64,000 bases of DNA from Chitinophaga pinensis (lineage in GTDB: Bacteria > Bacteroidota > Bacteroidia > B-17B0 > Aurantibacillaceae). A program made the position numbers and the translations under genes. Below, piece after piece: positions 1-64,000 of this stretch. Numbering within the stretch: the stretch's first letter is position 1; each line of letters opens with the position of its first letter. The notes beneath the pieces are model-generated. The model was not told where the DNA came from. It ran no database searches and worked only from the letters and a program-made list of their open reading frames with translations. The stretch covers positions 79,078 to 143,077 of the forward strand of contig CAMAPT010000001.1 in the NCBI GenBank assembly GCA_945860225.1, given 5' to 3'.

Positions 1-731
1 AGCAATAACAAACAAATTAATCTAACGGATTTGGAAATATTTTTCATTAATAATATTCCAAACATAACAGGAATATACATCGCTAAAGCCGCCCCATAAG
101 CAGTATGATCGTTGTAAAAAGGGGACACAATCCAATCTGCAATTTTTTCATCAAAATCATATCCGGCATGTTTATAGGTTGTAATGATAGAAACTATTGC
201 TAAAGCAATTGCATAAAACAATAGATGGTATATGATAGTTTTTTTTTTCTTAAATAATTCAGTACAAATAAAATAACAAGACACTAGAAACCAAATTCGG
301 GATAAAATAAATTTGAGAGAGATAACTGGTAATTCACTTGTGAAAAAAGTAACTACCATCCATATTAGTTGAATAAAAATAATAATCGTTATAGGATGTT
401 TTAAGATGCGTTTATCTGTAATACCACCACTTAACTCATTGAGCAAATAAATAAGTGTAATACCTACCATTAAAGGTTCTGATGGTAAACTTAAATTAAG
501 TCCTTGACTATATCCTAATTCTTTTAACGTGATGGCTAATGGAGTAGAAAACACCATTAAATACATAATTTTTTCAATATCAAAAATTGCTAGTAATATA
601 ATTAAAATAGCAAATGGCAAGAGATTGAAGAGATAGAATATATCTTTTGCAAAAACCAAAAAATATGCGTTAATCAATATGTAACTAATCGTTACAAAAT
701 AAAACACATACGTATTTTTAAGCTTAATCAA
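1..731 (-). CDS. O-antigen ligase/polymerase-like membrane protein, 3' part cut by window edge
   Basis: The minus strand is open from a TTG at 731 to the left edge, giving 243 residues that lack the C-terminus. The translation is almost all hydrophobic segments, with short polar links such as FSTPLAITLKELGYSQGLNL and NDHTAYGAALAMYIP. This fits the O-antigen ligase (Wzy_C) family, which polymerises or ligates surface polysaccharide in the inner membrane; that assignment is from family memory. It begins 3 bases after the Wzz-like gene stop, so it is the third gene of a polysaccharide operon that continues leftward. TTG is chosen because no ATG lies near the operon junction; a GTG eight codons later is the alternative. 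A run of ten A occurs in the coding strand (239-248). Confidence 0.7.
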   Translation of the reverse strand, partial: MIKLKNTYVFYFVTISYILINAYFLVFAKDIFYLFNLLPFAILIILLAIFDIEKIMYLMVFSTPLAITLKELGYSQGLNLSLPSEPLMVGITLIYLLNELSGGITDKRILKHPITIIIFIQLIWMVVTFFTSELPVISLKFILSRIWFLVSCYFICTELFKKKKTIIYHLLFYAIALAIVSIITTYKHAGYDFDEKIADWIVSPFYNDHTAYGAALAMYIPVMFGILLMKNISKSVRLICLLL

Positions 732-734
732 AAT

Positions 735-1658
735 TTAATCTTTCTTTAGATTAAAAAATACAATAATAACGCTAGCTATTAATAATGAAGAAATGGTAAT
801 TATAGCTACAATTAAAGATCTAACAGGGTAACATTTACTATCCGGCAATGTTGGTTTAGATACCACATTGGTAAAACTGATTTTATTTTCATAGTCAAGC
901 ATATAGCCATCTATCTGATTCCTAAAATAATTATATGTTCCTATTTCACTTCCAATAACACTTCCTAATCGGTCTAATTCAGTTTTTTGAGTTTTTAACC
1001 CTTGGGCAATTTTCATATTGGATTCAGACAAGTTTGGATTTTTAATTAATTCTTTGGACAAATATTTTGCTTGTGCACCAACATCAATTAAATTAAAATT
1101 AGATCTAATTGTATCTATCATCCCTTTTAGTGAATCTACTTTCAAAGAAGCTCTTTTCAATTCATTTTGATTATTCAAAATATATTCTTTCAATCTTTCC
1201 TTTTTAACAGACATGATTAAATGATTGGTCTCATCGATAAGCGCTTGAACGATTTTTTTTGCCATTATAGGGTCTTGATCTTTAACTGAAATTTCGATAG
1301 ACTCATATAATGTAGAATTAATAGAAACCAATTCCTTAAACTTCAGATTAAAATACGTGTGATACTTGTCGGACAAAGTATCGATATCATAATGATTGTA
1401 TAAATCAAATTTTCTTGCAACAGCATTTTTAACCTCCTCACTATTAAACCATTGCAATAATTGTTCAGTATTCGATTCTTCAGAATTAGGACTTAAGTTA
1501 ACGGGATAAACAATGGCATATGATTTATAAAGTGGTTTTATAACCATCGGCGAAGAAATAATAAATCCAACGATTATTGAAAAAATGGCTACAAATCCCA
1601 ACTTTTTCCATTGTAACACCAATAAACTAATAATTTCTGTTGTTTTATAATTTTTCAT
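735..1658 (-). CDS. Wzz-like polysaccharide chain-length/co-polymerase protein (copy 2)
   Basis: This 307-residue protein has the Wzz (chain length determinant) layout: an N-terminal membrane helix at about residues 19-38, a long periplasmic region rich in helices that is likely coiled coil (about 135-235), and a C-terminal membrane helix at about 280-303. A proline-rich stretch just before the second helix (PTLPDSKCYPVR) matches the family pattern. Such proteins set polysaccharide length together with a Wzy polymerase. The gene starts 8 bases after the stop of its paralogue at 1666-2694 and ends 3 bases before the O-antigen ligase-like gene, so the three are very likely cotranscribed. It shares the 'NSEE/NSSE' plus 'YDIDTLS/WDIEKNT' block with the upstream copy. 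Confidence 0.75.
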   Translation of the reverse strand: MKNYKTTEIISLLVLQWKKLGFVAIFSIIVGFIISSPMVIKPLYKSYAIVYPVNLSPNSEESNTEQLLQWFNSEEVKNAVARKFDLYNHYDIDTLSDKYHTYFNLKFKELVSINSTLYESIEISVKDQDPIMAKKIVQALIDETNHLIMSVKKERLKEYILNNQNELKRASLKVDSLKGMIDTIRSNFNLIDVGAQAKYLSKELIKNPNLSESNMKIAQGLKTQKTELDRLGSVIGSEIGTYNYFRNQIDGYMLDYENKISFTNVVSKPTLPDSKCYPVRSLIVAIITISSLLIASVIIVFFNLKKD

Positions 1659-1665
1659 TTGTTAT

Positions 1666-2694
1666 TTAAGATTTTAAATAAGAAGTGTAAGTAAGTTTAA
1701 ATTTTAAGAATTTATCTTTGAACAATAGGTAACAGAAAGATAAAATAAATGCCGAAGATGATGAAAATAAAACAATTAACCACCTTATTGGTCTTTCTTT
1801 TTTTTCACTCGGGTAAGGCTTTTCAATAATAAATTTTGAAGACAATGGTTTTTGATAATTGACTAATGCCTCATCGTATTTATTTTTAATAATAGGGTAT
1901 TTTAATCTGTATTTTTTTAAGTTAGAATATATATTATCGAAAGAAGTTCCATATTTTCTAAGAATTTCCAATTTTTCCTGAAGTTTTTTTTGAGCAACCT
2001 CATTACCCTTCTCAATAGCTTTAGCCATACTTTTAGTGTAAGCCTTAATTTCTTCTTTATTATCTAAAACTCCTAAATTTTTAATAACTTGTAAACTATC
2101 TTCTAGCTGCCTAATTCTTATGATCGTATTATCAAACTCTTGTTTTGTAATATCGAGTGCCTGCTTGGCTACTTCTCTTGTCATTCTAAATTTTACAGAA
2201 TCGGCTAATTCTAAAATTGAATTAGCTATTTTAGATGATCGACTGGCTACATAATCGTAAACATCAATTTTAATTGAAGAAAATTCAGTGCGTTTTATTA
2301 GCACCATATCGTTCCATTTTAATTTTAAATAATACTGAGAAAAATTGGTGTTTTTTTCTATATCCCAATAAAGCCACAAATTATACTGATCGGCAATTTG
2401 ATTTCTAATTTCACTTGAATTCAATATTTGCAATAATTTTTCTGAGTCATCTTCATCCCCTATTTCCATATAATCCTCCTGCGAACCTTGATTTTGTTCT
2501 ATAAGTAACTTAGAAACTGAAAATGTTCGTGAAGGAAAAATAACTGCTGTAGATTTATATTGAGGCGAAATAAAAAAAGAAACACCTAACGAAACAACCG
2601 CTGATATCAGAGTGATAACAGATATTTTTTTTCTCCATACATATAATTTAGCAAGAAGCCCTATTGATTGCTCATTAAAATTGGATTGCCCCAT
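1666..2694 (-). CDS. Wzz-like polysaccharide chain-length/co-polymerase protein (copy 1)
   Basis: A 342-residue paralogue of the next gene. It has a membrane helix at about residues 24-45, a large periplasmic domain with helical segments (about 165-260), the proline-containing motif EKPYPSEKKERPIRWLI, and a final membrane helix at about 305-327. It is the first gene of the apparent three-gene operon (Wzz, Wzz, O-antigen ligase-like). Copy 1 carries an acidic insertion (about residues 66-84, QGSQEDYMEIGDEDDSEK) that copy 2 has only in shorter form. The family assignment rests on topology and the pre-helix motif. There is no cytoplasmic tyrosine kinase domain, so this is not a Wzc-type fusion. 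Confidence 0.75.
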   Translation of the reverse strand: MGQSNFNEQSIGLLAKLYVWRKKISVITLISAVVSLGVSFFISPQYKSTAVIFPSRTFSVSKLLIEQNQGSQEDYMEIGDEDDSEKLLQILNSSEIRNQIADQYNLWLYWDIEKNTNFSQYYLKLKWNDMVLIKRTEFSSIKIDVYDYVASRSSKIANSILELADSVKFRMTREVAKQALDITKQEFDNTIIRIRQLEDSLQVIKNLGVLDNKEEIKAYTKSMAKAIEKGNEVAQKKLQEKLEILRKYGTSFDNIYSNLKKYRLKYPIIKNKYDEALVNYQKPLSSKFIIEKPYPSEKKERPIRWLIVLFSSSSAFILSFCYLLFKDKFLKFKLTYTSYLKS

Positions 2695-2908
2695 AAATTA
2701 ACCTTATATCTATATATGTTTTTTTAAGTAAAAGATTAAATTTTAAACTTTTAAGACTTCAAAAATATAAATATAATATTAAAAATTATATGACATTACA
2801 AATTGTGTTTTTAATCACATTAAGTTAATATTTGAATCACAAAGTTGATATGAAAATAAATATCAGGAAACATATAAAATAAGCTTACCAATATAATAAT
2901 AACTTATT

Positions 2909-3079
2909 TTATTCGAAAGGGATGTTTAATTTAATACTTGCATAATCTTTCTGAAAATTACTAGTTTTTGAATAATCTATTGTTGCATTAAATAGAGAGG
3001 TTTTGGCTTTTAATGATTTGAGCCCTATTACTTTTGACAAAAGAAATTCAAATATAACTATTCCAGAAAACCATTTTTT
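2909..3079 (-). pseudogene. 56-codon open remnant, possible 3' end of a lost gene
   Basis: In the gap after the 3058-3399 gene, the minus strand stays open for 56 codons without a start codon, ending in a stop at 2909. The translation looks protein-like (LFNATIDYSKTSNFQKDYAS then IKLNIPFE at its end). It overlaps the last seven codons of the neighbouring gene in another frame and begins at an A8 run. It may be the tail of a decayed gene or chance in AT-rich DNA. The rest of the gap (2695-2908) shows nothing beyond very AT-rich sequence that should hold the promoter of the Wzz operon. Confidence 0.25.
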
Positions 3080-3399
3080 TTAAAGTATTCAATTATAGCA
3101 TCAGACATTAATTTGTTTTGCTGTTTTCCATCAAGAAAAGGAAGTATTTCTTTTAATTCCCAGTGAGGCCAATCATCATTATCTCTTCCTTTGTATTCGT
3201 AAAAACCATACGGTTGCAAAACGGTACATACACCAATATGCATCACATCCAGTTTTTCATCTTTTTTATATTTCCTGTATGATTTATCTAATTCCTGCAA
3301 TCCTATCATAAACAAAATAGCGTCGTGATCCATTTCAGATCCAAAACGTTCTTTAAATTTATCTTGTAATTGTTGCCATTCAGATATGTTTTTCATCAT
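3058..3399 (-). CDS. conserved hypothetical protein encoded after engB
   Basis: The protein has about 113 residues from the ATG pair at 3399/3396. A longer reading from 3456 would lie deep inside engB, so the start giving MMKNISEWQQLQDKFKERFG is preferred; it leaves an overlap of 17-20 bases with the engB 3' end. The protein is soluble, charged and mostly helical, with no signal peptide. Visible features are an acidic and aromatic segment (YKGRDNDDWPHWE, about residues 75-87) and a C-terminal KLMSDAIIEYFKKNGFLE. I do not recognise a named domain and assign no function. The overlap suggests translational coupling with engB. Confidence 0.6.
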   Translation of the reverse strand: MMKNISEWQQLQDKFKERFGSEMDHDAILFMIGLQELDKSYRKYKKDEKLDVMHIGVCTVLQPYGFYEYKGRDNDDWPHWELKEILPFLDGKQQNKLMSDAIIEYFKKNGFLE

Positions 3400-4027
3400 C
3401 TTCAGTTGGTTTAGTTCCTTTGGGAGGCGGAATAAAATATTGCATATTTTCTTCAATATAATCTAAAATAGCTGCTTTTCCTTGTCGTTTTTCTGCGCTG
3501 GTTTCAAAAAGTTGAGGCAGTTCTCCCCAATAATCCATTAAGCGTTTTTTGTATTTAGCAAAATTACTTGCCCATTGATTTTTTCCTAGTTTATCGATTT
3601 TTGTAAAAGCTAAACAAAACGGAATTTCATGTTGCGTGCACCAATCCATAAATTCCCCATCAATGGGTTGTAATTCTAATCGACTATCAATTAAAATAAT
3701 AACGCAAATTAAATTTTTACGTTTGGTAATGTAGTTACTAATGAGGGCTTCAAATTTTTCTAAATTAGTTTTACTAGTTTTTGCATAACCATATCCTGGT
3801 AAATCTACTAAGTACCATTGTTCATTAATAATAAAATGATTGATTAACTGAGTTTTACCTGGCTTTGAAGATGTTTTTGCCAAATCCTTTTGGTTACATA
3901 ACATATTAATCAATGAAGATTTGCCTACATTACTTCTTCCAATAAAAGCAAATTCAGGCTTATCGGGCGGAGGACATCCTTTATTATCCGAACTACTTTT
4001 GTAAAAATGGGCACTTTTTATTTCCAA
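3380..4027 (-). CDS. engB: ribosome biogenesis GTP-binding protein EngB/YsxC
   Basis: A 215-residue GTPase of the TRAFAC class that acts in large ribosomal subunit assembly. All G motifs are visible: G1 GRSNVGKSS at residues 30-38, the switch region with SKPGKTQ at 54-60, G3 DLPGYG at 75-80, G4 TKID at 142-145, and a G5-like ETSAEKRQGK near 175-184. The length matches the family (about 200-210), with a short charged tail (KPTEDDEKHI). The next gene overlaps its 3' end. Confidence 0.95.
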   Translation of the reverse strand: MEIKSAHFYKSSSDNKGCPPPDKPEFAFIGRSNVGKSSLINMLCNQKDLAKTSSKPGKTQLINHFIINEQWYLVDLPGYGYAKTSKTNLEKFEALISNYITKRKNLICVIILIDSRLELQPIDGEFMDWCTQHEIPFCLAFTKIDKLGKNQWASNFAKYKKRLMDYWGELPQLFETSAEKRQGKAAILDYIEENMQYFIPPPKGTKPTEDDEKHI

Positions 4028-4098
4028 AACTTATTGTTTTAAATATGATTATTGAATAATTGTATACTGATTTCAAAAAACAGGTTATACCGAATCTT

Positions 4099-5040
4099 TT
4101 AAACTCTCTCTTTTAACTCCTTAATATAAGTCTCAATATGTCTGTCTGACTTACTTTTATAAATATCTTTAATTGTTACAAGTATTCCTGTTTCTTCTAC
4201 ACCTCCGAAAGTTGGATTAATAGCTGTACCAAAAGAAAGCATTGTACTTGATAAGTTACTGTAAGCATTAACTAATGGGGGAATATTTTCGCCCAAGGCT
4301 CTTACATGTTTATTTAATATCGTATGTCCGGTCTTATAATCTTTATCTTTTATTTCAGCTAAAAAATCAGTAACGTCTGTTTTAATTTCTATACTATGTA
4401 TAGGGCTTACTAATTTTTCAGGATCTGGAAAATAATAATTTAAAAAAGATAAAATATAATCACGGGCTTGAACATTAAAGTCTGTATACATGGTCACCTT
4501 ACCGTAATAATACTTCATATCAGGATTATCTACTACGATAGCACCTAATCCATCCCATAAATTATCCAAACTAAACAAACCTTTTCTGAACTGCTCAGAC
4601 GGCTGATAAAGCGGCTGAATAAATGAGCGCCCTAACTCTATCGTATATGGTAAATAATCTTTATAAAAATCAATAGAAAACTCAAATAACTCTGTGGTTG
4701 CTAATAATACTTTACCATTTTTATATTCAGCATCTCTGCATAATATAAAGCGATAAGCACCAACAATCTCCTGATCTTCAGGATTCCAAACCAATAATTG
4801 TTGGTAGGGATGTTCACTTGTGTCAAATTCGTCAATATCACAAGCTAAACCCGTTCCACCTCCGGCATGCCGAAAAGTGACTTCTCGAAGCCTGCCAATT
4901 TCTCTCATCGTATTTGGAGAATTGTGATGAGTGATAATGTAAATCTCATTATCTCCATTGTTTGTTTTACGTATGTAGCGATCTTTAGTTAACTCGCTTA
5001 ACAATGCTTCGCGAGGTATTTTTCCAATGATGTCTTGCAT
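4099..5040 (-). CDS. GlsB-like GNAT N-acyltransferase (amino-acid lipid synthesis)
   Basis: This 313-residue protein matches the Bacteroidota 'hemolysin-like' GNAT acyltransferases, of which GlsB of Bacteroides makes N-acyl-glycine, the first step to glycine lipids. Characteristic segments are MREIGRLREVTFRHAGGGTG (about residues 45-64), VWNPEDQEIVGAYRF (about 84-98), ELGRSFIQPLYQ (about 135-146) and SLDNLWDGLGA (about 157-167). The substrate amino acid cannot be read from the sequence. The partner O-acyltransferase (GlsA), often adjacent in other Bacteroidota, is not in this window. The gene is monocistronic and divergent from the symporter gene across a 150-base AT-rich gap. Confidence 0.75.
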   Translation of the reverse strand: MQDIIGKIPREALLSELTKDRYIRKTNNGDNEIYIITHHNSPNTMREIGRLREVTFRHAGGGTGLACDIDEFDTSEHPYQQLLVWNPEDQEIVGAYRFILCRDAEYKNGKVLLATTELFEFSIDFYKDYLPYTIELGRSFIQPLYQPSEQFRKGLFSLDNLWDGLGAIVVDNPDMKYYYGKVTMYTDFNVQARDYILSFLNYYFPDPEKLVSPIHSIEIKTDVTDFLAEIKDKDYKTGHTILNKHVRALGENIPPLVNAYSNLSSTMLSFGTAINPTFGGVEETGILVTIKDIYKSKSDRHIETYIKELKERV

Positions 5041-5190
5041 AACAAATATTAAGGCTACAAGGTAACAAAAAAGCTTATCTCTATGGATAAATAAGATATG
5101 ATCAAATCTAAAAGATATTAACGCTTAGCTATTTAAAATATGATTTTTTTAGCAACTATTTAACAATTAATTCATTTTACTTTTAGACTT

Positions 5191-6696
5191 ATGTCACCGT
5201 TACTTATTATATCTTGCATAGGTTTGTATTTTGGGGGATTACTCCTCATCGCTTATTTAACCTCTAAAAATTCAACCGCAGAAAGTTATTTCTCAGGTAA
5301 TCATTCATCTCCTTGGTATGCGGTTGCATTCGGTATGATTGGAGATTCCTTAAGCGGCGTAACGTACATTTCTGTTCCCGGAAAAGTTGGAAGTGCCAAT
5401 TTTTCGTATTTACAATTGGTATTAGGTTATTTTGTAGGATATTTTATCATATCCAAAGTATTATTACCCATCTATTATAAAATGAATTTGATTTCCATTT
5501 ATACCTACTTAGAAACACGATTTGGAAAAAAAACTCAAAAAACAGGAGCTTTCTTTTTCATTTTATCTCGTATTTTGGGTGCCTCCGGAAGATTATATTT
5601 GGCAGCTGGAGTGATTCAATTTTTTGTTTTTGATCAAATAAGATCTGTTCACATTCCTTTTTGGTTAAGCGTTTCTATTATTTTGATCTTAATGCTATTA
5701 TATACCTACAAAGGAGGAATTAAAACTTTAGTTTGGACGGATACCTTTCAGTCAATGTTTTTAGTGCTCGGTGTTATTGTTTCTATTGCTATTATTATCG
5801 ATAAAATGGATATTGGGTTTGGGCAAGCCGTATCTAATATTGCAAATTCTGCGTATTCTAAAACATTTTTTTGGGATTGGCATAAATCCAATTTTTTCAT
5901 CAAAGAATTTATTGGCGGAATTTTCATAGCTGTTGCTATGACAGGCCTAGATCAAAACATGATGCAAAAAAACTTGAGCTGTAAATCATTAGGAGAGGCT
6001 CAAAAAAACATTTTTTGGTTTAGTATAGTGATGGTAGTAGTCAATATTTTCTTTTTATCACTTGGGGTCTTATTATATCAATATTACGCTCATTCATTGA
6101 TTGATTTGCCTATAAACACAGAAACTAGCAAGGTGCTAACAGATAAAGTATTTCCTAATCTGGCATTAAATCACCTAGGAATGTTTGCCGGACTCATTTT
6201 TATTATAGGCCTAACGGCGGCCACTTTCAGCAGTGCTGATAGTGTACTAACGACACTCACAACTTCAACCTATGTGGATATTCTAGAATACGATAAAAAT
6301 TCTACTATGAGTGAGTCTGAAAAATCAAAACGAAGAACATATATTCACATAGGATTTGCCATTATATTATGGTTGGTCATTATTATATTCGATATTTTAA
6401 ATCAAAGAGCAATCATTGATACCATTTTATTACTAGCTGGTTATACTTATGGTCCATTATTGGGACTTTTTATTATAGGCTTATTTACAACACTTACTCT
6501 TAAAGACCAACTTGTGCCTATTATTTGTGTAATTGCTCCTATATTTACATACATACTTGCAAATTATATTATAAAACCAATGACTCATTACGAAATTGGG
6601 AATGAATTAATTATTATAAATGCAGGAATTACCATATTGGGTTTACTAGTTGTCAAAAAATCAACTTCACCCTTATCTAGCGAAAACATTTTGTAA
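5191..6696 (+). CDS. sodium:solute symporter (SSS/SLC5 family)
   Basis: A 501-residue integral membrane protein with about 13-14 hydrophobic helices. Family signatures are the N-terminal YFSGNHSSPWYAVAFGMIGD (about residues 31-50), the 'ASGRLYLAAGV' helix (about 131-141) and the 'AATFSSADSVLTTLTTSTYVD' block (about 344-364), where Ser/Thr residues form the conserved Na2 site in SLC5 transporters. It imports a small solute with sodium across the inner membrane; the substrate is unknown. A TACTTTTA box about 10 bases before the ATG resembles the Bacteroidota -7 element. The 6749 gene follows in the same direction after about 50 bases. Confidence 0.85.
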   Translation: MSPLLIISCIGLYFGGLLLIAYLTSKNSTAESYFSGNHSSPWYAVAFGMIGDSLSGVTYISVPGKVGSANFSYLQLVLGYFVGYFIISKVLLPIYYKMNLISIYTYLETRFGKKTQKTGAFFFILSRILGASGRLYLAAGVIQFFVFDQIRSVHIPFWLSVSIILILMLLYTYKGGIKTLVWTDTFQSMFLVLGVIVSIAIIIDKMDIGFGQAVSNIANSAYSKTFFWDWHKSNFFIKEFIGGIFIAVAMTGLDQNMMQKNLSCKSLGEAQKNIFWFSIVMVVVNIFFLSLGVLLYQYYAHSLIDLPINTETSKVLTDKVFPNLALNHLGMFAGLIFIIGLTAATFSSADSVLTTLTTSTYVDILEYDKNSTMSESEKSKRRTYIHIGFAIILWLVIIIFDILNQRAIIDTILLLAGYTYGPLLGLFIIGLFTTLTLKDQLVPIICVIAPIFTYILANYIIKPMTHYEIGNELIIINAGITILGLLVVKKSTSPLSSENIL

Positions 6697-6748
6697 AATT
6701 GTCTTAATTTTTTCATTATAATAAAAACTGCTTTAGCCTTTATTCCTT

Positions 6749-7282
6749 ATGAGTAAAAAAATCATCCTCTTGATGTGTATATTAGCTTCAATAATTCTTC
6801 CTGCCCAAGAAGACGAAGAACTTGATGCAGAATATAAAGAGGAAAAAAAAGAGGAAAAAATATCTCCTCATAAAAATCCTGCAACATTTGAAGGCACTAT
6901 TGATGTAATTGAAGAAGGTAATATCATTATTATTTATGGTAACGAAGAAGAATTATCTCGAATGAAGAGACTAAACAATCAAACCGAAGTTAAAGGTTCA
7001 GGGGTTAATTTTTTCGTATTACAAGATAATTTGAATTCGCAAGCTATTATTTACAACCATCTATGTAAGGAAGTTGCTAGCTTAAAGCTTTCTGAAGAGA
7101 AAGATCCAATTACTCATGAAAGAGTTGAAAATGTAGACCCTTTCTATTGGGAAGGAACAGATATTCTTTATAATCAATATGATTTTAGGGTCATCAACCA
7201 TGCCCAAAAAACGATTAAATATTACAATCAACAAGCTAAATATTTATACACCAACGTGCTATTATCAGAGGATATGGAATAA
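6749..7282 (+). CDS. hypothetical exported acidic protein
   Basis: This 177-residue protein has a signal peptide at residues 1-20 (MSKKIILLMCILASIILPAQ, with cleavage likely after the Ala of PAQ). A highly charged Glu/Lys linker follows (about residues 21-42), then a mixed alpha/beta region with no motif I recognise. The only cysteines are C9 in the signal peptide and one in NHLCKEV, so no disulfide is expected. It follows the symporter by 52 bases on the same strand and may be cotranscribed with it. It is convergent with the methyltransferase gene at 7314. I assign no function. Confidence 0.6.
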   Translation: MSKKIILLMCILASIILPAQEDEELDAEYKEEKKEEKISPHKNPATFEGTIDVIEEGNIIIIYGNEEELSRMKRLNNQTEVKGSGVNFFVLQDNLNSQAIIYNHLCKEVASLKLSEEKDPITHERVENVDPFYWEGTDILYNQYDFRVINHAQKTIKYYNQQAKYLYTNVLLSEDME

Positions 7283-7313
7283 ATGTTTATATCACTTTTC
7301 CAAATTCATTAGG

Positions 7314-8081
7314 TCATATTTTTTCAATTTCAACCGTACAAAATAATCCTAATTGTCTACTAAATGGTTTGCAAAACATCTCTAAGGTTTTAACAATAGG
7401 ATACATAAAATATGGTAATAATGCGCTTCGTGATACTCCCCCGCTAAAAATATAACTAAAAGGAGAATGATAGATAATACGTTTAATTTTCAGGTTTGGA
7501 TAATCATTATTAAATAATTGCAAATCCCTCTCAAAATAAATATACGGCAACGCCTGATTAGAGTTACTTAAAGGATTACCTGGTTTAATTTCTCTTGGTC
7601 CTTTTTCATCAAATGGTTCATGATGGAATCGTTTGTAAATAAATCTTGCGAACAAAGAATTAGCAGGCTCAATCATAATGATCTTTCCTCCTTTCATCAA
7701 AGTGCGTTCAGCTTCTTTTAAAAATAAATAAGGCCTAGGAATATGATGAAATACATTCAACATCATAATACAACCCAATTCATTGTCATTATAAGGTAAA
7801 TGCTCTGCGCTAAATACTTTATCAACTAAAGGCAATTCTAAAATATCAGAAGTAATAACTTGCGGAAATTCATCTTTTAAAAAGCCACCGCCCGAGCCAA
7901 TTTCCAAATAACCTCCCCGCCCCACTTCCCGACACTTATTAATAAAAATTTCATACCAATCCTGATATAACTTTTTTAAAAAAGGTTTTTGTAAAATAAT
8001 TTCTCTATGAGCTAAAGTAGCCCTTGGATCATCTAAATTAAACGGTATGGTATATTTTTTAAACACGACTTTTACTTGCAA
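7314..8081 (-). CDS. class I SAM-dependent methyltransferase
   Basis: A 255-residue protein with a Rossmann methyltransferase core. Motif I is YLEIGSGGGFL (residues 58-68), motif II-like acidic residues lie in SDILELPLVDKVFSAEHLPY, motif III is the MLNVFHHIPRPYLFLKE segment, and KGGKIIMIEP follows. This is the Methyltransf_11 pattern; the substrate is unknown. It overlaps the end of the FkbM gene by 23 bases, so the two are translationally coupled. Its place beside a GT-C-like gene and two other methyltransferases suggests modification of a surface glycan or lipid (inference). Confidence 0.75.
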   Translation of the reverse strand: MQVKVVFKKYTIPFNLDDPRATLAHREIILQKPFLKKLYQDWYEIFINKCREVGRGGYLEIGSGGGFLKDEFPQVITSDILELPLVDKVFSAEHLPYNDNELGCIMMLNVFHHIPRPYLFLKEAERTLMKGGKIIMIEPANSLFARFIYKRFHHEPFDEKGPREIKPGNPLSNSNQALPYIYFERDLQLFNNDYPNLKIKRIIYHSPFSYIFSGGVSRSALLPYFMYPIVKTLEMFCKPFSRQLGLFCTVEIEKI

Positions 8082-8814
8082 AAATATTCATATAAGTTGT
8101 TTCAGGTAAATCTAAAAATGTGATTACCTTATCCTCCGACAATTCTATTAATTGTTGGTTTTCAATTAAGTAAACATAAAAATTATATTGTCTCAAAAAA
8201 CGGTAATATTCTAAAACACTGGTTCCTGCTTTTCGCATACCAAATGGCCAAAATTCAGATAACATTTTTATATCAGATTTTAAAAGAGTTTTCTCCATTC
8301 CTTTAACGGCACTCATTTCAAACCCCTGTATATCCATTTTGATAAAATTCATCTCAGAGTCTTGTGAATTTAAGCTCAAATAATCATCTATTGATATAGC
8401 ATCAATATCAATTTCCTGATCATACTCATCTGGTTTATACGTTCGATGATCAACATTTAATTGCTTAGAAGTATATATTTTTATTTTTTGAGTTTTATCT
8501 GCAACAGCCTTTTGATTAATTGAAACGTTTAATAAATTTTCACAACGTTTTTTTAAATGCCCAAAATTAATTCCGTCAGGCTCAAAACAATGTACTTTAC
8601 CTTTTGTACCAACCAAGGTTGATAATATTTCGGCATAAAAACCAATATTAGCACCAATATCCAAAACCTTATCGCCACTTTGAATATATTTTTTCATCAA
8701 AGAAATTTCGAAAGCATCTTGCTTTTCCTTAAATGATTTATATGTTACCTTGTAAATAGGAAAACAATTTTTATATAAAAAATTCCCAAGTGCTATGCTA
8801 AAAGATGATGCCAT
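8059..8814 (-). CDS. FkbM family methyltransferase
   Basis: A 251-residue methyltransferase with motif I VLDIGANIGFYAEIL (residues 50-64) and the acidic FEPD end of beta-2 (about residues 77-80). The FkbM signature 'FIKMDIQGFEMSAVKGMEKTL' lies at about 157-177. FkbM proteins O-methylate sugars and polyketides, and many sit in polysaccharide clusters. The gene lies 39 bases after the start side of the membrane glycosyltransferase gene in the same direction and overlaps the following methyltransferase, so a GT, FkbM, methyltransferase operon reading right to left is likely. Confidence 0.8.
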   Translation of the reverse strand: MASSFSIALGNFLYKNCFPIYKVTYKSFKEKQDAFEISLMKKYIQSGDKVLDIGANIGFYAEILSTLVGTKGKVHCFEPDGINFGHLKKRCENLLNVSINQKAVADKTQKIKIYTSKQLNVDHRTYKPDEYDQEIDIDAISIDDYLSLNSQDSEMNFIKMDIQGFEMSAVKGMEKTLLKSDIKMLSEFWPFGMRKAGTSVLEYYRFLRQYNFYVYLIENQQLIELSEDKVITFLDLPETTYMNIFASKSRV

Positions 8815-8853
8815 TTTGTTTAAAAAAATTAACTTAAGCTAAAATATTGCTTT

Positions 8854-10845
8854 CTATTTAGTAATCTCAAAGATATATGCTTGCTCCGATACCCCCTCTG
8901 TATGAATCAGTTTTAATCTATTGGGATATTTTTCCATAATGGGTTGTATTATATTATGAACTGTATTAATAACTTGTCCAGAATTTTCTTTGGGATTAAT
9001 TCGTAAACTCCCGACCATAATATGTGTAACTCCTTTTTCTGAAAAAAATGCCAAGGCGCTGTCTGGATGAGACTGTTGAGTCAATGAGTCTTTTTTAATA
9101 ACACTATATATCGGAAAAAACTTTTTACCTTTTCCATACACAAAACTCATTGGTGCTTTACGACTTGCCACTAAGGTATTTTTTGGTAAACTGTCTGCAC
9201 ACCATTCACTGCATCTCAAAAAATTTTGCCAATCTGGGGTATATCCAAAATACACATTTCCCGCTAAATTTTTCTTTACAATTGGCAAATTGACTGTTCC
9301 TCTTTTAAATGAGGATATCAAAACAGACAGACATATCATTCCAACAAGTACTAAATATATACCTTGTCCCATTCCTGATTTTTTAACAAAATCAAAAAGT
9401 AAATAGAACATCAAAATGAGCATCACCGGCATACAAATCAAAACAATACGAGGTTGATCCCAACGAGCCTGTAAAATCAGAAACGACAATAATAATTCTG
9501 CACCCGTAAACAAAGAAAAAAACAATAAAGGTTTGTTTTTTTCTTTAATGATTTTGTATAAAGCCATCAATAAAACTACTACTACAAAAAAGGCTAAATA
9601 ATTATGTTCTCGATTTAGTTTATCTGCCTCCAATTGCGATTCTATTGATTTTAAATGTTCTTCTCGCAAACCCAACAATTCGTAAAAACGTTTTCCTAAA
9701 TACAAACTACAATTGTCAAAAAAACGTCCGATAAAACCCGATAAATCATCATTTCCTAACGATTTATCATAGGGATCTTTTTGCAACAAAATTTTGCTTT
9801 GCCCACTAAATTGATTTTGTGCTCCCCAAATTAATTTTACAATGAGTTCATATGGTATTTTAAAAATCAAATATGCTCCTAATGCAAAGCAGGCATTTTG
9901 CCATTGTTTTTCGAATAAGAAAAATAACATCAAAACAGGAACAGCCACAATAGCAACACTTTTACAAGTGGCAATTAAAAAAGTAAATAAGCCTAACATT
10001 ATCCAAAGTTTATATGGTAGTTTTGTATTTTTTTTAGGTTGATTTTCACTAAAATTAACGTAAGCGTTTTTGGAATTTCTGTGTTTTAATAAATATTTTA
10101 GTAGTAATTTTAATAAAAATAACGACAAAGGAATAATCATTCCACCGAATATTTCCCCTATAATAATGGTGCCATTTATCCAACCTAGTTTAGTATATGT
10201 ATTGTTTATTGATTTGAATATTACTATTAGTGCGATAATGAATGAAATTAAAATTAAAATATTGAATATTTTTTTTATTGTAATGACATTTAGTTTTACG
10301 CTTTCATCGTTTTTTGTTACATCATATAATTTAAAAAACCAAAAAAACAATAGAGCTTGTAAAAACAGATAAAATGCTTCTGTAAAAGTCATACTAGCAT
10401 AATACTGAATTAAATGATTACAACTTACAAAAATCATTACCGGTATAAATACCAAAAAAGGTATCCTTTTGTAAAATGCTTTATAAAAAAAATAAACAGC
10501 AAATAAATTAAAAACAACATTAAATAGCTTAAATACCAATAACTTAAAGCCGAATAGTTTAGTCAGTAATCCTAAAAACAAAACATATAAAGGTGCATTT
10601 TGTGTATAGAAATAATTGGGAAATTCATTCACATAACGCCACCCTCCTTCTAAATACAAAGCATCATCGTGCGCTTCACTAATACGTGCATTAAACAACA
10701 TGAATGAAAAGAAAAGTGATAGACCTAAAAAAACTATAAGTAACCTATTATTTTTACTCCCAGCCCATAATTCTATTTTATCAAACAAGGTTTGGTGGTT
10801 TACTTTTCCTGAAAAAGAATGTTTAGATGTGGTTGATTTAGACAT
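8854..10845 (-). CDS. GT-C-like membrane glycosyltransferase (GT39/PMT-like)
   Basis: A 663-residue protein with about 11-13 hydrophobic helices and a C-terminal soluble domain of about 150 residues. After the first helix (about residues 33-52) comes an acidic loop with DD at 60-61 (SEAHDDALYLEGG). This is the position of the catalytic acidic residue in GT-C enzymes that use polyprenyl-phosphate sugar donors. The following FPNYFYTQNAPLYVLFLGLL fits the PMT/ArnT fold. The acceptor is unknown. It heads the leftward group with the two methyltransferases; a TACTTTTG promoter box is at 10865-10872. Confidence 0.65.
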   Translation of the reverse strand: MSKSTTSKHSFSGKVNHQTLFDKIELWAGSKNNRLLIVFLGLSLFFSFMLFNARISEAHDDALYLEGGWRYVNEFPNYFYTQNAPLYVLFLGLLTKLFGFKLLVFKLFNVVFNLFAVYFFYKAFYKRIPFLVFIPVMIFVSCNHLIQYYASMTFTEAFYLFLQALLFFWFFKLYDVTKNDESVKLNVITIKKIFNILILISFIIALIVIFKSINNTYTKLGWINGTIIIGEIFGGMIIPLSLFLLKLLLKYLLKHRNSKNAYVNFSENQPKKNTKLPYKLWIMLGLFTFLIATCKSVAIVAVPVLMLFFLFEKQWQNACFALGAYLIFKIPYELIVKLIWGAQNQFSGQSKILLQKDPYDKSLGNDDLSGFIGRFFDNCSLYLGKRFYELLGLREEHLKSIESQLEADKLNREHNYLAFFVVVVLLMALYKIIKEKNKPLLFFSLFTGAELLLSFLILQARWDQPRIVLICMPVMLILMFYLLFDFVKKSGMGQGIYLVLVGMICLSVLISSFKRGTVNLPIVKKNLAGNVYFGYTPDWQNFLRCSEWCADSLPKNTLVASRKAPMSFVYGKGKKFFPIYSVIKKDSLTQQSHPDSALAFFSEKGVTHIMVGSLRINPKENSGQVINTVHNIIQPIMEKYPNRLKLIHTEGVSEQAYIFEITK

Positions 10846-10864
10846 AATACAAATAACTCAAAAG

Positions 10865-10872
10865 GCAAAAGT
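10865..10872 (-). promoter_or_regulatory. -7 promoter box for the 8854-10845 gene
   Basis: On the minus strand the octamer reads TACTTTTG, a match to the Bacteroidota -7 consensus TAnnTTTG, followed by C. It ends 19 bases before the ATG at 10845, so the expected mRNA leader is only about 12-15 bases. A TTTC about 21 bases further upstream is a weak -33 candidate. Confidence 0.5.
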
Positions 10873-10968
10873 AACAAATTAATTACGCTAGAAATCTATA
10901 TTTAATAGGGTTTTATAGGATATATTTTGTTAATTTCACCGATTAAAAACGTTTATAACATAAGTATA

Positions 10969-11730
10969 ATGTTTCATTTTATCCTCAAAACTATTCCCCG
11001 ACCAATATTAATTAAGCTTAGTTTAATTTTTAGTAAAATAGCACCATATTTATATTACGGAAAATCCTTTGAGGACCCAATTAGCGGTAAAACATACCGA
11101 AAATTTTTACCTTACGGTTATGGAGGAAGAGCTAAACGAAACAATGTCTTATGTCCCGGAAGTTTATCTTTAGAAAGACACCGGCTATTATGGTTATATT
11201 TAAAAAACAAAACTAATTTCTTTTCAACCAAACATAAATTATTACATATTGCACCTGAACAATGCTTTTATAAATTATTCAAAGCGATGCCTAACATTGA
11301 ATATGTAACCGGAGACTACAATTCACCTATTGCCGACCATCACTTCGATTTACATCATGCGCCATTTTCAGATAATTCCTTTGATGTTATATTTTGCAAT
11401 CATGTGTTAGAACATGTGGATGATGCAGACCAATGTATGCGAGAATTATACCGTATGATGAAACCTGGTGGATTTGGTATTTTTCAGATTCCGCAAGATA
11501 TCAATCGTTACGAAACATACGAAGATAAATCCATTACTAGCGAATCTGAGAGAGAATTACATTTTTGGCAAAAAGACCATGTCCGTTTATTTGGTTTAGA
11601 TTATAAAGAAAAATTAAAAGCAGCAGGATTTAAAGTTGTAGTTGAAGATTATACCAAAGAAATAGCCCCAGAATTAGTAGAAAGGTATCGCCTACCAAAA
11701 GGTGAATTGCTTTACATGTGCCGAAAATAA
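10969..11730 (+). CDS. class I SAM-dependent methyltransferase (Methyltransf_11)
   Basis: This 253-residue protein is read from the ATG at 10969 (MFHFILKTIP); a TTG at 10927 would add 14 residues but is less likely. The N-terminal third (LPYGYGGRAKRNNVLCPGSL) is typical of a Bacteroidota methyltransferase subgroup. The SAM core follows, with LLHIAPEQC at the motif I position in place of the usual glycine-rich loop, then YVTGDYNSP, the DVIFCNHVLEHVDDADQCMR segment and KPGGFGIFQIP. The substrate is unknown. It is divergent from the glycosyltransferase gene and may belong to the same glycan theme. A strong stem-loop lies downstream. Confidence 0.75.
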   Translation: MFHFILKTIPRPILIKLSLIFSKIAPYLYYGKSFEDPISGKTYRKFLPYGYGGRAKRNNVLCPGSLSLERHRLLWLYLKNKTNFFSTKHKLLHIAPEQCFYKLFKAMPNIEYVTGDYNSPIADHHFDLHHAPFSDNSFDVIFCNHVLEHVDDADQCMRELYRMMKPGGFGIFQIPQDINRYETYEDKSITSESERELHFWQKDHVRLFGLDYKEKLKAAGFKVVVEDYTKEIAPELVERYRLPKGELLYMCRK

Positions 11731-11815
11731 AAAATCGATACTTTTATAATAAGACATAATACTGAAAAATAATTGGTAAAATGTCCCGAATCCCTTGGTA
11801 GATAAAGCTTAGAAG

Positions 11816-11849
11816 AAAGTTTAGTGAAAGTTGTTTCTCTAAACTTTTT
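11816..11849 (+). terminator. intrinsic terminator after the 10969-11730 methyltransferase gene
   Basis: AAAGTTTAG (11816-11824) pairs with CTAAACTTT (11839-11847). One mismatch and four further pairs (GAAA/TTTC) close a GTTG loop, and a T5 run (11845-11849) follows. It lies between convergent genes. On the minus strand it also ends in a T-rich stretch, so it may act in both directions. Confidence 0.6.
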
Positions 11850-11885
11850 ACGTAATGAGATAAAACAAGTCAAAAATTAAGTTGA

Positions 11886-12572
11886 TTATTTTTGTAAATC
11901 CTCAAATAACACTTGCATCTCTGTAGGAGTAACGATTTTATAATGAGAGGGGACCTCGAAAATCTCATCTTTTACTATCTCTTTTTTTACAGAGGTTGCT
12001 TTTAGACGCAACTCCAAACCAAATTTTTTAATTCTATACTCCATCAACATGCCGTTAATTTTATGATATGGGCCTATATGATTTAACGACTCTAATCCTA
12101 ACTCTTCCGTGTAATATATTTCAAAAACATCCTTTGGATTACCTTTAAGACTCGCTAATGATTTCTTGCATTTATATCCGGCTATTTCCTTGGTTTCATC
12201 TGTTTCCTCAATATTCAACTCATAGCTTTTGAATTCTTCATTCAAATCTTTTTCATTCTCAATACAAGCATTTTTAATGTCCATAAAACTCACCATTTGA
12301 GTTAATGTATGACGATCAGGATCACTAATAAATACTGTAGTGAAAATTCCCATAGCACTCATTTCTACCTGCAACTTGTTATTCTTGAATTTAACTGTTG
12401 CAGAACCAGGTGCCATACCAGCTATAGGATGATCCAAATTGATTACCTCTACGGCATAATCAATTGAACCTTCTAAAAGAGAACTTTTTGTGGTTTGGCT
12501 AGTACTGCATGATGATAAAAGCCAAATGAAAGCAAAACCGGCTGCAAATAATATAGATTTCAAATAATTCAA
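11886..12572 (-). CDS. predicted lipoprotein, DUF4412/GLPGLI-like
   Basis: A 228-residue protein with a lipoprotein signal peptide whose lipobox is LLSSC, with the lipidated Cys at about residue 22. The mature part is a beta-rich domain with the segments GSATVKFKNNKLQVEMSAMG, then TDETKEIAGYKCKKS and VFEIYYTEELGL. This order (metal-free beta sheet, 'I.GYKCKKA', 'YT.EL') is what I associate with the DUF4412/GLPGLI-like family, whose function is unknown. It sits downstream of the decarboxylase gene on the same strand with a gap of about 50 bases, so cotranscription is possible. Confidence 0.6.
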   Translation of the reverse strand: MNYLKSILFAAGFAFIWLLSSCSTSQTTKSSLLEGSIDYAVEVINLDHPIAGMAPGSATVKFKNNKLQVEMSAMGIFTTVFISDPDRHTLTQMVSFMDIKNACIENEKDLNEEFKSYELNIEETDETKEIAGYKCKKSLASLKGNPKDVFEIYYTEELGLESLNHIGPYHKINGMLMEYRIKKFGLELRLKATSVKKEIVKDEIFEVPSHYKIVTPTEMQVLFEDLQK

Positions 12573-12621
12573 ATTAAACTTTTAAAAGTAGAAAGTTAGT
12601 TATTTGAATTAATCTAACAAA

Positions 12622-14019
12622 TTAATAGCCTAAAATTTTCAACATTGATTTATAGCTTTGTTCTTTCGCAAACAACTTGGTACTTATTTTACCATCCTCG
12701 TCTTTATCAATTAACACATGTTTTGGCGCTGGAACCAAACAATGCTGAGTGCCTCCATAACCACTTAACGCTTCTTGATATGCTCCAGTATGAAAAAAAC
12801 CAACATACAATGGCTGCTTATCTGTTTTAGAAACTTTTGGCAAAAACACTTGGTTAGTATGAGCTTCACTATTATAATAATCCATACTGTCGCAAGTTAA
12901 ACCACCTAAATTAACCGGAACATAAGGCTTATCCCAATTATTGACAGCCAACAAAATAAAACGTTGATTAATTCCCCATGTATCTGGTAAAGTTGTAATA
13001 AACGAACTATCAATCATATACCATTGCTCCCTATCATTTTGTTGTTTTTGATCTATAATTGAGTATAATGTGGCCCCGCTTTCTGCAACTGTAAATGAAC
13101 CAAATTCTGTAAATATATTAGGCTCATCTATTTCATGTTGAACACAAAATGTTTTTATTTGAGATACAATTTCCTCAATCATATACTCGTAATTATAATC
13201 AAAACTTAGAGAAGTTCTAATTGGCATTCCTCCGCCAATATTCAATGAATCTAAAGTCGGACAAATCTTTTTTAATTCTTTGTAAATGTTCAAACACTTA
13301 TTTAATTCAGTCCAATAATAAATCGTGTCCTTAATGCCATTGTTAATGAAAAAATGCAACAATTTCAATTCGAATTTAGGATTGTTTTGAATTTTTTCTT
13401 TGTACAGGCTTAAAATATCCGTATATCTAACACCTAAACGGGAGGAATAAAATGCAAAAGACGGCTCTTCTTCTGTACTAATTCGTATACCGAGTTGACA
13501 TTTTGAAACTTTTACATTTTTTTTATAGAAGTCAAATTCATCTAAATGATCCAATACCGGGATAACATTAAAGCCTTCATTCAACATATCCGATATATAT
13601 TGTTTATAATTGGTTTTCTTATAACCATTACAAATAATAAAAGTATCCTTTGTTAATTTTTTCTTTTTAAATTGTTCTTTTAAAATGGCTATATCATAAG
13701 CCGATGATGTCTCAATATGAACATCATTTTTCATGACTTCGTCCAAAACAAAACTAAAATGTGAACTTTTTGTGCAATAACAATACACATATTTACCTTT
13801 ATAATCTGACTTTGCCATCGCAACATTGAACATTCGCTTGGCTTTTAATATTTGTGAGGTTATTTTAGGTAAATAAGTAATTTTCAAAGGAGTACCATAT
13901 TGTTTTATAATATCCATCAACGGAATATCATTAAAATACAATTCGTTATCAATTACCTCAAACGATTCTTGCGGAAAGTCGAAAGTTTGTTCAATTAAGT
14001 TTTGGTATTTATTTTCCAT
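12622..14019 (-). CDS. speA: arginine decarboxylase-type PLP enzyme (alanine racemase fold)
   Basis: A 465-residue member of the fold III PLP decarboxylases. The Schiff-base lysine is expected in YCYCTKSSHFSFVLDE (about residues 79-94). The glycine-rich phosphate loop is LNIGGGMPIR, the C-terminal active-site segment is GGLTCDSMDYYN (the Cys-Asp pair), and GAYQEALSGYGGTQHCLVPA closes the site. Flavobacterial proteins of this length are annotated as arginine decarboxylase, which makes agmatine for polyamine synthesis; diaminopimelate-type substrates are less likely given the 'YGGTQHC' end. A promoter box TACATTTG ends 5 bases before the ATG. Confidence 0.75.
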   Translation of the reverse strand: MENKYQNLIEQTFDFPQESFEVIDNELYFNDIPLMDIIKQYGTPLKITYLPKITSQILKAKRMFNVAMAKSDYKGKYVYCYCTKSSHFSFVLDEVMKNDVHIETSSAYDIAILKEQFKKKKLTKDTFIICNGYKKTNYKQYISDMLNEGFNVIPVLDHLDEFDFYKKNVKVSKCQLGIRISTEEEPSFAFYSSRLGVRYTDILSLYKEKIQNNPKFELKLLHFFINNGIKDTIYYWTELNKCLNIYKELKKICPTLDSLNIGGGMPIRTSLSFDYNYEYMIEEIVSQIKTFCVQHEIDEPNIFTEFGSFTVAESGATLYSIIDQKQQNDREQWYMIDSSFITTLPDTWGINQRFILLAVNNWDKPYVPVNLGGLTCDSMDYYNSEAHTNQVFLPKVSKTDKQPLYVGFFHTGAYQEALSGYGGTQHCLVPAPKHVLIDKDEDGKISTKLFAKEQSYKSMLKILGY

Positions 14020-14024
14020 GAAGA

Positions 14025-14032
14025 CAAATGTA
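14025..14032 (-). promoter_or_regulatory. -7 promoter box for the decarboxylase gene (leaderless spacing)
   Basis: The minus strand reads TACATTTG, a full match to TAnnTTTG. Its last base is only 5 bases from the ATG at 14019, so transcription should start at or within a base or two of the start codon. Confidence 0.5.
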
Positions 14033-14147
14033 ACTGACTTACATTACACTTCAAAACCATCAAGTAAGTTATTTAGTTTTTTACTTTGATTTAACCTTTA
14101 ATTAACTTAAATAAATAATCATCGCCTTATCTATTGGGTTATTTCTT

Positions 14148-14741
14148 TCAAATTAAGACTGCTTCTTTTCTTTCATCTAACATTTTTTTCATGTTAATTA
14201 AAGCATACCTCATTCTACCTAGGGAGGTATTAATTGAAACATTGGTTAAATCAGCTATTTCCTTAAAACTCATGTCATAGTAGGTACGCATAATAACCAC
14301 TTCTTTTTGATCCTGCGGAAGGTTATTAACTATAGATCTAATTGTATTTTTGATTTGCTTTGTTTCTTGATCATTTTTTTTATTTTCCATATCATTTGGT
14401 ATGATATCAAAAATATTCGTTTCTTCTCCTTCATCATTTAGAACAACTGAAATCGAAGGCATCTTTTTAACTTTCCTAAAATGATCTATCATTAAATTTT
14501 TAGCTATTCGCAACACCCATGGCAAAAATTTCCCTTCCTCATTATACTGTTGTCTTTTAAGAGTTTGGATAACTTTAAAAAAAGTTTCCTGAAACATATC
14601 TTCCGCTAATTCTCTATTTCGAATAACTAAATAGATATAAGAATAAATACGTCTTTTATGTCGTTTGATTAAAACGGAAAGGGATTCTTCGTTACCTTCT
14701 ATGTAAAGCTTTACAAGCTCATTATCAGAAAATGAATTCAT
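14148..14741 (-). CDS. ECF-type RNA polymerase sigma factor
   Basis: About 197 residues from the internal ATG giving MNSFSDNELVKLYIEG; two further Met codons lie 3 and 2 codons upstream. Region 2 is at about residues 20-90 (RELAEDMFQETFFKVIQTL, then FLPWVLRIAKNLMIDHFRK). An acidic linker follows, and then region 4 (LPQDQKEVVIMRTYYDMSFK, EIADLTNVSINTSLGRMRYA), which is a helix-turn-helix. It redirects RNA polymerase to a stress or envelope regulon; the target is unknown. No anti-sigma gene is adjacent, so its regulator must be encoded elsewhere or it is controlled at the level of expression. Confidence 0.85.
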   Translation of the reverse strand: MNSFSDNELVKLYIEGNEESLSVLIKRHKRRIYSYIYLVIRNRELAEDMFQETFFKVIQTLKRQQYNEEGKFLPWVLRIAKNLMIDHFRKVKKMPSISVVLNDEGEETNIFDIIPNDMENKKNDQETKQIKNTIRSIVNNLPQDQKEVVIMRTYYDMSFKEIADLTNVSINTSLGRMRYALINMKKMLDERKEAVLI

Positions 14742-14886
14742 ACACATCATACTACTCTGTAAAAGATTTAATAAAATTAAATTAGGTAGATGTATATGCG
14801 ATAAAGAGAATTTAAAAGATTAATAAATAGATTACGAATATAATAATTTTCAATTAATAAGCATTATTTAGTTAAAAAACTTATGA

Positions 14887-15771
14887 CTAAAAAAATGAGC
14901 CTAATACATGAAGTAATTTGTCTACTTGACTATGCCACAATAATTTAGAAGATATTTCATCATTTTTATCAGAGGCAAAATCAGTGATAATTAAAGAAAT
15001 ATCATTTGTTAATTCGTCTTTTTCAATTCTAAACTCAAAGTAACTTCCATCCTCCTTGTCTAACCATTGATACCTTATAAATGCTGGAGGAACTTCTTTA
15101 ACTAATCTAGCTTGTTGAATTTGACCATCCCAATTGAACGTAAAAATATTATTTTTAATATTCACGTCATCACAAAACCACTCCGAAAGCCCGCTTTCTG
15201 TGCTTACAAATTCAAAAACCATATCTTCTGAAGCCTTTATGACAAACTCCATTTCAAATTTTCCGGCAGGTTCTTTAGATACTTTTGACGCTTGATTAGA
15301 ATTTGTGGAGCTATATGTTGTAGGAGCTACAATAGTTTTTTTTGATACAGATGGTTTTTCTTTTTTAGGAGAAGGGGTCGGTTTTGAAGTGTTAACTAAC
15401 AAATTTGGCTTTGTTGTTTTTTCAGTTTTTAACCCTTTTTTATCCGCAGAGGCCTCCACTTTTTTAACAGTCACTTTGTTTTCCATTTTTTTCTTCACAT
15501 TCTCTTTTAAACTCGGTGTAACTGTATTAGATGATTTTTTCAATACTTTCTTAGCTTCGGCTTTGACGGTTGCAACTTTTTTAGAAACCGCTTTTTTATT
15601 AACTACGTCTTTTTTGGATGTCTTTTCTTTGATTTCGTTTTTAGACTTCGCACTTTTTTGATTTGAAACTGCCTTATTAACGATAGACACGTCGACGCTA
15701 GATGGTTTTTTTGTAACCTTTTTAACAACTACTTTTTTGTTTTTAGCGGAAGTCTTAGTTTTTGACAACAT
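14887..15771 (-). CDS. START-like domain protein with long lysine-rich N-terminal tail
   Basis: A 294-residue protein from the ATG at 15771. The frame stays open upstream to 15912, but a promoter box at 15775-15782 argues for 15771. Residues 1 to about 169 are low complexity, with 47 lysines plus many Ser/Thr/Val/Ala/Pro, resembling histone H1 tails. The last 125 residues form a START/AHSA1-like domain (FVIKASEDMVFEFVSTESGL, SEWFCDDV, YFEFRIEKDELTNDISLIIT). In Bacteroidota this domain usually stands alone at about 125-130 residues, so the tail is unusual. The helix-grip fold binds hydrophobic ligands in other members; the tail could bind DNA or RNA (inference). It is divergent from mutL. Confidence 0.75.
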   Translation of the reverse strand: MLSKTKTSAKNKKVVVKKVTKKPSSVDVSIVNKAVSNQKSAKSKNEIKEKTSKKDVVNKKAVSKKVATVKAEAKKVLKKSSNTVTPSLKENVKKKMENKVTVKKVEASADKKGLKTEKTTKPNLLVNTSKPTPSPKKEKPSVSKKTIVAPTTYSSTNSNQASKVSKEPAGKFEMEFVIKASEDMVFEFVSTESGLSEWFCDDVNIKNNIFTFNWDGQIQQARLVKEVPPAFIRYQWLDKEDGSYFEFRIEKDELTNDISLIITDFASDKNDEISSKLLWHSQVDKLLHVLGSFF

Positions 15772-15774
15772 AAC

Positions 15775-15782
15775 CGAATATA
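15775..15782 (-). promoter_or_regulatory. -7 promoter box for the START-domain gene (leaderless spacing)
   Basis: The minus strand reads TATATTCG followed by G, one base from the TAnnTTTG consensus (TTCG is a common variant). Only three bases separate it from the ATG at 15771. It supports the chosen start, since a longer protein would begin upstream of its own promoter. Confidence 0.4.
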
Positions 15783-15885
15783 ATTTTTGTGAAATATAAG
15801 AAATAAAATGAGATATTAAAAAAAAATTGCTTTTTTTTATTTGTGCTAAAAAGCACCGTTTTTTAGGGAAAATCATGTAAAAAAT

Positions 15886-15893
15886 TACCTTTG
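15886..15893 (+). promoter_or_regulatory. -7 promoter box for mutL (leaderless spacing)
   Basis: TACCTTTG matches TAnnTTTG exactly and is followed by C. The mutL ATG begins 6 bases later (15899), so the transcript should start at or next to the start codon. Confidence 0.55.
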
Positions 15894-15898
15894 CAGAT

Positions 15899-17758
15899 AT
15901 GCAAAATGTCATTACCCTTTTACCTGAAAGTGTAGCTAATCAAATAGCAGCGGGAGAAGTCGTTCAGCGACCTGCGTCTATTGTTAAAGAATTACTTGAG
16001 AATGCCATTGATGCAAAAGCAACCTTCGTTAAATTAATTGTTAAAGACGCTGGAAAAACGCTCATTCAAGTCATTGACAATGGAATTGGGATGAATGCTG
16101 TTGATGCACGTATGGCATTCGAACGTCATGCCACATCCAAAATAAAAAAGGCAGATGATCTTTTTGATTTGCATACCAAAGGATTTAGAGGAGAAGCTTT
16201 AGCGAGTATTGCTGCTGTTGCACAAGTTGAACTAAAAACTAAAAGAGAATCAGATATTGTTGGTCAACTAATTGAAATTGAAGGAAATAAATTCATTAAG
16301 CAAGAAGAATGTCAAACTCAAACTGGCTCCTCTTTTAGTGTTAAAAATTTATTTTTTAATATTCCGGCTCGACGTAATTTTTTAAAGGACGATCATATAG
16401 AATTAAAACACATTCATGATGAATTTGAACGCGTATCATTACCTCATTCAAACATTCATTTTCAGTTTTACAGTAACGGTAACGAAATTTATAATTTACC
16501 CGCATCAAACCTTATTGAACGAATATCCGGTTTATTCAGCAAAACATTGCAAAGTAAATTAGTTCATATTAACGAAACAACAGATGTTGTTTCTATGTCA
16601 GGCTACATTGGTAAACCTGAGAGTTCAAAAAAACGCCGTGGCGATCAATATTTTTTCGTGAATAATCGTTTTATAAAAAGCCCCTATTTGCATCATGCTG
16701 TTGCCGAAGCATATAGAGAATTAATTGCAAACGATCATCATCCAATTTATTATTTATTCTTAGAAGTTAATCCTGCTACCGTCGATATTAACATTCATCC
16801 TACCAAAACTGAAATTAAATTTCAGGATGAAAAAATCATTTATGCCTTGCTTCACAGTGCCGTCAAACGATCCTTGGGGAAAGCGAATCTTGCTCCAAGT
16901 CTTGATTTTAACAGTGAAATGAGTTTTGATATTGATTATACCAAATCCGTATCTCAACCCACTGTTCAAGTTAATCTCGATTACAATCCTTTTAATACAG
17001 AAAGTTCTTCTACTCAGCTTTCAAACTCCTATTCTCACAAAAAAACTTCTCAAACAGACTTACAACGCCATAATCAAGAGAATTGGGAAAATCTATACCA
17101 GAATTATAATCAAACTGACTATAAAGCTGAAATAGAGCATTTAAAACTCGATACCCAAGCTGAGCAAGAAAAATTAGACTACGGAACTGACGTTCGTAAA
17201 GGATTTCAGTTGTATAACAAATATATTATTTCTTCATACGAACAAGGCTTATTAATTATAGACCAACAACGAGCCCATGAACGTATTTTGTATGAACATT
17301 ACGTTTCTACAAAAAACAGAAATCTAGCAAATGGTTCACAACAGATTTTGTTCCCGGTAACATTTGAATTAACCGCCAATGACTTTATACTTCTCGAAAG
17401 CCTATCTTTTCACTTTAAAACATTAGGTTTTGAAATTGAACCTTTTGGCAAAAATACTGTTGTAATCCGCGGTACTCCTGCCGAATTAGGAGAATTTAAC
17501 ACTCAGGAGATGATTGAAGGCATATTGGAAACATACAAATTAAATACCTTTGATACGAAACTTGATCCTTTTGAAAACATGTGTAAAAGCATGGCTAAAC
17601 AAGCCGGAATAAAGTATGGTAAAAAATTAGAAGATGATGAAATTGCCTTAATGCTCGAACATTTATTTAACTGTGAAAATCCAATGTATAGCCCAAATGG
17701 AAAACCTATTATAATGGAAATGAGCAAATTAGATTTAGATGCCTTTTTCAAAAAATAG
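15899..17758 (+). CDS. mutL: DNA mismatch repair protein MutL
   Basis: A 619-residue protein. The N-terminal GHKL ATPase has ANQIAAGEVVQRPASIVKEL (13-32) with ENAIDA (34-39), then DNGIGM, and TKGFRGEALASI at about 95-106. The C-terminal dimerisation domain carries a DQQRAHERILYE motif (about 450-461), matching the DQHA(X)2E(X)4E endonuclease signature in its Bacteroidota form, plus SPNGKPIIMEM near the end. It couples mismatch recognition by MutS to strand incision. It heads a + strand run with two rhomboid genes starting 12 bases later, probably an operon. Confidence 0.95.
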   Translation: MQNVITLLPESVANQIAAGEVVQRPASIVKELLENAIDAKATFVKLIVKDAGKTLIQVIDNGIGMNAVDARMAFERHATSKIKKADDLFDLHTKGFRGEALASIAAVAQVELKTKRESDIVGQLIEIEGNKFIKQEECQTQTGSSFSVKNLFFNIPARRNFLKDDHIELKHIHDEFERVSLPHSNIHFQFYSNGNEIYNLPASNLIERISGLFSKTLQSKLVHINETTDVVSMSGYIGKPESSKKRRGDQYFFVNNRFIKSPYLHHAVAEAYRELIANDHHPIYYLFLEVNPATVDINIHPTKTEIKFQDEKIIYALLHSAVKRSLGKANLAPSLDFNSEMSFDIDYTKSVSQPTVQVNLDYNPFNTESSSTQLSNSYSHKKTSQTDLQRHNQENWENLYQNYNQTDYKAEIEHLKLDTQAEQEKLDYGTDVRKGFQLYNKYIISSYEQGLLIIDQQRAHERILYEHYVSTKNRNLANGSQQILFPVTFELTANDFILLESLSFHFKTLGFEIEPFGKNTVVIRGTPAELGEFNTQEMIEGILETYKLNTFDTKLDPFENMCKSMAKQAGIKYGKKLEDDEIALMLEHLFNCENPMYSPNGKPIIMEMSKLDLDAFFKK

Positions 17759-17770
17759 AATCAACACACT

Positions 17771-18391
17771 ATGAGTTATCAAGAATTGAGACCAAGACAT
17801 TTTCAAGAGCTACCCGTTGTAGTAAAAAATATCTTAATCATAAATGTTGTATTATTTATAGCCAGGTATTTATTATCTGATAAAATCGATTTAGATCGAT
17901 ATTTAGATTTATTTCCTATTGGCACCGATGAATTTAAGCCTCACCAATTCATCACTTATATGTTTATGCATGCAGATTTATCACATATTTTTTTAAATAT
18001 GCTGGGAGTTTATATGTTTGGCTCTATTCTTGAAAATATTTGGGGCCCAAAACGATTTCTAAATTTTTATTTGCTTTGTGGATTAGGAGCTGCTTCGCTT
18101 CAATTAGCTATCAGTTCGTTTAATAACCAATACACCATTTTACTCGGGGCTTCTGGTGCCGTTTTTGGATTATTAGTTGCTTTCGCTATGATGTTTCCCA
18201 ATACAGAACTTCAACTCTACTTTTTAATTCCCATAAAAGCGAAATACCTTGTGATTGGATACGCCCTTTTTGAATTATATAGTGGATTTTTCTCTTTTGA
18301 CAATGTAGCCCATTTCGCTCATTTAGGTGGTTTAGCTGTTGGTATTATCATCATGTTAATTTGGAAACGTAATAAAACTTTTTTTTATTAA
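17771..18391 (+). CDS. rhomboid family intramembrane serine protease (first of a pair)
   Basis: A 206-residue membrane protein with about six helices. The catalytic dyad is visible: Ser128 in LLGASGAVFG and His184 in HFAHLGGLAVG. The loop-1 helix holds HADLSHIFLNMLGVYMFG, with the conserved HxxxN pattern (72-76). Rhomboids cut membrane-anchored substrates inside the bilayer; the substrate is unknown. It lies 12 bases after mutL and 7 bases before a second rhomboid gene. Confidence 0.9.
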   Translation: MSYQELRPRHFQELPVVVKNILIINVVLFIARYLLSDKIDLDRYLDLFPIGTDEFKPHQFITYMFMHADLSHIFLNMLGVYMFGSILENIWGPKRFLNFYLLCGLGAASLQLAISSFNNQYTILLGASGAVFGLLVAFAMMFPNTELQLYFLIPIKAKYLVIGYALFELYSGFFSFDNVAHFAHLGGLAVGIIIMLIWKRNKTFFY

Positions 18392-18398
18392 TCGTCAT

Positions 18399-19226
18399 AT
18401 GTCGTTTTTTGAAGATTTAAAATATGAATTAAACAGGCATAATAAACTAACCATATTATTAGTTATAAATATTGCCATCTTCTTTCTTATTAATATCAGC
18501 TCTGGTATTTTTAATTCCGATTTTATTGCTGTGAATTTGGCATTACCATTAAATTTAAGTGAATTTGTTTTTAAATTCTGGACACTTTTTACTTATATGT
18601 TCTCCCAAAAGGATTTAGGTCATATTTTTTATAACATGTTACTCCTCTATTTTACAGCACAAACATTCATGAATTTTCTTGATGAAAAAAAACTAGTATA
18701 TGGATATATATGGAGTGGATTATCTGGTGGTATTTTATTACTTATTTTATCGGCCTTATTTCCTCCGATGTTTAATCATTCTATTTTATTTGGTGCATCA
18801 GCTGCAGTTATGGGCTTAGTAACTTGTTTGGCCGTATATATTCCAAACTTATCTATCAGTTTATTCGGTATTATAAACATGAGGTATAAATTTTATGCTT
18901 TGTTGATTTTTGGCTTATCAACTATTATTGATTTCAACATCAATACCGGTGGAAAAATATCTCACTTTGGAGGTGCTTTTTTTGGTTTATTATATGGTTA
19001 TTTGTTAAAAAGTGGCCAAGATATTTTCATAACCAATTTATTTAAAATACAAAAAAAACAACCTCTTAAAATTGTTCATACAAATAAATCTGCTAAAATG
19101 CCTTCAAAAAATAGTTCTACACAACAAACTATCGACCATTTATTAGACAAAATTTCTAAAAATGGTTATGAAAACCTTAGCAAAGAAGAAAAAGAATTAT
19201 TGTTCAAACTTTCTAAGGAAAAGTAG
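18399..19226 (+). CDS. rhomboid family intramembrane protease (second of a pair)
   Basis: A 275-residue protein with six or seven hydrophobic helices, then a cytoplasmic tail of about 65 residues rich in Lys/Ser (KKQPLKIVHTNKSAKMPSKN) with the terminal helix YENLSKEEKELLFKLSKEK. The nucleophile motif is GASAAVMG (Ser134) where most family members have GxSG, and the His is His189 in KISHFGGAFFG, so the dyad is present. HIFYNMLLLYFTAQ carries the HxxxN pattern. A tail ending in 'LSKEEKELL' is common in Bacteroidota rhomboids. It abuts the first rhomboid (7-base gap). Confidence 0.85.
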   Translation: MSFFEDLKYELNRHNKLTILLVINIAIFFLINISSGIFNSDFIAVNLALPLNLSEFVFKFWTLFTYMFSQKDLGHIFYNMLLLYFTAQTFMNFLDEKKLVYGYIWSGLSGGILLLILSALFPPMFNHSILFGASAAVMGLVTCLAVYIPNLSISLFGIINMRYKFYALLIFGLSTIIDFNINTGGKISHFGGAFFGLLYGYLLKSGQDIFITNLFKIQKKQPLKIVHTNKSAKMPSKNSSTQQTIDHLLDKISKNGYENLSKEEKELLFKLSKEK

Positions 19227-19267
19227 ATAAAATAATTGAATAAAATCGTATATTCAGATTCCACAAT

Positions 19268-20830
19268 ATGTTCAAATATCTTGTTTTCATCTGTGTCTTA
19301 TCATACTCCTCTGCCTATTCACAAAAGGCCAAAGTGGTGTATGACATAGATGATGCCAATGAGCATTATAATCACAAAAATTATTTGATGGCTCTTCCTA
19401 TCTATAAGGAGCTTTTAAATCAAGATAATACCAATACAACCATTCATTACAAAATTGCAGAATGTTATTTAAATACACATATTAATAAGGCAGAAGCCAT
19501 TAAATACCTCGAATTTTGTGTGAAAGACCCAAAAGTGAAATCGGCTGTTTGGCTTAGATTGGGAGAAGCTTACCGACTTGCAAATAAAATTGATGAGGCT
19601 ATAAAAGCTTTTGAAACATACAAACAATTAGAGCAAAAAAAGAAGAAGGAAACAGATCGCGAAATAGAAATTTGTAAAAATGCCAAAACCTTAATTCAAA
19701 ATCCAGTAAATGTTGTTTTTACTAATTTAGGTAAAGAAATCAATTCAGAATTTGCAGACTATTACCCTTGGATTTCGCAAGATGAAAGTTTCATGGTCTT
19801 CACATCGCGTAGGAAAAGTGTCATGTCTAATCGCGTGGAAGTTGATGGGTACTATGGTTCTGATATTTATAAATCTCGTGTTCAAAAAGGAAATTGGCTT
19901 AAAGCTGAAAACATGGGGCCAAATTTTAATACTAATTTGGATGAACAGGTTGTTGGACTTAGAGCAGATGGCTCTGAAATGCTAATTTATATAGACCATA
20001 TAGATAAATATGGTGATATCTACACCTCATCTAAAAAAAAGGAAGGTTATGCCAAATACCTATCATTTCCTGAAAACATCAATAAAAAAATTGAGCACTC
20101 CGCTTGTATAAGTGCCGATGGAAAAACGATGTTTTTCGTGAGAAGCGACAAAAAAGATGAACAAACTGATATTTATGTTTGTAAAAGCTTACCAAATAAA
20201 GAATGGAGTGAACCACAAAAATTAGGTCCTGAAGTCAATACCGCCTATGATGAAGACTTCCCTTATTTATCTATAGATGGAAAAACACTTTATTTTGCCT
20301 CTAAAGGACACAATACAATGGGAGGCTTTGATTTATTTAAAAGCAGTTGGAACGCTAAACAAAATACATTTTCGAAAGCAGTCAATTTAGGCTATCCTCT
20401 TAATACAACTGACGATGACCGAAGTATCTGTTTGACCTCGGATAATAGAGCGGCATATATTAGCGCCATTAGACCTGGTGGCCAAGGCGATTTAGATATT
20501 TATAGAGTAAAATTCATGGATTTAAAGCAGAAAATGACCTTATATTACGGAAAGGTTATCTTAGACGATTCATTAAATCGTCCTAAAAAAATCAATGTCT
20601 CTATTTTAGCTACAAGCACAACAAATACCGAGAAATTCACCTTTGTACCAAATTCCAAAACTGGTAAGTTTGTGATGGCTCTGCCTGCAGGCACTTATCT
20701 TATAACTATATCATCCCCCGGTTTTACAGATCTAAACGATAAAATATCTGTTTCTGACTTAGGATTACAACTTGGAGAAGAAAACAAAGAATACAGATTG
20801 ACTCGAGATAATATGATAAAAAAATTTTAA
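19268..20830 (+). CDS. PorE-like TPR / PD40 beta-propeller protein without OmpA domain
   Basis: This 520-residue exported protein has a signal peptide at residues 1-19 (MFKYLVFICVLSYSSAYSQ). A TPR-like helical region follows at about 25-145 (YLMALPIYKELL, then AVWLRLGEAYRLANKIDEAI). A WD40-like PD40 propeller spans about 160-420, with recurring 'SADGKTMFFVRS', 'SIDGKTLYFASKG' and 'TSDNRAAYISA' blades. A carboxypeptidase-regulatory-like domain lies at about 435-500 (GKFVMALPAGTYLITISSPG). This is the order seen in the T9SS protein PorE, but the peptidoglycan-binding OmpA domain that usually ends such proteins is missing. Its stop abuts the next ATG. Confidence 0.75.
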   Translation: MFKYLVFICVLSYSSAYSQKAKVVYDIDDANEHYNHKNYLMALPIYKELLNQDNTNTTIHYKIAECYLNTHINKAEAIKYLEFCVKDPKVKSAVWLRLGEAYRLANKIDEAIKAFETYKQLEQKKKKETDREIEICKNAKTLIQNPVNVVFTNLGKEINSEFADYYPWISQDESFMVFTSRRKSVMSNRVEVDGYYGSDIYKSRVQKGNWLKAENMGPNFNTNLDEQVVGLRADGSEMLIYIDHIDKYGDIYTSSKKKEGYAKYLSFPENINKKIEHSACISADGKTMFFVRSDKKDEQTDIYVCKSLPNKEWSEPQKLGPEVNTAYDEDFPYLSIDGKTLYFASKGHNTMGGFDLFKSSWNAKQNTFSKAVNLGYPLNTTDDDRSICLTSDNRAAYISAIRPGGQGDLDIYRVKFMDLKQKMTLYYGKVILDDSLNRPKKINVSILATSTTNTEKFTFVPNSKTGKFVMALPAGTYLITISSPGFTDLNDKISVSDLGLQLGEENKEYRLTRDNMIKKF

Positions 20831-21502
20831 ATGTATTCACTCGTTTTTCGCTTGCTATTCATCATATGTTCAACATTATTTTCGGTTGTTAATGCTCAAT
20901 CTTATCAAATTGGGTTACTAAAATATAACGGAGGTGGAGATTGGTATGCTAATTTAGAAACATCTTTACCTAATTTAATTAAATTTTGTAATACCAACCT
21001 TAAAACAAACATTCACCCCGAACAAGGAATTGTTGAAGTAGGCAGTTCTGAAATCTTCAATTATCCTTTCATTCACATGACCGGACATGGAAACGTTGTT
21101 TTCTCAACACAAGAGGTTGAAAATTTACGTAATTATCTATCAGGGGGAGGTTTTTTACATATTTCAGATAATTATGGCATGGATCAATTTGTTAGAAACG
21201 AACTAAAAAAAGTTTTTCCGGATTTAAGTTTAGTTGAATTGCCATTCAATCACCCAATTTACCACCAATCGTATCATTTTGAAAAAGGATTACCTAAAAT
21301 ACATGAACATGATAATAAAGCACCAAAAGGATTAGGTTTAATTTTTAACGGTAGATTAATTTGTTTTTATGATGTGGAGTGCGACTTAGGAGATGGGTGG
21401 GAAAATTTTGATGTTCATAAAGATAGCCAAGAAGCCAGAGAAAAAGCTTTAAAAATGGGTGCCAACATTATCAGTTACGTGTTTATAGGGACAGGTAAAT
21501 AA
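20831..21502 (+). CDS. DUF4159 domain protein, exported
   Basis: A 223-residue protein with a signal peptide (cleavage likely after NA, before QSYQIG, about residue 22). The DUF4159 fold is recognisable from GGGDWYANLETSLPNLIKF, from PFIHMTGHGNVVFSTQEVE, and from YLSGGGFLHISDNYGMD, where Gly-rich and His residues cluster. FNHPIYHQSYHF follows with several histidines. The function of DUF4159 is not established; the fold resembles a class I glutamine amidotransferase-like domain (inference). The start codon directly follows the stop of the PorE-like gene, so translation is coupled. Confidence 0.8.
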   Translation: MYSLVFRLLFIICSTLFSVVNAQSYQIGLLKYNGGGDWYANLETSLPNLIKFCNTNLKTNIHPEQGIVEVGSSEIFNYPFIHMTGHGNVVFSTQEVENLRNYLSGGGFLHISDNYGMDQFVRNELKKVFPDLSLVELPFNHPIYHQSYHFEKGLPKIHEHDNKAPKGLGLIFNGRLICFYDVECDLGDGWENFDVHKDSQEAREKALKMGANIISYVFIGTGK

Positions 21503-21627
21503 TTTTCATGTTTAAAAACTTGAACTATTCATGTTACCTAAATACCAAGAATGTTGATGCTCTCATTAACATATGACATGCAACTACCCATAGCAATAGA
21601 GATAAAAAACAAATAACACACATCCTT

Positions 21628-21759
21628 ATGAAAAAAAACAAACGATCTGTTATATTACTTTTATTCATCAGTTCATTATTCTTATCAAGTTGTTATTTGC
21701 TCAAAGACAAAAATAAATGCAATACTTGTCCAAATTTTAATCATACTAAGAAAAGGTAA
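21628..21759 (+). CDS. small (43-residue) predicted lipoprotein with two Cys in the mature part
   Basis: The reading frame is ATG at 21628 to TAA at 21759. A short basic start (MKKNKR) is followed by a hydrophobic stretch and the lipobox LSSC (Cys22). The mature tail is only 22 residues and holds CNTC (Cys31 and Cys34) followed by PNFNH. Four cues support a real gene: a complete signal peptide, a good lipobox, a Cys-x-x-Cys-Pro motif, and a place between two same-strand genes with 35 bases to ligA. Small Bacteroidota lipoproteins of this form exist to my knowledge, but I know no function. The start contains an A8 run. The 125 bases upstream show nothing further. Confidence 0.6.
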   Translation: MKKNKRSVILLLFISSLFLSSCYLLKDKNKCNTCPNFNHTKKR

Positions 21760-21770
21760 TTTCACTGTAA

Positions 21771-23822
<2,052 letters not shown>

Positions 23823-23927
23823 TTTAATTTTATAAATATTTAACCATCAAGTTCAAAACTAAGTAAACCAAAAAGCAATTACCAAATTTTACATTTTACA
23901 ACCAAATTATTCAACTTTAATATAAGG

Positions 23928-24413
23928 TTATTTCAATTTATCAATCAAAAATTCGTATGTCACTTTTTGTTCAAATAATTGATGAAGTGTTTTATCTTTC
24001 TTTGTTATCAAAGTCGCAGGTATAGCTCCACTCCACTTCTCAGATATTTTATTTATAAAATCATTCCCATTTATTTCATCCAGAAGAATCACTTCACTTG
24101 AATAAGGATGTTTTTCTAAAAACAATTTTAGTTTTTTATGAAGTTCTTCTTTAAAATCCATGCTTACCAATAATACCTTCACTTTTCCAAGTGTCGTATC
24201 CTGATGTAATTTTTCAAACTCAGGTAACTCAGCTATACAAGGTTTACACCAAGTTGCCCAAAAATTAACAACATAAATGGTATCTGATTTATTATGAAAT
24301 CTATTTAATAAATCATTGATTTTATAAACTGTAACTGTTTGTGCCTTCAAACAAAACGAAGCAAAAAATAACAAATAAAAAATGATACAGGAATTATTAT
24401 TTCTTATACGCAT
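23928..24413 (-). CDS. TlpA/ResA-like thioredoxin-fold protein, exported
   Basis: A 161-residue protein with an N-terminal signal segment (about residues 8-24, ending CLKAQ) and a thioredoxin domain with active site WCKPC (Cys56, Cys59) in the context VVNFWATWCKPCIAEL. The cis-Pro position is GAIPATLI. Periplasmic TlpA/ResA proteins reduce apocytochrome c or copper-site cysteines. It overlaps the SCO1-like gene by 17 bases, which fits a shared role in cytochrome oxidase assembly, but a general disulfide reductase remains possible. It is convergent with ligA across an empty 105-base gap. Confidence 0.8.
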   Translation of the reverse strand: MRIRNNNSCIIFYLLFFASFCLKAQTVTVYKINDLLNRFHNKSDTIYVVNFWATWCKPCIAELPEFEKLHQDTTLGKVKVLLVSMDFKEELHKKLKLFLEKHPYSSEVILLDEINGNDFINKISEKWSGAIPATLITKKDKTLHQLFEQKVTYEFLIDKLK

Positions 24414-25053
24414 ATTCTTCTTGCAAAAGCTTTATATCAGCAATCAATCGGGTAACATCCAAACTATCTGTTCCATCATAAAAACCTCTCAAATGTTTTT
24501 CCTTATCTATTAATGCAAAATTCTGCGTATGTATAAAGTCATTCTCATCCCCATTTCCCTCTTCCATATTTAGTAAATAACTCTTGCGGGCCATATCATA
24601 CAATTGCTTTTTGTCACCTGTTAAAAACAACCATTTTCTATCTTTTATACCGTGTAATTTAGCATAATTCATTAATACATTTACAGAATCTTCTTCCGGA
24701 GAAACAGTATGAGATAAAATCATAATCTCTTCGGCATTATTAAACTCATCATAAACACGTTCTAATTGAGAACTCATAATTGGACAAATTGATTGACATG
24801 TTGTAAAAAAGAAATCGGTAACATAAATTTTATTTTTCACTGTTTCATCCGTTACTGTTTCATTATACTGATTGATAAAAGAGAATGATTTAACTAAATG
24901 GTAAATGGTATCCTTTTCTTTATTATGTAGTTTTTTTCCATAGTAAGGTAGCATTCGTATAGGCTGCTTTTCTTGTTTATTAAAAACATACCACACAATA
25001 AATAAAATTGGTACAATAGAAAGTAACCAATAATAATTTTCTTTTAATTTCAT
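24397..25053 (-). CDS. SCO1/SenC family copper chaperone
   Basis: A 218-residue membrane-anchored protein (helix at about residues 7-24) with a thioredoxin-like fold and the SCO copper site CQSIC (Cys86, Cys90) in FFFTTCQSICPIMSSQ, plus the distal His175 in DFIHTQNFALID. SCO proteins deliver copper to the CuA centre of cytochrome c oxidase. The TlpA-like gene overlaps its 3' end. A heme A synthase gene (51907-52968) is elsewhere in the window. The 202-base gap to the right contains the adhesin terminator. Confidence 0.9.
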   Translation of the reverse strand: MKLKENYYWLLSIVPILFIVWYVFNKQEKQPIRMLPYYGKKLHNKEKDTIYHLVKSFSFINQYNETVTDETVKNKIYVTDFFFTTCQSICPIMSSQLERVYDEFNNAEEIMILSHTVSPEEDSVNVLMNYAKLHGIKDRKWLFLTGDKKQLYDMARKSYLLNMEEGNGDENDFIHTQNFALIDKEKHLRGFYDGTDSLDVTRLIADIKLLQEEYAYKK

Positions 25054-25221
25054 TTTTCTTAGTCTTTTATTAATCTTAATCGGACAATCAACAAAAACTT
25101 ATTTTAGTAAGTATTAGCTATGTAAAAAGTAAATTTTGATTATTCGTGCAATTGCCGTCAAGAACAAAATTTATATTTATTAAAACGTTCTAATTCCACT
25201 CAAACGCCAAAAATCAAAAAA

Positions 25222-25250
25222 AAAAGACTGTCCTTTTGCGACAGTCTTTT
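25222..25250 (-). terminator. intrinsic terminator of the giant adhesin gene
   Basis: AGACTGTC (25225-25232) pairs perfectly with GACAGTCT (25240-25247) around a 7-base loop, and flanking A/T pairs lengthen the stem. On the minus strand the stem is followed by a run of T. The adhesin stop codon is 8 bases away. The stem and loop resemble those at 45212 and 56045. Confidence 0.85.
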
Positions 25251-25255
25251 ATATG

Positions 25256-28200
25256 CTAATTCTCAGACATCACATTGATGTGGCCTATATAAGGATGTTT
25301 ATTTCCTTTATAATCAACTACTAAAATTTTATAAATGTAAGTGCCTTGTGGGGCAATTTTACCTCCTTTTACTTTTCCATCCCATCCTTCTCTAAATTTG
25401 ACACTAGAGAAAATATTTTCACCCCATCTGTCAAAAATATCCATTCTGTAATTTTCCTCATCTATACCAATACCTACAGGTTGAAAGGTTTCATTTAATC
25501 CATTACCATCAGGTGTAAAACTATTCGGGATATAGATGACAAAATCAGGTTTAATTTCAAGTACAAAATTAGCAGTGTCCTTACATCCCTTAGCAGAAGT
25601 TGCCACTAAATGTACTTTATATTCACCCACTTCGCTATACACATGGGTACTATTAGTTAATGTAGACGTGTTAGTTGAAGGTATTGCAAAACCATCTCCA
25701 AAATCCCAATAATAACTAACGGCATCTTGCGATTTGTTAATAAAATTGACAATTGGATCTAAAACACTAGTTTCTTCAGGATTAGCAGTAAATAAAGCCT
25801 TCGGTTTATCGTTAATTAAAATATAATTAGATTTGGTTATATTGTTCAAACAACCGGTAACTGAGTTGGTTAAACCCAAATTAACTAAATAAGAACCCGG
25901 TGATGTGAATGTATACGTAGTAGAACTCGTATTGCCCATCAACTCATTATTATCTGTTGTCCAAGTATATGTAAAGGCTCCTGCGGAAGTAGATGTAACA
26001 GAAAAATCAATCGCAGAAGGTACACATGCCTCTAACTTGTTTGCCACAAAATTAGCTGTAGGCAAAGGATTAGTTACAATAGTGAAAATAGCCATTGAGT
26101 TTGGTATCGTACAACCGTCTGTAACCGTAACACCTAATGTATTGGTAGTTTGTGCGATTAATGCCGTACCTGTGTAAGTGATAACGCCGGATGGATAACC
26201 TACATAAGTGTAAGGGCCTCCATTTCCTAAACTTGAAATACTTGGCGTTAATATTGCTGATTTTGCATGGCAAATAGTCACTGAATTTCCTAAAGCCTCC
26301 AAAGGTGCAGACACATCAATGGTTATTACTTTCTGAGCTGAAGTAGATGTACATCCTTTTGAATCCATAGCCATAACTGAATAACTAGCTACAGTTTTGG
26401 GACTTACCGAATGTGGTCCTGTTCCAGTATATGTGTTAGGATTCCAAATATAAGTATAAGGTGTTGATCCTCCTGATGCATTGGCGCTAATTTGAATGCT
26501 TCTTCCATAACAAATCTTCGTATCCTGAGTGACAATAAGTGTAACTTCAGATGGTTGAGAAACCAAAATTGGTTTAACAGCTTGGCAACCATATACATCT
26601 TGGACAGTTACATTATGAGTACCAGCTACAACTCCACTCACCTGTTCAGTAAAGGTATTTGGCGTAACCGTTTGTGATAATGGGCTTGGCCAAATAACTG
26701 AATATGGGGCTGTTCCCGAACCAAAAGTAACTGACATAGTTCCGTCTGCTCCACCAAAACAAGTAGGATCGGTAGCGCTAGTGCTTAATATAATAGGCAC
26801 TGGTGGTTTTGCTATATTAAGTGTTTGAGTCGCTAAACATCCTTTTGAATCACGAATATTTGCAGTCCAATTATTCCCTGGAGGCATATTAATTGCCACA
26901 CTTCCTGTTGGTAAACCCGGCAAATTCCAATACACGCTAAATGTAGGAGTACCGCCACTAATATTAATGGTTGCCGAACCATTAGCTAATCCACAAGTCG
27001 CCGGTTTGGAAACATAAGTAGAAGTTAATAGGGATGGTTCTATTATCAGGAAGGTAGTATCCTTGTGACAGTTCTTAGAATCCACCAAGTTTAATGAATA
27101 AGTAGAAGGAGGTAAACCTGAAATGGTATTAGCATTGACAAAAGTACCAGGCGACCAATTATAGGTATAAGGCTGATTCCCTCCTTGGAAAGGAGCAACT
27201 ATAAATCCATCATCTTTTCCAAAACAAGTTATGTTTGATATAATTGGTGAAATCAATCTTAATTCTGTTGGTTGATTGATTTTAATGGTTGTCGATGATA
27301 TACATCCATTTTTATCCTTCACAATCGCAGTATGTGTATCAGCAGGTATATTGATAGCTAACTGAGATACTTGCCCTGAAGGAGTCCAAGAAAAAGTATA
27401 AGGCGCTGTTCCATCTGCCACTAAAACCTCGGCAGCACCATCACTTCCTCCAAAGCAAGTCACATTTGTAGGTGTAAGGATAGTTGATATTAATTTTTTC
27501 GGTTCTCTAATATCAACTGCTGCAGTAGCTTTACAACCAACTTGGTCAACTAAGGTTAAAATTTTTAATCCTGATGTAAAATCAGTTACATTTAATGTTC
27601 TATGACCATCAGACCATGAAATGTTAAATGGTGGAGGTGATGCTCCCGGTGTTACGGTTACTGTAGCCGCACCGTCATTTTTCCCAAAACAAGTCACATG
27701 TATTGTATCCACAACTACTATTTTAGGTCCTTGAATATCATTGATTGAAGCTGGAACAACTTTTGTACAACCTCTGGCATCGGTAACAGCGACGGTGTAG
27801 GTATTAGCTTTTACATTATTCATATTAGCAGTAGTTGAACCATTACTCCATAAGTATGTATAGGGTGCAACTCCACCACCAGTTAACACACTAGCCGAAC
27901 CGTCTGCTTGCTGACAATTGGCATTTGACACATTAGTTGTTAAGGTTAAAACTGCCGGTGGATCAGTAATATTTATAGTAATATAACTTGAACAACTACC
28001 AGTGTTAGTAGAAATCATCACTGTATGAACTCCGGCACATAAATTATTGACAAAATTGCCTGTCTGTAATCCTGGTAACCAAGTAAACTGAGGCGTGCCT
28101 GTTCCACCCGAATAAGCAATATTGGCAATCGCATCACAATCTCCTTTACATTTCACATTTGATACGATAGATACAGATGTTGTCAATGCTGCAGGCTGAG

Positions 28201-31200
28201 CCACATTCGCTGTAACTTTCTCTTTACAACCATTAGCATCTCCTATGGTTAAAGTATAATTACCAGCTGTTAAGTTTTGAGCAATAGGACTATTGCCACC
28301 ATTTGGCAACCATGTATAGGTATAGGCCCCGGTTCCTCCACCTGGAGTTACATCAATATATCCATTATTACCAGCATTACAAGTTACACTTCCTGTAGAG
28401 GCTATTGTTCCTGTTAATTTAACCGGTTCTAAAATGATAGATTGATTTTGACCAATACATCCATTTTTATCCGTCGCTGTAATTGTATACGTTCCGGCTT
28501 TTACATTACTTAGAGTCGCCGAATTAACTGCGCTTGGCAGTAATCCACTAATCCAACTGTAAGTGTAAGGTGTTGTTCCATTGGTAGCTGTGGCAACAGC
28601 AGAAGCAGTGGCCAAGCCATAACAAGTCACGCTTTGAGTAGTGATGCTTACTGATACAGGATCAGGATTGATTAATTCCATCGATTGGGTTGTCACACAT
28701 TGATGAGCATCTGTTACGGTTACATAATGAATGCCGGCTCCAACTGTTCCGCTACTTACTGGTATATTACCTGCATTCACTACCGTTAGAGTGTTCGTAG
28801 TCCAAGCGTACGTATAACTTGGAGTACCACCTTGTGCGGAGGCGTATCCAAATCCATTTTTATCTCCATAACACTTTGGATTCACTGTTCCTGTTATCAT
28901 CACTTCTAATTTGGCGGGCTCATTGATAGTATAAGTACCCACACTTTTACAGGTAGAAGCCACATCAGTTACCGTCACTGTAATAATTCCTCCAGGCAAA
29001 TTCGTTCCTATAGAAGTAGATTGAGTGGAACTTGCGCTCCAAGCATAACTATAGGTATTAGTAGTTGGAGCTACACTTAATGAAATAACACCATCATTTT
29101 TACCAAAACAACTGATATTGGATTGAGAAGCTACACTCAATACCGGCGAATTAGGATTTCCGACTGTCACCTTAAATGTTTCTTCACAAGCATTGTCATC
29201 TTTAACAGTGATACTGTAAGAGCCCACTGTTAAGCTCTGTGTTGAAGTGATAGAGGATGAAAATGCAGCACCTTCGAATGAATAATAATAATTTGGTGTT
29301 CCGCCTGATGCGGTATAAGAAACCACTCCATCTGCTTGGTTACAACCAGCTGGTGTTACAGACGATGTTAAGGCAATAGGCAACGGTTCCGATACTGAAA
29401 TAGTTTGGGTAAACGTACATTTTGTAGAATCAGTAATTGTGCAAGTATAAGTTCCTGCTATGATATTAGTATTTGAAATAGTAGCTACGGTTCCTAAGTT
29501 AACAACTGCTCCATTTCTGGTAGTTGTCCATTGATAATCATAAAACGGAGGAACTTGTTTTTTAACTCCGCCATCGGCTATGGCGAATATAGTACCGCCA
29601 TTGCCTCCATGACACTTCACCGGATTTGAACCGGCATTAGCAGCTGGAACTGTTAATGAAGCGGTCGCTTCTGATAATGTAGTTGTCACTACAGCAGGGC
29701 AACCATTAAAATCTGTAATGGTACACGTATAATTTCCTGCCGATAAATTAACGGCATCTTTAATGGTTTGTCCGCCAGGTGACCATAAATAAGTAAATGG
29801 TGCTGTTCCTCCTGAGTTTGCTTGCATATCAGCCGATAATTTACCTGTGCTTGAACCCTTACAAGTAACAGCTGTAGAAGAAGTAATGACAGCTACTCCT
29901 GTTGAGTGGCTATTAATACTAACTATTCTATTTTGCTCACAAGATTTAGAATCTTTTACTAAAACAGTATAGGTTCCTGCGGCAACATTTGACAATACAG
30001 ATGACGTTTGACCACTTGGTGTCCAAGCATACGTATAACCTCCATTTCCTCCTGTTGCTGTTATAGTTGCCCCTCCACTGGCTGACGGTGTACACTTGGC
30101 AGTAAGCGTACTCGAACTTAATGCAATTGTCGGCGGTGAAACAACATGAATCATGGTAGTGGCTGTTGTTAAACAACCTAATCCATCCACTCGTAAAACA
30201 TAATCTCCTACAGGTACTCCTGAAAACACATTTGATGTTTGAAACTGTCCAGAGTTAATTTGCAAGGTTCCGCCTGAAACACCCGCTATAGTACCTCCAT
30301 TGATATTATAAGAATAAGTGTTAGCCCCAGAACCTGTTACCGAAAAAGTGGTGAGTATCAAATTAGCATTACTCCCTACATTGTCCGGATGACAAGTCGT
30401 AGTAAACGTATCTCCTCCTATTCCCAATACTGAAAGTGCGGCTGTTGGTTGAGAAACCGATACGCTTAAAGGAACAGAACATCCTGATTGGTCTTCTATT
30501 ACAAATACATTATACGTTCCTGCCGAAACATTAGTGAAAGATACGGCAGACCCTACCGTAGCGGTTCGAGTATTGGCGACACCACCGATGACCATCGAAT
30601 AAGTGATTGTTCCGGCACCTGCGGATGATGATGAATTAAGCGTAAATGAGCCATTAGCTCCACCATGACAGGTGACACTTGATGTACTGACAATATTTGC
30701 CGTAAATGTTCCGGTATTTTTAATGGTAAAGGTTCCTGTTGAGGCACATGCATTATTATCTTTTACAAATACGGTGTAGTTACCAACCGGTAATTTTGCT
30801 GTATCTGCGGTTGTGGTATAGTAATTTCCTCCATTATATGAATATTGATAAGGTGCAACTCCTCCACTCACTGCCGCAACAGTTGCCGAACCATTTGATA
30901 ATCCACAAGCAGCATCTTTTACATTAATCGTAGTTACAGTCATCGTGTTTCTTGTACCTATGCTAATCGTCGTGGTATATGGACAAGCTGTAGCAGAGGC
31001 ATTAATAACACTAAGTGTATGTATGCCTGAAGCTAAATTGGTAAACACCGTGTTGGTTGTAGCAGTTCCTCCATCCATAGTAAATGAATAATTGGATACT
31101 GACAAACCATTATCGGTAACACTCGTTATGGTGTAAGAACCATCAGGGCTAGCGCAGCTAGCGGAAGAAGTAGTTCCGGCAATGGCTGTAGGTTTTCTGT

Positions 31201-33178
31201 TAAATAACGTGGTTGTTTTGGTAAATGTACACCCAGATGCGTCCTCTAATTTTACGGTATAGGTTCCCGCCGATAATAAAGAATTTGGAGATGTTTTGGC
31301 TATTCCATTAACAGAATATGTATAAGGTGCTGTGCCACCTACCGGACTTGAAAACGCTAATTCTCCATTATCATTTGTACACGTGGCATGCGTAGGAGTT
31401 AATGAAAAATCGGTTGGACCAGATGAATTGGTTAATGTTTCAACTGCGGTAAACTTACAGCCAAAATTATTCGTCAATGTTACTGTAAAGGTGCCAGGAC
31501 CCAAACCTGTAACAATTTGACCAGTTAAAGTTCCCGAACTAGAAGCAAAATTAGTGACCGTTTGTCCCAAACCTGAAGTGTTACTGATAGATAAAACTCC
31601 ATTGGTTTTACCACAAGCTGGGTTAGTGGCTGTTAAAATAGCCGATGGATTAGGAAAAACACTAACAGTAGCTACTGCCGAAGAAGACGGCATAAGTGGA
31701 CAAACGCTTGGCGTAAGAACAGTGTACGTATAAGTATAAACACCTTCAACCGAATGACTAAACACACCTAAATAGCCGCTAGATAGGGACGGATTGGGAG
31801 GTGTCCAAGTTCCAGATGGATCTTTAGCATTTAATACATTATATAAGGTTGGAGTAGAAGCCGCACTGCATAGGGTATAAGTGGCATTTGTACCCGCCGG
31901 ATTGGGAGGTAGAGAAACGGTTACAACCGCAGATGTAAATGTATTACAAGCTGAATTACTTACTTTATAAGTATAAGAACCACTAGCCGTTGGAGTAATA
32001 ACTCCCATATATCCCCCACTTAAACCAACAGTTGGTGACCAAGTACCTGAAGTAGACCCCGCATTGAGTAATGGAAATAAACTATAAGTAGAACCTGCGC
32101 ATATAGATACATTGGTGCCAGTGCCTGCTGGTTTTGGTAAAACCGATACAGTGACTACCGCAGAAGATGTTGGGCAGGCTCCACTGGCTGGTATATTATA
32201 TGTATAAGAATAAGCACCTGTATTGGTAGTTGTAAATACTCCCCTATAACCTCCCGTTAGAGTTGGGGAACCTGCGGCAGCAACCCAAGTAGCAGTTGTA
32301 TTTGAAGTAACACTATTGACTAAACTATAAGTCGTTGGGCCACATATTGTAACAGTAGTACTTGGACCGGCCGTTACACAGGAAGGAAGACAAGATGTAA
32401 TGTTACCAGCTGAACAGGTTGCCTTTACGAAAGAATTAGTTAAAACACGATTAAAAACAACTCTTGCAAATTTATAGTTAGCAGTGGTGTTTGATGTTGG
32501 AGGTAAAGGACTTGCTAAAGTACCTTCCCAATTACAAATTCTTCTTCTAGTAGAAGTATTGGATAATGTATTATGTTTAAAAACAGGATAAGCTAAATTA
32601 CTTCCAGCCGAATTTGTAGCATTAGTTTTTCTTTGAATATAAATAATCAAGCTATTATTTCCCGAATAATTATAAGGAATATCTAAATTATTTAATGTAG
32701 ACGCTATACATTCACCACTTCCTGGATCTTTAACAGTTAATGTTCCATTAGAAATAACCTTCACAACATTTGTAACATCTGTAGGTGTTGAGGCTGAAGC
32801 AGTCCAAGTTTCTACCGCTGGGCGATTGTCATTAGGAAATTGGCTACCAGTATATTCATACATCCAAATATCTACATTATTAAAATAATAAGTATATCCA
32901 GCATAAGTTGTGTTTGTTCCAATTATCCAAGTTAAATCATAAATAGTATTAGCCCCACCTGCCTCAGAGGCTAAGTACAAATTAGCTCCCCACCCTATTC
33001 CTTTTCCACTAGTCCCTGAATTAGGATGTATAAGGAACTGTGCAGCAAATCCATTTGTAGGTGGACAAGTACTTGACACTGGATCAATTAACGAAACATC
33101 CTTGTAGTTCTGAGCAAATGACACTTTCTGAGCAAAAAAGAGAAATATCAACAATAAAAATAATGGCTTTAATTTCAT
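25256..33178 (-). CDS. giant SprB-repeat adhesin, T9SS type B sorting domain
   Basis: About 2640 residues from the ATG giving MKLKPLFLLLIFLFFAQKVS; an ATG at 33211 adds 11 residues. After the signal peptide comes a region of about 230 residues with no named domain. Three 'GTWSP...GSYTY' Ig-like repeats follow, then roughly 19 SprB-type repeats of about 80 residues, each beginning near 'VTCFGKNDGAA' and closing with 'AGTYTVTVTDANGC'-like strands. Two PKD domains follow (the last with YYWDFGDG), and then the C-terminal type B sorting domain (IPNSFTPDGNGLNETF, IFDRWGENIF, GTYIYKI). SprB of Flavobacterium is a cell-surface gliding adhesin; here motility or attachment is inferred. It is monocistronic and terminated just downstream. 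Confidence 0.9.
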   Translation of the reverse strand: MKLKPLFLLLIFLFFAQKVSFAQNYKDVSLIDPVSSTCPPTNGFAAQFLIHPNSGTSGKGIGWGANLYLASEAGGANTIYDLTWIIGTNTTYAGYTYYFNNVDIWMYEYTGSQFPNDNRPAVETWTASASTPTDVTNVVKVISNGTLTVKDPGSGECIASTLNNLDIPYNYSGNNSLIIYIQRKTNATNSAGSNLAYPVFKHNTLSNTSTRRRICNWEGTLASPLPPTSNTTANYKFARVVFNRVLTNSFVKATCSAGNITSCLPSCVTAGPSTTVTICGPTTYSLVNSVTSNTTATWVAAAGSPTLTGGYRGVFTTTNTGAYSYTYNIPASGACPTSSAVVTVSVLPKPAGTGTNVSICAGSTYSLFPLLNAGSTSGTWSPTVGLSGGYMGVITPTASGSYTYKVSNSACNTFTSAVVTVSLPPNPAGTNATYTLCSAASTPTLYNVLNAKDPSGTWTPPNPSLSSGYLGVFSHSVEGVYTYTYTVLTPSVCPLMPSSSAVATVSVFPNPSAILTATNPACGKTNGVLSISNTSGLGQTVTNFASSSGTLTGQIVTGLGPGTFTVTLTNNFGCKFTAVETLTNSSGPTDFSLTPTHATCTNDNGELAFSSPVGGTAPYTYSVNGIAKTSPNSLLSAGTYTVKLEDASGCTFTKTTTLFNRKPTAIAGTTSSASCASPDGSYTITSVTDNGLSVSNYSFTMDGGTATTNTVFTNLASGIHTLSVINASATACPYTTTISIGTRNTMTVTTINVKDAACGLSNGSATVAAVSGGVAPYQYSYNGGNYYTTTADTAKLPVGNYTVFVKDNNACASTGTFTIKNTGTFTANIVSTSSVTCHGGANGSFTLNSSSSAGAGTITYSMVIGGVANTRTATVGSAVSFTNVSAGTYNVFVIEDQSGCSVPLSVSVSQPTAALSVLGIGGDTFTTTCHPDNVGSNANLILTTFSVTGSGANTYSYNINGGTIAGVSGGTLQINSGQFQTSNVFSGVPVGDYVLRVDGLGCLTTATTMIHVVSPPTIALSSSTLTAKCTPSASGGATITATGGNGGYTYAWTPSGQTSSVLSNVAAGTYTVLVKDSKSCEQNRIVSINSHSTGVAVITSSTAVTCKGSSTGKLSADMQANSGGTAPFTYLWSPGGQTIKDAVNLSAGNYTCTITDFNGCPAVVTTTLSEATASLTVPAANAGSNPVKCHGGNGGTIFAIADGGVKKQVPPFYDYQWTTTRNGAVVNLGTVATISNTNIIAGTYTCTITDSTKCTFTQTISVSEPLPIALTSSVTPAGCNQADGVVSYTASGGTPNYYYSFEGAAFSSSITSTQSLTVGSYSITVKDDNACEETFKVTVGNPNSPVLSVASQSNISCFGKNDGVISLSVAPTTNTYSYAWSASSTQSTSIGTNLPGGIITVTVTDVASTCKSVGTYTINEPAKLEVMITGTVNPKCYGDKNGFGYASAQGGTPSYTYAWTTNTLTVVNAGNIPVSSGTVGAGIHYVTVTDAHQCVTTQSMELINPDPVSVSITTQSVTCYGLATASAVATATNGTTPYTYSWISGLLPSAVNSATLSNVKAGTYTITATDKNGCIGQNQSIILEPVKLTGTIASTGSVTCNAGNNGYIDVTPGGGTGAYTYTWLPNGGNSPIAQNLTAGNYTLTIGDANGCKEKVTANVAQPAALTTSVSIVSNVKCKGDCDAIANIAYSGGTGTPQFTWLPGLQTGNFVNNLCAGVHTVMISTNTGSCSSYITINITDPPAVLTLTTNVSNANCQQADGSASVLTGGGVAPYTYLWSNGSTTANMNNVKANTYTVAVTDARGCTKVVPASINDIQGPKIVVVDTIHVTCFGKNDGAATVTVTPGASPPPFNISWSDGHRTLNVTDFTSGLKILTLVDQVGCKATAAVDIREPKKLISTILTPTNVTCFGGSDGAAEVLVADGTAPYTFSWTPSGQVSQLAINIPADTHTAIVKDKNGCISSTTIKINQPTELRLISPIISNITCFGKDDGFIVAPFQGGNQPYTYNWSPGTFVNANTISGLPPSTYSLNLVDSKNCHKDTTFLIIEPSLLTSTYVSKPATCGLANGSATINISGGTPTFSVYWNLPGLPTGSVAINMPPGNNWTANIRDSKGCLATQTLNIAKPPVPIILSTSATDPTCFGGADGTMSVTFGSGTAPYSVIWPSPLSQTVTPNTFTEQVSGVVAGTHNVTVQDVYGCQAVKPILVSQPSEVTLIVTQDTKICYGRSIQISANASGGSTPYTYIWNPNTYTGTGPHSVSPKTVASYSVMAMDSKGCTSTSAQKVITIDVSAPLEALGNSVTICHAKSAILTPSISSLGNGGPYTYVGYPSGVITYTGTALIAQTTNTLGVTVTDGCTIPNSMAIFTIVTNPLPTANFVANKLEACVPSAIDFSVTSTSAGAFTYTWTTDNNELMGNTSSTTYTFTSPGSYLVNLGLTNSVTGCLNNITKSNYILINDKPKALFTANPEETSVLDPIVNFINKSQDAVSYYWDFGDGFAIPSTNTSTLTNSTHVYSEVGEYKVHLVATSAKGCKDTANFVLEIKPDFVIYIPNSFTPDGNGLNETFQPVGIGIDEENYRMDIFDRWGENIFSSVKFREGWDGKVKGGKIAPQGTYIYKILVVDYKGNKHPYIGHINVMSEN

Positions 33179-33304
33179 AGACTTAAAAATAGATTTATAT
33201 AGAGAATGCATAATTTTCGTTAAATTAAAATACCCGGTAAATTTATACCTATAAAACTTTTTTTCACAGTTTTTTAATAATTGATGATAAGTATTCGCTC
33301 ATTT

Positions 33305-33352
33305 GAGGGAGGATAAGGAATCCCTCCCGGTCTCCCGGAAGGGGAGGAGATT
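33305..33352. repeat. GC-rich dispersed intergenic repeat, copy A
   Basis: An island of G/C runs in otherwise AT-rich intergenic DNA (the 33212-33446 gap). Its reverse complement (CTCCTCCCC, GGGAG, CGGGAGGG in order) aligns with the start of the island at 55957-56029. It lies upstream of the adhesin gene and downstream of the PspC gene. Nothing else is visible in this gap. Confidence 0.6.
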
Positions 33353-33446
33353 ATACTAAACTTTAATAAATAAATTAACTTATTTTCTAGACTAGCCAAC
33401 TTTCAAATCTTCTAAATTTAGTGACTTTCAGGGAATTAAGAGATTC

Positions 33447-33677
33447 TTACAAGTCCCACACACTTTTACGACGGAAATGTTTAGGTTTAAAACTTTCCTT
33501 ATGCTCGAGGATAAAAGCCATCATAAAATAGACAATAATAGGAGAACCGAAAGTAAAAAAAGATAAATAAATAAAATACATACGAATATGCGTGGTTTTG
33601 ATGCCTAGCTTTTTGCCCCACCATTCGCAAACACCAAAAGCTTGTTGTTCAAACCAATATTTAATTTTATCTATCAT
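33447..33677 (-). CDS. small PspC domain membrane protein
   Basis: A 76-residue protein of the PspC family in its minimal Bacteroidota form. An N-terminal amphipathic part leads to EQQAFGVCEWWGKKLGIKT (residues 10-28), a hydrophobic helix with FIYLSFFTFGSPIIVYFMMA follows (about 35-54), and the tail is basic and ends SVWDL. PspC proteins in other phyla sense envelope stress; no psp partner genes are present here. A promoter box lies 5 bases before the ATG. Confidence 0.75.
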   Translation of the reverse strand: MIDKIKYWFEQQAFGVCEWWGKKLGIKTTHIRMYFIYLSFFTFGSPIIVYFMMAFILEHKESFKPKHFRRKSVWDL

Positions 33678-33682
33678 TTACA

Positions 33683-33690
33683 CAAAGATA
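33683..33690 (-). promoter_or_regulatory. -7 promoter box for the PspC gene (leaderless spacing)
   Basis: The minus strand reads TATCTTTG, an exact TAnnTTTG match, ending 5 bases before the ATG at 33677. The expected transcription start falls on or next to the start codon. Confidence 0.55.
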
Positions 33691-33714
33691 AAAAATACCT
33701 GATTGTATTTTGGA

Positions 33715-34992
33715 TTAACATGAGCTTTTTAATAAAAACTCTCCTACATGACATTTAAGACAAGCTTTATTCGAGCATAAATGGTCAAATAAATGAATTT
33801 GAGCCTGACTTTCGAGTGCATTTTCGGTTTTAATACCTAATGAGGAAAATTCTTTGGTTTTAGAATTGACTTCAGGCGGTAATTGAGCCAATAAATCCAA
33901 AGCATAATCAATAAAATGCTCATTAGAATAATGCTGACTCATAAAAAAAAGATAAGGTATGATGGTGTTGATGATAATCAAATGACTAGCAGTTTTTCCG
34001 AGATGCTTATGACTGTGCCCTGATGTTTTATCAAACAGATAATGTTCTCTCCAATAAGAGTTTATTTCAACATTAAAAAAATCTTCAATCGATTGCAATT
34101 TGGGCTGTTGCTCCAATAAGTGATACAAAGATTGTTGTTTAACGATTAAAGAGGCTAACTGAGCTATACGAATAGTCGGAAAATTACTAGGACGCGTTTT
34201 TGAAAATTTCCAAATTTCTTTTTTTAAAGGAATCAGCTGATGCTTGTGCTTCAAAAATTCAAATTCATTTTGCAATTTTTTCGGATAGCTATCTTCAAAT
34301 AATTCATCCAAAAAACCAGCTACACCAAATAATAAAGCTTCGACCTGAATCGAATTATCGGCATATTTTTTCAGAACTGAATATGGCAGAGATTTACCCA
34401 ACATTTCAAATGCATCGTGATTGATTTTAAATCCAAAATTTCTACATAACAATAAATAAAGCGCGTCTTCGTAACTTTGCTGACAATAGAGATACAAATG
34501 TTCTATGTAATTTGTCTTTTGCTCAAGCCGGCTGATTGCCATACGATCCATCCAGGATTTCCATAAGATATCCGGTACTGAAGAAATTGCTTTTCCGCAA
34601 GGAACAGAATACCTAGATGATTCAAGAGACTTATAAGTATGTATTAAAGACGGATTAAGGTAATTTTTCAATTCTAAAACGCTCACATTAAACTGCTGAT
34701 TTTGAAATAATTCCACATCATTTTCATAAACAACATGTAAAATAAGATTATCGTAAGCCTTATTGTTTTGATGACTATGTTTTAACCAATCAGATGTTTT
34801 AACATGTAATTCTACATTACCCGCTAAAAGAATATCATTGATTCTTACTTTTGAATTAAAAAAATCAGGGCCGGAATCCTGATTGTGTTCTCCTACAGAA
34901 ACTATTTCAATATCCTCTGATTGGGAACCTTTAAAACGGGTTTGTCCTAATAGTTTGTTTTTCCAAATAACATGAAGAAGTGTCTCATTCAT
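33715..34992 (-). CDS. DUF2851 family protein
   Basis: A 425-residue cytosolic protein recognised as DUF2851 from its N-terminal LLHVIWKNKLL, from VGEHNQDSGPDFFNSKVRIN (about residues 32-51), and from GNVELHVKTSDWLKHSHQ (about 59-76). These carry conserved Asp/Glu/His/Lys reminiscent of a PD-(D/E)XK-like active site (inference). The C-terminus has helical repeats and a 'CSNKACLKCHVGEFLL' cluster (Cys-x4-Cys-x2-Cys-His), which could bind metal. The function is unknown. It ends 37 bases before pspC and lies just downstream of the cytochrome c gene (11 bases), so it is probably in that operon. Confidence 0.8.
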   Translation of the reverse strand: MNETLLHVIWKNKLLGQTRFKGSQSEDIEIVSVGEHNQDSGPDFFNSKVRINDILLAGNVELHVKTSDWLKHSHQNNKAYDNLILHVVYENDVELFQNQQFNVSVLELKNYLNPSLIHTYKSLESSRYSVPCGKAISSVPDILWKSWMDRMAISRLEQKTNYIEHLYLYCQQSYEDALYLLLCRNFGFKINHDAFEMLGKSLPYSVLKKYADNSIQVEALLFGVAGFLDELFEDSYPKKLQNEFEFLKHKHQLIPLKKEIWKFSKTRPSNFPTIRIAQLASLIVKQQSLYHLLEQQPKLQSIEDFFNVEINSYWREHYLFDKTSGHSHKHLGKTASHLIIINTIIPYLFFMSQHYSNEHFIDYALDLLAQLPPEVNSKTKEFSSLGIKTENALESQAQIHLFDHLCSNKACLKCHVGEFLLKSSC

Positions 34993-35003
34993 ATTTTAAT
35001 AGA

Positions 35004-35429
35004 CTATTTACCCACAGGCTGAGTTGCTTTAATGGCAAAAATATATTTGGTTAAAGCCTCTTTTTGAGAAGCTGTGAGTCTAGATCTCATAGACATATCA
35101 TCTATAATATATGGCCAGTTTACTTCAGAAATTCTATAAATGCTTTTAGTTCCATGACAATTTGTGCATGTTCCAGTATATATGCCATACCCCTCTGTTA
35201 ATTGTTGCAGAGTCGCATCAGGATATTTTTCTTTAACGGCAGTTGCTTGTTCTTGACCTGGAGCAAAAACTCCGTTTTTTGATTTAACGGCTTCGCTTAC
35301 CGGTATCTCCTCTATAACTTCGGGTTTTGAAATAGTTACCTTTGAGGTGGTTTCTGTTTTTTTAGTTGTGTGGCAAGAAACCATCATGCAAACTGCTATC
35401 GAGAGAGATGTAAGTCTAAAAAAATTCAT
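35004..35429 (-). CDS. c-type cytochrome lipoprotein
   Basis: A 141-residue protein with a lipobox ending MVSC (Cys19), a Thr/Lys-rich linker of about 50 residues, and a small cytochrome c domain. The heme motif is CTNCH (Cys88, Cys91, His92), with a likely axial Met in DDMSMRSRL. The domain is short (about 65 residues), as in minimal class I cytochromes. It should sit on a membrane facing the periplasm and pass electrons, but the partner is unknown. It lies between the sigma-54 activator and DUF2851 genes in the same direction. Confidence 0.8.
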   Translation of the reverse strand: MNFFRLTSLSIAVCMMVSCHTTKKTETTSKVTISKPEVIEEIPVSEAVKSKNGVFAPGQEQATAVKEKYPDATLQQLTEGYGIYTGTCTNCHGTKSIYRISEVNWPYIIDDMSMRSRLTASQKEALTKYIFAIKATQPVGK

Positions 35430-35477
35430 AAGTAATAATTTTAATAATCAATAAAATAGCTAAAGTAATTAATTCAT

Positions 35478-36734
35478 TTAATCGACAATCTTGTATTCAT
35501 TAATTTTTCTGTACAGTGTTCTTTCACTAATACCTAATTCTTGAGAAGCATATTTACGTTTTCCTTTATGTTTTTTCAATGCTTTTTTTATCATGTCGAT
35601 TTCTTTATCCTGAAGTGATAAAGACTCTTCTAAAACAATTGGCTGAGTAAATCCATCTTGTGTTTCTTTAACAATAATGGGATTATGAATCTGAATTTCG
35701 CCAGAGGATGCTACTACAGGAAAATGGTGTTCGGTATTATAAAGTCTGTCGATAGTTTGTAAATCATCAGAAGGTAAATTACCGAGTGTATTTCCACCGA
35801 CTTTAACAATATCATGTACTACCTTTTTCAAATCATTTAAATCCTTTTTCATATCGAACAACACTTTGTATAACAAATCACGCTCGTTCATTTCGTTTGC
35901 AGCACCTGACTGTCCAGACAAATTGGTGGTTATAGCAGGAAGTGTATTAGTATGATAATTAGGCAAATATTGAAGTAAACTATTTAATGTGATTTCTCTT
36001 TCTTTTTCGATAATCGAAATCTGTTCGGTAATGTTTTTTAACTGTCGAATATTTCCAGGCCAGTAGTAATTAATCAGCGCCTGTTCGGCCTCTGGAGATA
36101 ATTTAACAGCCGGCATTCTATATTTAGTAGCAAAATCGCTAGAAAATTTTCTAAACAACAAATAGATGTCATCTTTGCGCTCGCGCAGAGGTGGTAAATT
36201 AATAGGAACTGTGTTTAATCGGTAATATAAATCTTCTCGAAATTTTCCTTTTTCAATAGCTAAATTAAAATTAATATTAGTAGCTGCTACAACCCTTACA
36301 TTTGTTTTCTGAACCTTACTACTCCCTACTCTAATGTACTCGCCTGATTCTAATACTCTGAGCAAACGAGCTTGAGTTGTTAGCGGTAATTCACCCACTT
36401 CATCCAAAAAAATAGTTCCTCCGTCTGCTACCTCAAAATAGCCTTTACGAGCTTCATGCGCACCGGTAAACGATCCTTTTTCATGACCAAACAATTCACT
36501 ATCTATGGTTCCTTCCGGAATAGCTCCACAGTTAACAGCAATGTATTGGCCGTGCTTACGAGAACTGTTTTGATGAATAATTTGTGGAAAAACTTCTTTA
36601 CCAGTACCACTTTCTCCATTGATCAAAACATTCAAATCAGTAGGAGCAACCTGTCTCGCAATTTCAATAGATCTTTCGAGCAACGGATTATTTCCTATTA
36701 TTCCAAATCGTAGTTTAATATCTTGTAGGGTCAT
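35478..36734 (-). CDS. sigma-54-dependent transcriptional activator (AAA+ plus Fis-type HTH)
   Basis: About 418 residues from the ATG giving MTLQDIKLRFGIIGN; three further codons upstream also offer an ATG. The AAA+ domain starts almost at once: Walker A GESGTGKE (about 40-47), the sigma-54 contact motif GSFTGA (about 87-92, usual form GAFTGA), Walker B GGTIFLDEVGEL and the arginine finger region REDLYYRLNTVPI. The C-terminal Fis helix-turn-helix is KYASQELGISERTLYRKIN. There is no receiver or other sensory domain. The region between AAA+ and HTH is about 120 residues of unknown fold. It lies downstream of miaB, with an S23-like gene between. Confidence 0.9.
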   Translation of the reverse strand: MTLQDIKLRFGIIGNNPLLERSIEIARQVAPTDLNVLINGESGTGKEVFPQIIHQNSSRKHGQYIAVNCGAIPEGTIDSELFGHEKGSFTGAHEARKGYFEVADGGTIFLDEVGELPLTTQARLLRVLESGEYIRVGSSKVQKTNVRVVAATNINFNLAIEKGKFREDLYYRLNTVPINLPPLRERKDDIYLLFRKFSSDFATKYRMPAVKLSPEAEQALINYYWPGNIRQLKNITEQISIIEKEREITLNSLLQYLPNYHTNTLPAITTNLSGQSGAANEMNERDLLYKVLFDMKKDLNDLKKVVHDIVKVGGNTLGNLPSDDLQTIDRLYNTEHHFPVVASSGEIQIHNPIIVKETQDGFTQPIVLEESLSLQDKEIDMIKKALKKHKGKRKYASQELGISERTLYRKINEYKIVD

Positions 36735-36818
36735 AATAAACAATTTGATTTAAGGGATTAAGAGATTAAAGAGACTTTATATACATTTAAAGACTTAAAA
36801 TGGCTCTATTGTATGTGA

Positions 36819-37184
36819 TTATTTTTTTGTTAATATTATATCTCTAAAATTTGAGATTTGTTTTTGTAATACTTCAACTTTATTTAAAATATTCTGTAAT
36901 TCTATTTCATTCCCATATTTTCTTCTCTCACATATCAATAACTGAGTTTCCATTTCATAAGATGACGTTAAAGCTGTAGTTAAAAATTCAGCAAAATGGA
37001 CATTAGTTCTTTTGCCTGATCCTTCTGATATATTTGATGGGATAGATACTGCACATTTTTCGAGCTGATTAACTAAATTATATTTTTCTTTATCAGGTAA
37101 TGTTTCAGTGTATTTATAAACAATATCACACAAATTCATTGCGTCCGTCCAAATAGTCAACTTTTTAAAATTATGTTTAATCAT
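36819..37184 (-). CDS. four-helix bundle protein (S23/Avd-like)
   Basis: A 121-residue protein of the four-helix bundle family (TIGR02436-like) that includes 23S rRNA intervening-sequence proteins and the Avd factor of diversity-generating retroelements. The signature FKKLTIWTDAMNLCDIVYKY lies at residues 6-25 and QLEKCAVSIPSNISEGSGKR at 40-59. It sits alone between miaB and the sigma-54 activator gene, with no reverse transcriptase or rRNA gene nearby. Both flanking gaps (36744-36818 and 37185-37331) hold short related 'AAGAGATTAAA' and 'TAAGGGATT' words. Its function here is unknown. Confidence 0.85.
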   Translation of the reverse strand: MIKHNFKKLTIWTDAMNLCDIVYKYTETLPDKEKYNLVNQLEKCAVSIPSNISEGSGKRTNVHFAEFLTTALTSSYEMETQLLICERRKYGNEIELQNILNKVEVLQKQISNFRDIILTKK

Positions 37185-37331
37185 TTCAATCTCATTTCAT
37201 TTTTTTAACCAATAATTAATGAGTTTATGAGCTACTTTTTAACCATGTTATTTAATTCCTCCAGTCCCTGAAATCCCTTATGTCCATTTAATCTCTTCAG
37301 TCAATTTTAATCCATGTAGGTCTTTCTGTCA

Positions 37332-38765
37332 CTAAACACACTCCCCTATCAAAGTTCCGCTTGTACAGCTAGTTACTAAAACATTAACATAATCACCTTT
37401 TTTTAAATTGCCTTTAGGAAAAACGACAATCGTATTTTGCGAATTTCGACCGCTCATCATCTCTATTGATTTTTTAGAGACATTTTCAACTAGTACCCTA
37501 AAAACCTTACCCAATCCTTCTTTCGTTCTAATTTCGCTATGTTTCCTCTGTAAATCAACAATTTCAGTCAATCGTCTGCTTTTTATTTCACTCGGCACAT
37601 CATCTTCATATTTACGTTCGGCCAATGTTTTAGGGCGTTCGCTATAAGAAAACATATATGCAAATTCGTATTTAACTTCTTCCATCAACGATAAAGTATC
37701 CTGATGTTGCGCCTCTGTTTCACCACAAAAACCAGTAATAATATCAGTACTGATAGAAGCATCAGGCAAAATCCGTCGAATGGCTGCTATCCTATCCAAA
37801 TACCACTCTCTCGTGTAACCACGATTCATTTTTTCTAATACATCGCTATTACCACTCTGTACAGGTAAATGAATGCATTTGCAAATATTGTCATATTTAG
37901 CCATTGTGTACAATACATCATCTCCCATATCTTTTGGATGAGAGGTGGAATAACGAACTCTTAAATCCGGATTAATGAGCGCTACCATCTCCAACAATTG
38001 AGCAAAGGTGGTAGAAATGGCTCTTTGTTCATCCGTTAAATTTTCCTTTTTCAAACCGCCGCCACTCCACAAATACGAATTCACATTTTGACCTAATAAA
38101 GTCACTTCTCTATACCCTTTATCAAATGCCTCTCTGCACTCACGAACAATCGTTTCGGGCTCCCTACTTCTTTCTCTCCCTCTAGTAAATGGAACCACAC
38201 AAAAGCTGCACATATTATCACACCCTCGCATGATACTAACAAATGCGCTTACGCCATTATGGTCTAACCTAACCGGAGAAATATCTGCATATGTTTCCTC
38301 TTTGCTTAAAATAACATTAATAGCTTGTTGGCCATCTTCTGCCACAGCAATTAAATTAGGCAAATCTCTATAAGCATCAGGCCCCACAACCATATCAACT
38401 AATTTTTCCTGTTCCAAAAATTGATGTTTCAATCTTTCTGCCATACAACCAAGAACGCCAATCAACACATCCTTATTTTTTCTCTTAACTTTTTTGTAAT
38501 CATATAATCGCTGACGTACACGAGATTCGGCATTTTCTCGTATAGCACAAGTATTTACAAAAATTAAATCCGCTTCTTTATAGTCAGTTGTGGTCGTGTA
38601 GCCTTTATCAATTAGAATGGAAGCCACAATCTCACTGTCAGCAAAATTCATCTGACACCCATAACTTTCCAAAAACAACTTTTTTCCATTCGAAGGCAAA
38701 GTTTCTGAGCTTTTTATTTCGAGAGCTTCACCTTGCTTAGATTCATCTATTATTTTGTTCTCCAT
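37332..38765 (-). CDS. miaB: tRNA-2-methylthio-N6-dimethylallyladenosine synthase MiaB
   Basis: A 477-residue radical SAM methylthiotransferase. The N-terminal UPF0004 domain carries the first cluster ligands Cys37 (YGCQMN), Cys73 (VNTCAIREN) and Cys107 (LGCMAE). The radical SAM domain has Cys182, Cys186 and Cys189 in [25 protein letters not shown] domain ends the protein (about 410-477). It adds the 2-methylthio group to i6A37 of tRNAs. It is divergent from topA and has its own promoter box. Confidence 0.95.
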
Positions 38766-39088
38766 GTTTTACAATAAGTGTGCAAAGATAAAGCTTTGTT
38801 CTGACATTTTGACACATTAACCATTTTTCACATTTTTAATTTATCAAACACCTATATCAACACAAAAAATTGATTATCAGTTGTTTAAAAAACAAATTGA
38901 TACCATTATTTAAATACCATGAAAGTTAAATACAATAAAAATTAGGTTTATTCAATTTTAATTTTTTTCCTTTGCAAACTTTTTTTTGTGCTTAGAACAT
39001 ATTTTTAGCGATTAAAATCATCACTTTTATATTAAAAAAAGCCGTAAAATTGAAAATTTAAAATAATAGAATACAATATATAATAGGT
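38766..39088. other. divergent intergenic region between miaB and topA
   Basis: 323 bases without a gene. It holds the miaB promoter box at 38783-38790. An imperfect candidate for topA is TTCCTTTG at 38967-38974 (one mismatch to TAnnTTTG), which would give a leader of over 100 bases. A small palindrome, TTGTTT-AAA-AAACAA, is near 38880. I see no RNA gene or conserved element. Confidence 0.4.
38783..38790 (-). promoter_or_regulatory. -7 promoter box for miaB
   Basis: The minus strand reads TATCTTTG followed by CAC, an exact TAnnTTTG match. It ends 17 bases before the ATG at 38765, giving a leader of roughly 12 bases. Confidence 0.55.
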
Positions 39089-41731
39089 ATGGGAAAAAAT
39101 TTAGTTATTGTGGAATCTCCGGCTAAAGCTAAAACTATTGAAGGTTTTTTAGGAAAGAATTTTACTGTTAAATCTAGTTTTGGCCACATTAGAGATTTGG
39201 TTAAGAAAGGATTTGGTGTTGATATAGAAAACAACTTCACCCCTACTTACGAAGTACAACCCGATAAACAAAAAGTAATTGCAGAGCTGAAAAAACTCAC
39301 TGAAGGAGCCGATATGGTTTGGTTGGCATCCGATGAGGATCGAGAGGGAGAAGCTATTAGCTGGCATTTGTACGAAACGTTAGAATTATCCAAAAAAAAC
39401 ACAAAACGTATCGTATTTCATGAAATCACTAAACCGGCCATTTTAAAAGCTATTGAAAATCCTAGAGAAATTGACATTAATTTAGTGAATGCCCAACAAG
39501 CTCGTCGTGTGTTAGACAGATTAGTTGGTTTTGAACTTTCTCCAATTTTATGGCGCAAAGTTAGGCCAAGTTTATCTGCCGGACGAGTACAATCAGTTGC
39601 TGTTCGATTAATTGTGGAAAGAGAGCGAGAAATACAAAAATTTGAATCTACTTCTGCTTATAAAGTTTCTGCCTTATTTAAGGTAGGGTCTGGCATATTA
39701 AAAGCGGAGCTTGATAAGCGCTATGCTAAAGAATCCGATGCAATGGCATTTCTAGAAAAATGCAAAAATGCCTCTTTTACTATCGAAAGCCTTGAAACAA
39801 AACCGGCAAAACGTTCTCCAGCTGCTCCATTTACCACATCTACTTTACAACAAGAAGCAGCTCGCAAATTAGGTTTTTCTGTAGCTCAAACCATGCAGAT
39901 AGCTCAGCGCTTATATGAGGCAGGTAAAATTACCTACATGAGAACAGACTCGGTTAATTTATCTGATACCGCTTTGGGACAAGCTAAACAAGCTATTAAC
40001 GAAAATTATGGTGCTAAATACCATCATCCTCGCAAATACAAAAACAAAAACAAAGGTGCTCAAGAAGCTCACGAAGCCATCAGACCAACCTATATAGACA
40101 GGACATCTGTTGATGGTGAACGAAATGAGCAACGGTTGTACGATTTGATTTGGAAAAGAACCATTGCTTCACAAATGAGTGATGCTGAATTGGAGAAAAC
40201 AACCGCAAAAGTCAATGTAAGTGGGGCTACAGAATTATTTATTGCTCAGGGCGAAGTTTTAAAATTTGATGGTTTCTTAAAAGTTTACATGGAAGGAACT
40301 GATGATGAAAATACGGATGATGAAAATTCCTCTATGCTACCTCCAATGAAAATTGGAGAACTCGTAGAAAGTCAATTCATTTCGGCAACTCAACGCTTTA
40401 CTCACCATCCGGCAAGATATTCTGAGGCTAGTTTAGTAAAAAAATTAGAAGAACTAGGAATAGGTCGTCCGTCAACTTATGCCCCGACTATTAGTACGGT
40501 TCAAAAACGTAATTATGTTGAAAAAACAGATAAAGAAGGCTGGTCAAGACAATATGTGAGTTTAAGTTTGACCAAAAAGAATATTACCAGAGAGACAAAA
40601 ATAGAAAATACAGGTGCTGAAAAAGCCAAATTATTTCCGACTGATATTGGAATGGTTGTAAATGATTTTTTACTTAAGTATTTCCCAACTATTTTAGATT
40701 TTAACTTCACTGCTAAAGTTGAAGAAGAATTTGATGAAATTGCAGAGGGGCATCTTGACTGGCAAAGCATGTTAAAAGACTTTTACACGCCATTTCACGA
40801 AACGGTAGAATCAACCACTGAAAATAGTGAACGCGCAAGTGGAGAACGCCAACTAGGAATAGATCCTGAAAGCGGTAAACCCGTAAGCGTTCGTGTAGGT
40901 CGCTTTGGACCCTTAGCACAAATTGGTGAAAGTTTTGAAGGCTCTGATGAAAAACCTAAATTTGCCAGCCTAAGAAAAAATCAAAGCATTGAAACTATTA
41001 CACTAGAAGAGGCTTTAGACTTATTTAAACTTCCAATGACGCTAGGTCATTATGATGGTAAAGAAGTAGTTGTTTCAGTTGGAAGATTTGGTCCATATAT
41101 CAAATTAGACGATGCCTTTATATCTATTCCCAAAAGTATAGATCCTTTAACGCTTGATATGGAAAAAGCGATTGAAATTATTAAAGAAAAGGAAGAGGCA
41201 GATGCACCAATTGCACATTACCAGGAAAAAGGCGTAACCAAGGGTAAAGGTCGTTTTGGTCCATTTATTAAGTATGATGGTTTATTTATCAATGTTCCAA
41301 AAGCATATAATTTCGACCATTTATCTCAAAAAGATATTGAAGAACTTATAGAGAAAAAATTAGATAAAGAAGCAAACCGATTTATACAACAATGGCCCGA
41401 AGAAAAAATTGCTATTGAAAATGGTCGATGGGGACCATTCATTAAGTTCGGGAAATTAATGTTAAAACTAATCAAAAATGGTGGTGGAAAATATACTCCT
41501 GAAGAATTGATTACAGTATCATTAGAAGATGTAAAAAAAATGATAATAGCTCAAGTGCCTAGCGCATTTGATAAAAAATCATCCAAAAAATCAACCACAT
41601 CTTCAGGAAAATCGAAAGTGGTAAAATTACCAAAAGAACCAACAAAAAAAATATCAACCTCAAAAGCAGCCTCTGCTAAAACAGCACCTAAAAAAGTGGC
41701 TGTAAAAAAAACAGTTTCAAAGAAGAGTTAA
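39089..41731 (+). CDS. topA: DNA topoisomerase I (type IA)
   Basis: An 880-residue enzyme that relaxes negative supercoils. The Toprim domain begins NLVIVESPAKAKTIEGFLG (4-22) and has SDEDREGEAI (81-90). The catalytic Tyr283 is in ITYMRTDSVNLS. After the core (to about 600) come Bacteroidota-type C-terminal repeats with the recurring 'GRFGPFIKYDGLFINVPK'-like unit (four to five copies) instead of Cys4 zinc fingers. The end is a tail of about 60 residues very rich in Lys/Ser/Thr, similar to the tail of the START-domain protein at 14887-15771. Confidence 0.95.
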   Translation: MGKNLVIVESPAKAKTIEGFLGKNFTVKSSFGHIRDLVKKGFGVDIENNFTPTYEVQPDKQKVIAELKKLTEGADMVWLASDEDREGEAISWHLYETLELSKKNTKRIVFHEITKPAILKAIENPREIDINLVNAQQARRVLDRLVGFELSPILWRKVRPSLSAGRVQSVAVRLIVEREREIQKFESTSAYKVSALFKVGSGILKAELDKRYAKESDAMAFLEKCKNASFTIESLETKPAKRSPAAPFTTSTLQQEAARKLGFSVAQTMQIAQRLYEAGKITYMRTDSVNLSDTALGQAKQAINENYGAKYHHPRKYKNKNKGAQEAHEAIRPTYIDRTSVDGERNEQRLYDLIWKRTIASQMSDAELEKTTAKVNVSGATELFIAQGEVLKFDGFLKVYMEGTDDENTDDENSSMLPPMKIGELVESQFISATQRFTHHPARYSEASLVKKLEELGIGRPSTYAPTISTVQKRNYVEKTDKEGWSRQYVSLSLTKKNITRETKIENTGAEKAKLFPTDIGMVVNDFLLKYFPTILDFNFTAKVEEEFDEIAEGHLDWQSMLKDFYTPFHETVESTTENSERASGERQLGIDPESGKPVSVRVGRFGPLAQIGESFEGSDEKPKFASLRKNQSIETITLEEALDLFKLPMTLGHYDGKEVVVSVGRFGPYIKLDDAFISIPKSIDPLTLDMEKAIEIIKEKEEADAPIAHYQEKGVTKGKGRFGPFIKYDGLFINVPKAYNFDHLSQKDIEELIEKKLDKEANRFIQQWPEEKIAIENGRWGPFIKFGKLMLKLIKNGGGKYTPEELITVSLEDVKKMIIAQVPSAFDKKSSKKSTTSSGKSKVVKLPKEPTKKISTSKAASAKTAPKKVAVKKTVSKKS

Positions 41732-41749
41732 TTTAATCTCTTCTTTGAA
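41716..41749 (+). other. perfect 12-bp inverted repeat spanning the topA stop codon
   Basis: TTCAAAGAAGAG (41716-41727) is repeated exactly in inverted form (CTCTTCTTTGAA, 41738-41749) around a 10-base loop containing the stop codon. No T tract follows on the + strand, so it is not a standard intrinsic terminator. It may protect the mRNA 3' end. Confidence 0.5.
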
Positions 41750-42136
41750 CACTATCCTACTTAATGATTTGAGTTAAATTCATTTTTAACTACTAACTTC
41801 TTAATCTGTTTAAATCAAAATTGATTCAAACAGATTAAAAAACATGTAACAATTTCTTGTTATTTCTCGTAAAATAAATAAGAAGATTGTTATAATTCAA
41901 TTCGGGTTCTTATCCTTGTTTATTATTTTATTAAAGATTTCGTCTTTTAAAATTCCGAACTCAGCCCAATAAATAGATGTGGTTTGGTGTTGGTTTTTCA
42001 GGTTAATGCAATTTTATTATTGCGTTAAATCATGTCAGCCAAGGAGAGGTATCATAGTTGATTGTCCGTATAAATCATATTTTCGCGCGAAGATAAAAGT
42101 CAATAAATAGATAACTTACAATTTAATATTACTGTC
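41732..42136. other. 405-base intergenic region between topA and the thiolase gene
   Basis: Besides the hairpin at the topA stop, it contains a second inverted repeat (41801-41838). A candidate promoter box for the thiolase gene is TATTTTCG at about 42078-42085. The interior (41840-42060) is AT-rich with no RNA gene or convincing reading frame; a 38-codon open stretch on the minus strand (41897-42013) is within chance. Confidence 0.35.
41801..41838. repeat. 11-bp inverted repeat downstream of topA
   Basis: TTAATCTGTTT (41801-41811) pairs with AAACAGATTAA (41828-41838). After one mismatch, AATC/GATT extends the stem. No T run follows on either strand, so its role (operator, RNA hairpin, weak terminator) is open. 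Confidence 0.45.
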
Positions 42137-43303
42137 ATGAAAAACAAAAATCAACTTGGGGTTTATATCAGGGGAATTGGTCAACTTAAAGTTGAAAAAC
42201 ATTCTGACCTGAGTATAAGAGAAATGGGCGCAATGGCGATAAAAAATGCCATGAAAGATGCAAATGTTGAAACAATAGATGCGATTTATTTGGGTAACAT
42301 GCTTTCGGGTATGATTTCTAATCAACAACACCTTGGCCCTTTAGTAGCTTGTCAAGCAGGTCTTAAAGGTGTTGAGTCTGTAACCTTAGAAGCAGCCTGT
42401 GGTTCTGGAGGAGCAGCACTCAGAGCTGGATTTTTAGCAATTATGAGTGGCTTGTGCGAAAACGTGGTAGTTTGCGGTTTGGAAAAAATGTCGCACTTAG
42501 ATAAAGATTTTATCAGTCGCTCTATTGCTACTGCATCCGATTGGGAAACAGAAGGAGGCAATGGAGAAACATTTGTGACCCTCAATTCTAAGTTAATGGA
42601 TATGTATATCAAAAAATACAATATTTGCCCAAACTCATTTGGTATGTTTGCTATAAATGCGCACAATAATGGGTTTACCAATTCCAATGCTTTATTCAAC
42701 AAAAAAATAAGCACGAATGATTATTTAAACTCAAAATTCATTTCAGGTAATGTTCGTTTATACGATGCTTCTCCTATATGTGATGGGGCTGCTGCTGTCG
42801 TCTTGTCCAAATATCCGGCGCCAGAAAAAGACATACAAGTGAAAATAACAGCATCAGCTTGTTCTACCGAATTTGTAGGCATCAATGACAGAAGTTCGCC
42901 TCTTAGTGCAGAAGGCGTTAAGCGTTCGGGCGAAAAAGCATATAAAATGGCGGGAATAACGGCTAAAGACGTTGATTTTTTTGAGTGCCATGATGCTTAT
43001 TCAATTATCTCGACACTATCACTCGAAGCGATGGGATTTGCAGAGCCCGGTGAAGGATGGAAACTAGCAGAAGATGGGGAAATTTTTTTAAATGGAAAAA
43101 TTCCTATTTCAACATTTGGAGGATTAAAAGCAAGGGGGCATGCCATTGGAGCTTCGGGCGTATATCAAGCTGTTGAAGCCTATTTACAGCTCACCGGCCA
43201 AGCATCAGAAAACCAAATAAAAAAAGAAGCACGTATTGGGCTTTTGCAAAGTATTGGAGGCACAGCATCCACAACCATTACACATGTTATGGTTAGACAA
43301 TAA
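42137..43303 (+). CDS. SCP-x/archaeal-type thiolase family protein
   Basis: This 388-residue thiolase has the nucleophile Cys88 in LEAACGSGGAALRAG, the mid-chain catalytic-loop motif ECHDAYSIISTL and the His motif GGLKARGHAIGASG near residue 340. The usual second active-site Cys is replaced in GGTAST near the C-terminus, as in SCP2-type and archaeal thiolases. Members condense or cleave acyl-CoA, and some need a DUF35 OB-fold partner that is not encoded nearby. The gene appears monocistronic. The exact reaction is uncertain. Confidence 0.8.
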   Translation: MKNKNQLGVYIRGIGQLKVEKHSDLSIREMGAMAIKNAMKDANVETIDAIYLGNMLSGMISNQQHLGPLVACQAGLKGVESVTLEAACGSGGAALRAGFLAIMSGLCENVVVCGLEKMSHLDKDFISRSIATASDWETEGGNGETFVTLNSKLMDMYIKKYNICPNSFGMFAINAHNNGFTNSNALFNKKISTNDYLNSKFISGNVRLYDASPICDGAAAVVLSKYPAPEKDIQVKITASACSTEFVGINDRSSPLSAEGVKRSGEKAYKMAGITAKDVDFFECHDAYSIISTLSLEAMGFAEPGEGWKLAEDGEIFLNGKIPISTFGGLKARGHAIGASGVYQAVEAYLQLTGQASENQIKKEARIGLLQSIGGTASTTITHVMVRQ

Positions 43304-43378
43304 ATATCTTTTAAACCCACTGTAAATAAACTAAAATCATTATGTAAAAACTAAGTTAGATGTTTTTCCGAATTATTT

Positions 43379-43386
43379 TATCTTTG
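43379..43386 (+). promoter_or_regulatory. -7 promoter box for the RNA uracil methyltransferase gene (near-leaderless)
   Basis: TATCTTTG is an exact TAnnTTTG match followed by C. The ATG at 43394 begins 8 bases after the box, so the 5' leader should be 0-3 bases. Confidence 0.55.
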
Positions 43387-43393
43387 CCGCCTT

Positions 43394-44800
43394 ATGAGTA
43401 AAATAAAGAAAAACATTTTTATTGAAAATGCAGAAATTGTAGATATTTCATCAGAAGGAAAATCGGTAGCAAAAGTAGATGGAATGGTTATTTTTGTGGA
43501 TGGAGGTGTGCCGGGAGATATAGCTGACGTCATGATAACCCGAAAAAAAAACAATTATGCCGAAGGTTACATAGTTACTTTAAAATCTACTTCTCCTAAC
43601 CGTTTGGAATCTAAATGCGAACATTTTGGCCATTGCGGTGGCTGTAAATGGCAAAATATGGATTACCAAACACAGTTATTGTTTAAGCAAAAAACTGTAG
43701 CAGATGCATTGACTCGTATAGGTAAGTTAGATGTTTCAACAATGAAACCTATTGTACCAAACACTGATAACTATTTTTACAGAAATAAACTCGAATTTTC
43801 ATTTTCTGATAAAAAATGGCTTACGAATGAAGAAATAAAAAGCGGTGAAACTATTGATAATCGTAACGCATTAGGTTTTCACATCCCAAAAATGTTTGAT
43901 AAAATTTTAGACATTAAAAACTGTTATTTACAACCCGAACCATCAAACTCTATAAGAAATGAGATTAGGCATTTCGCCAATAAAAACAACCTATCATTTT
44001 TTAACATCCGAAACAAGGCAGGTTTACTACGAACATTGATGATTCGGACATCAAGTAATGGCGAACTAATGGTATTGATTCAGTTTTACGAAAATGAGCC
44101 GGACAACATACTGTTGTTATTAAACCATTTAAAAATTACATTCCCTCAAATTACCTCCCTCCAATATGTAATTAACCAAAAAGGAAATGACACACTTCAA
44201 GATTTAGAGATTATCACATTTAGTGGGCGTGATTATATTTTTGAAGAAATGGAAGGGCTCAAATTTAAAATTAGCGCCAAATCTTTTTATCAAACTAATT
44301 CGCAACAAGCTTATGAATTATATAAAATCACCCGTGATTTATGCGAATTAACAGGTAATGAAATCGTTTATGATTTATATACAGGAACCGGTACCATTGC
44401 AAACTTTGTGGCAAGAAATACAAAAAAGGTAATAGGGGTTGAATATATAGAAGATGCTGTAATTGATGCCAGAAACAATTCTGAGTTGAATGAAATTACA
44501 AACACTCAATTTTATTCTGGAGACATGAAAGATGTTTTGAATACAGATTTTATTGCAAAACACGGTAAACCTGATGTTATAATCACAGACCCTCCAAGGG
44601 CTGGTATGCATGAAGATGTTGTGAGCGTTATTTTGAAAGCTGCTCCTCAAAAAATAGTGTATGTGAGTTGCAATGCCTCAACACAAGCCAGAGATTTATC
44701 TATGATGGTTAATGATTATGTTATAAAAGAAATAAGACCTGTAGACATGTTTCCACAAACCGCGCATGTTGAAAATGTAGTGCTTTTGATTAAAAAATAA
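43394..44800 (+). CDS. RlmD/TrmA-family RNA (uracil-5-)-methyltransferase
   Basis: A 468-residue enzyme. An N-terminal TRAM domain spans about 1-65. Iron-sulfur cluster ligands lie in CEHFGHCGGCKWQ (Cys75, Cys81, Cys84), with a fourth Cys probably in DIKNCYLQ. The SAM core has YDLYTGTGTIANFVA, and the PDVIITDPPRAGMHE motif follows. The catalytic nucleophile is in YVSCNASTQARDL near residue 424. It makes m5U in 23S rRNA or tRNA; the 23S U1939-type role (RlmD) is likelier for cluster-containing members, but position specificity cannot be read here. Confidence 0.9.
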   Translation: MSKIKKNIFIENAEIVDISSEGKSVAKVDGMVIFVDGGVPGDIADVMITRKKNNYAEGYIVTLKSTSPNRLESKCEHFGHCGGCKWQNMDYQTQLLFKQKTVADALTRIGKLDVSTMKPIVPNTDNYFYRNKLEFSFSDKKWLTNEEIKSGETIDNRNALGFHIPKMFDKILDIKNCYLQPEPSNSIRNEIRHFANKNNLSFFNIRNKAGLLRTLMIRTSSNGELMVLIQFYENEPDNILLLLNHLKITFPQITSLQYVINQKGNDTLQDLEIITFSGRDYIFEEMEGLKFKISAKSFYQTNSQQAYELYKITRDLCELTGNEIVYDLYTGTGTIANFVARNTKKVIGVEYIEDAVIDARNNSELNEITNTQFYSGDMKDVLNTDFIAKHGKPDVIITDPPRAGMHEDVVSVILKAAPQKIVYVSCNASTQARDLSMMVNDYVIKEIRPVDMFPQTAHVENVVLLIKK

Positions 44801-44903
44801 ATAGTTAATTTTATAGAAAATTGATGTAACTATTTTAGAAAATATAAGTTTAATAATAATAGAAATTTAATTGTAGTCATTAACCTCTTAATAATTGATA
44901 GAT

Positions 44904-45188
44904 ATGAGTAATACATTTGAAGTGATAGAAAAGGAAATAATTGGGACATTAAAATTTCCTCATGATGAAGTTTTATCCGATGCTGAATTGATAACTGAAA
45001 GAAATTTAGAGCTTAAAAGAGCTTTATCTTTAGGCAATTTAGAACACACCAAAATAAAAATTTATTTTGAAGACGATAAATCTCGAAAATTAGTTGAAAC
45101 AACTGTTTGGGGTGTTACCGATAAAAGAGTCATCTTAAAACAAGGTGTTGTCATTCCTATTAATAGGGTTCATAAAATTTCTATATAA
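44904..45188 (+). CDS. conserved small hypothetical protein
   Basis: 94 residues from the ATG at 44904 (MSNTFEVIEKEIIG); a TTG three codons earlier is less likely. The protein is soluble and charged. The first half is helical (SDAELITERNLELKRALSLG), and the second half is beta-rich (KIKIYFEDDKSRKLVETTVW, then GVTDKRVILKQGVVIPINRV), resembling a small barrel like those that bind RNA or nucleotides. I recall similar proteins across Flavobacteriia but know no function. It has its own downstream terminator and no operon partner. Confidence 0.6.
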   Translation: MSNTFEVIEKEIIGTLKFPHDEVLSDAELITERNLELKRALSLGNLEHTKIKIYFEDDKSRKLVETTVWGVTDKRVILKQGVVIPINRVHKISI

Positions 45189-45211
45189 AATTCGCCCAGT
45201 TTTAACAGAGG

Positions 45212-45237
45212 AGGCTGTCTCAAAAGGGCAGTCTTTT
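45212..45237 (+). terminator. intrinsic terminator after the 44904-45188 gene
   Basis: AGGCTGTC (45212-45219) pairs with GGCAGTCT (45227-45234), with two G-T pairs, around a TCAAAAG loop. T residues follow. The sequence is related to the stems at 25225 and 56045. Confidence 0.75.
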
Positions 45238-45318
45238 ATGTTTCTGTTATACTGTGTAAAAAATTGGCATGCCGTATAATTGTTTCATCATATCCCCAAC
45301 CATGAAAAATCAAAAGAA

Positions 45319-45930
45319 GTGAAATTGTTCATTAGGCCTCCTCAAATAATTAGACATTTTTATAAAGATGCCTTATGGCGAATGAATAAACATGAGCCTA
45401 AAATTTTCCTTACTTTTGATGATGGACCAATTCCAGAACTAACACCTTGGATATTAGATTTATTAAAAAAATATCAGATAAAGGCGACTTTTTTTTGTGT
45501 TGGAGAAAACATTGATAAATATCCAGATATTTTCAATCATATTATCAAAGATGGCCATCAAGTTGGAAACCATACATACAATCATCTAAAAGGCTGGAAC
45601 GTTACCACCAATTCTTACATTGAAAATGTAATGAAATGTCAAACCGCCATTACATCAAATTTATTCAGACCACCTTATGGGAAAATTTCAAAAAGTCAGC
45701 ACAAAATCTTAGTTCGTCATTTTAAAGTCGTATTTTGGGATGTATTAAGTTATGATTATGATTCATTTACGTCACCAGAAGAATGTTTGAAAAATTGCAT
45801 TCACTATTCAAGAAACGGCTCTATTGTTGTTTTTCATGATAATTTAAAAGCTGAACATAATTTAAAATATACCTTACCCCTCTTTATTGAACATTTTTTA
45901 AACTTAAATTATAAATTTGATTTGCTTTGA
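45319..45930 (+). CDS. polysaccharide deacetylase (NodB homology domain)
   Basis: 203 residues from the GTG at 45319, chosen because the family starts with 'KLFIRPPQIIRHFYKDALWR'; a TTG at 45280 would add 13 odd residues. The metal site has FLTFDDGP (the Asp pair) and HTYNH within QVGNHTYNHLKGW. The RPPYGKIS motif and the C-terminal IVVFHDN complete the family set. No signal peptide is seen. It removes acetyl groups from N-acetyl sugars such as peptidoglycan or surface glycans. Its stop overlaps the next start (TTGA). Confidence 0.85.
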   Translation: MKLFIRPPQIIRHFYKDALWRMNKHEPKIFLTFDDGPIPELTPWILDLLKKYQIKATFFCVGENIDKYPDIFNHIIKDGHQVGNHTYNHLKGWNVTTNSYIENVMKCQTAITSNLFRPPYGKISKSQHKILVRHFKVVFWDVLSYDYDSFTSPEECLKNCIHYSRNGSIVVFHDNLKAEHNLKYTLPLFIEHFLNLNYKFDLL

Positions 45931-46280
45931 AAACAAAAAATCTTAATTACTTATTAATTCTATTACTTGCAACCATCATTGCTTGTAAAAACACCTCTAC
46001 AGAAACCACCTCATCATTTAAAGTTTGGGGAAATTGTGAGCAATGCAAAAGCACCATAGAATCTTCTTGTAATGTAAATGGAGTTGTTCAAAAAGATTGG
46101 AATGTTGATTCTAAAATCATGACCATTACATTCGATACTGCCAAAATTAAATTACATGCCATTCAAAAGTTAATTGCCAAATCTGGTTACGATAACGATG
46201 GTTTTATTGGAGATAATACAACATATTCCAATCTAGTAGAGTGTTGTCAATACGATCGTAAACCAACTGATTTAAAATAA
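45927..46280 (+). CDS. HMA-domain lipoprotein
   Basis: A 117-residue protein read from a TTG that overlaps the previous stop in TTGA, which indicates translational coupling. The signal peptide has the lipobox TIIAC (Cys20). The mature part is a heavy-metal-associated domain with GNCEQC (Cys37, Cys40) and the fold KIMTITFDTAKIKLHAIQKL then IAKSGYDND. A further CC pair (VECCQYDR) near the C-terminus may add metal ligands. A periplasmic copper or zinc binding role is inferred. Confidence 0.75.
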   Translation: MKTKNLNYLLILLLATIIACKNTSTETTSSFKVWGNCEQCKSTIESSCNVNGVVQKDWNVDSKIMTITFDTAKIKLHAIQKLIAKSGYDNDGFIGDNTTYSNLVECCQYDRKPTDLK

Positions 46281-46283
46281 AAA

Positions 46284-47570
46284 ATGTATGTAATAATTAT
46301 TAAACAGTGGACAATTTATAAAGCAATGCTTGCTTTTCTTGTTTTAGCATTGTTTAGTTGTGCACCAAAAAAAATCAATCAATCTACATTTAGTAATCTT
46401 TACAAAAAAGGTCAGCATGATTTTAATGATAAGTTCATAATTTATCACCTCAATGATAGTGTTAGTAAACTGTTTTTCGACTTTTCTAATGAACGTTTCC
46501 TTTATAAAAAGGCAGATACAAACGCTCATTATTACAGTAACATAAAAGTATTCTTAAAAATTAAATCTGTAGATGACTTGAATCTTGTTAAAGATACTTC
46601 CTCACTAATTATATATGATAAACAAGACCATAATTTATCCAAACAACTATCTGGCAGCCTCTTATTTAAACTAAAAAAAGGGACTAGTTATTACATTGAT
46701 ATAGACATTAGAGATATTAATAAAAAGGTTAATTATACGTCTACTGTATTTTCAGATAAGACAACTCGTTTTTTGAGACAAAATTTTTTAATATCAAATA
46801 ATAACGGAGATATTTTTTTTTCTTCCCATTACAAACCAAACGAAAAGGTTGTCGTACATACTAATATAAATAAAGATACATCGTATCAAATAGACTGTTT
46901 TAATTCTAATTTTAATTTAGCATCCCCTCCATTTTCTTCTGAACCAATGCCCCATTTCAGTTATAAGCCAGATTCTAGCTATCTACTAAGTACAAATAAT
47001 CAAAAATTAGAAATTTTATTATCTAAAAAAGGGTTTTACCATCTAAAAACAAATCATACAACAAAAGATGGAGTTACTTTTTTTGTATTTGATTCGGTGT
47101 TTCCTAAACTGAAAAATACAGAGAAAATGATTTTAGCAACAAGGTATGTTATGGCTAAAAAAGAATTTGACGGATGCATGGCCTCAAATAATAAAAAAGA
47201 ATGTATCGATAAATTTTGGTTGGATATTGGAGGTAATACAGACAAAGCCAAAGAACTCATTAAAAAATATTATGGAAGGGTACAAGAAGCAAATATATTA
47301 TTTACAAGTTTTAAAGAAGGCTGGAAAACCGACCGAGGTATGATATACATTATATTTGGTCCTCCAAATAAAGTTTCTAAAACAAAAAATGAAGAGATTT
47401 GGACTTATGGTGAAATAGACAATAGTAATTCGATTATTTTTTATTTTGTAAAAGTAATTAATCCTTTTACGGACAATGATTACTATTTACAACGAAATGA
47501 AACTCTAAAAGAACCCTGGTATCAAGCAGTGGATTCGTGGAGGCAAGGTAAAATATATCTAGGAAAATGA
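46284..47570 (+). CDS. GWxTD domain lipoprotein
   Basis: A 428-residue protein beginning 4 bases after the HMA gene stop. After a membrane segment the lipobox is LFSC (Cys26). The middle is beta-rich. The GWxTD domain lies in the C-terminal third: ATRYVMAKKEFDGCM, then FWLDIGG, then GWKTDRGMIYIIFGPPNKV and IWTYG. GWxTD proteins are common in Bacteroidota, and their function is not established. The three genes from the deacetylase onward appear to be one operon with tight spacing. Confidence 0.8.
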   Translation: MYVIIIKQWTIYKAMLAFLVLALFSCAPKKINQSTFSNLYKKGQHDFNDKFIIYHLNDSVSKLFFDFSNERFLYKKADTNAHYYSNIKVFLKIKSVDDLNLVKDTSSLIIYDKQDHNLSKQLSGSLLFKLKKGTSYYIDIDIRDINKKVNYTSTVFSDKTTRFLRQNFLISNNNGDIFFSSHYKPNEKVVVHTNINKDTSYQIDCFNSNFNLASPPFSSEPMPHFSYKPDSSYLLSTNNQKLEILLSKKGFYHLKTNHTTKDGVTFFVFDSVFPKLKNTEKMILATRYVMAKKEFDGCMASNNKKECIDKFWLDIGGNTDKAKELIKKYYGRVQEANILFTSFKEGWKTDRGMIYIIFGPPNKVSKTKNEEIWTYGEIDNSNSIIFYFVKVINPFTDNDYYLQRNETLKEPWYQAVDSWRQGKIYLGK

Positions 47571-47581
47571 ACTAGAAACTG

Positions 47582-47612
47582 ATAAAATATAGCGATATAA
47601 ACGCTATTTTAT
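47582..47612. terminator. bidirectional terminator-like stem between convergent genes
   Basis: ATAAAATA plus AGCG (47582-47594, with a 2-base bulge) pairs with CGCT and ATTTTAT (47602-47612) around an ATATAAA loop. It lies between the convergent GWxTD and lipB genes, and the lipB stop codon is inside the right arm. Confidence 0.45.
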
Positions 47613-48328
47613 AAAATGTCTTTTGAAACTAACTGGCAATTAAAAAGCGAACTGAAATGCTTTTTTAACTTTTCCTTGATTTGATTCATATCAACATCCT
47701 CTCCTAATTCTTTATTCAAACTCGTAACAGATTTATCTTGTATACCACAAGGGATAATATTTGAAAAATAATCTAGGTTAGCATTTACGTTAAATCCCCA
47801 ACCATGCATTGTTACCCATCGACTGCAACGAACTCCCATAGCACAAATTTTTCGAGCTTTAAAAACATTATCAGCATCTAACCATACACCGGTTTCTCCA
47901 TGACTTCTTCCTGCTTTAATGCCATATTCATCTAAGGTCAGGATAATGGTTTCTTCTAACAATCGAAGATATTTATGAATATCCGTAAAAAAATGATCTA
48001 AATCTAAAATAGGATAAGCAACCAATTGTCCAGGTCCGTGATACGTAATGTCTCCTCCACGATTAATTTTATAATAAGTCGCTTGCTTATTCTCTAACTC
48101 CTTACTATTGATTAACAAATGAGAGGCATCACCACTTTTTCCTAGTGTATAAACATGAGGGTGCTCAACAAATAATAAATGATTGGTTGTTTCAATCTGT
48201 TCAGTAGCTTCCAAATTACGATTCGTAATTTTTTGTGCTATTGTATTGTTAAATATATTTTCTTGATAATCCCAACATGTTTTATAATCCATCAATCCAA
48301 GATCTTCAAAAAACACGTGCTTTTTCAA
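47609..48328 (-). CDS. lipB: lipoyl(octanoyl) transferase LipB
   Basis: A 239-residue enzyme that moves octanoyl groups from ACP to lipoyl domains. The family blocks are visible: HPHVYTLGKSGDASHLL (about residues 55-72), RGGDITYHGPGQLVAYPILD, the catalytic Lys in ARKICAMGVRCSRWVTMHGW, and the catalytic Cys in NIIPCGIQDKSVTSL. It is 18 bases from the next gene upstream on the same strand. Confidence 0.93.
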   Translation of the reverse strand: MKKHVFFEDLGLMDYKTCWDYQENIFNNTIAQKITNRNLEATEQIETTNHLLFVEHPHVYTLGKSGDASHLLINSKELENKQATYYKINRGGDITYHGPGQLVAYPILDLDHFFTDIHKYLRLLEETIILTLDEYGIKAGRSHGETGVWLDADNVFKARKICAMGVRCSRWVTMHGWGFNVNANLDYFSNIIPCGIQDKSVTSLNKELGEDVDMNQIKEKLKKHFSSLFNCQLVSKDIL

Positions 48329-48346
48329 TATATATAAGTTAATTTA

Positions 48347-49330
48347 TCAGTTAATTTTTGATAACTCGTCTTTCAATTGGTTTATGACATTGACTTCAAC
48401 AGCATCTATATTTTTCAAATCAGCCAAATAACAAGAAATCCAATCTCCAATATGAATTAAATAAAAAAATTGTTCAAGTTTAGAATTTCCTTTTGCTGTA
48501 ATATCGGTTACAGAGTGACTATACTTAGAGAAAATGTTTTTACAAATCTCATAGCGTTTTATAGTTCTTGTATAGTCAAAAGAAGTTCTGAAAGTAATAA
48601 CTGCCAAATGATCATTTTTTTCTGTCCACCCTACTAATTCATTATGATTCATTTCTGGCAATGTATGATGCCAAGACAACATTTTACTATTTTCATTAAT
48701 TTGTTGCCTAAATCTAACAACGGCCCCCTCGCAAGTACCTAATGAGTATATGACTGGAATTTTATCAATTAAGATATTAGCAACACTCAACGCTTCTTTA
48801 TGAATATATGTGTTTTCTGAATCTAATAATTTAATACTTGACAAAACCTGATTTAATAAATCAGATTTCACAAGCTCATTAAATTCCATAATTTTGAATA
48901 ATTGAACTAATGAATACCCAATACAAGAACGCGGAGGGTGTCCTCCTGGAATAAGAATAACATCAAACCCATGCTCTTTAGCCAACTCATAAACCTTTCC
49001 ACCACTAGTAACACAAACAATTTGAGCCTTTTGAGATATAGCTTGCTGCATGGCACAGATAGTTTCTTCTGTATTTCCACTATATGAAGATATAATGACT
49101 AAAGAAGATGAATTAACAAATGCCGGTAAGAAATAATCCTTATTAACAATAATAGGAACAGGACACTCTGATTGTACCAATTCAGATAAAATAGTACCCC
49201 CTATTCCTGATCCACCTAAACCTGTAACAACAACATTTTGAATATTGTTTTTTTTAGTCAACTGAGCAATGCTTGCAATATCATAAGCTTGCTGCAACTG
49301 CTTTGTAAACCCTTCTACTAAATTCTTCAT
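48347..49330 (-). CDS. bifunctional phosphoglucose/phosphomannose isomerase (SIS domain)
   Basis: A 327-residue SIS-fold protein of the phosphoglucose/phosphomannose isomerase family known from archaea and bacteria. The first SIS domain has VVTGLGGSGIGGTILSELV (about 33-51) and ISSYSGNTEETICAM (about 79-93). PGGHPPRSCIGYSLVQLF and the second-domain WHHTLPEMNHNELVGW (conserved Glu/His) complete the family set. It interconverts glucose-6-P or mannose-6-P with fructose-6-P, feeding central metabolism and nucleotide-sugar synthesis (rfbA is nearby). Confidence 0.85.
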   Translation of the reverse strand: MKNLVEGFTKQLQQAYDIASIAQLTKKNNIQNVVVTGLGGSGIGGTILSELVQSECPVPIIVNKDYFLPAFVNSSSLVIISSYSGNTEETICAMQQAISQKAQIVCVTSGGKVYELAKEHGFDVILIPGGHPPRSCIGYSLVQLFKIMEFNELVKSDLLNQVLSSIKLLDSENTYIHKEALSVANILIDKIPVIYSLGTCEGAVVRFRQQINENSKMLSWHHTLPEMNHNELVGWTEKNDHLAVITFRTSFDYTRTIKRYEICKNIFSKYSHSVTDITAKGNSKLEQFFYLIHIGDWISCYLADLKNIDAVEVNVINQLKDELSKIN

Positions 49331-49393
49331 AATTAATTAGCTAGTAAAAATAATAAAATATTGCAAACAAAGTCATTTAATAGGTTTAATAAT

Positions 49394-49837
49394 CTATCTA
49401 ATAGCATTTTCATATTGATTAACCGCTTCTATCCATGGTTTAGGTACCTCAATAGTTAGTTTAGTGTCATAATTCATGCAAACTAATGTACTTTTACCAT
49501 GCGCGCAAAGAAATGTATCATGACCATTTTCAACAGTGAGTACGTTATCAATTTCAAAACTTTTTGTTCCAAATTTTGAAATCTTAGTATAACAATATAC
49601 TTCATCCTCCAATAATATTGGCCTTTTGTAAGTTATATCGGTATGACCCAATATCATACCTGTTTTTATCCAATCAATATTATTCCTAAAAACATCTTTA
49701 AAATATTTCACACGGGCTACTTCAAAATATGTAATATGATTGGCATTATTCACATGCCCCTGCTTATCTATATCTTTAAAACGAATTTGAATATTAATTT
49801 TATGATGATAACCAGCTAATAACTCATTTAAATTCAT
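49394..49837 (-). CDS. acyl-CoA thioesterase (4HBT hot-dog family)
   Basis: A 147-residue hot-dog fold protein with the active-site segment DIDKQGHVNNANHITYFEVARVKYF (positions 23-47, where the Asp of DKQGHVNN is catalytic) and a second conserved stretch, GMILGHTDITYKRPI. It hydrolyses acyl-CoA thioesters; the chain length is unknown. It lies 3 bases downstream of the prenyl synthase gene, so the two share an mRNA. Confidence 0.85.
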   Translation of the reverse strand: MNLNELLAGYHHKINIQIRFKDIDKQGHVNNANHITYFEVARVKYFKDVFRNNIDWIKTGMILGHTDITYKRPILLEDEVYCYTKISKFGTKSFEIDNVLTVENGHDTFLCAHGKSTLVCMNYDTKLTIEVPKPWIEAVNQYENAIR

Positions 49838-49840
49838 AAA

Positions 49841-50824
49841 CTATACTTCACGATTTAATAAATGGCGAGCAAATTCTTTTAGATTATTTAATTTTTCTTT
49901 ATTCGCACTAAGTTCATTCAAATGTTCAAACGCTAATTCTGTATGTTTATTAGCTTCTTTAACAGCCAAAGCTCTAACGGCTAATGCATCATAAAGTTGC
50001 TTAACTTCTGTAATCTTATCCAGATTTGAAATATCTTTGGTTGACAACAATTGTTCAAATCTCTTTTTTTGAGATTCATTTGCTAATTGAATTGCACTAA
50101 GTAATAAAAACGTTTTTTTATTGGAAATAATGTCTCCGCCCAATTGTTTACCAAATTTCTCATCTTCGGCATACACATCCAATAAATCATCCAAAATTTG
50201 AAATGCAATGCCTATATGCTTCCCAAATTCATATAAATGATTTTGATTATCAACAGATGCATTCGCGCAAATAGCGCCCATTTGTAAACTGCAGCCTAAT
50301 AATACGGCTGTTTTTTTGGTTATCATTTCTATATAATCAGCTACTGAAACATATTCTGTGGTTTCAAAATTCATGTCCATTTGCTGTCCTTCACATACTT
50401 CCAACCCTGTTTTTGTAAAAATTCTCAATAAATCAGGAATGTAATTCGATTTAGATTTTGATAAAACATCATAAGCTTTTACCAGCATTCCATCCCCACT
50501 AAGTAATCCAATCCCGTGACCCCATTTTTCGTGCACAGTTACACTTCCTCTGCGTAAAGGAGCGTTATCTAAAATATCATCATGTATTAACGAAAAATTA
50601 TGAAATAACTCAACTGCCAATGCTGCCGGTATGGCTTCATCAGGATTTTCATCGAATAAATCACAACCAACTAATGTCATTAAAGGCCTAACACGTTTAC
50701 CTCCCAATCCAATAATATAATCCATAGGATTATACATTTCTTTGGGAGATAATTCTCTTAATTTGTTTTGTTGCTCTTGAATGGCATGATTTAAACGTTG
50801 AAATAACGAAGAGTAAGCTTGCAC
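49841..50824 (-). CDS. polyprenyl (isoprenyl diphosphate) synthase
   Basis: A 327-residue all-helical enzyme with the first Asp-rich motif DDILD (82-86) followed by NAPLRRG, and the second DDLLD in FQILDDLLDVYAEDEKFG. GGKRVRPLM is at 41-49. It condenses isopentenyl diphosphate with allylic diphosphates. Product length (farnesyl, geranylgeranyl or longer) is set by residues before the first motif (here FHNFSLIH) and was not inferred. It ends 3 bases before the thioesterase gene, and the rfbA gene ends 11 bases upstream of its start. Confidence 0.9.
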   Translation of the reverse strand: MQAYSSLFQRLNHAIQEQQNKLRELSPKEMYNPMDYIIGLGGKRVRPLMTLVGCDLFDENPDEAIPAALAVELFHNFSLIHDDILDNAPLRRGSVTVHEKWGHGIGLLSGDGMLVKAYDVLSKSKSNYIPDLLRIFTKTGLEVCEGQQMDMNFETTEYVSVADYIEMITKKTAVLLGCSLQMGAICANASVDNQNHLYEFGKHIGIAFQILDDLLDVYAEDEKFGKQLGGDIISNKKTFLLLSAIQLANESQKKRFEQLLSTKDISNLDKITEVKQLYDALAVRALAVKEANKHTELAFEHLNELSANKEKLNNLKEFARHLLNREV

Positions 50825-50835
50825 GTTAATTAATT

Positions 50836-51702
50836 TTATTTGGTTTCTGCCATTTTTAACAAATACGTTCCATAACCACTTTTTGTTAATGGAGTAGCAA
50901 CTTTAATTAATTGTTCTTTATCAATAAATCCCATATTATAAGCCACCTCTTCGATACAACCAATTTTTAATCCTTGTCTTTCCTCTATAACTTGAACAAA
51001 TTGACCTGCTTGCATCAAAGAAGGAAAAGTTCCTGTATCTAACCAAGCTGTTCCTCTATCTAAAATTGAAACTTTTAATTGATTTCGGATTAAATACTCC
51101 TTATTAACATCCGTAATTTCATACTCTCCACGAGCAGACGGCTTTAATGTTTTGGCTATTTCAACAACCGAATTATCGTAAAAATACAAACCCGGTACAG
51201 CATAATTTGATTTTGGATGAGTTGGTTTCTCTTCAATTGATAACACATTGTGATGCTCATCAAAATCAACCACTCCATAGCGTTCAGGATCACTGACATG
51301 ATAAGCAAACACTACTCCTCCTTCAGGATTATTAATTTTTTGCAACATCCTTCCCAAACCTACTCCATAAAAAATATTATCTCCTAAAATCAAAGCTACT
51401 TTATCGTTACCGATAAATTTTTCACCAATTACAAATGCTTGAGCTAATCCATTTGGAACCTCCTGCACAGCGTAAGAAAATTTACATCCCAGTTGTTCTC
51501 CATTTCCTAACAACCGCTCAAAATTAGGTAAATCATGTGGGGTAGAGATTATTAATATTTCACTAATTCCAGCCATCATCAAAACAGACAATGGATAATA
51601 AATCATGGGTTTATCATATATTGGCATCATTTGTTTGCTCATCGCCAATGTTAATGGATGCAACCTTGTTCCTGAACCTCCTGCCAAAATTATTCCTTTC
51701 AT
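50836..51702 (-). CDS. rfbA: glucose-1-phosphate thymidylyltransferase RfbA
   Basis: A 288-residue nucleotidyltransferase making dTDP-glucose, the first step to dTDP-rhamnose and other deoxysugars. The nucleotide-binding loop is [11 protein letters not shown] (8-18) with [19 protein letters not shown] (23-41). [21 protein letters not shown] and [11 protein letters not shown] match the family, as does [11 protein letters not shown]. The other rml genes are not in this window. It starts the leftward run with prenyl synthase and thioesterase. Confidence 0.93.
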
Positions 51703-51906
51703 TTGTAAAGTATATATGGGTTTTATATTTTAATTCAATTACTCTTTATCTAAGTTTTCGCTTAAACACTAAAATTAAATAACTAAAAGTTATATTTATT
51801 GGTCTTAAAAATAGGATTTTTATTTTAAAACAATTAGTTTTTAATGTTGTTTTTATTTAAATATTAAGCAAATGCTTATTAAGTTTACATCCTAAAATCA
51901 TAGTTC

Positions 51907-52968
51907 ATGCTCGCTCAAAACTCTCACAAATCAGTTATTTATTGGTTATTATCCGGTTGTGCCTTAATTTATATCATGGTTATTGTTGGATGCATCACTA
52001 GGCTAACTCATTCTGGATTATCAATAACAGATTGGAGTTTTATGGGTTCGATGCCGCCGCTAACTAAAAAAGCTTGGTTAGAACGTTTTGCAAAATACCA
52101 AGAAAGTCCTGAATTTATAAAAGTGAATTATACGATGAGTTTGTCTGAATTTAAACATATCTTTTTTTGGGAATACATTCACAGAATGATTGGAAGAATA
52201 ATGATGTATGTTTTTTCAATAGGCTTAATCTTTTTAATAATTAAAAAGAAAATAAATAGAAACATGCTACCATCCCTACTTTTATTGTTTTTTATGGGTG
52301 CAATGCAAGCTGTGATTGGTTGGTGGATGGTGTACAGCGGATTACAGAAAAAACCTGCTGTAAGTCACTTCAGATTAGCTACACATCTCATGAGTGCCTT
52401 TACATTATTTGCTTTTACTTTTTGGTTTGCTCTAAAATTAATTAATAAGGAAAAAACTATAACAGAAAATAACGGCAATCGTTTGAAATGGTGGTCATTA
52501 TCTTTTTTTATCGTATTAATTATACAAATTATTTATGGTGCATTCACTGCTGGTTATGTTGAAGGTGATGCTGCTAAAATAAGGCCTGGTCAAATATTTA
52601 ATACATGGCCTAAAATGGGAAATGATTGGATGCCTGAACAGGTTACAATGAAATCAGACCTATACAGTAACTTTCTTGAAAATGCAGCCGGAATACAATT
52701 TATACACCGAATATTAGCCATTCTTGTTGTGGTTTTACTTTGTGTAATATGGAATAAATCAACCAAACTCAATTTAACCACTTCTCAGTATAAAGCAATC
52801 ACATTTTTAATTTATGGGGTAACAATACAATTTATCCTTGGAGTATTTACACTAATATATCAAGTGCCTGTTGTTCTAGGAGTATTACACCAAACTGGTG
52901 CATTTTTTCTATTTGCTTCTTGTGTGTATTTATTATTTCATACGTTCAAAAAAACTCATGCCATTTAA
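51907..52968 (+). CDS. ctaA: heme A synthase, COX15/CtaA family
   Basis: A 353-residue protein with eight membrane helices in two four-helix repeats. Heme-ligand His residues sit in FWEYIHRMIGR, HFRLATHLMS, FIHRILAIL and LHQTGAFFLF. The family start RLTHSGLSITDWSFMGSMPP is at about residues 32-51. The Cys pair of the Bacillus-type enzyme is absent, as in the alphaproteobacterial/mitochondrial COX15 type. It oxidises heme O to heme A for cytochrome aa3 and works in the same process as the SCO1-like protein at 24397. Confidence 0.92.
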   Translation: MLAQNSHKSVIYWLLSGCALIYIMVIVGCITRLTHSGLSITDWSFMGSMPPLTKKAWLERFAKYQESPEFIKVNYTMSLSEFKHIFFWEYIHRMIGRIMMYVFSIGLIFLIIKKKINRNMLPSLLLLFFMGAMQAVIGWWMVYSGLQKKPAVSHFRLATHLMSAFTLFAFTFWFALKLINKEKTITENNGNRLKWWSLSFFIVLIIQIIYGAFTAGYVEGDAAKIRPGQIFNTWPKMGNDWMPEQVTMKSDLYSNFLENAAGIQFIHRILAILVVVLLCVIWNKSTKLNLTTSQYKAITFLIYGVTIQFILGVFTLIYQVPVVLGVLHQTGAFFLFASCVYLLFHTFKKTHAI

Positions 52969-53014
52969 TTTGGATATTTTTAAAAACTAATTTTCAACGT
53001 TTTTTTCATCATCA

Positions 53015-54130
53015 TTAACGTTCACATAATGCATTCAATAACTCATTGATATCATCTTGCGTATTAAAAGAATGAATGCAAACCCTCAAACGTTCTTGAT
53101 CTTTCTTAACCGTAGGACTTTTAATAGATTTTACAAAAAAGTTTGATTTTGCTAATGTGTTTTCTAATTCCTGCACCTGAGTATTGCCTGAAGCTATTTT
53201 ACAATGAATAGCGCTATTACTTGGGATAAATGCCTTTTGTTTCTTGAGATGATCATTAAAATAAAGAATATTATTTTTAAGTTTCTCTATTTCTTTAGTA
53301 GTGTGTAATAATTGATAGGCTGCTTTAATTGATAACAAGCTATGTTCGGACATAGCCGTTGTATAAATAAAAGAACGAGAAAAATTTATTAAATAATCCT
53401 TTAATAGATGGTTCCCAACAATGGCCGCACCATGACAGCCCATGGCTTTACCATATGTGTAAATTCTTGCAAAACAATCATTTTCAATATTCAATTCTTG
53501 ACACATTCCCTGGCCATTTTTACCAAATACTCCCACTGCGTGAGCTTCATCAACTATTAAGTAGACATTTTCATATTCTTTACATAATGTAACTATTTCG
53601 AGTAATGGTGAAGAATCACCGTCCATTGAATAAACACTTTCTACTAAAATATAAATACTGTTAAATGAATGATGATACCTATTCAATAAATCTCTTAATG
53701 AACTACTGTCATTATGCCTGAATTTATAATGAGTTGCAAAACTTAATCTGATTCCATCAATTAAAGATGCGTGGATCAATTCATCGCTCAAAATCAAATC
53801 CCTCTTTTGAGGTACCGATGATAAAAATCCTATGTTAGCATCGTAACCCGAATTATAAATTAGTGCAGAATCTGCTTTATGAAACTGAGCAATAGTTTGT
53901 TCTATGTCCTGAAACAACAAGGAATTACCACTAATTAGTCTCGAGCCTGTAGAACCTATTTTTGAAGAACCAACTAACTTATTAATTTCTTCAAATAGCA
54001 ACCCTCTTGATGAAAATCCTAGATAATCATTACTTGAAAAATCAATTTGAGGATAACTAATTTTTAAAGAACGAAATAAATCATTCTCCTTCACTTGGTT
54101 AAGTCTATTTTGCAATTGTTGAGGAAACAT
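53015..54130 (-). CDS. bioF: 8-amino-7-oxononanoate synthase (BioF/KBL family)
   Basis: A 371-residue fold I PLP enzyme of the alpha-oxoamine synthase family. The N-terminal FSSNDYLGFS (31-40) and GSTGSRLISGN (59-69) are typical. DEAHAVGVFGKNGQG (194-208) binds PLP, and the Schiff-base lysine is Lys228 in YTYGKAMGCHG. KBL (2-amino-3-ketobutyrate CoA ligase) is the close alternative, but the position just downstream of bioB supports the biotin step. It is separated from bioB by a strong stem-loop. Confidence 0.8.
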   Translation of the reverse strand: MFPQQLQNRLNQVKENDLFRSLKISYPQIDFSSNDYLGFSSRGLLFEEINKLVGSSKIGSTGSRLISGNSLLFQDIEQTIAQFHKADSALIYNSGYDANIGFLSSVPQKRDLILSDELIHASLIDGIRLSFATHYKFRHNDSSSLRDLLNRYHHSFNSIYILVESVYSMDGDSSPLLEIVTLCKEYENVYLIVDEAHAVGVFGKNGQGMCQELNIENDCFARIYTYGKAMGCHGAAIVGNHLLKDYLINFSRSFIYTTAMSEHSLLSIKAAYQLLHTTKEIEKLKNNILYFNDHLKKQKAFIPSNSAIHCKIASGNTQVQELENTLAKSNFFVKSIKSPTVKKDQERLRVCIHSFNTQDDINELLNALCER

Positions 54131-54157
54131 AACCTATTAAATTTCAATTAATAAAAA

Positions 54158-54194
54158 TGCCCTAAATGAATAATTGTATTTTTCATTTAGGGCA
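54158..54194 (-). terminator. strong stem-loop between bioB and bioF
   Basis: TGCCCTAAATGAA (54158-54170) is the exact inverse of TTCATTTAGGGCA (54182-54194) around an 11-base loop. On the minus strand it is followed by TTTTTATT. It lies 19 bases after the bioB stop and 28 bases before the bioF start, so it could terminate or attenuate bioB mRNA, or stabilise it. Confidence 0.7.
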
Positions 54195-54212
54195 ACATTT
54201 AAAAAAACATCA

Positions 54213-55193
54213 TTAATTTATCTCCTCATGTTTTAACTTATCTACAAATGCTTGCTTAGTATTTAACCCTAAAATTTTAAACATTTCCATATCTTGGTTA
54301 TACAATGGATTTGGAGTCGTTAATAATTTTTCGCCAGCAAAAATAGAATTAGCACCCGCCATAAAACATAAAGCCTGCCCTTCCATACTCATGTTTAAAC
54401 GGCCTGCTGATAAACGAACCGCTGTTCTTGGCAAAACAATACGTGCAGTCGCAATCATTCTAACCATATCCCAAATTGGAACAGGTGGTTGATTTTCTAA
54501 TGGTGTACCTTCAACAGCCACTAAAGCGTTAATAGGAACCGATTCAGGCTGAGGCTTTAATAAACTTAAGGTATATAACATCCCTACTCTATCTTCTACC
54601 TTTTCTCCCATTCCTATAATTCCACCTGAACAAACCGTTAATCCTGCTTTACGAACATTATTAATCGTATTTAATCGATCATCAAATTTGCGTGTAGAAA
54701 TGATATTTTCATAATTATCTTCGCTAGTATCAATATTATGATTATAAGCATATAACCCAGCATCTGCTAAACGTTTCGCCTGATCTTCAGTTACCATACC
54801 AAGGGTAGCACATACCTCTAAGCCTTTATCATTTATGGTTTTAACCATATCAAGCACCGTATCGAAATCTCTATTATCACGTACCTCTCTCCATGCAGCT
54901 CCTAAACACATACGACTTGCACCACCGGCTTTAGCATTATTGGCAGCCTCCTCAACTTCAGGTACACTCATCAATTTATGAACTTTAACCTCTGTATGAT
55001 AACGTGCAGCTTGAGGACAGTATGAACAATCCTCAGGGCAACCTCCAGTTTTGATAGATAATAATGAACTAACCTGAACTTCACCAACGGTATGATGTTG
55101 TTTATGAACCTCAGCAGCTCTGTATATTAATTCCATTAAAGGTGTGTTATACACGTTTAAAATTTCGTCTTTTGTCCAATCTTTTGTTGCCAT
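54213..55193 (-). CDS. bioB: biotin synthase BioB
   Basis: A 326-residue radical SAM enzyme that inserts sulfur into dethiobiotin. The [4Fe-4S] ligands are Cys52, Cys56 and Cys59 in [18 protein letters not shown]. The [2Fe-2S] cluster environment has [21 protein letters not shown] and the C-terminal [25 protein letters not shown] matches the substrate site. The promoter box TACATTTG lies 21 bases upstream. Confidence 0.95.
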
Positions 55194-55214
55194 TCTATTT
55201 TTTAAATATCAAAC

Positions 55215-55222
55215 CAAATGTA
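55215..55222 (-). promoter_or_regulatory. -7 promoter box for bioB
   Basis: The minus strand reads TACATTTG, an exact TAnnTTTG match, ending 21 bases before the ATG at 55193. No BirA-type palindrome was recognised around it. Confidence 0.5.
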
Positions 55223-55296
55223 GTATAAAAGCCACAAATCACAAAACGATATTTCTTTCACCTATTTAAATTGTTTGTTTTTTATTTGCCATTCTT

Positions 55297-55317
55297 GCCC
55301 TGAGTTTATCGAAGGGC
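55297..55317. repeat. REP-like palindrome, copy 1 (CCTGAG / TCGAAGG type)
   Basis: GCCCTGAGTTTATCGAAGGGC is near-palindromic (GCCCT/AGGGC arms, GAG and CGA halves) and belongs to the widespread 'CCTGAGCTTGTCGAAGG' intergenic repeat type. It lies upstream of the 55440 gene. The sequence GGTAAAACC follows. Confidence 0.6.
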
Positions 55318-55439
55318 GGTAAAACCATGCATCTTCATTTGTCTTTGTGCGCGCAACACATGGTTATTTCATAACAAGATGTTCGTAATTTATTTTTTCA
55401 GGTATGCTTAGAAGTGGATTAATGAACGTAATTTGTTGC

Positions 55440-55709
55440 ATGAAAAAAACAATTGTCTTTTTTTTATTATTCTTTAGTTTTAGCTATTTTCAAACAAATG
55501 CACAATTTTCTGAAAGTAAGGAAAGAAAAAAAATGTGGAGAAAATCAGCTAGAAAGCACAAAAATAGAGATGCTTTTAATCCTTATTTAAGTAAAAAAAA
55601 TAAACCAAGTTCTGAATTAGCCAAAGAAAATATACGTGAACAAAAACGTCAGTTAAAAGCGGCAAAAAAACAAAAACGTAAAAACAAAAAAAAATTAGGT
55701 TACAACTAA
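55440..55709 (+). CDS. small basic exported protein
   Basis: 89 residues from the ATG at 55440 (MKKTIVFFLLFFSFSYF); an earlier ATG at 55404 would spoil the signal peptide. Cleavage is likely after TNA, before QFSES. The mature part of about 66 residues is extremely basic (KERKKMWRKSARKHKNRDAF; the tail is KRQLKAAKKQKRKNKKKLGYN) and has no cysteine. No function is known; a role in binding anionic polymers such as nucleic acid or capsule is only inference. REP-like palindromes flank it on both sides. Confidence 0.6.
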   Translation: MKKTIVFFLLFFSFSYFQTNAQFSESKERKKMWRKSARKHKNRDAFNPYLSKKNKPSSELAKENIREQKRQLKAAKKQKRKNKKKLGYN

Positions 55710-55728
55710 AGTCAAACCACCAGTTGTC

Positions 55729-55779
55729 GCCTTGAGTTATTTTTTGCCTTCGTTCTTGCAAAAAATTATATCGAAAGGC
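55729..55779. repeat. REP-like palindrome, copy 2, with inserted hairpin
   Basis: GCCTTGAGTTA and TATCGAAAGGC form the ends of the same repeat type as 55297-55317. Between them a small hairpin (TTTTTTGC with GCAAAAAA) is inserted. CGTAAAAAA follows, like GGTAAAACC after copy 1. It lies 19 bases after the 55440-55709 gene. A 'TTCTCGATACG' element that often accompanies such repeats follows at 55790. Confidence 0.55.
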
Positions 55780-55956
55780 CGTAAAAAAATTCTCGATACG
55801 AAAATTCAAAAAAGCAGAATTTTCTACTCTAACCAACAGTTGAACAAAAAAAGTACACTTCCCTCTACTTAGGAGAAAGATGTATGGAATCGGTGCTCAA
55901 ACTGAAAACTTTTATTTAAAAAAAATTCTACTCTCCGGAGATGTCATCCTTAATTT

Positions 55957-56029
55957 TCTCCTCCCCCTTTGGGGAGGTCGGGAGGGGCTATTCCCCCCTC
56001 TCCTTCCGAGAGGGGTCGGGTGTGAGGCC
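55957..56029. repeat. GC-rich dispersed intergenic repeat, copy B
   Basis: A block of C and G runs (CTCCTCCCCC, GGGGAGG, GGGAGGGG, CCCCCCTC, GAGAGGGGTCGGG) in the 378-base gap between the small basic gene and secDF. Its first 35 bases align with the reverse complement of copy A at 33305-33352. The runs can fold into hairpins. The gap 55780-55956 holds nothing else recognisable. Confidence 0.6.
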
Positions 56030-56044
56030 GGTACTAAAACAAAA

Positions 56045-56067
56045 AAGCCGTCTTTTTGAGACGGCTT
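56045..56067 (-). terminator. intrinsic terminator of secDF
   Basis: AAGCCGTC (56045-56052) pairs perfectly with GACGGCTT (56060-56067) around TTTTTGA. On the minus strand a T run follows the stem. It lies 20 bases after the secDF stop. Confidence 0.85.
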
Positions 56068-56087
56068 CTTAAACTTATTATATCATA

Positions 56088-59000
56088 TTATTCCGATTTT
56101 TTATCAAAATCTACTACAACTGGAGTTGAGATACACAATGATGAGTAGGTACCGATAATACGTCCAATCAACAAGGCGAAAATAAAGCCTCTTATACTTT
56201 CTCCACCAAATATGAATATAACTAATAACACGAAAAATACTGTTAATGAAGTTAATATTGTACGACTTAAAGTACTATTCAAAGCGTAATTAATAAGAGT
56301 GTTACGCTCTTCTCCAGTTGAATCTGCGTTCGCTTTTTCTGCTAAACGTTCACGGATACGGTCAAATACAACTACAGTTTCTGTCATTGTATAACCCATA
56401 ACTGTTAAAATAGCCGCAATGAAATCTTGTCCAATTTCTAAAGAGAAAGGAACAATACCATCCAATATTGTGTAAAAAGACAATACCATTAATACGTCGT
56501 GAAATAATGCGACAACTGCTCCTAAACCATATTGCCATTTTTTAAATCGAACAACGATATACACAAACATTACCAAACAAGAGAATAAAATAGCTGCGTA
56601 TGCACCGTATAAAATATCGGTAGCAATGGTAGGTCCCACTTTTTGTTGACTCACTAATTCATGTTTAGCATTTAATTTAGCCAATCCTTGATTTAAGGAT
56701 TCTTCAACTTCAGAATCAACAGTAGCCGAATTATCAGAAACTCTATAAGAAGTCGTTATTTTCATCTGATTATTGCCTCCAACTGTTTTCACTTCTAAAG
56801 AGGCATCTTTAAATGCATCCTTTAAAGATTGCTTAACTTCTTCCGTATTCATTTCTTTATCAAAACGTACTTGATATGTTCTACCACCTCTAAAATCTAC
56901 TCCTAATTTCAAGCCACCATGAACAAAATACATAACCATACCCAACACGATGATAACAGATGAAATGGCATAATAAATTTTTCTACGTCCAACAAAATCA
57001 AAAGCAACATTTTTGAATGAGTTTCTTGTCGTTGAATTATCAAATGGAATTTCCATTTTACGAACCAACATCCAATCAAATATCAAACGAGTAATTAATA
57101 TTGCTGAAAACAAAGAAGCTCCAATACCAATTAAAAGTGTTGTCGCAAAACCTTGAACTGGTCCAGAACCAAACACCATTAAAATAATCGCTAAGATGGC
57201 TAATGTTACGTTTGAGTCAATAATTGAGCTCATTGCGTGCTTAAAGCCTTCTTTAATTGCATTAGATATATTTTTACCCAATGCTAATTCTTCCCTGATA
57301 CGCTCAAAAATCAAAATGTTTGCATCTACTGCTAAACCGATAGTTAATACGATACCTGCTATACCTGGCAATGTCAACACCGCATTCATCGATGCCAAGA
57401 TACCCATAATAAAAAACATGTTAGCAACCAAAGCAATATTAGCAACCATACCTGCTTTGTTATAATACATATACATGAATAACAAAATAACTAATAAAGC
57501 AATAACCGTAGACATCAAACCTGAATCGATGGCTTCCTGACCTAAAGTAGGACCAACAACACTCTCCTCAACAATACGAGCCGGAGCCGGTAATTTACCA
57601 GCACTCAATACGGCTGCTAAAGTATTAGCTTCTTCTACTGTAAAGTTGCCTGTAATTTGAGACTGACCTCCTTTGATTTCGCCATTTACAGTTGGAGCTG
57701 AGTACACCATATTATCCATCACAACAGCAATAGAACGTCCTTTTTTATCTCCCTGAGGAGCATTGTCTCTTGTTAATTTTGCCCATTTCGTAGCAGCCTC
57801 ACCTGTCATACTCATGCTAATGTATGGATGACCTCCACTTTGCGCATCAAAATCAGTTCTTGCATCGGTAATAATATCACCATACATAGCAGCTTTACCG
57901 CTTCTATCTGTCACTTTGATAGCATATAACTCAAAATACTCTCCAATAATTTCACCTGATTCATTTTTAACTTCCTCAGGTTTTGCTCCCCACATAAATT
58001 TTAACTTATTAGGTAAATAAGATTTTAAGGCAGGATTTTTCAATAACTCATTCGCTTTTGCTGTATCAGCTTTACTGTAGGCTCGAGCAATAACCGGTCC
58101 AGGCAAAAATTGCTCAGGCTGTTGAGTTTGTTGATTAAACGAAACATTTGCTTTTAGAGGGCTTGGCACATTTCCAACATATATTAGAGGGAAACGCATC
58201 AAAAATGAATCTAATGAAGTAGGAATAACAGTAGATGTTTTTGCTGAAATAGCCGCAGAATCAACTTTTAAAGAATCTTGTTTAACACTGGCAACCGACT
58301 TCGTTTTCGTAGTATCTGACTTAGAACTAGTTGTATCGTTTTTTAAGTTAAAATTTGGATATAAATTTTTAGACAATTTATCATTAGCCCCAATTAATAA
58401 ATTCCCTAATTCGGTGTTATCGTAAGTTTCCCAAAATTCAAGATTTGCTGTTCCTTGCAATAATTCACGAACGCGTTCTTTATCTTTTACCCCTGGTAAC
58501 TCTACTAAAATACGACCACTGTTTCCTAATTTTTGAATATTAGGTTGAGCTACTCCAAAACGATCTATACGAGAACGAAATGTTTTTTCAGAGTTAGAAA
58601 TTGATTCATCTACTTTGGTACGGATATATTTAATAACCTCATCGTTAGAAGCATTATAAGCAATTTTTCCTTTTAATTCAATAGTTTGAAATAAAGGCGC
58701 CAATCTACCTGTAGGAGCATTTGCTTTATATTTTTTCTCAAATAAAGTTAAGAAATCATCATTGTTTCCAACTCCCATACTTGCTTGAGCTTCTTTAATG
58801 GATTGATTGAAAACAGCATCTGTGTTATTGTTAGATAGATTTTTAACGATATCAGCAACTGAAATTTCTAAAGTCACATTCATTCCTCCACGTAAATCAA
58901 GACCTAAATTGATTTCACGTTTTTTACACTCCTCATAACTATAACTAGCTACTAATAAATCATAAACAGGTTGATTTTTTAAGGAATCTAAATATTTATC

Positions 59001-59225
59001 CGCCAACTTTTCTTTTAGAGAATCAACATAAAAAAGCTGTTTTGTTGCATCTCCGTTTGCATACTTTTTCGCATTCGCTTGAACCGAAGCCGAACCAACA
59101 ATGCTTTCTGCATATTCTTTTGCATCAGTCTCTACTCCACGGGTTACCCATGTAAATGATAAATAAAAAATACAGGCAAGCGCTAAAAGTATAGCGAAAA
59201 TTTTAATGGCACCTTTGTTTTGCAT
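56088..59225 (-). CDS. secDF: fused preprotein translocase subunit SecDF
   Basis: A 1045-residue fusion of SecD and SecF, the form usual in Bacteroidota. The SecD half has LGLDLRGGMNVTLE (about 102-115), a long P1 head domain enlarged by a Ser/Thr/Lys-rich insertion (about 300-335), and the RND helices with AGIVLTIGLAVDANILIFER and EG.KHAMSS. The SecF half has LGVDFRGGRTYQVRF and VMGYTMTETVVVFDRIRE. It uses the proton gradient to pull proteins through SecYEG, which T9SS cargo such as the adhesin needs first. An own promoter and terminator make it monocistronic. Confidence 0.95.
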   Translation of the reverse strand: MQNKGAIKIFAILLALACIFYLSFTWVTRGVETDAKEYAESIVGSASVQANAKKYANGDATKQLFYVDSLKEKLADKYLDSLKNQPVYDLLVASYSYEECKKREINLGLDLRGGMNVTLEISVADIVKNLSNNNTDAVFNQSIKEAQASMGVGNNDDFLTLFEKKYKANAPTGRLAPLFQTIELKGKIAYNASNDEVIKYIRTKVDESISNSEKTFRSRIDRFGVAQPNIQKLGNSGRILVELPGVKDKERVRELLQGTANLEFWETYDNTELGNLLIGANDKLSKNLYPNFNLKNDTTSSKSDTTKTKSVASVKQDSLKVDSAAISAKTSTVIPTSLDSFLMRFPLIYVGNVPSPLKANVSFNQQTQQPEQFLPGPVIARAYSKADTAKANELLKNPALKSYLPNKLKFMWGAKPEEVKNESGEIIGEYFELYAIKVTDRSGKAAMYGDIITDARTDFDAQSGGHPYISMSMTGEAATKWAKLTRDNAPQGDKKGRSIAVVMDNMVYSAPTVNGEIKGGQSQITGNFTVEEANTLAAVLSAGKLPAPARIVEESVVGPTLGQEAIDSGLMSTVIALLVILLFMYMYYNKAGMVANIALVANMFFIMGILASMNAVLTLPGIAGIVLTIGLAVDANILIFERIREELALGKNISNAIKEGFKHAMSSIIDSNVTLAILAIILMVFGSGPVQGFATTLLIGIGASLFSAILITRLIFDWMLVRKMEIPFDNSTTRNSFKNVAFDFVGRRKIYYAISSVIIVLGMVMYFVHGGLKLGVDFRGGRTYQVRFDKEMNTEEVKQSLKDAFKDASLEVKTVGGNNQMKITTSYRVSDNSATVDSEVEESLNQGLAKLNAKHELVSQQKVGPTIATDILYGAYAAILFSCLVMFVYIVVRFKKWQYGLGAVVALFHDVLMVLSFYTILDGIVPFSLEIGQDFIAAILTVMGYTMTETVVVFDRIRERLAEKANADSTGEERNTLINYALNSTLSRTILTSLTVFFVLLVIFIFGGESIRGFIFALLIGRIIGTYSSLCISTPVVVDFDKKSE

Positions 59226-59260
59226 AAATTGTTTTTATTTCTATATAAAAATTAAGGTTG

Positions 59261-59268
59261 CAAATATA
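59261..59268 (-). promoter_or_regulatory. -7 promoter box for secDF with -33 element
   Basis: The minus strand reads TATATTTG followed by C. A TTTG at 59289-59292 lies 20 bases upstream, matching the TTTG-N19/20-TAnnTTTG arrangement. The leader is about 30 bases. The position also argues that the + strand gene starts at 59361 rather than 59274. Confidence 0.65.
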
Positions 59269-59360
59269 GTTTTATGATATATATAAAGCAAATTAATTTG
59301 ATGCTGAAAATTAAGCAGTTAGCATTTTTATTAGGTTTTAATTTGTATTTTTATCTTACA

Positions 59361-61595
59361 ATGAGACATATCAATTTACTGTACTTTTTACTGTGTTTTT
59401 CAGGGTTATTAACCGCTCAAACCGTTATTTATAGAGACACTATTTCAGTTTTTCAGTCAAATTCAAAATTATTGATGCCTTGGGCTGGAGGCATCAATTT
59501 TAGTTCTTTTACCCAAATGGATTTAAATGGAGACGAGAAGCCCGATATTGTTGCCTATGATAAAATTTGTGGTTCTGGTGGTAAATTAAGAACATTCGTG
59601 AATAAAGGTTCGCTAGGAGAAATTAAATATAAACATGGTTTTAATTACCAAAATCAATTTCCAGAAATTCAGGAATGGGCATTGTTTTACGACTACAATA
59701 GCGATGGCAAAGCTGATATGTTTACTTACACCTCGGGAGGCATAAAGGTTTTTAAAAATACCACTATCAACAATGATTTGGAATTTACTTTAGTTAAACC
59801 CTTGCTATTCAGCAATTATAATCCAAATGGGAATCCAATTATGTCAAATTTGTACTGTAATTCGGTGGCCTTACCCGGAATTTCAGACATAGATAATGAT
59901 GGAGACTTAGATATTTTAAGTTTTTCTGTATTTGGTGTTAAACTAGAATATCATAAAAATATGAGTCAGGAGTTATATGGTCACTCTGATAGCTTAGTTT
60001 TTAATATGGTTGACGATTGTTGGGGAGATATAAAAGAAAATAATTGCCAAGTTGATTTAAATCAATGTCCTTTTATGAGAATATATAGCAATAGTATCAA
60101 TGATCTAAATAAAATTGCTCATTCAGGTTCTTGCATTATGTGTTTTGACAGAAATGGTGATGGAGATAAAGAATTGATTATGGGAGATATTTCATGTAGC
60201 CAAGTTTTTTTTACAGAAAATGGCGGTAATTCAAGTAATGCGCAAATGCTTGATACAACTTCCTTATATCCCAATTATCCTGATAAGGGTAGCTCAACTG
60301 TTATTAAAATGAATTCATTTCCTTGTACCTACCATTTGGATGTTGATAATGATGGATTCAAAGATTTAATAGCGAGCCCAAATGCCATTGCTGGATCTGA
60401 AAATTTTGAAAGTGTTTGGTATTATAAAAATGCGAGTTCCACTTCTACGGTAAATTTTATTTTTCAAAAGAAAAATTTTTTACAAGAAGACATGATAGAT
60501 TTAGGCGAAGGTGCATACCCAGCATTATTTGATGCCGATTCGGATGGTAAAAAAGATTTAATTATTGGAAATTTAGGCTATTATGAAAGAAACACTAATA
60601 AATCAAAATTAGCTTATTATAAAAATATAGGTACTTCATCTAGCCCCTCATTTTCATTGATTACCCGAGATTATATGTCACTTTCTATTTATAACATAGC
60701 CTCGATGACACCTACTTTTGGGGATTTAGACAATGATGGCGATAATGATTTAATTGTTGGCGACTACAATGGCCAATTACATTATTTTGAAAATACTGCA
60801 ACTAAAGGTTTTCCGGCTCAATTTACCAAACATATTAGCAACTATCAATCTATAGATATTGGAAGTATCGCCTACCCGCAGCTATTTGATGTCAATCAAA
60901 ATGGGACATTAGATTTAGTGATAGGGTCATTAAATGGAAAAATACATCACTATTCTAACATCGGCTCTACCTCTACTCCAATATTTAATCTTCAAAGTTC
61001 TAATTTTGGTAAAGTGGATGTTCGGCAAACGGGAATTGGTTCAATTACTGGATACAGTGCACCTTTTATGTTTAGAGACGGAGGAATTACAAAACTATTG
61101 GTGGGTAGTGAAATTGGCAACATATATTTATACGACAAAATTGACGGAAATTTATCAGGAACATTTAATAGGGTTGATACAAGTCTCTACCAAATTAATG
61201 AAGGTCCTCGATGTGCTCCATTTTTTGAGGATATTACAAATGATGGCAAACGTGATTTATTTTTAGGTAATCATGCCGGAGGATTAGCTTTTTTTAATTC
61301 AAAAAATTCGAGCAATGTGGGATTAAATGAATTATTTCAGTCTGAGAATATATCAATTTACCCGAATCCGTCCTCTGATTATATCAATATATTCATCAAC
61401 GATAACTCTTCTTACTCAGAAACTACTGTAACATGCTTGGACATGCTTGGACATGAATTATTAAAATATGTTAGTTTTAACAAACAATTTAAAATAGACG
61501 TTTCGTCTTGGAAAAAGGGAATGTATTTCCTAAAACTAGAACAAAGACAAGAATCACATATAAAATCTATGACAAAAAAATTAGTCATTCAATAA
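59361..61595 (+). CDS. FG-GAP/VCBS repeat protein with T9SS type A sorting domain
   Basis: 744 residues from the ATG at 59361, which gives a clean signal peptide (MRHINLLYFLLCFSGLLTAQ); an upstream in-frame ATG at 59274 lies in the secDF promoter. The body has at least seven FG-GAP/VCBS-like calcium-binding loops, such as DLNGDEKPDIVAYD, DIDNDGDLDILSF, DADSDGKKDLIIGN and DLDNDGDNDLIVGD. The last 80 residues are the type A sorting domain (ISIYPNPSSDYINIF, DMLGHELL, WKKGMYFLKL). It is secreted by T9SS; the ligand is unknown. Confidence 0.9.
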   Translation: MRHINLLYFLLCFSGLLTAQTVIYRDTISVFQSNSKLLMPWAGGINFSSFTQMDLNGDEKPDIVAYDKICGSGGKLRTFVNKGSLGEIKYKHGFNYQNQFPEIQEWALFYDYNSDGKADMFTYTSGGIKVFKNTTINNDLEFTLVKPLLFSNYNPNGNPIMSNLYCNSVALPGISDIDNDGDLDILSFSVFGVKLEYHKNMSQELYGHSDSLVFNMVDDCWGDIKENNCQVDLNQCPFMRIYSNSINDLNKIAHSGSCIMCFDRNGDGDKELIMGDISCSQVFFTENGGNSSNAQMLDTTSLYPNYPDKGSSTVIKMNSFPCTYHLDVDNDGFKDLIASPNAIAGSENFESVWYYKNASSTSTVNFIFQKKNFLQEDMIDLGEGAYPALFDADSDGKKDLIIGNLGYYERNTNKSKLAYYKNIGTSSSPSFSLITRDYMSLSIYNIASMTPTFGDLDNDGDNDLIVGDYNGQLHYFENTATKGFPAQFTKHISNYQSIDIGSIAYPQLFDVNQNGTLDLVIGSLNGKIHHYSNIGSTSTPIFNLQSSNFGKVDVRQTGIGSITGYSAPFMFRDGGITKLLVGSEIGNIYLYDKIDGNLSGTFNRVDTSLYQINEGPRCAPFFEDITNDGKRDLFLGNHAGGLAFFNSKNSSNVGLNELFQSENISIYPNPSSDYINIFINDNSSYSETTVTCLDMLGHELLKYVSFNKQFKIDVSSWKKGMYFLKLEQRQESHIKSMTKKLVIQ

Positions 61596-61659
61596 AATAT
61601 TACGCCATGTATTGAAACTCGTTTACAAAAAACTTAGTTAATATAGTTACTTTTATACA

Positions 61660-62586
61660 ATGATTGAGAGGCAAAAAATTGAACCGTTTTCAAAACTAGA
61701 ATTATTGGCGAAGCAAGTCGTAGAAGGATTTATAACTGGCTTACATAAGAGTCCTTTTCATGGTTTTTCTGTTGAGTTTGCAGAGCACAGAATTTATAAT
61801 TCAGGAGAAAGTACCAAACACATTGACTGGAAATTATTTGGCAAAACAGATAAATTATTCATTAAACGCTACGAAGAAGAAACCAATTTACGTTGCCAAA
61901 TCATTTTAGACATTTCCAAATCCATGCTATTCCCTTTTAATAATGGAATTGAAAAACCTTTCAACAAATTGTCTTTTTCTGTTTATGCAGCGGCGGCCTT
62001 AATTCTTTTATTGAAAAATCAAAGAGATGCCGTTGGATTAACTTGTTTTGACTCAGAAATCAAAAAACACCTCCCGGCTAAAATGTCTCCGGCTCATCAA
62101 AAAGCAATCTATCACGAATTAGAAACACTATTATCATCCTCCACAAACTTTCAAAACACCTCTACAGAAACAGCCAAAGTTTTAGACCAAATTGCCGAAA
62201 TTCTTCCTAATAAATCATTAGTTATAATTTTTAGCGATTTATTTGAAGACAAAACACATTTAGAAAGTCTTTTTGCAGCTTTACAACATCTGAAATATAA
62301 AAAGCATGATGTAGTTGTGTTTCATGTAACAGATAAAAAACAAGAATTAGATTTTGAATTTGAAAATAGGCCATACCAATTTATTGATATCGAAACCAAT
62401 GAGGAAATCAAATTAAATCCAACTCAAATCAGAGATGAATATTTAAAACAAATAAACTCTTACACTGAATCACTTAAATTAAAATGTGGGCAATATAAAA
62501 TAGATTTTGTTGAAGCAAATATCAACGAAGGATTTGATGTGGTACTTCAAACTTACTTAGCCAAAAGAAGTTCTATGCTAAAATAA
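61660..62586 (+). CDS. DUF58 domain protein
   Basis: A 308-residue protein with the DUF58 signature HGFSVEFAEHRIYNSGESTKHIDW (positions 34-57; the pattern is 'YxxGDDxRxIDW') and a von Willebrand A-like core whose MIDAS motif is DISKS (84-88). Most DUF58 proteins work with a MoxR AAA+ ATPase encoded next to them, but here the neighbours are an FG-GAP protein and a convergent helicase. The function is unknown. Confidence 0.85.
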   Translation: MIERQKIEPFSKLELLAKQVVEGFITGLHKSPFHGFSVEFAEHRIYNSGESTKHIDWKLFGKTDKLFIKRYEEETNLRCQIILDISKSMLFPFNNGIEKPFNKLSFSVYAAAALILLLKNQRDAVGLTCFDSEIKKHLPAKMSPAHQKAIYHELETLLSSSTNFQNTSTETAKVLDQIAEILPNKSLVIIFSDLFEDKTHLESLFAALQHLKYKKHDVVVFHVTDKKQELDFEFENRPYQFIDIETNEEIKLNPTQIRDEYLKQINSYTESLKLKCGQYKIDFVEANINEGFDVVLQTYLAKRSSMLK

Positions 62587-62601
62587 TCGATTTCGTTATT
62601 T

Positions 62602-64000
62602 TTAGGCTTTACGGGTATGTTTTTGAGTTGCTAAAGAAAACTTAATCTCTGAATACGAATAATTATCTCCTAAAACCTGTTTAACTGCGGCCAATACATT
62701 ATCACCGTTTACTTTACTTAAAATATCAATTATTATTTCGAATTTTTCTTTTGCCACAAACTCTGTCACAGGAATCATTCCAAGACTAACGTAATGTGCT
62801 AAATGACCCTCAATGGTGCCAATAGAAAAGCCTCTTTCCTCAGCAATCTCAGATACGTTTTTCCCTTCTTTAAACAAAACAAAACTCAGTTCTTTAGTAT
62901 TTGGTTTTTTAGGTGACAATACCTTTTCTTCTTTTTGTTTTGACGAGGTAGAGGATTTTGTTATTTTTTTAGTTTTTCGATCCTCAAAAGATTTTTTTTC
63001 GGTCAAATTAATTGCTTGCTTAGCCAATTCGAAACGTTCTTGCTGATTTTCTTTGTCTTGTAATTGTTGTTTATTAAACTCCTTATTATTAATAATATTA
63101 TCGAGCAAAACGGACAGTTTACCAAATTGTCGAATATGTTTATATATCAATCCCTCTAGTTCTAATAACTCCTCTAAATACGTTTTAATTTGTTTTTCGT
63201 CTTTTAGCAGTCCAATGTGAACTAATATGGATTTTGATATATCTTTGAAGACAGGATAAAAATAATTTTTAGCCGCTATATGTCTAGATTGAATTATATG
63301 TAAATAATCTTCAGAATAACTCTCAAAAATTCTTTCTAATTGATTATTAAATTTATCGACATTCGATTTTACTGGTTCAAATTTCTCAAATAATTCTTGT
63401 GCCCATGTTTGATGTTTTTGCTTATTTGATTTGTTTTCGGACATAGAATAACTTTCGATGTGTTTTTTGAAACAAGTATATAGCCAGCTAAAATTATACG
63501 TGCTCAAAACAAACGATTTTAAAAAGAATGCCGTTTCTTTTTGAATCAAATCATTTACCTCGTCAGTTTGAGGTTTATTATCAGCATAACTTACCAAAGT
63601 TTTGTCTTGCGAAATGACATTAAATTGTATTGGGGAAGTTAATACCAAACCTTGTAATGATTTTAAACGAGATAATGCAACATAAACCTGACCAGGAGCA
63701 AAAGCATCATTTATATCTAAAATTGCTTTTTCAAAAGTTAATCCTTGACTCTTGTGAACAGTAATTGCCCAAGCTAATTTAATAGGATACTGTGTAAAAG
63801 TTCCAATTTCCTTTTCTTCAATTTCGTTAGTTGCTTGATTTAATTCATATTGAATATTTTTCCATTCATATTTCTCTAATACCATCGTTTTTGTCCCATC
63901 CCTAAAATCAACCTCAATTTCATCCTTTTCATTTAAAGAGGATATAACGCCTATTTTTCCATTAAAAAATTGTTGTTTCCCACTAGGGTCATTTTTTATA
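62602..64000 (-). CDS. Pif1-like helicase with C-terminal HTH_40 domain, 5' part beyond window
   Basis: The frame is open from the stop at 62602 to the right edge (about 465 residues seen). The extension past the first internal ATG (63885) reads DPSGKQQFFNGKIGVISS, a beta-barrel segment of the family, so the N-terminal ATPase half is outside. Helicase motifs V and VI are present: WAITVHKSQGLTFEKAILDI and GQVYVALSRLKSL. A long charged linker follows (about 300 residues with coiled coil and a KITKSSTSSKQKEEK stretch). The C-terminal helix-turn-helix (ISEIAEERGFSIGTIEGHL-like) matches HTH_40, as in RecQ tails. It probably unwinds DNA or RNA-DNA structures. Confidence 0.8.
   Translation of the reverse strand, partial: IKNDPSGKQQFFNGKIGVISSLNEKDEIEVDFRDGTKTMVLEKYEWKNIQYELNQATNEIEEKEIGTFTQYPIKLAWAITVHKSQGLTFEKAILDINDAFAPGQVYVALSRLKSLQGLVLTSPIQFNVISQDKTLVSYADNKPQTDEVNDLIQKETAFFLKSFVLSTYNFSWLYTCFKKHIESYSMSENKSNKQKHQTWAQELFEKFEPVKSNVDKFNNQLERIFESYSEDYLHIIQSRHIAAKNYFYPVFKDISKSILVHIGLLKDEKQIKTYLEELLELEGLIYKHIRQFGKLSVLLDNIINNKEFNKQQLQDKENQQERFELAKQAINLTEKKSFEDRKTKKITKSSTSSKQKEEKVLSPKKPNTKELSFVLFKEGKNVSEIAEERGFSIGTIEGHLAHYVSLGMIPVTEFVAKEKFEIIIDILSKVNGDNVLAAVKQVLGDNYSYSEIKFSLATQKHTRKA

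Follow-up and report, generated by a model that had tools for sequence, protein, structure and literature searches.

A START_2 protein of the Bacteroidota with an unusual, lineage-specific polycationic N-terminal tail

Within the 64,000-nucleotide stretch of DNA analysed here (the window), one reverse-strand gene (14887..15771, -) encodes 294 amino acids plus a stop, with a lysine-rich tail followed by a START_2 domain. Its open reading frame runs from an ATG at 15771 to a stop codon at 14887-14889. The tail spans residues 1-169 (15265..15771, -) and is considered disordered on the strength of its composition and a structure model, while the domain spans residues 170-294 (14890..15264, -) and was assigned by a Pfam match together with a helix-grip fold. 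An earlier note on this DNA, made from its letters, had described a START-like domain fused to a lysine-rich tail; both the fusion and the placement of its parts are borne out (PF19569 at residues 171-291, tail at residues 1-169). On one side lies mutL, transcribed divergently (15899..17758, +), with a 127-bp spacer between the two start codons (15772..15898) in which promoters are presumed to lie. On the other, across a 136-bp gap, lies a downstream gene for a sigma-70-family factor (14148..14750, -). The same neighbours were seen in 16 (mutL) and 19 (sigma factor) tailed loci, counts that include the window and copies. A Bacteroidota-type promoter pattern was uninformative (19 matches against 26.7 expected).

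The assignment of the domain is secure at the level of family. The PF19569 match (residues 171-291, E 9.4e-35, 119.7 bits against a cut-off of 23.6) covers positions 6-125 of the 126-position profile and is the single match of that profile in the window's genome. A Pfam search of the whole protein at E values up to 1 returned START_2 as the sole match, with no Aha1 family and no linker-histone domain. By sequence, the domain is the same as that of the solved family member BfR322 of Bacteroides fragilis (PDB 2lio; E 9e-19), which has 136 residues and no long tail, whereas the window protein has 294. A structure model, built from 47 sequences selected from the window and its relatives, gave pLDDT 80-96 for the block at residues 171-290 and 43-57, without secondary structure, for residues 1-160. 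Foldseek matched the modelled domain to 2lio (E 1.8e-7, TM 0.59 by target length), which identifies a helix-grip fold. The top solved folds were Aha1-type domains at 14-18% identity, namely 2m89 (Z 15.7, rmsd 2.5 over 124) and 6xlb, the Aha1 C-terminal domain with Hsc82 (Z 14.8, rmsd 2.8 over 123), with other helix-grip proteins within 1 Z of these among the matches listed. An Aha1-like fold in a model does not show co-chaperone activity for START_2.

The start at 15771 is supported because the N-terminus of the window protein, MLSKTKTSAKNKK (15733..15771, -), is similar to that of close kin (MSTKTKASSKNKK or similar, alignment by eye), and because, in 34 of the 84 distinct relatives with a tail, the frame is closed by a stop no more than 10 codons ahead of the first ATG. 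Across 47 aligned sequences, M1 never varies and K4 hardly does. An alternative ATG at 15912 would give 341 residues and reach 14 bases into mutL, whose divergent start is at 15899. The earlier note had named a start near the domain, which would leave the tail unmade, as the outcome that would overturn its reading; such a start is not favoured, as the N-termini of kin and the upstream in-frame stops point to 15771. Residue 96 is the only internal Met of the window tail. Among 100 tailed loci, a set that includes same-genome copies from two collections, 60 have a single in-frame ATG before the domain and 12 have an in-frame ATG at most 20 codons from it; the tree, dN/dS, 83- and 85-tail and 160-locus sets used below were de-duplicated.

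The tail had been put at about 169 residues with 47 lysines and few hydrophobics. The length is right, the lysines number 46, and F/W/Y/L/I/M/C do account for just 12 of the 169 residues. With no arginine and 12 D/E, the net charge is +34, which together with a lysine fraction of 0.27 makes this tail the least lysine-rich when compared with close kin (L002-L014, K 0.31-0.36, net +59 to +72). Mean composition over 83 tails, a set in which the window tail (L001) is read from the ATG at 15912 (216 aa), was 31% K, followed by A, V, P, S and T, with F at 0.7%, Y at 0.4% and W and C rounding to 0.0%. The tails read range from 50 to about 380 residues; one (L158, 249 aa) probably begins later, at MAKKKK. 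Family f70 includes short tails of 50 and 58 residues with 40% lysine (L130, L159) beside tails of 133 and 166 residues, and the short ones are possibly an intermediate or reduced form. The description 'histone-H1-like' is a matter of tail composition only. That much was correct, whereas membership in such a family was not found: the NCBIfam bacterial histone H1-like model NF038053 scored 10.3 bits against a cut-off of 80 (E 0.6), and no other Pfam family matched.

The tail also has recognizable ends, as seen in a motif search over tails. In the window it closes with TIVAPTTYSSTNSNQASKVSKEPA (15265..15336, -), which comprises the APTT[FY]-like motif of close kin and, where the domain joins on, EP-x; 73/85 distinct tails have [EDG]P-x as their last residues before the domain. 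A pattern for the N-terminus matches 50/85, the window's own tail not being among them. Close to their end, 22/85 tails (e.g., L024, L026 and L036) have a SKIASISSSITNP-like segment of lower charge, a candidate interaction motif. In seven of the 85 tails a basic [GS]R[KR] block, with an acid run after it, is found 61-73 residues ahead of the domain (L115, L147, L148, L150, L151, L154 and L163, from families f74, f80 and f81); the block is GRKPK-like and, by eye, AT-hook-like. A second copy of the tail was sought in the genome and only a weak match (E 0.13) appeared, in an open reading frame that reads by eye like aspartate carbamoyltransferase; we took it as chance.

As the DNA of the tail is A-rich, its lysine content could have a trivial origin. 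Of 20,000 order-1 Markov draws from the tail DNA, 1,766 reached at least 46 lysines, which makes the lysine count unremarkable, and the case therefore rests on the open frame and on conservation. None of the 20,000 draws remained open over 169 codons. An AT-bias artefact as the origin of the tail is rejected on the basis of the open frame, although the lysine count alone would not exclude it. Over 85 distinct tails, from loci of 28 to 66% GC, K+R is 0.32 (sd 0.03) and does not follow locus GC (r -0.01), while the AAG share of lysine codons does (r 0.67). Lysine alone correlates with GC at r -0.34, or r -0.01 without the 66% GC row (L164, f64), in which arginine and lysine jointly carry the charge. 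For alignable pairs (tail identity of 0.62 or more across no fewer than 100 columns, from which the window tail is too diverged and was left out), dN/dS was 0.11-0.37 in the tail and 0.00-0.08 in the domain; these pairs are not independent, alignment of repetitive tails favours similarity, and dS had no defined value for one tail comparison and eight of the domain and was near saturation in others. In the same pairs 83-100% of the aligned lysines persist, with 2-25 of them per pair encoded by a different codon. Since K+R is steady over GC, codon choice tracks GC and dN/dS in the tail is 0.11-0.37, the tail is probably translated and selected for charge. The feature itself is real: relatives retain its frame and its charge, and it is under purifying selection, with charge rather than sequence apparently being preserved.

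In a class-wide sample, 322 of 395 genomes have START_2; in a phylum-wide one, 100 of 395 do, with few second copies in either. Sampled frames were measured from stop to stop, and composition was read at fetched loci only. Among the best 150 matches listed for the class, 102 frames have at most 197 aa and 48 have at least 270 aa; among the matches listed for the phylum, every frame has at most 190 aa except the window's own. In the window's order, represented here by one family, 74 of 87 genomes have START_2, and 73 of 75 frames measure 270-411 aa, the two short ones beginning at most 165 bases from a contig end. Tails were also read in families other than the window's (f59, f61, f62, f64, f70, f73, f74, f80, f81, f88, f93, f114 and f120), although the loci taken from genome contigs are the best 80 of 240 relatives, so that close kin are favoured and tail counts are not frequencies. 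In f80 and f81 both tailed and untailed genera are present. Untailed members that were read mostly start within 20 residues of the domain.

The comparison of homologue lengths proposed in the earlier note thus shows a lineage-specific tail, yet one with a more complicated distribution than a single lineage. In a domain tree of 162 rows and 126 columns, made by a quick method and with many open forks, 74 tailed rows, the window included, form one supported set (97) of eight families, whereas the tailed rows outside it come from 6 families. The tailed/untailed label needs 8 changes on this tree, of which supported branches force one and a miscalled start (L128, scored as tailed among the 84 tailed rows) probably adds another. 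L128 was left out of the tail composition, neighbour and motif counts, and two loci cut by contig ends (L149 and L054) were left out of the tree and the tail counts. The basic-acidic block is common to f74, inside the supported set, and to f80 and f81, outside it. This favours common descent of the tail with later losses over many separate gains, though the domain is too short to settle the matter. An origin of the tail as a split-off neighbour gene was also considered, and no donor was found at five untailed loci (L168-L172, from f81 and f80): flagged K/R-rich open reading frames there have 40-188 aa, and the nearest upstream one on the same strand is about 960 bases off, as judged by K/R content, length and position. 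Two source labels look wrong: the START_2 domain of L038, on a contig labelled Parachlamydiaceae, is identical to that of Bacteroidota L026, and L061, labelled Chryseobacterium gleum, groups with Cryomorphaceae rows in the tree.

A similar tail had been noted at the end of topA in the window, and this is correct. The separate topA gene (39089-41728, +) has 18 lysines in its last 60 residues and ends with about 50 lysine-rich residues (41570..41728, +) similar in composition to the START_2 tail. As in actinobacterial TopA, a lysine-rich, low-complexity tail is thus joined to a conserved protein, but TopA tails are C-terminal and on a DNA enzyme, whereas the START_2 tail is N-terminal. The actinobacterial tail is linked to processivity (PMC7398561). 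Counting a TopA as lysine-tailed when its last 60 residues include 15 or more K, we found such a tail in 15/18 tailed and 6/13 untailed genomes (closed frames). Among genomes without a START_2 call, it was present in 2/2 from the window's family and 0/2 from elsewhere, with one open frame uncounted. There is no clear shared topA-START_2 system, because TopA tails occur in tailed and untailed genomes alike; the topA tail is a parallel to the START_2 tail and not a demonstrated partner. Several TopA tails from this genus and family have a VKKAASKKxAPKKVAAKK-like stretch in common. Elsewhere in the window, 40-residue stretches with 13 and 12 lysines occur in the frames at 55389-55706 (+) and 62605-63999 (-), respectively.

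The neighbourhood of START_2 in other lineages provides a lead on the domain. Among 160 distinct loci with a called open reading frame at +1, a same-strand PAP2-superfamily gene occupies that position in 34 (22 untailed, 12 tailed) and a same-strand LptF/LptG-family gene in 30 (28 untailed, 2 tailed), with families assigned by Pfam search of cluster representatives; these counts include near relatives (e.g., many Cryomorphaceae/Schleiferiaceae loci) and are not independent. A PMT_2 gene, which we take to be of GT39 type, lies at +2 in 12 of the 160. The PAP2 and LptF/LptG +1 clusters carry 27 family codes or labels besides unlabelled members, where codes and labels may overlap, a few members come from other positions and near relatives are counted singly. 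In 16 of the 30 gaps listed, the START_2 stop and the PAP2 start overlap by one base, which suggests translational coupling. Given how few such genes there are among about 3,000 per genome, we estimate that the adjacency to PAP2 and LptF/LptG genes is far above chance. Family f5 differs in having an aminotransferase class IV gene at +1 (20 loci) and, further out, one of AlgH-like type (19 loci). Neither PAP2 nor LptF/LptG genes occupy +1 or +2 in the window's close kin. Overall, the recurrent neighbourhood, either an LptF/LptG-family gene or PAP2 followed by PMT_2, points to an envelope-lipid or LPS-linked role for the domain. The protein is probably cytoplasmic, because no signal peptide is apparent by eye.

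No paper on the function of START_2, its tail or its neighbourhood was found in our searches of the open-licence literature, and the closest architectural precedents are PhaF and AlgP of Pseudomonas, in which a client domain likewise carries a lysine-rich tail that is long and disordered. Their tails are C-terminal and their client domains are different, whereas the START_2 tail is N-terminal; no homology between the START_2 protein and PhaF or AlgP emerged from the general domain and structure searches. The PhaF tail binds DNA (PMC3574117), the AlgP tail is histone H1-like in composition and needed for granule spacing (PMC9239181), and lysine-rich low-complexity regions are non-specific DNA binders (PMC6821194).

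The nucleic-acid binding suggested in the earlier note is plausible for such a tail. In our preferred reading, to which we give roughly even odds (about 0.5), the tail is a polyanion-binding tether, most likely for DNA or RNA, on an envelope-linked protein that works by analogy with PhaF and AlgP. The window protein would be the form that this lineage has of a START_2 protein usually present in one copy, extended at the native start of the domain by a disordered N-terminal stretch. That strongly positive stretch would act as a polyelectrolyte tether keeping the domain attached to polyanions, of which nucleoid DNA and cellular RNA are the likeliest, and the domain would act on an envelope lipid, or on the LPS-export or lipid-modifying proteins encoded nearby in other lineages. 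As in PhaF and AlgP, one domain would serve the client and one lysine-rich tail the nucleoid. A nucleoid or RNA tether is favoured because the composition fits DNA-binding lysine-rich regions and because PhaF and AlgP show the same pairing of such a tail with a client domain. Counting against it, untailed START_2 relatives manage without a tail, and sequence cannot separate DNA, RNA, polyphosphate and anionic lipid as the target. The comparatively low lysine content of the window's tail, the fall of lysine alone with GC once the 66% GC row is counted, and the lack of PAP2 and LptF/LptG neighbours among the window's close kin weigh on the same side.

If the target were instead anionic lipid, the tail would be an electrostatic anchor to the membrane or to LPS phosphates, placing the domain on the inner side of the cytoplasmic membrane, close to LptF/LptG-type and lipid-modifying proteins. 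The same-strand PAP2 (34/160) and LptF/LptG-family (30/160) neighbours and the one-base overlaps with PAP2 genes (16 of 30) are consistent with this. However, the tails are very poor in aromatics, unlike typical basic-amphipathic membrane anchors, and 28 of the 30 LptF/LptG cases are untailed, which makes a membrane anchor possible but unlikely.

More doubtful still is a starvation-responsive role in which the tail would bind inorganic polyphosphate, by analogy with AlgP at granules (PMC9239181). Every one of 83 tails contains a 20-mer with at least 75% P/A/S/K/D/E, a loose ad hoc definition, but the KPAA-type repeats of which the AlgP tail is built occur in 14/83 START_2 tails and not in the window's. 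Polyphosphate kinase was found in 37/38 tailed and 10/14 untailed genomes (52 of 60 relatives with a START_2 match), a weak lean towards polyphosphate that is dominated by one family, which contributes 31 of the 38 tailed genomes and was called tailed by frame length; against it, no PPK match turned up in one of the tailed genomes, G447, which is 84% complete.

A further idea, which seems improbable to us, has the tail driving RNA-dependent condensation and so controlling whether the domain is active, with the disordered region of Bacteroides Rho (BtRho, PMC13269538) as a precedent from the same phylum. The basic block beside an acid run in 7/85 tails and the pairing of an acidic domain with a basic tail agree with such a switch, but 78/85 tails lack that block, and the domain is less acidic in tailed (-9.9, n=83) than in untailed members (-13.1, n=78), raw values that include kin. 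Docking of the tail on the acidic domain is not favoured, as this difference runs opposite to what it would require. Finally, we practically dismiss the tail as a functionless, neutral low-complexity by-product of A-rich DNA: composition-matched draws do reach the window's lysine count (1,766/20,000), but none of the 20,000 is open, K+R is near-constant from 28 to 66% GC, dN/dS is below 0.4 and the tail ends are similar among relatives.

Returning to the tether on DNA or RNA, a bolder extension would make START_2 a class-wide cytoplasmic partner of LPS export and lipid modification (LptF/LptG, PAP2 and PMT_2-type proteins), in a large clade of which a nucleic-acid-binding tail couples envelope lipid traffic to the nucleoid or RNA; we regard this as a long shot. 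In any case the protein belongs to START_2 and has a polycationic tail that is unusual and lineage-specific; the functions we assign to its two parts are inferred from sequence. START_2 occurs widely in one of the major bacterial classes, a structure of the family has been solved, and the most useful new lead is the family's lipid/LPS neighbourhood. Two handles make START_2 testable, namely its recurrent place before LptF/LptG-family and PAP2 genes and its conserved polycationic tail, and the presence of the tail in some lineages and its absence in others amounts to a natural gain-or-loss experiment. The tail is also a clear bacterial case of a disordered region that appears to keep charge rather than sequence, from 28 to 66% GC. 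If the coupling proposed here is true, a lysine-rich disordered tail would link the chromosome and outer-membrane biogenesis.
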